From Betaproteobacteria bacterium (GTDB lineage Bacteria; Pseudomonadota; Gammaproteobacteria; Burkholderiales; Burkholderiaceae): a stretch of 7,683 nt of DNA. Every line of letters starts with the position of its first letter. Positions within the stretch are counted from its first letter, which is position 1. Both the position numbers and the translations under genes were made by a program. The stretch is taken from contig JAATGO010000142.1 in NCBI GenBank assembly GCA_015654605.1, positions 1 through 7,683 on the forward strand. Direction: 5' to 3'. Under the pieces are notes generated by a model. It did no database searches. It saw only the letters and a program-made list of their open reading frames with translations, and was not told the DNA's origin. Positions 1 through 7,683 of the stretch are shown in pieces.

Positions 1-188
1 TGAAGCATACTATGCGTTACGCCATGCTGGTCATGCAATGTCAGCCCTTGCGTTTGTATCACCTGCAAAGTACTACCACGTGCCAAGACATTCACCTGCT
101 GTCCTGCAGCGGTCAGTCGTACTGCCAGCGTGCCACCAATAGCTCCAGCACCTGCAATACAGATACGCATTTTTTTGCACTTATCCAT
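1..188 (-). CDS. Ketopantoate reductase (PanE/ApbA) family protein, N-terminal part only
   Basis: This is the start of an oxidoreductase whose remainder lies beyond the left edge; 62 codons are visible. After a short lead (MDKCKK) comes MRICIAGAGAIGG, a beta strand followed by the dinucleotide-binding GxGxxG loop (G13, G15, G18). A second strand then ends in VLARG (residues 34-38), whose arginine suits NADP(H). This order is typical of the 2-dehydropantoate 2-reductase family. The start at 188 is preferred because GGA lies about 8 bases upstream; an ATG at 170 is the alternative and would remove six residues. It begins 51 bases after livF in the same direction, so it is probably the next gene of the operon. 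Family members in catabolic clusters often reduce other 2-oxo acids, so true pantothenate synthesis is doubtful and the substrate is unknown. Family assignment is fairly sure; function is not. Confidence 0.75.
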   Translation of the reverse strand, partial: MDKCKKMRICIAGAGAIGGTLAVRLTAAGQQVNVLARGSTLQVIQTQGLTLHDQHGVTHSML

Positions 189-239
189 ACTTCATTTCCA
201 CTTCAAATAACATGGTAATACCATACACAATCTGGAAGG

Positions 240-989
240 TTATACTGCCAAACGATCCTGATGCCTTCCACTCAATCCCAGATAAGCATCAATCACGCGT
301 CGATCATGCGCCAATTCGCTGGCAAGTCCATGCATTTTGATTTCACCATTCTCCAGCACATATCCATAATCAGCCACCTGCAATGCAGCACGTGCATTCT
401 GCTCTACCAATAAAATCGAAACACCTCGCCTGCGCAATTCGGCAATAATACGGAAAATATCTCGTACAATCAGTGGCGCCAAGCCAAGACTGGGCTCATC
501 AAGCATTAACAGTCGTGGTTTTGCCATCAATGCACGTCCTACAGCAAGCATTTGACGCTCACCTCCAGATAATGTTCCTGAAAATTGTGTTTTTCGTTCA
601 CGCAATCGCGGAAACAACACATACACTTCTTCCAATGTCTGTAAAAAATCACGCTGTCGTTTCCGGTATCGATAAAACGCGCCTAATAAAAGGTTATCTT
701 CGACGCGCATCTCACTAAATAGTTCTCGCTTTTCGGGCACCAATGTCATGCCTGCAGCAACCATTTGTTCAACTTCTGGTGCATGTCTCACAGTTCCATC
801 AAACAGAATTTCTCCTCCCGATGGTAATACTCCCATAATGGCGGAAAGTAATGTAGTTTTGCCCGCGCCATTAGGACCAATCACGGTAACGATCTTGCCC
901 TCTTCAACATGGACATTCACATCGGATAGCACCTGTACCTTGCCATACGCTGCAGTCAAGTGATGTACTTCCAAAACATTATGTGTCAT
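240..989 (-). CDS. livF: LivF-type ATP-binding subunit of a branched-chain/aromatic acid ABC importer
   Basis: This cytoplasmic ATPase powers the importer together with the ATPase half of the fused protein upstream. In its 249 residues I see Walker A GPNGAGKT (38-45), the ABC signature LSGGERQ (140-146) and Walker B LLMLDEP (160-166). The Q-loop position carries Glu (VPEKREL, E86) and the H-loop position carries Gln (VEQN, Q197); both are usual for LivF and mark it off from LivG. The length is slightly above E. coli LivF (about 237). The ATG at 989 is chosen because GGGAG sits six bases upstream; a GTG at 992 would be only three bases from that site. The start overlaps the end of the preceding gene by 11 bases, which suggests translational coupling. 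The substrate cannot be read from this subunit. Confidence 0.93.
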   Translation of the reverse strand: MTHNVLEVHHLTAAYGKVQVLSDVNVHVEEGKIVTVIGPNGAGKTTLLSAIMGVLPSGGEILFDGTVRHAPEVEQMVAAGMTLVPEKRELFSEMRVEDNLLLGAFYRYRKRQRDFLQTLEEVYVLFPRLRERKTQFSGTLSGGERQMLAVGRALMAKPRLLMLDEPSLGLAPLIVRDIFRIIAELRRRGVSILLVEQNARAALQVADYGYVLENGEIKMHGLASELAHDRRVIDAYLGLSGRHQDRLAV

Positions 990-2787
990 CACTGACTCCC
1001 AGATAAGCTTCTAACACTGCGGGATTGTTCTGTATCTGATCGGGTAGGCCTTCAGCAATTTTCTGTCCGAAGTCCATCACAACCACACGGTCGACCAGTT
1101 CCATCACAAAGTCCATATCATGTTCCACTAACAAAATCGCCATTCCTTCAGTGCGCAATTTACGCAATAGACTGCCAAGTGCCTGCTTTTCTCCAAGCCG
1201 CAAACCGGCAGCAGGTTCATCCAGCAGCAATACACAAGGGTCGGAGGCCAAAGCACGAGCAATTTCCAAAATACGTTGCTGCCCAAGCGAAAGCGATCCT
1301 GCTGCGGTATACATCTGATCTTGAAGACCGACGCGCTCAATTTGGCGTGCTGCCTCTGCAAGCAAGCGCGCTTCCTCCTCCCGATCCAATCTTAATATCG
1401 ATGACAACACACCACGCCTGCCTCGCAAATGTGCGCCTATCGCTACATTTTCCAGAACTGACATTCCTGGTAACAGGCGAACATGCTGGAAACTCCGACT
1501 CATGCCAAGACTGGCAATGTGCCGCGAACCTTTACCAGTAACATCATAGCCACGAAATAACACCGTCCCTGCAGTCGGGGTATCGATACCAGAAATCTGA
1601 TTAAACAACGTCGATTTCCCCGCGCCATTAGGCCCAATCAATGCCAACACCTCTCCTGTAAATACTTTCAGACTCATTTGGTTGTTGGCGACCAAGCCAC
1701 CAAATTTCCGTGTCACTTCACGCACATCCAGCACCACTTCTCCTGGATTCGGCATCGTCCGCCGCAACAGTGGCAAGGCCTGCCTGTTAATCGTGATCTG
1801 TTTGGTACGCACAGGTATCCATCTCGCAATGAATGGCCAGACACCATCACGCGAACGTTGCAACATCACAATGAGCAATACACCAAATACAATATTCTCA
1901 AAATTTCCTGTACGTCCCAGCAAGACTGGGAGTATTCCTTGCAGCCATTCTTTCAGAATAACAATCAATCCGGCACCAAGTAATGCTCCCCAAATATGAC
2001 TGGCACCACCCAGCACGGCCATAAACAGGTAATCAATCCCGAATTGCAGACTGAAGGGGGAGGGATTAATAAAACGCTGCATATGTACATACAACCAGCC
2101 TGATAACGCCGCCAGCAATGCTGCTAGTACAAAGATAATGACCCTTGAGCGCGCCGTATTGATCCCCATCGCTTCTGCCATCACTATGCCGCCCTTGAGA
2201 GCACGAATAGCACGTCCCTCGCGCGAATTCAGCAGATTGAGCAATGCGTATGCTGCAGCAATAACAGCAATCCAGATCACGCCATAAATCATGCGATCAC
2301 TGACGAGCGCAAAACCAAACAGAGAAATCGGTGGAATACCGGACATTCCGCTTTGTCCACCTAAAGTTTGCAGCGTACCGAATAGAAAATAAAGACTGAT
2401 GCCCCAGGCAATTGTCCCTAAGGGTAAGTAATGGCCAGACAACTTCAACGTGAGTCCCCCCAATAGCAACGCCAATAGTACTGTCAGTAGCAATGCCACA
2501 ATCAAGGCAACCCAGGGTGACTGCAACCACATGACATCATGCGGCAAATTCAATGCCCCACTTGTTAAAGCAGCTGATGTATAGGCACCAATACCGACAA
2601 AGGCCGCCTGACCGAAACTAGTCAAGCCAGCCACGCCGGTCAACAATACCAGCCCCAACACCACCAAAGAACTCAACCCAATATTATTGAGCAAGGTGAC
2701 ATCAAAAGAACTCAGTACAAACGGCGCTACAATCAGCAATACGATAAATATCAGCAATATCGTTTGGGAAGAAATTGCTTTTTTCAT
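979..2787 (-). CDS. livM/livG: Fused LivM permease - LivG ATPase of the ABC importer
   Basis: One 602-residue reading frame joins two subunits that are separate in E. coli. Residues 1 to about 315 are a LivM-type membrane permease with many hydrophobic segments, [16 protein letters not shown] (54-69) and the coupling-loop stretch [20 protein letters not shown] (191-210). A basic linker (about 319-347) leads to a LivG-type ATPase. That half has Walker A GPNGAGKS (385-392), Q-loop glutamine Q434 (SFQHVRL), signature LSLGQQR (499-505), Walker B VLLLDEP (519-525) and H-loop H556. The signature lacks the usual SGG, as is common in LivG. The ATG at 2787 has an ideal GGAGG seven bases upstream; the frame is open 32 codons further, but that stretch lies inside livH. 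The start overlaps the livH stop as ATGA. Fused LivMG proteins are known in proteobacteria, so this is unlikely to be an assembly error. Confidence 0.93.
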
Positions 2788-3818
2788 TCGTCTTCCTCCA
2801 CGTGACGACTCGATAGTGAACGCCATAACAACACAGGAATAATCAGTACGAATACAATAATTTCTTTGTACGTACTTGCCCAAAACGTGGAGAATGCCTC
2901 AATGACTCCCACAAATACCGCGCCGACGGCTGCTACTGGATAACTCACCAACCCACCAATGATGGCGCCGACAAAGCCCTTGAGGCTGATCAAAAACCCT
3001 GAATCATAGTAAATGGTAGTAATAGGGGCAATGAGTATGCCCGACATCACCCCAATCAGTGCTGCCAGAAAGAACATAGCCTTACCTGCAAATACAGGAG
3101 AAATTCCCATTAAACGTGCTCCCATGCGATTCATTGCAGCAGCGCGCAAAGCCTTACCATACAACGTCCGTTCAAACATCAGAAATAACGCTACGATCAA
3201 AGCAAGGGAAACACAAATTACCCATAGAGCCTGACTGTTCAAGCGAAATGAACCCAGTTCCAGATCGGCATCAGAAAATGGTATCGTGCGAGAACCATCT
3301 GGTCCAAAGACCAGCAGGCCAACACCAACTAAAGCTACATGCAATGCAATCGAGACAATGAGTAATACTAGTGATGAAGCATTCGCAATGGGTTGAAATA
3401 CCATGCGATACAAGAGCGGCCCCATCGGTACTAATATGGCCAATGTCAATAAGACTTGTAGCAACATAGGCCAACTCGCCAACGGTGCATACCATACAAG
3501 TACCGTGAACACTGCCGCATAGACTAATTTGAGTGGTAACCAGACAGATGGCCATCGATGCCGTGCACGTAGCAACGCTACCATGTCCATGGCGATAGAC
3601 ACCAGACACAATGCCACTAACCACAATACGACCCACACGCGCTGCCCACTCTGAATCGCACTCATGGTCAGTGCGCCGAAAGCCACAAATTCTCCTTGAG
3701 GTATTAGAAGAATACGCGTTACGGTAAACACCAACACAATTGACAGTGCTAGCAATGCATAAATTGCGCCATTGGTAATACCATCTTGCCCCAACAACGC
3801 TACGATGTGAAGATTCAT
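2784..3818 (-). CDS. livH: LivH-type permease of the ABC importer
   Basis: This inner-membrane permease should pair with the LivM half of the fusion to form the translocation channel. The 344-residue protein has about eight to ten hydrophobic segments. The start ([21 protein letters not shown] from residue 11, then [11 protein letters not shown] at 40-50) is characteristic of LivH. The cytoplasmic coupling loop is [22 protein letters not shown] (218-239). It is longer than E. coli LivH (308); the extra length appears to lie in the region around residues 60-115, which includes a basic loop LLRARHRWP (82-90). AAAGGTG about six bases before the ATG supports the start at 3818. The stop codon overlaps the next start by four bases (ATGA). 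It lies 59 bases after the binding-protein gene, separated by a hairpin region. Confidence 0.92.
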
Positions 3819-3843
3819 TACTACACCTTTGCAAATGAAAGAA

Positions 3844-3892
3844 CGCCAGTACCATTCATAATACTGGCGATAGCACGCTATTTCAGTAGCGT
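3844..3892 (-). promoter_or_regulatory. Two tandem hairpins at the binding-protein/livH junction
   Basis: A perfect 8-bp inverted repeat, CGCCAGTA (3844-3851) and TACTGGCG (3862-3869), encloses a 10-base loop. Just upstream in transcription a 6-bp repeat, ACGCTA (3875-3880) and TAGCGT (3887-3892), spans the stop codon of the binding-protein gene. On the transcript the larger hairpin is followed by TTCTTTCATTT, which is only moderately U-rich. My reading is a 3' stabiliser or partial terminator that lets the binding protein outnumber the permeases, a common arrangement in binding-protein operons. The dyads are seen directly; the function is inferred. Confidence 0.5.
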
Positions 3893-5020
3893 CCAGTTTC
3901 CATCTTTAACCTGAATCAATTCACGACCACGCTCATCGAAACCACTATGGTCTTGTGGCGTCATGTTGTAGACGCCTTGTGTGGCAACCAATTCTTTCGT
4001 ATTCTCAAGTGCATCACGCAAAGCAGCGCGGAACTCTTTGGTACCTGGCTTCGCTTTTTTGGCAGCAATAGGAATCGCTTTTTCCAAAAGCAACCCCGCG
4101 TCAAATACATTTGCACCGAAAGTAGCAGGCTTGCTACCATTGATTTTTTCATAGGCAGCGATATAGTCACTGGCAACTTTTTTAGAAGGATTACTGTCTG
4201 AGATTTCAGGTAGTACCAGCATCAAACTTGCCGCCAAAATTGTGCCATCTACCTTCTTTTTTCCAAGCTGTAGGAAAGCAGGTAACGCAGCACCATGGGT
4301 CTGATACATCTGTCCCTTATATCCTTGGTCATACAGTGTTGTTTGTGGCAATACGGTAGAACCTCCCGGGGCAGCAACCAGGACTGCATCTGGATTCGCT
4401 GCCATTATCTTCAATGCTTGCGCAGTCACGGAGGTATCTGTCCGTTGATAACGCTCATTGGCCACAATCTTGATATTATTCTTGGCTGCCAACTCAGAAA
4501 ATACCTTGCTCCAGTTCTCGCCAAAAGGATCATTAATGGCGATAAACCCTACCGTCTTGATCTTCGTCTTCACCATGTGTTCTACTAACGCTTTGGCAAT
4601 CAGGTCATCATTCTGTGTCGTCTTGAATACCCATTTTTTTTGTTCTGTCATGGGCAACACAACCGCTGCAGTACCCACTGGCGCCAACAGTGGCACACCT
4701 GCTTCTGCCACAAAAGGAATGACTCCAACCGAATTAGGTGAGCCACTGGGGCCAATAATGGCATCTACATTGTATTCAGAAATTAATTTTTTGATTTCTG
4801 TTACGGATCTGGTTGGATCACTACCATCATCCAAAGAAATATATTCCACTGTCAAATTGCCCACTTTGGTGGGCAATAAAGGAATGGTATTTTTTTGTGG
4901 AATCCCCACCAATGCAATCGGACCAGTCGCAGATGTTACCACTCCCACCTTGACCTGGGCATGAGCGGAAGTCACGACGGCCAACGCCAGTGAGACAGCA
5001 AGCAAACGGTTAAGCAACAT
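3878..5020 (-). CDS. Periplasmic substrate-binding protein of the importer, aromatic-acid (RPA1789-like) type
   Basis: This is the extracytoplasmic receptor that captures the substrate and hands it to the LivH/LivM channel. The 380-residue precursor starts with a signal peptide: positive N-end (MLLNR), hydrophobic core, and AHA before Q22 as the likely cleavage site. The mature part is a type I periplasmic-binding fold: [11 protein letters not shown] (24-34), [11 protein letters not shown] (63-73), [10 protein letters not shown] (88-97), VFKTTQNDD (131-139), [11 protein letters not shown] (189-199), YQTHGA (239-244) and a C-terminal [19 protein letters not shown] (350-368). From memory these blocks match binding proteins of the Rhodopseudomonas RPA1789 type, which bind phenylpropanoid-like aromatic acids, better than leucine-binding LivK. 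The start at 5020 has GGAG eight bases upstream; the frame stays open to 5065 but that would bury the signal peptide. The exact ligand is unknown. Confidence 0.9.
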
Positions 5021-5052
5021 ATCTGTTTCTCCAAAAATGAATGAATGGCCTA

Positions 5053-5081
5053 TCAATATTGACACTATTACTCGCGGTAAA
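5053..5081 (-). promoter_or_regulatory. Weak candidate internal promoter before the transporter genes
   Basis: In the 130-base gap between the SDR gene and the binding-protein gene, TTTACC (5076-5081) and TATTGA (5053-5058) are separated by 17 bases on the minus strand. They match the sigma70 consensus at four and three of six positions. The -10 candidate overlaps a perfect 10-bp palindrome, TCAATATTGA (5053-5062). A second small dyad, GTGC-T-GCAC, is at 5088-5096. No convincing terminator is seen in the gap, so read-through from the upstream genes remains likely. Confidence 0.22.
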
Positions 5082-5150
5082 TAGTACGTGCTGCACTACT
5101 TACCACACTCACTGACCAATGCCTTGATCAATGCATCAACCAACGATCGA

Positions 5151-5894
5151 TCAACGCATAGACAACCCGCCATTGATATCAAAACAAGATCCTGTGACAA
5201 AGCCCGCTTCAGGGGCTGCCAACAGTAATACCGCATCAGCAATAAAGTCGGCATCGCCAAGAGAACGTACTGGTATGGTCTGCACGATCGCCTTGAGTTT
5301 TTCTGCCGGAACTGTCTGATGCACAATCGGTAAATCAAGTGGCCCCGGAGAAATCGCATTGACTGTGACATTGCCAGCAGCAAGTTCACGTGCAAACACT
5401 TTCGTCAACGTCAGCACACCTCCTTTGGCAGCGGCATAATGTGCTCCGGTGGCAGTTCCACCGGTCTGGCCTGCCAATGAGGCAATATTCACGATGCGTC
5501 CATATCCTTGTTCAGCGAAACGTTTCCCCAATACTTGGCAGGCAAGAAACGTGCCTTTCAGGTTAATCGCGACAACATCATCAAACTCTTCTGGGGTAAT
5601 GTCCATCAGCGCCCCTATGCGAGACTGTCCAGCATTATTGACCAACACACTGACCCCGCCCCATTGCTGTACCAATGTATCGTACGCTGTAAGAAAATCC
5701 TGCTTGCGACGCACATCAAGTGCTAATGCCATTGCATTCGCCCCACTAGCATCCAAGCTTGAGGCAATTGCCGTTGCCTGCAAAAAATCAATATCCGCAA
5801 CAGCAACCCGATATCCGGCAGCATGCAATTTGCGTGCAATCTTCTCCCCCAAGCCGCGACTGGCTCCAGTGATCAATGCAATCTTTTTATCCAT
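5151..5894 (-). CDS. Short-chain dehydrogenase/reductase, possible IacE-role enzyme
   Basis: This is a classical SDR of 247 residues, the standard length. It has the cofactor loop TGASRGLG (9-16), NNAG (86-89), and the catalytic set N111, S139, Y153 and K157 (HYAAAKGG). The C-end GSCFDINGGLSMR is typical of the FabG-like group. Aspartate at the end of the second strand (AVADID, D34) suggests NAD(H) rather than NADP(H). GGAG seven bases before the ATG supports the start. It begins 38 bases after the iacB-like gene. In characterised iac clusters the SDR IacE converts 2-oxoindole-3-acetate to dioxindole-3-acetate; its place next to iacA/iacB-like genes makes this the leading guess. Many SDRs of this group act on other hydroxy or oxo compounds, so the specific role is uncertain while the family is firm. 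Confidence 0.9.
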   Translation of the reverse strand: MDKKIALITGASRGLGEKIARKLHAAGYRVAVADIDFLQATAIASSLDASGANAMALALDVRRKQDFLTAYDTLVQQWGGVSVLVNNAGQSRIGALMDITPEEFDDVVAINLKGTFLACQVLGKRFAEQGYGRIVNIASLAGQTGGTATGAHYAAAKGGVLTLTKVFARELAAGNVTVNAISPGPLDLPIVHQTVPAEKLKAIVQTIPVRSLGDADFIADAVLLLAAPEAGFVTGSCFDINGGLSMR

Positions 5895-5932
5895 TCTTTA
5901 TCTCCGCAAAACAAAACTGTTTCGTGTCAACA

Positions 5933-6298
5933 TCAACTACCCTGAATAATCAAGGCGCGCCCAATACGTGCCTCAATGCGACCATATTTCCATAAGCGTT
6001 CTTCACCGATTTTGATCGTGCGGAATAGATTGCAGCCGGCAACCACCGTATCCAAATCCACTACATCTGCCATGATGTAAAAAGTCCATGGCCATGCAGC
6101 GGATGATCCCACCATAGTGCGGTCATCATCCATCGTTCCGATAATGGTGACTCCAGGCATTTCATTTAATGTCGTCATCATTTCACCGTATGCCTTCCAC
6201 ACAGCACCCGTCTTGCTTTCTGGAAGATCAAAGAAATTCTGCGTTACACCAACGCAGAACATGACGCGTAATGGATCTTGATTAACCGGTTGTGTCAT
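5933..6298 (-). CDS. iacB: IacB-like small protein of unknown biochemical function
   Basis: A 121-residue protein with no signal peptide or membrane segment. Visible blocks are RVMFCVGVTQNFFDLP (11-26), GVTIIGTMDDDRTMVG (49-64), the aromatic stretch WPWTFYIMADV (69-79), CNLFRTI (89-95) and RLWKYGRIEARIGRAL (101-116). Alternating beta-like and helical stretches suggest a small alpha+beta fold. Size, these blocks and its position directly after an IacA-like gene fit IacB of indole-3-acetate catabolism clusters, whose function is unsettled; work on Caballeronia glathei found IacB was not required for the IacE reaction. AAGGAG eight bases before the ATG firmly fixes the start, 32 bases after the preceding stop. 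The gene is certainly coding; the IacB name rests on recall of the family and context. Confidence 0.65.
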   Translation of the reverse strand: MTQPVNQDPLRVMFCVGVTQNFFDLPESKTGAVWKAYGEMMTTLNEMPGVTIIGTMDDDRTMVGSSAAWPWTFYIMADVVDLDTVVAGCNLFRTIKIGEERLWKYGRIEARIGRALIIQGS

Positions 6299-6330
6299 GG
6301 TACCGACTCCTTGTGCATGAAATGAATAAA

Positions 6331-7506
6331 TTATAGAAATCCGGGGATAGGTGGCACACCCAATGTGACAGCACCAGCACCGTCATAAATACCCTCTCCC
6401 AGAAATGCATGTTGCTTGACGACCGCAGCATCACGAAGATAACGCTGTAAAGGATGGTGAGAATAAATCGCTGTCGTTCCCGCCAAACCAAACATGTTCT
6501 GTACCACCTGATTCCCCACTCGAGCAACCTCAACAGCAGTCAGGCGCAATAAGCTCACCTGCTCCGGTGTAACTGGATTACCCGCTAGTATGGATTGCCA
6601 GACATCCTCTGTTGTGTCATATAAAAAGGCGCGTGCCGATCGTAACAGTGCCTCATTCTTGGCAACAGTAATACGCACGTAAGAACGATCTGCCAGTTTC
6701 GGCGCGCCTGTAATGGCGATACGTCCTCCTGCCATCAGGGAGATTTCATCTAATGCAGCACGCGCAATCCCCAGATTGACTACACCCAATACCTGTGCAG
6801 CGTAAGCAATGGTCGGGTATCGATACAAGGGCTCATCAATCGTTGGTTCACCTCCGCGAATAAATGTCCATTCATCGGACACAAATTGTTGCGTTACCCG
6901 CAGATCATGGCTGCCAGTACCAGCTAATCCCATGACATCCCAGTTATCGATAATCTCCACCTTGCCTGGAGGAAATACGGCTGTGCGTGGTTTGGATCCC
7001 AACTGCCCGGGAGCACCAGCACCAATACCGACTCCCAACATGTCAGCTCCTTTGCAACCACTGGCAAATTTCCAGGTACCATTGACCATCCAACCTGCCT
7101 CGACCTGCTGTGCTGGTTGTATCGGAAATAACCCTCCGGCAAATACCAGATCAGGAGACTCTGCATACATCACGGCCTGCGTTGATTTCGGCAACGCTGC
7201 TAAATAGACTGATGCAGAACCAAAACTAGCGACCCATCCAACTGAACCATCCGCCTCAGAAATTTTCTCTATCAATTGTAAAAAAGCTGCCGGTGACATG
7301 CCCGACCCACCAAAACAGGTGGGAGTTGCCGCGCGGTACACACCGATTTTCTTGAGCTTGCTAATAAATTCTCGTGGTACATATCGCAAGTTGCCAAACT
7401 CTTCGCGTCGCGCTCGAATCTCGCTTAATAGATGCGCCATGTCGTCTTGCTGTGCCACCGCTGTTATCGCTTCCTCAGTCGTACCAGATACTCCCAGTGC
7501 AGACAT
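6331..7506 (-). CDS. iacA: IacA-like flavin-dependent monooxygenase (acyl-CoA dehydrogenase fold)
   Basis: A 391-residue cytoplasmic flavoenzyme of the acyl-CoA dehydrogenase/HpaH-HsaA monooxygenase superfamily. Landmarks are FGGSGMS (65-71), SEADGSVGWVASFGSAS (83-99), the mid-domain GTWKFASGC (143-151), WDVMGLAGTGSHDLRV (189-204), and C-terminal helices with LQRYLRDAAVVKQHAFLG (353-370). The GLxGTGSHD block is typical of the hydroxylase branch rather than of true acyl-CoA dehydrogenases. IacA proteins start indole-3-acetate breakdown by oxidising the indole ring, using reduced flavin from a separate reductase that is not in this window. The ATG at 7506 is chosen because GGAG lies six bases upstream; an in-frame ATG at 7518 lacks a ribosome binding site. 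It is the first gene of the block. Other aromatic hydroxylases of this fold are the main alternative. Confidence 0.72.
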   Translation of the reverse strand: MSALGVSGTTEEAITAVAQQDDMAHLLSEIRARREEFGNLRYVPREFISKLKKIGVYRAATPTCFGGSGMSPAAFLQLIEKISEADGSVGWVASFGSASVYLAALPKSTQAVMYAESPDLVFAGGLFPIQPAQQVEAGWMVNGTWKFASGCKGADMLGVGIGAGAPGQLGSKPRTAVFPPGKVEIIDNWDVMGLAGTGSHDLRVTQQFVSDEWTFIRGGEPTIDEPLYRYPTIAYAAQVLGVVNLGIARAALDEISLMAGGRIAITGAPKLADRSYVRITVAKNEALLRSARAFLYDTTEDVWQSILAGNPVTPEQVSLLRLTAVEVARVGNQVVQNMFGLAGTTAIYSHHPLQRYLRDAAVVKQHAFLGEGIYDGAGAVTLGVPPIPGFL

Positions 7507-7543
7507 TCTGTTCTCCATAAGTCATCACATGCGACGAAAAATG

Positions 7544-7567
7544 GAAGCTCGCCAAACTAGGAGCTTC
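7544..7567 (-). promoter_or_regulatory. Inverted repeat in the leader of the iacA-like gene
   Basis: GAAGCTC (7544-7550) and GAGCTTC (7561-7567) form a perfect 7-bp dyad around a 10-base loop. It extends by two more pairs (AT/AT) if one G is bulged. It lies between the candidate promoter and the ribosome binding site, so it could be an operator for a regulator (MarR-type regulators control known iac clusters) or a leader hairpin. A related half-element lies in the promoter spacer (7601-7611). Function is inferred. Confidence 0.4.
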
Positions 7568-7589
7568 ATAATCCGTCAATCCAACATTG

Positions 7590-7618
7590 AGTGTAAGGAT
7601 GCGAGCTTTCCGGTTCAA
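7590..7618 (-). promoter_or_regulatory. Candidate sigma70 promoter for the operon
   Basis: On the minus strand TTGAAC (7613-7618) and TACACT (7590-7595) are spaced by exactly 17 bases, each matching the consensus at four of six positions. Transcription would start near 7583, giving a leader of about 77 bases before the preferred start of the iacA-like gene. The spacer holds a GGAAAGCTCGC element related to the downstream dyad. No other pair in 7507-7683 looked better. Beyond the promoter (7619-7683) I see no gene and no clear terminator. Confidence 0.45.
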
Positions 7619-7683
7619 TCTGGATCGCTATGACATTTTTAAGGGAAATCTTGCTAACGCATAAAGAAAACCCCTAGATCGAA

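Follow-up and report, generated by a model that had tools for sequence, protein, structure and literature searches.

Genes for the first oxidation steps of indole-3-acetate joined to a candidate auxin importer in a betaproteobacterium near Herbaspirillum

The operon, its upstream region and its relatives

The window, i.e. the whole stretch of 7,683 bases that was analysed, carries seven open reading frames on the minus strand between positions 240 and 7518, which encode IacA, IacB, an IacE-type short-chain dehydrogenase/reductase (SDR), a periplasmic binding protein (SBP), LivH, a LivM-LivG fusion and LivF (Table 1). By the gene coordinates, the first four intergenic gaps measure 32, 38, 130 and 59 bases and the two remaining junctions are short overlaps, and all the operon genes would be carried on one transcript. 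The family assignments agree with the Pfam and NCBIfam matches of the window genes, with the exception of IacB, for which neither Pfam nor NCBIfam gave a match. The start of iacA is either 7518 or 7506. At the other end, the truncated PanE-like product is 71–80% identical, over 54–61 residues, to the PanE encoded after livF in 10 relatives, and Pfam ApbA matches the PanE of one relative locus (L006). An earlier note on this DNA had described seven same-strand genes with short gaps or overlaps, among them a complete ABC importer. The coordinates and the recurrence of the order in relatives bear out the arrangement, and the Pfam and NCBIfam matches of SBP, LivH, LivM-LivG and LivF bear out the importer; the extent given there, 240–7506, stands for the seven genes, while iacA may start at 7518 and the PanE-like gene extends the operon into 1–188.

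Table 1. Genes and other features of the window
Feature	Position	Strand	Basis
iacA, flavin-dependent monooxygenase oxygenase component	6331–7518	-	Pfam Acyl-CoA_dh_2; identity; tree
iacB, small protein, predicted ferredoxin-like fold	5933–6298	-	277 relatives; AlphaFold2
iacE-type short-chain dehydrogenase/reductase (SDR)	5151–5894	-	identity to IacE; tree
Periplasmic binding protein (SBP), type seen beside iac/iad/iaa-type loci	3878–5020	-	sequence comparison
Possible attenuator: 11-bp hairpin in the SBP–livH gap, with T-rich tail	3844–3869	-	z-score -1.5
livH-type permease	2784–3818	-	Pfam BPD_transp_2
livM-livG fusion, permease and ATPase	979–2787	-	Pfam BPD_transp_2, ABC_tran and BCA_ABC_TP_C
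livF-type ATPase, start GTG or in-frame ATG	240–992	-	Pfam ABC_tran; 66–67% identity to Acinetobacter LivF
PanE/ApbA-like 2-dehydropantoate 2-reductase, 5' part, cut by window end	1–188	-	homology to relatives
Sigma70-like promoter, TTGAAC-17 nt-TACACT	7590–7618	-	conservation
CTAGGGGWTTTCTTTA element upstream of iacA, operator-like	7662–7677	-	conservation

The hexamers of the putative iacA promoter and their spacing are identical in the window and in 10 out of 10 Herbaspirillum/Duganella relatives, and TTTAAC is found in L020. The operator-like element CTAGGGGWTTTCTTTA occurs exactly in the window and in 21 of the 213 loci examined, a count in which some loci are the same genome entered twice (e.g., L013 and L206), and always upstream of iacA only. 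We found no published description of an iacA promoter element conserved across relatives. The hairpin between the SBP gene and livH is not conserved among the relatives compared and was dropped as a conserved feature.

Ten Herbaspirillum/Duganella loci have the same gene order, and a truncated locus from a metagenome-assembled genome follows it as far as livMG, a recurrence which argues that the operon arrangement is not due to chance. In the 10 close relatives a divergent arm encodes an iacH-type amidase (10/10) and iacC (10/10), together with iacD and iacF in 9/10, the sequence of the remaining relative (L014) being cut at that point; iacI lies in the stretches of 3/10, and iacG was not found within those of any of the ten. 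The flanking genes iacC, D, F, G and H, to which the earlier note had drawn attention, are thus recovered in these relatives with the exception of iacG. Within the 7,683-base window, none of iacI, iacC, iacD, iacF, iacG and iacH is present. Since the ten relatives share both the operon and the iac genes of the divergent arm, the window probably represents one arm, for uptake and first oxidation, of an iac cluster that has two; by analogy, most of the iac genes missing from it probably sit on a divergent arm, which the window's organism would possess as well. A minimal iacABE pathway lacking iacC and iacD was set aside because iacC lies on the divergent arm in the 10 close relatives. The 80 iac loci compared are the best 80 of 493 ranked by similarity to the window's IacB and are therefore biased toward its relatives.

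The oxidation enzymes and the binding protein

IacA is 68% identical to Cupriavidus IacA and 46–47% to Acinetobacter IacA. In its tree, in which clade order and base lack resolution, it falls within a clade of Oxalobacteraceae IacA, apart from two HsaA-type outgroups on long branches (other close PDB matches were left out); Paraburkholderia and Acinetobacter clades are also present, and all lie far from HsaA. The SDR, 64% identical to Cupriavidus IacE and 51% to Acinetobacter IacE, is placed inside the IacE group in a tree with six outgroup SDRs on very long branches. IacB belongs to a family that occurs beside iacA and, among the matches listed, several of its relatives carry the source name IacB; the AlphaFold2 model (pLDDT 86) has a Foldseek match at E ≤ 0.001 in a single case (TM-score 0.48), from which no function was deduced, and a scan of viral contigs confirmed no IacB relatives there. 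The iacA/iacB-like genes and the SDR of the earlier note are thus upheld, IacB by its family and the other two by identities and trees, in which they group with Iac proteins and not with a non-indole hydroxylase clade. As to their order of action, the reactions of the Iac enzymes have been described, with IacB paired with IacE (PMC9613470).

Among solved structures, the SBP matches 3sg0 with 337 bits and 7ylt (IadK2) with 263 bits, whereas chains named leucine/isoleucine/valine-binding reach at most 58 bits; the NCBIfam model of branched-chain binding proteins, PRK15404, gives 33.9 bits where its cut-off is 477, which places the protein outside LivJ/LivK. On these two grounds a leucine-type importer was rejected, and the claim that the SBP resembles aromatic-acid rather than leucine binders stands, 3sg0 and its kin being presumably aromatic-acid binders. 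A partial source for the latter is PMC10374108; a literature search on the ligands of 3sg0 and 4dqd yielded nothing useful.

When relatives of the SBP were collected by SBP similarity alone, 69 of the 103 classified lay beside genes for degradation of indole-3-acetate (IAA), of the iac (12), iad (51) or iaa type (6), and 34 adjoined none of the three pathways; all 49 relatives at least 74% identical to the window SBP are in the linked class. The window SBP itself has the context of an IaaM-type protein, since it lies beside IAA-degradation genes and is at least 74% identical to linked relatives. The classified proteins were picked, mostly down the rankings, from 153 places listed at score limits of 1e-140 to 1e-160, and the three families searched for further places were chosen for containing matches; among the 50 unclassified places, two (G001 and G181) show iac genes. 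A place was called linked to iac with IacA at ≥45% together with IacC or IacB, to iad with IadD at ≥70% or iad ligase and thiolase at ≥65%, and to iaa-type with two of three iaa enzymes at ≥55%, the iad assignment being based on a homologue of 7yls, the solved IadD, and the iaa-type assignment on Pfam content; unlinked places have none of these genes within about 10 kb, or less where the contig ended. As judged from these sequences, the SBP family recurs beside three different IAA pathways, a pattern of which we found no published description.

The window SBP is 40% identical to IadK2 and falls in a separate clade. Of seven placeable IadK2 pocket positions, S104, R199 and F308 are kept and N126, F168, W172 and Y311 are changed, so that of the five residues taken to mark IadK2 membership (F168, W172, R199, F308 and Y311) it retains R199 and F308; on identity, clade and pocket residues it was rejected as an IadK2 orthologue. 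In two relatives (L007 and L008) a second SBP, of IadK2 type and with N126, F168, W172, R199, F308 and Y311 kept, is encoded some 1 kb beyond the gene for the aldolase. In a column scan over a thinned set (77 of 110 SBP rows, also used for the pair test), linked and unlinked proteins were best separated by the IadK2 F168 column and next best by the IadK2 102 column, two residues from another named pocket position. After phylogenetic correction the signal of the pocket column is weak, with 4 independent pairs on supported branches (mean 2.5 agreeing, 0.0 opposing, median p 0.25) in a test that cannot attain 0.05 with fewer than six informative pairs. Where unlinked relatives usually have an aromatic side chain, SBPs of this type carry threonine or a small aliphatic residue (in the window, I162), and this exchange would make space for the indole ring. 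The AlphaFold2 model of the SBP (pLDDT 60.6, alignment too uniform) was set aside.

Probable import and first oxidation of indole-3-acetate

The window is likely to be the uptake and first-oxidation arm of an iac cluster from a betaproteobacterium near Herbaspirillum, with the SBP and Liv proteins importing IAA for oxidation by IacA and IacE. The SBP would capture IAA in the periplasm, and LivH, LivM-LivG and LivF would import it at the expense of ATP. IacA, with a flavin reductase presumably encoded elsewhere, would convert IAA to the 2-hydroxy/2-oxo acid, IacE with IacB would yield dioxindole-3-acetate, and the products of iacC, iacD and iacF on the divergent arm would lead from there to catechol. 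What the DNA itself shows is which genes these are, how they are ordered and conserved, and that the SBP recurs beside three IAA pathways. The chemistry of IacA and IacE and the role of iacC, iacD and iacF are carried over from published work on other strains, and IAA as the ligand is what we infer from the company the SBP keeps. That the family stands at iac, iad and iaa-type loci strengthens the reading as a dedicated IAA importer, and the coupling of such import to first oxidation, as the earlier note had predicted, gains support from this linkage and from the Iac trees. With somewhat less assurance, we favour a view of the SBP as a pathway-independent auxin-capture protein, paired with iac, iad and iaa genes with or without Liv permeases, and having a pocket distinct from that of IadK2 in which the I162 position is opened for the indole ring.

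The importer might also serve the iac pathway with a main ligand other than free IAA (2-oxo-IAA, indole-lactate, indole-pyruvate or an auxin conjugate), the IadK2-type protein taking IAA where both exist and the downstream PanE and class II aldolase processing the ligand. The changed IadK2 pocket residues, the presence of both SBP types in 2/10 relatives' stretches, the weak binding of oxIAA by IadK3 of Variovorax (PMC10374108) and the occurrence of PanE and aldolase near the SBP in 11/12 iac rows and 6/51 iad rows speak for it. Yet IAA itself is the start of all three linked pathways, the SBP is found also at iaa-type loci, where IaaM is the named indoleacetate uptake protein (PMC8360864), and PanE and aldolase were not found in the stretches read of 45/51 iad rows and of the 6 iaa rows, and we regard a different main ligand as rather unlikely.

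Much less probable is a pathway distinct from classical iac, in which IacA, IacB and IacE act on another indole or aromatic acid. The lack of iacC, D, F, G, H and I from the window, the failure to find iacG near the clusters of the 10 relatives and the low identity (46–47%) of IacA to its Acinetobacter counterpart would fit it, but the iac genes on the divergent arm of the close relatives and the place of IacA in one tree with the Paraburkholderia and Acinetobacter clades, all far from HsaA, argue against it. That an ordinary branched-chain amino acid transporter came to lie next to iac genes by chance seems hardly credible: source annotations do give its parts as a branched-chain amino acid system, but the SBP is far closer to aromatic-acid than to leucine binders, and linkage to three auxin pathways recurs.

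Under the favoured reading as an IAA importer, the first breakdown enzymes for the plant hormone auxin and a complete uptake system stand together in one gene run. Bacterial IAA uptake is poorly defined, PMC9613470 going no further than speculation on auxin transporters, and an SBP family tied to three degradation pathways offers a concrete, testable candidate importer and pocket residue, as well as a possible sequence marker of auxin-consuming bacteria.

Comparison with known auxin-degradation systems

Burkholderia and Paraburkholderia iac clusters resemble the window in having iacA, iacB and iacE, with iacC-D as a separate block; in most, the iacF, iacC-D and iacA-B-H-E blocks are on one strand, and no Liv importer was found within at most 10 kb on each side. 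The plasmid-borne iac clusters of Acinetobacter (L001, L002 and L005) have the order SBP-livH-livMG-livF-PanE-aldolase near iac genes, with an SBP 66–70% identical to that of the window; L005 has a full iacH-A-B-I-C-D-E-F-G run, after which come an OprD porin gene and the importer, while L001 and L002 have several kilobases of other genes in between.

IadK2 of Variovorax (7ylt) is likewise an SBP of an auxin-degradation operon; it binds IAA in vitro, yet the engineered strains tested could use IAA without it (PMC10374108), and growth on IAA may thus not depend on a specific importer. IaaM of Aromatoleum is a named binding protein for indoleacetate uptake, in an anaerobic pathway unlike that of the window (PMC8360864). 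SBPs at the iaa-type loci L128, L129 and L131-L133 are 73–75% identical to the window SBP.

A similar published arrangement is that of Marinomonas sp. NFXS50 and MWYL1, where iacA and iacB lie beside genes for an SBP, a permease, an ABC ATPase, PanE and a class II aldolase (PMC11373566). In Marinomonas, however, iacABICDEFG is contiguous and the SBP gene precedes iacA, whereas in the window iacA-B-E runs directly into the importer; one Marinomonas gene, flanked by those for ATPase and permease, has the annotation metal-dependent hydrolase, and the aldolase, reductase and transport genes are given in that paper as of unknown function. The earlier note took uptake in iac clusters to be poorly defined; an importer beside iac genes has already been published for Marinomonas, and for the anaerobic pathway IaaM has been named as the uptake protein.

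Operon content and enzyme affiliation

All seven complete genes of the window lie on the minus strand and are tightly packed, in a sequence with a G+C content of 47.7%. Their content and order confirm the reading of the earlier note, that is, iacA/iacB-like genes and an SDR followed by a full ABC importer on the same strand, while a PanE/ApbA-like gene missing from its gene list is to be added. The fragment of the latter is 71–80% identical to the PanE genes found after livF in ten Herbaspirillum/Duganella relatives (L006–L008 and L013–L019).

Genes of the window and putative control element upstream of iacA
Feature	Coordinates	Strand	Remark
iacA	6331-7518	minus	
iacB	5933-6298	minus	
SDR (IacE-type)	5151-5894	minus	
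Periplasmic binding protein (SBP)	3878-5020	minus	
livH	2784-3818	minus	
livM-livG fusion	979-2787	minus	
livF	240-992	minus	
PanE/ApbA-like gene	1-188		minus strand, start at 188, continues beyond window end; carries operon on past livF
16-base element	7662-7677		CTAGGGGWTTTCTTTA
Element + promoter	7590-7677		conserved among Oxalobacteraceae relatives

In the tree placement that the earlier note had proposed, IacA and IacE both group with Iac proteins. IacA shares 68 and 66% identity with the oxygenases of plasmid iac clusters from Cupriavidus and Burkholderia, respectively, versus 46–47% with Acinetobacter IacA. A tree combining 52 proteins encoded at iac loci with two HsaA-type outgroups places it inside a nine-member, mostly Oxalobacteraceae clade (SH-aLRT 100) and does not settle how this clade branches relative to those of Paraburkholderia, Cupriavidus, the actinobacteria and the Acinetobacter-containing group. 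The SDR clusters with 32 other IacE proteins (SH-aLRT 96), separate from six other SDRs that sit on very long branches. IacB gave no match in Pfam and NCBIfam profile searches; 277 relatives were detected, several of which, among the 120 listed, carry the name IacB in their source, and both IacB and the SBP are 72–88% identical to their Herbaspirillum/Duganella counterparts. The window encodes the first-step iac enzymes, and the association of first-oxidation genes and importer in one operon is real.

Divergent arm and control region of iacA

Among the loci retrieved with IacB relatives (the best 80 of 493), the order iacA-iacB-iacE-SBP-livH-livMG-livF-panE-aldolase is found in the ten relatives and, as far as livMG, in the truncated metagenome-assembled locus L020, so that the window order occurs in 11 of the 80 loci. 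L009–L012, from related bacteria, contain iacA-B-E with no importer in the stretch examined. A few kilobases upstream, a divergent arm carries the iacH-type amidase and iacC in all ten relatives, and iacD and iacF in nine, the sequence of L014 ending there; a SnoaL-type iacI precedes the amidase only in L006–L008. iacG was looked for in the stretches of the ten relatives and found in none, and no iacC was seen within that of L020. In each of the ten relatives, the region between the arms contains a porin gene, whose product is a candidate outer-membrane route.

Upstream of iacA, the window has a single copy of the 16-base element, as do 21 of 213 loci, some of which represent the same genome counted twice. 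Searching 3.9 million bases with a looser form returned nothing more except a variant before iacA in L020. The element precedes a sigma70-like promoter, TTGAAC-17-TACACT, present in the window and in 10/10 relatives (TTTAAC in L020). Because L006, the locus examined for this feature, also has a PAS histidine kinase gene between the arms, divergent from iacA, these sequence features suggest that the iacA operon may be under two-component control; a response regulator gene was looked for beside iacA and not found.

Genomic company and ligand pocket of the binding protein

The solved chains closest to the SBP are 3sg0 (337 bits) and 4dqd (328 bits), with further chains following down to 7ylt, the indole-3-acetate (IAA)-binding IadK2 of Variovorax (263 bits), whereas the best chain named leu/ile/val-binding reaches 58 bits, in agreement with the earlier claim that the protein does not resemble leucine binders. 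With the SBP alone as query, matches were found in 8/200 and 12/399 genomes drawn from the order and in 23/199, 106/250 and 11/245 genomes of three families, chosen as already holding matches. For 103 of the 153 places listed, gene content was classified over as much as 20 kb of surrounding sequence: 12 neighbour iac genes, 51 iad genes and 6 iaa-type genes, and the remaining 34 have none of these IAA pathways nearby. All 49 classified SBPs with at least 74% identity are linked to one of the three pathways, versus 20 of the 54 below this value. Loci were called iad where an IadD homologue was present (in L100, 651 bits against 7yls, residues 1–434), and iaa-type where a molybdenum hydroxylase of three subunits accompanied a B12-dependent mutase and a class III CoA-transferase; Pfam matches further showed that L133 encodes an AMP ligase, and L131 a hydantoinase B as well as a B12-binding protein. 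LivH (at least 50% identity) is present in the stretch in 12/12 iac, 34/51 iad, 0/6 iaa and 2/34 unlinked rows, and PanE together with a class II aldolase in 11/12 iac and 6/51 iad rows and no others.

An Azospirillum plasmid (L099, 10963-17802) encodes an IacH-like amidase together with an importer of the window type (SBP 73%) and a MarR protein; an annotated ACC deaminase is nearby, and no genes of the iac, iad or iaa pathways were recognised within the stretch. In an Acinetobacter plasmid record (L001, 14656-18741), the annotation splits both the SBP gene and the LivM-LivG gene in two.

When the IadK2 contact residues reported in PMC10374108 are mapped onto the window SBP, S104, R199 and F308 are retained, whereas I, F and N stand at F168, W172 and Y311, and N126 is also not retained. 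Of the 69 linked SBPs, 66 have I, L, V or T in the F168 column and three have F; two of these three are second copies at loci with another copy carrying L. Among the 34 unlinked SBPs, 28 have F or Y there and six have L or T. Scanning all well-filled columns of 77 thinned rows ranked this column first in separating linked from unlinked SBPs and the IadK2 102 column, two residues from S104, second, although the F168 column had already been spotted in 39 sequences, so that its choice was not blind. Common descent could explain much of the pattern, since independent contrasts are few: a tree built with the column removed gave four on supported branches, of which a mean of 2.5 agree and none oppose (median p 0.25).

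Importer types and known systems

Beyond the aldolase gene by about 1 kb, L007 (19162-20340) and L008 (19176-20336) encode a second SBP, 70–71% identical to IadK2, that retains N126, F168, W172, R199, F308 and Y311 with T replacing S at 104, and is followed in the genome of L007 by its own livH-livMG-livF; none was found within the stretches examined of the other eight relatives. In L106 (768-5585), the IadK2-type importer downstream of the window-type operon is complete. The iac genes of the alphaproteobacterial loci L065 and L122 are accompanied by an IadK2-type importer, with no window-type SBP in the stretch examined. Two importer types have therefore been paired with iac clusters, and the window-type importer may recognise its own set of ligands. 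On a Klebsiella plasmid (L121), iac genes are followed by an annotated MFS transporter in place of the ABC importer. Overall, the reading of the window operon as including an IAA importer is well supported, with the ligand predicted from sequence.

According to published work, IadK2 binds IAA with nanomolar affinity (PMC10374108) and is not essential (PMC12633357), IaaM is named as the binding protein for uptake in the iaa pathway (PMC8360864), and similar iac arrangements are described in Acinetobacter and Curvibacter (PMC11630574). In the open-access literature, to which the search was confined, no report was found uniting these SBPs across iac, iad and iaa. An FMN-dependent alpha-hydroxyacid dehydrogenase gene lies between livF and panE in the iac cluster of L101 (4501-5694); an alpha-hydroxy-acid oxidising enzyme is likewise listed in the Marinomonas cluster of PMC11373566. 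There, an aldolase, PanE, an ATPase, a permease and an SBP adjoin iacA, their functions being called unknown. An importer beside iac genes is thus already known from that source, and more interesting than the locus itself is the occurrence of a single SBP family beside three IAA pathways.
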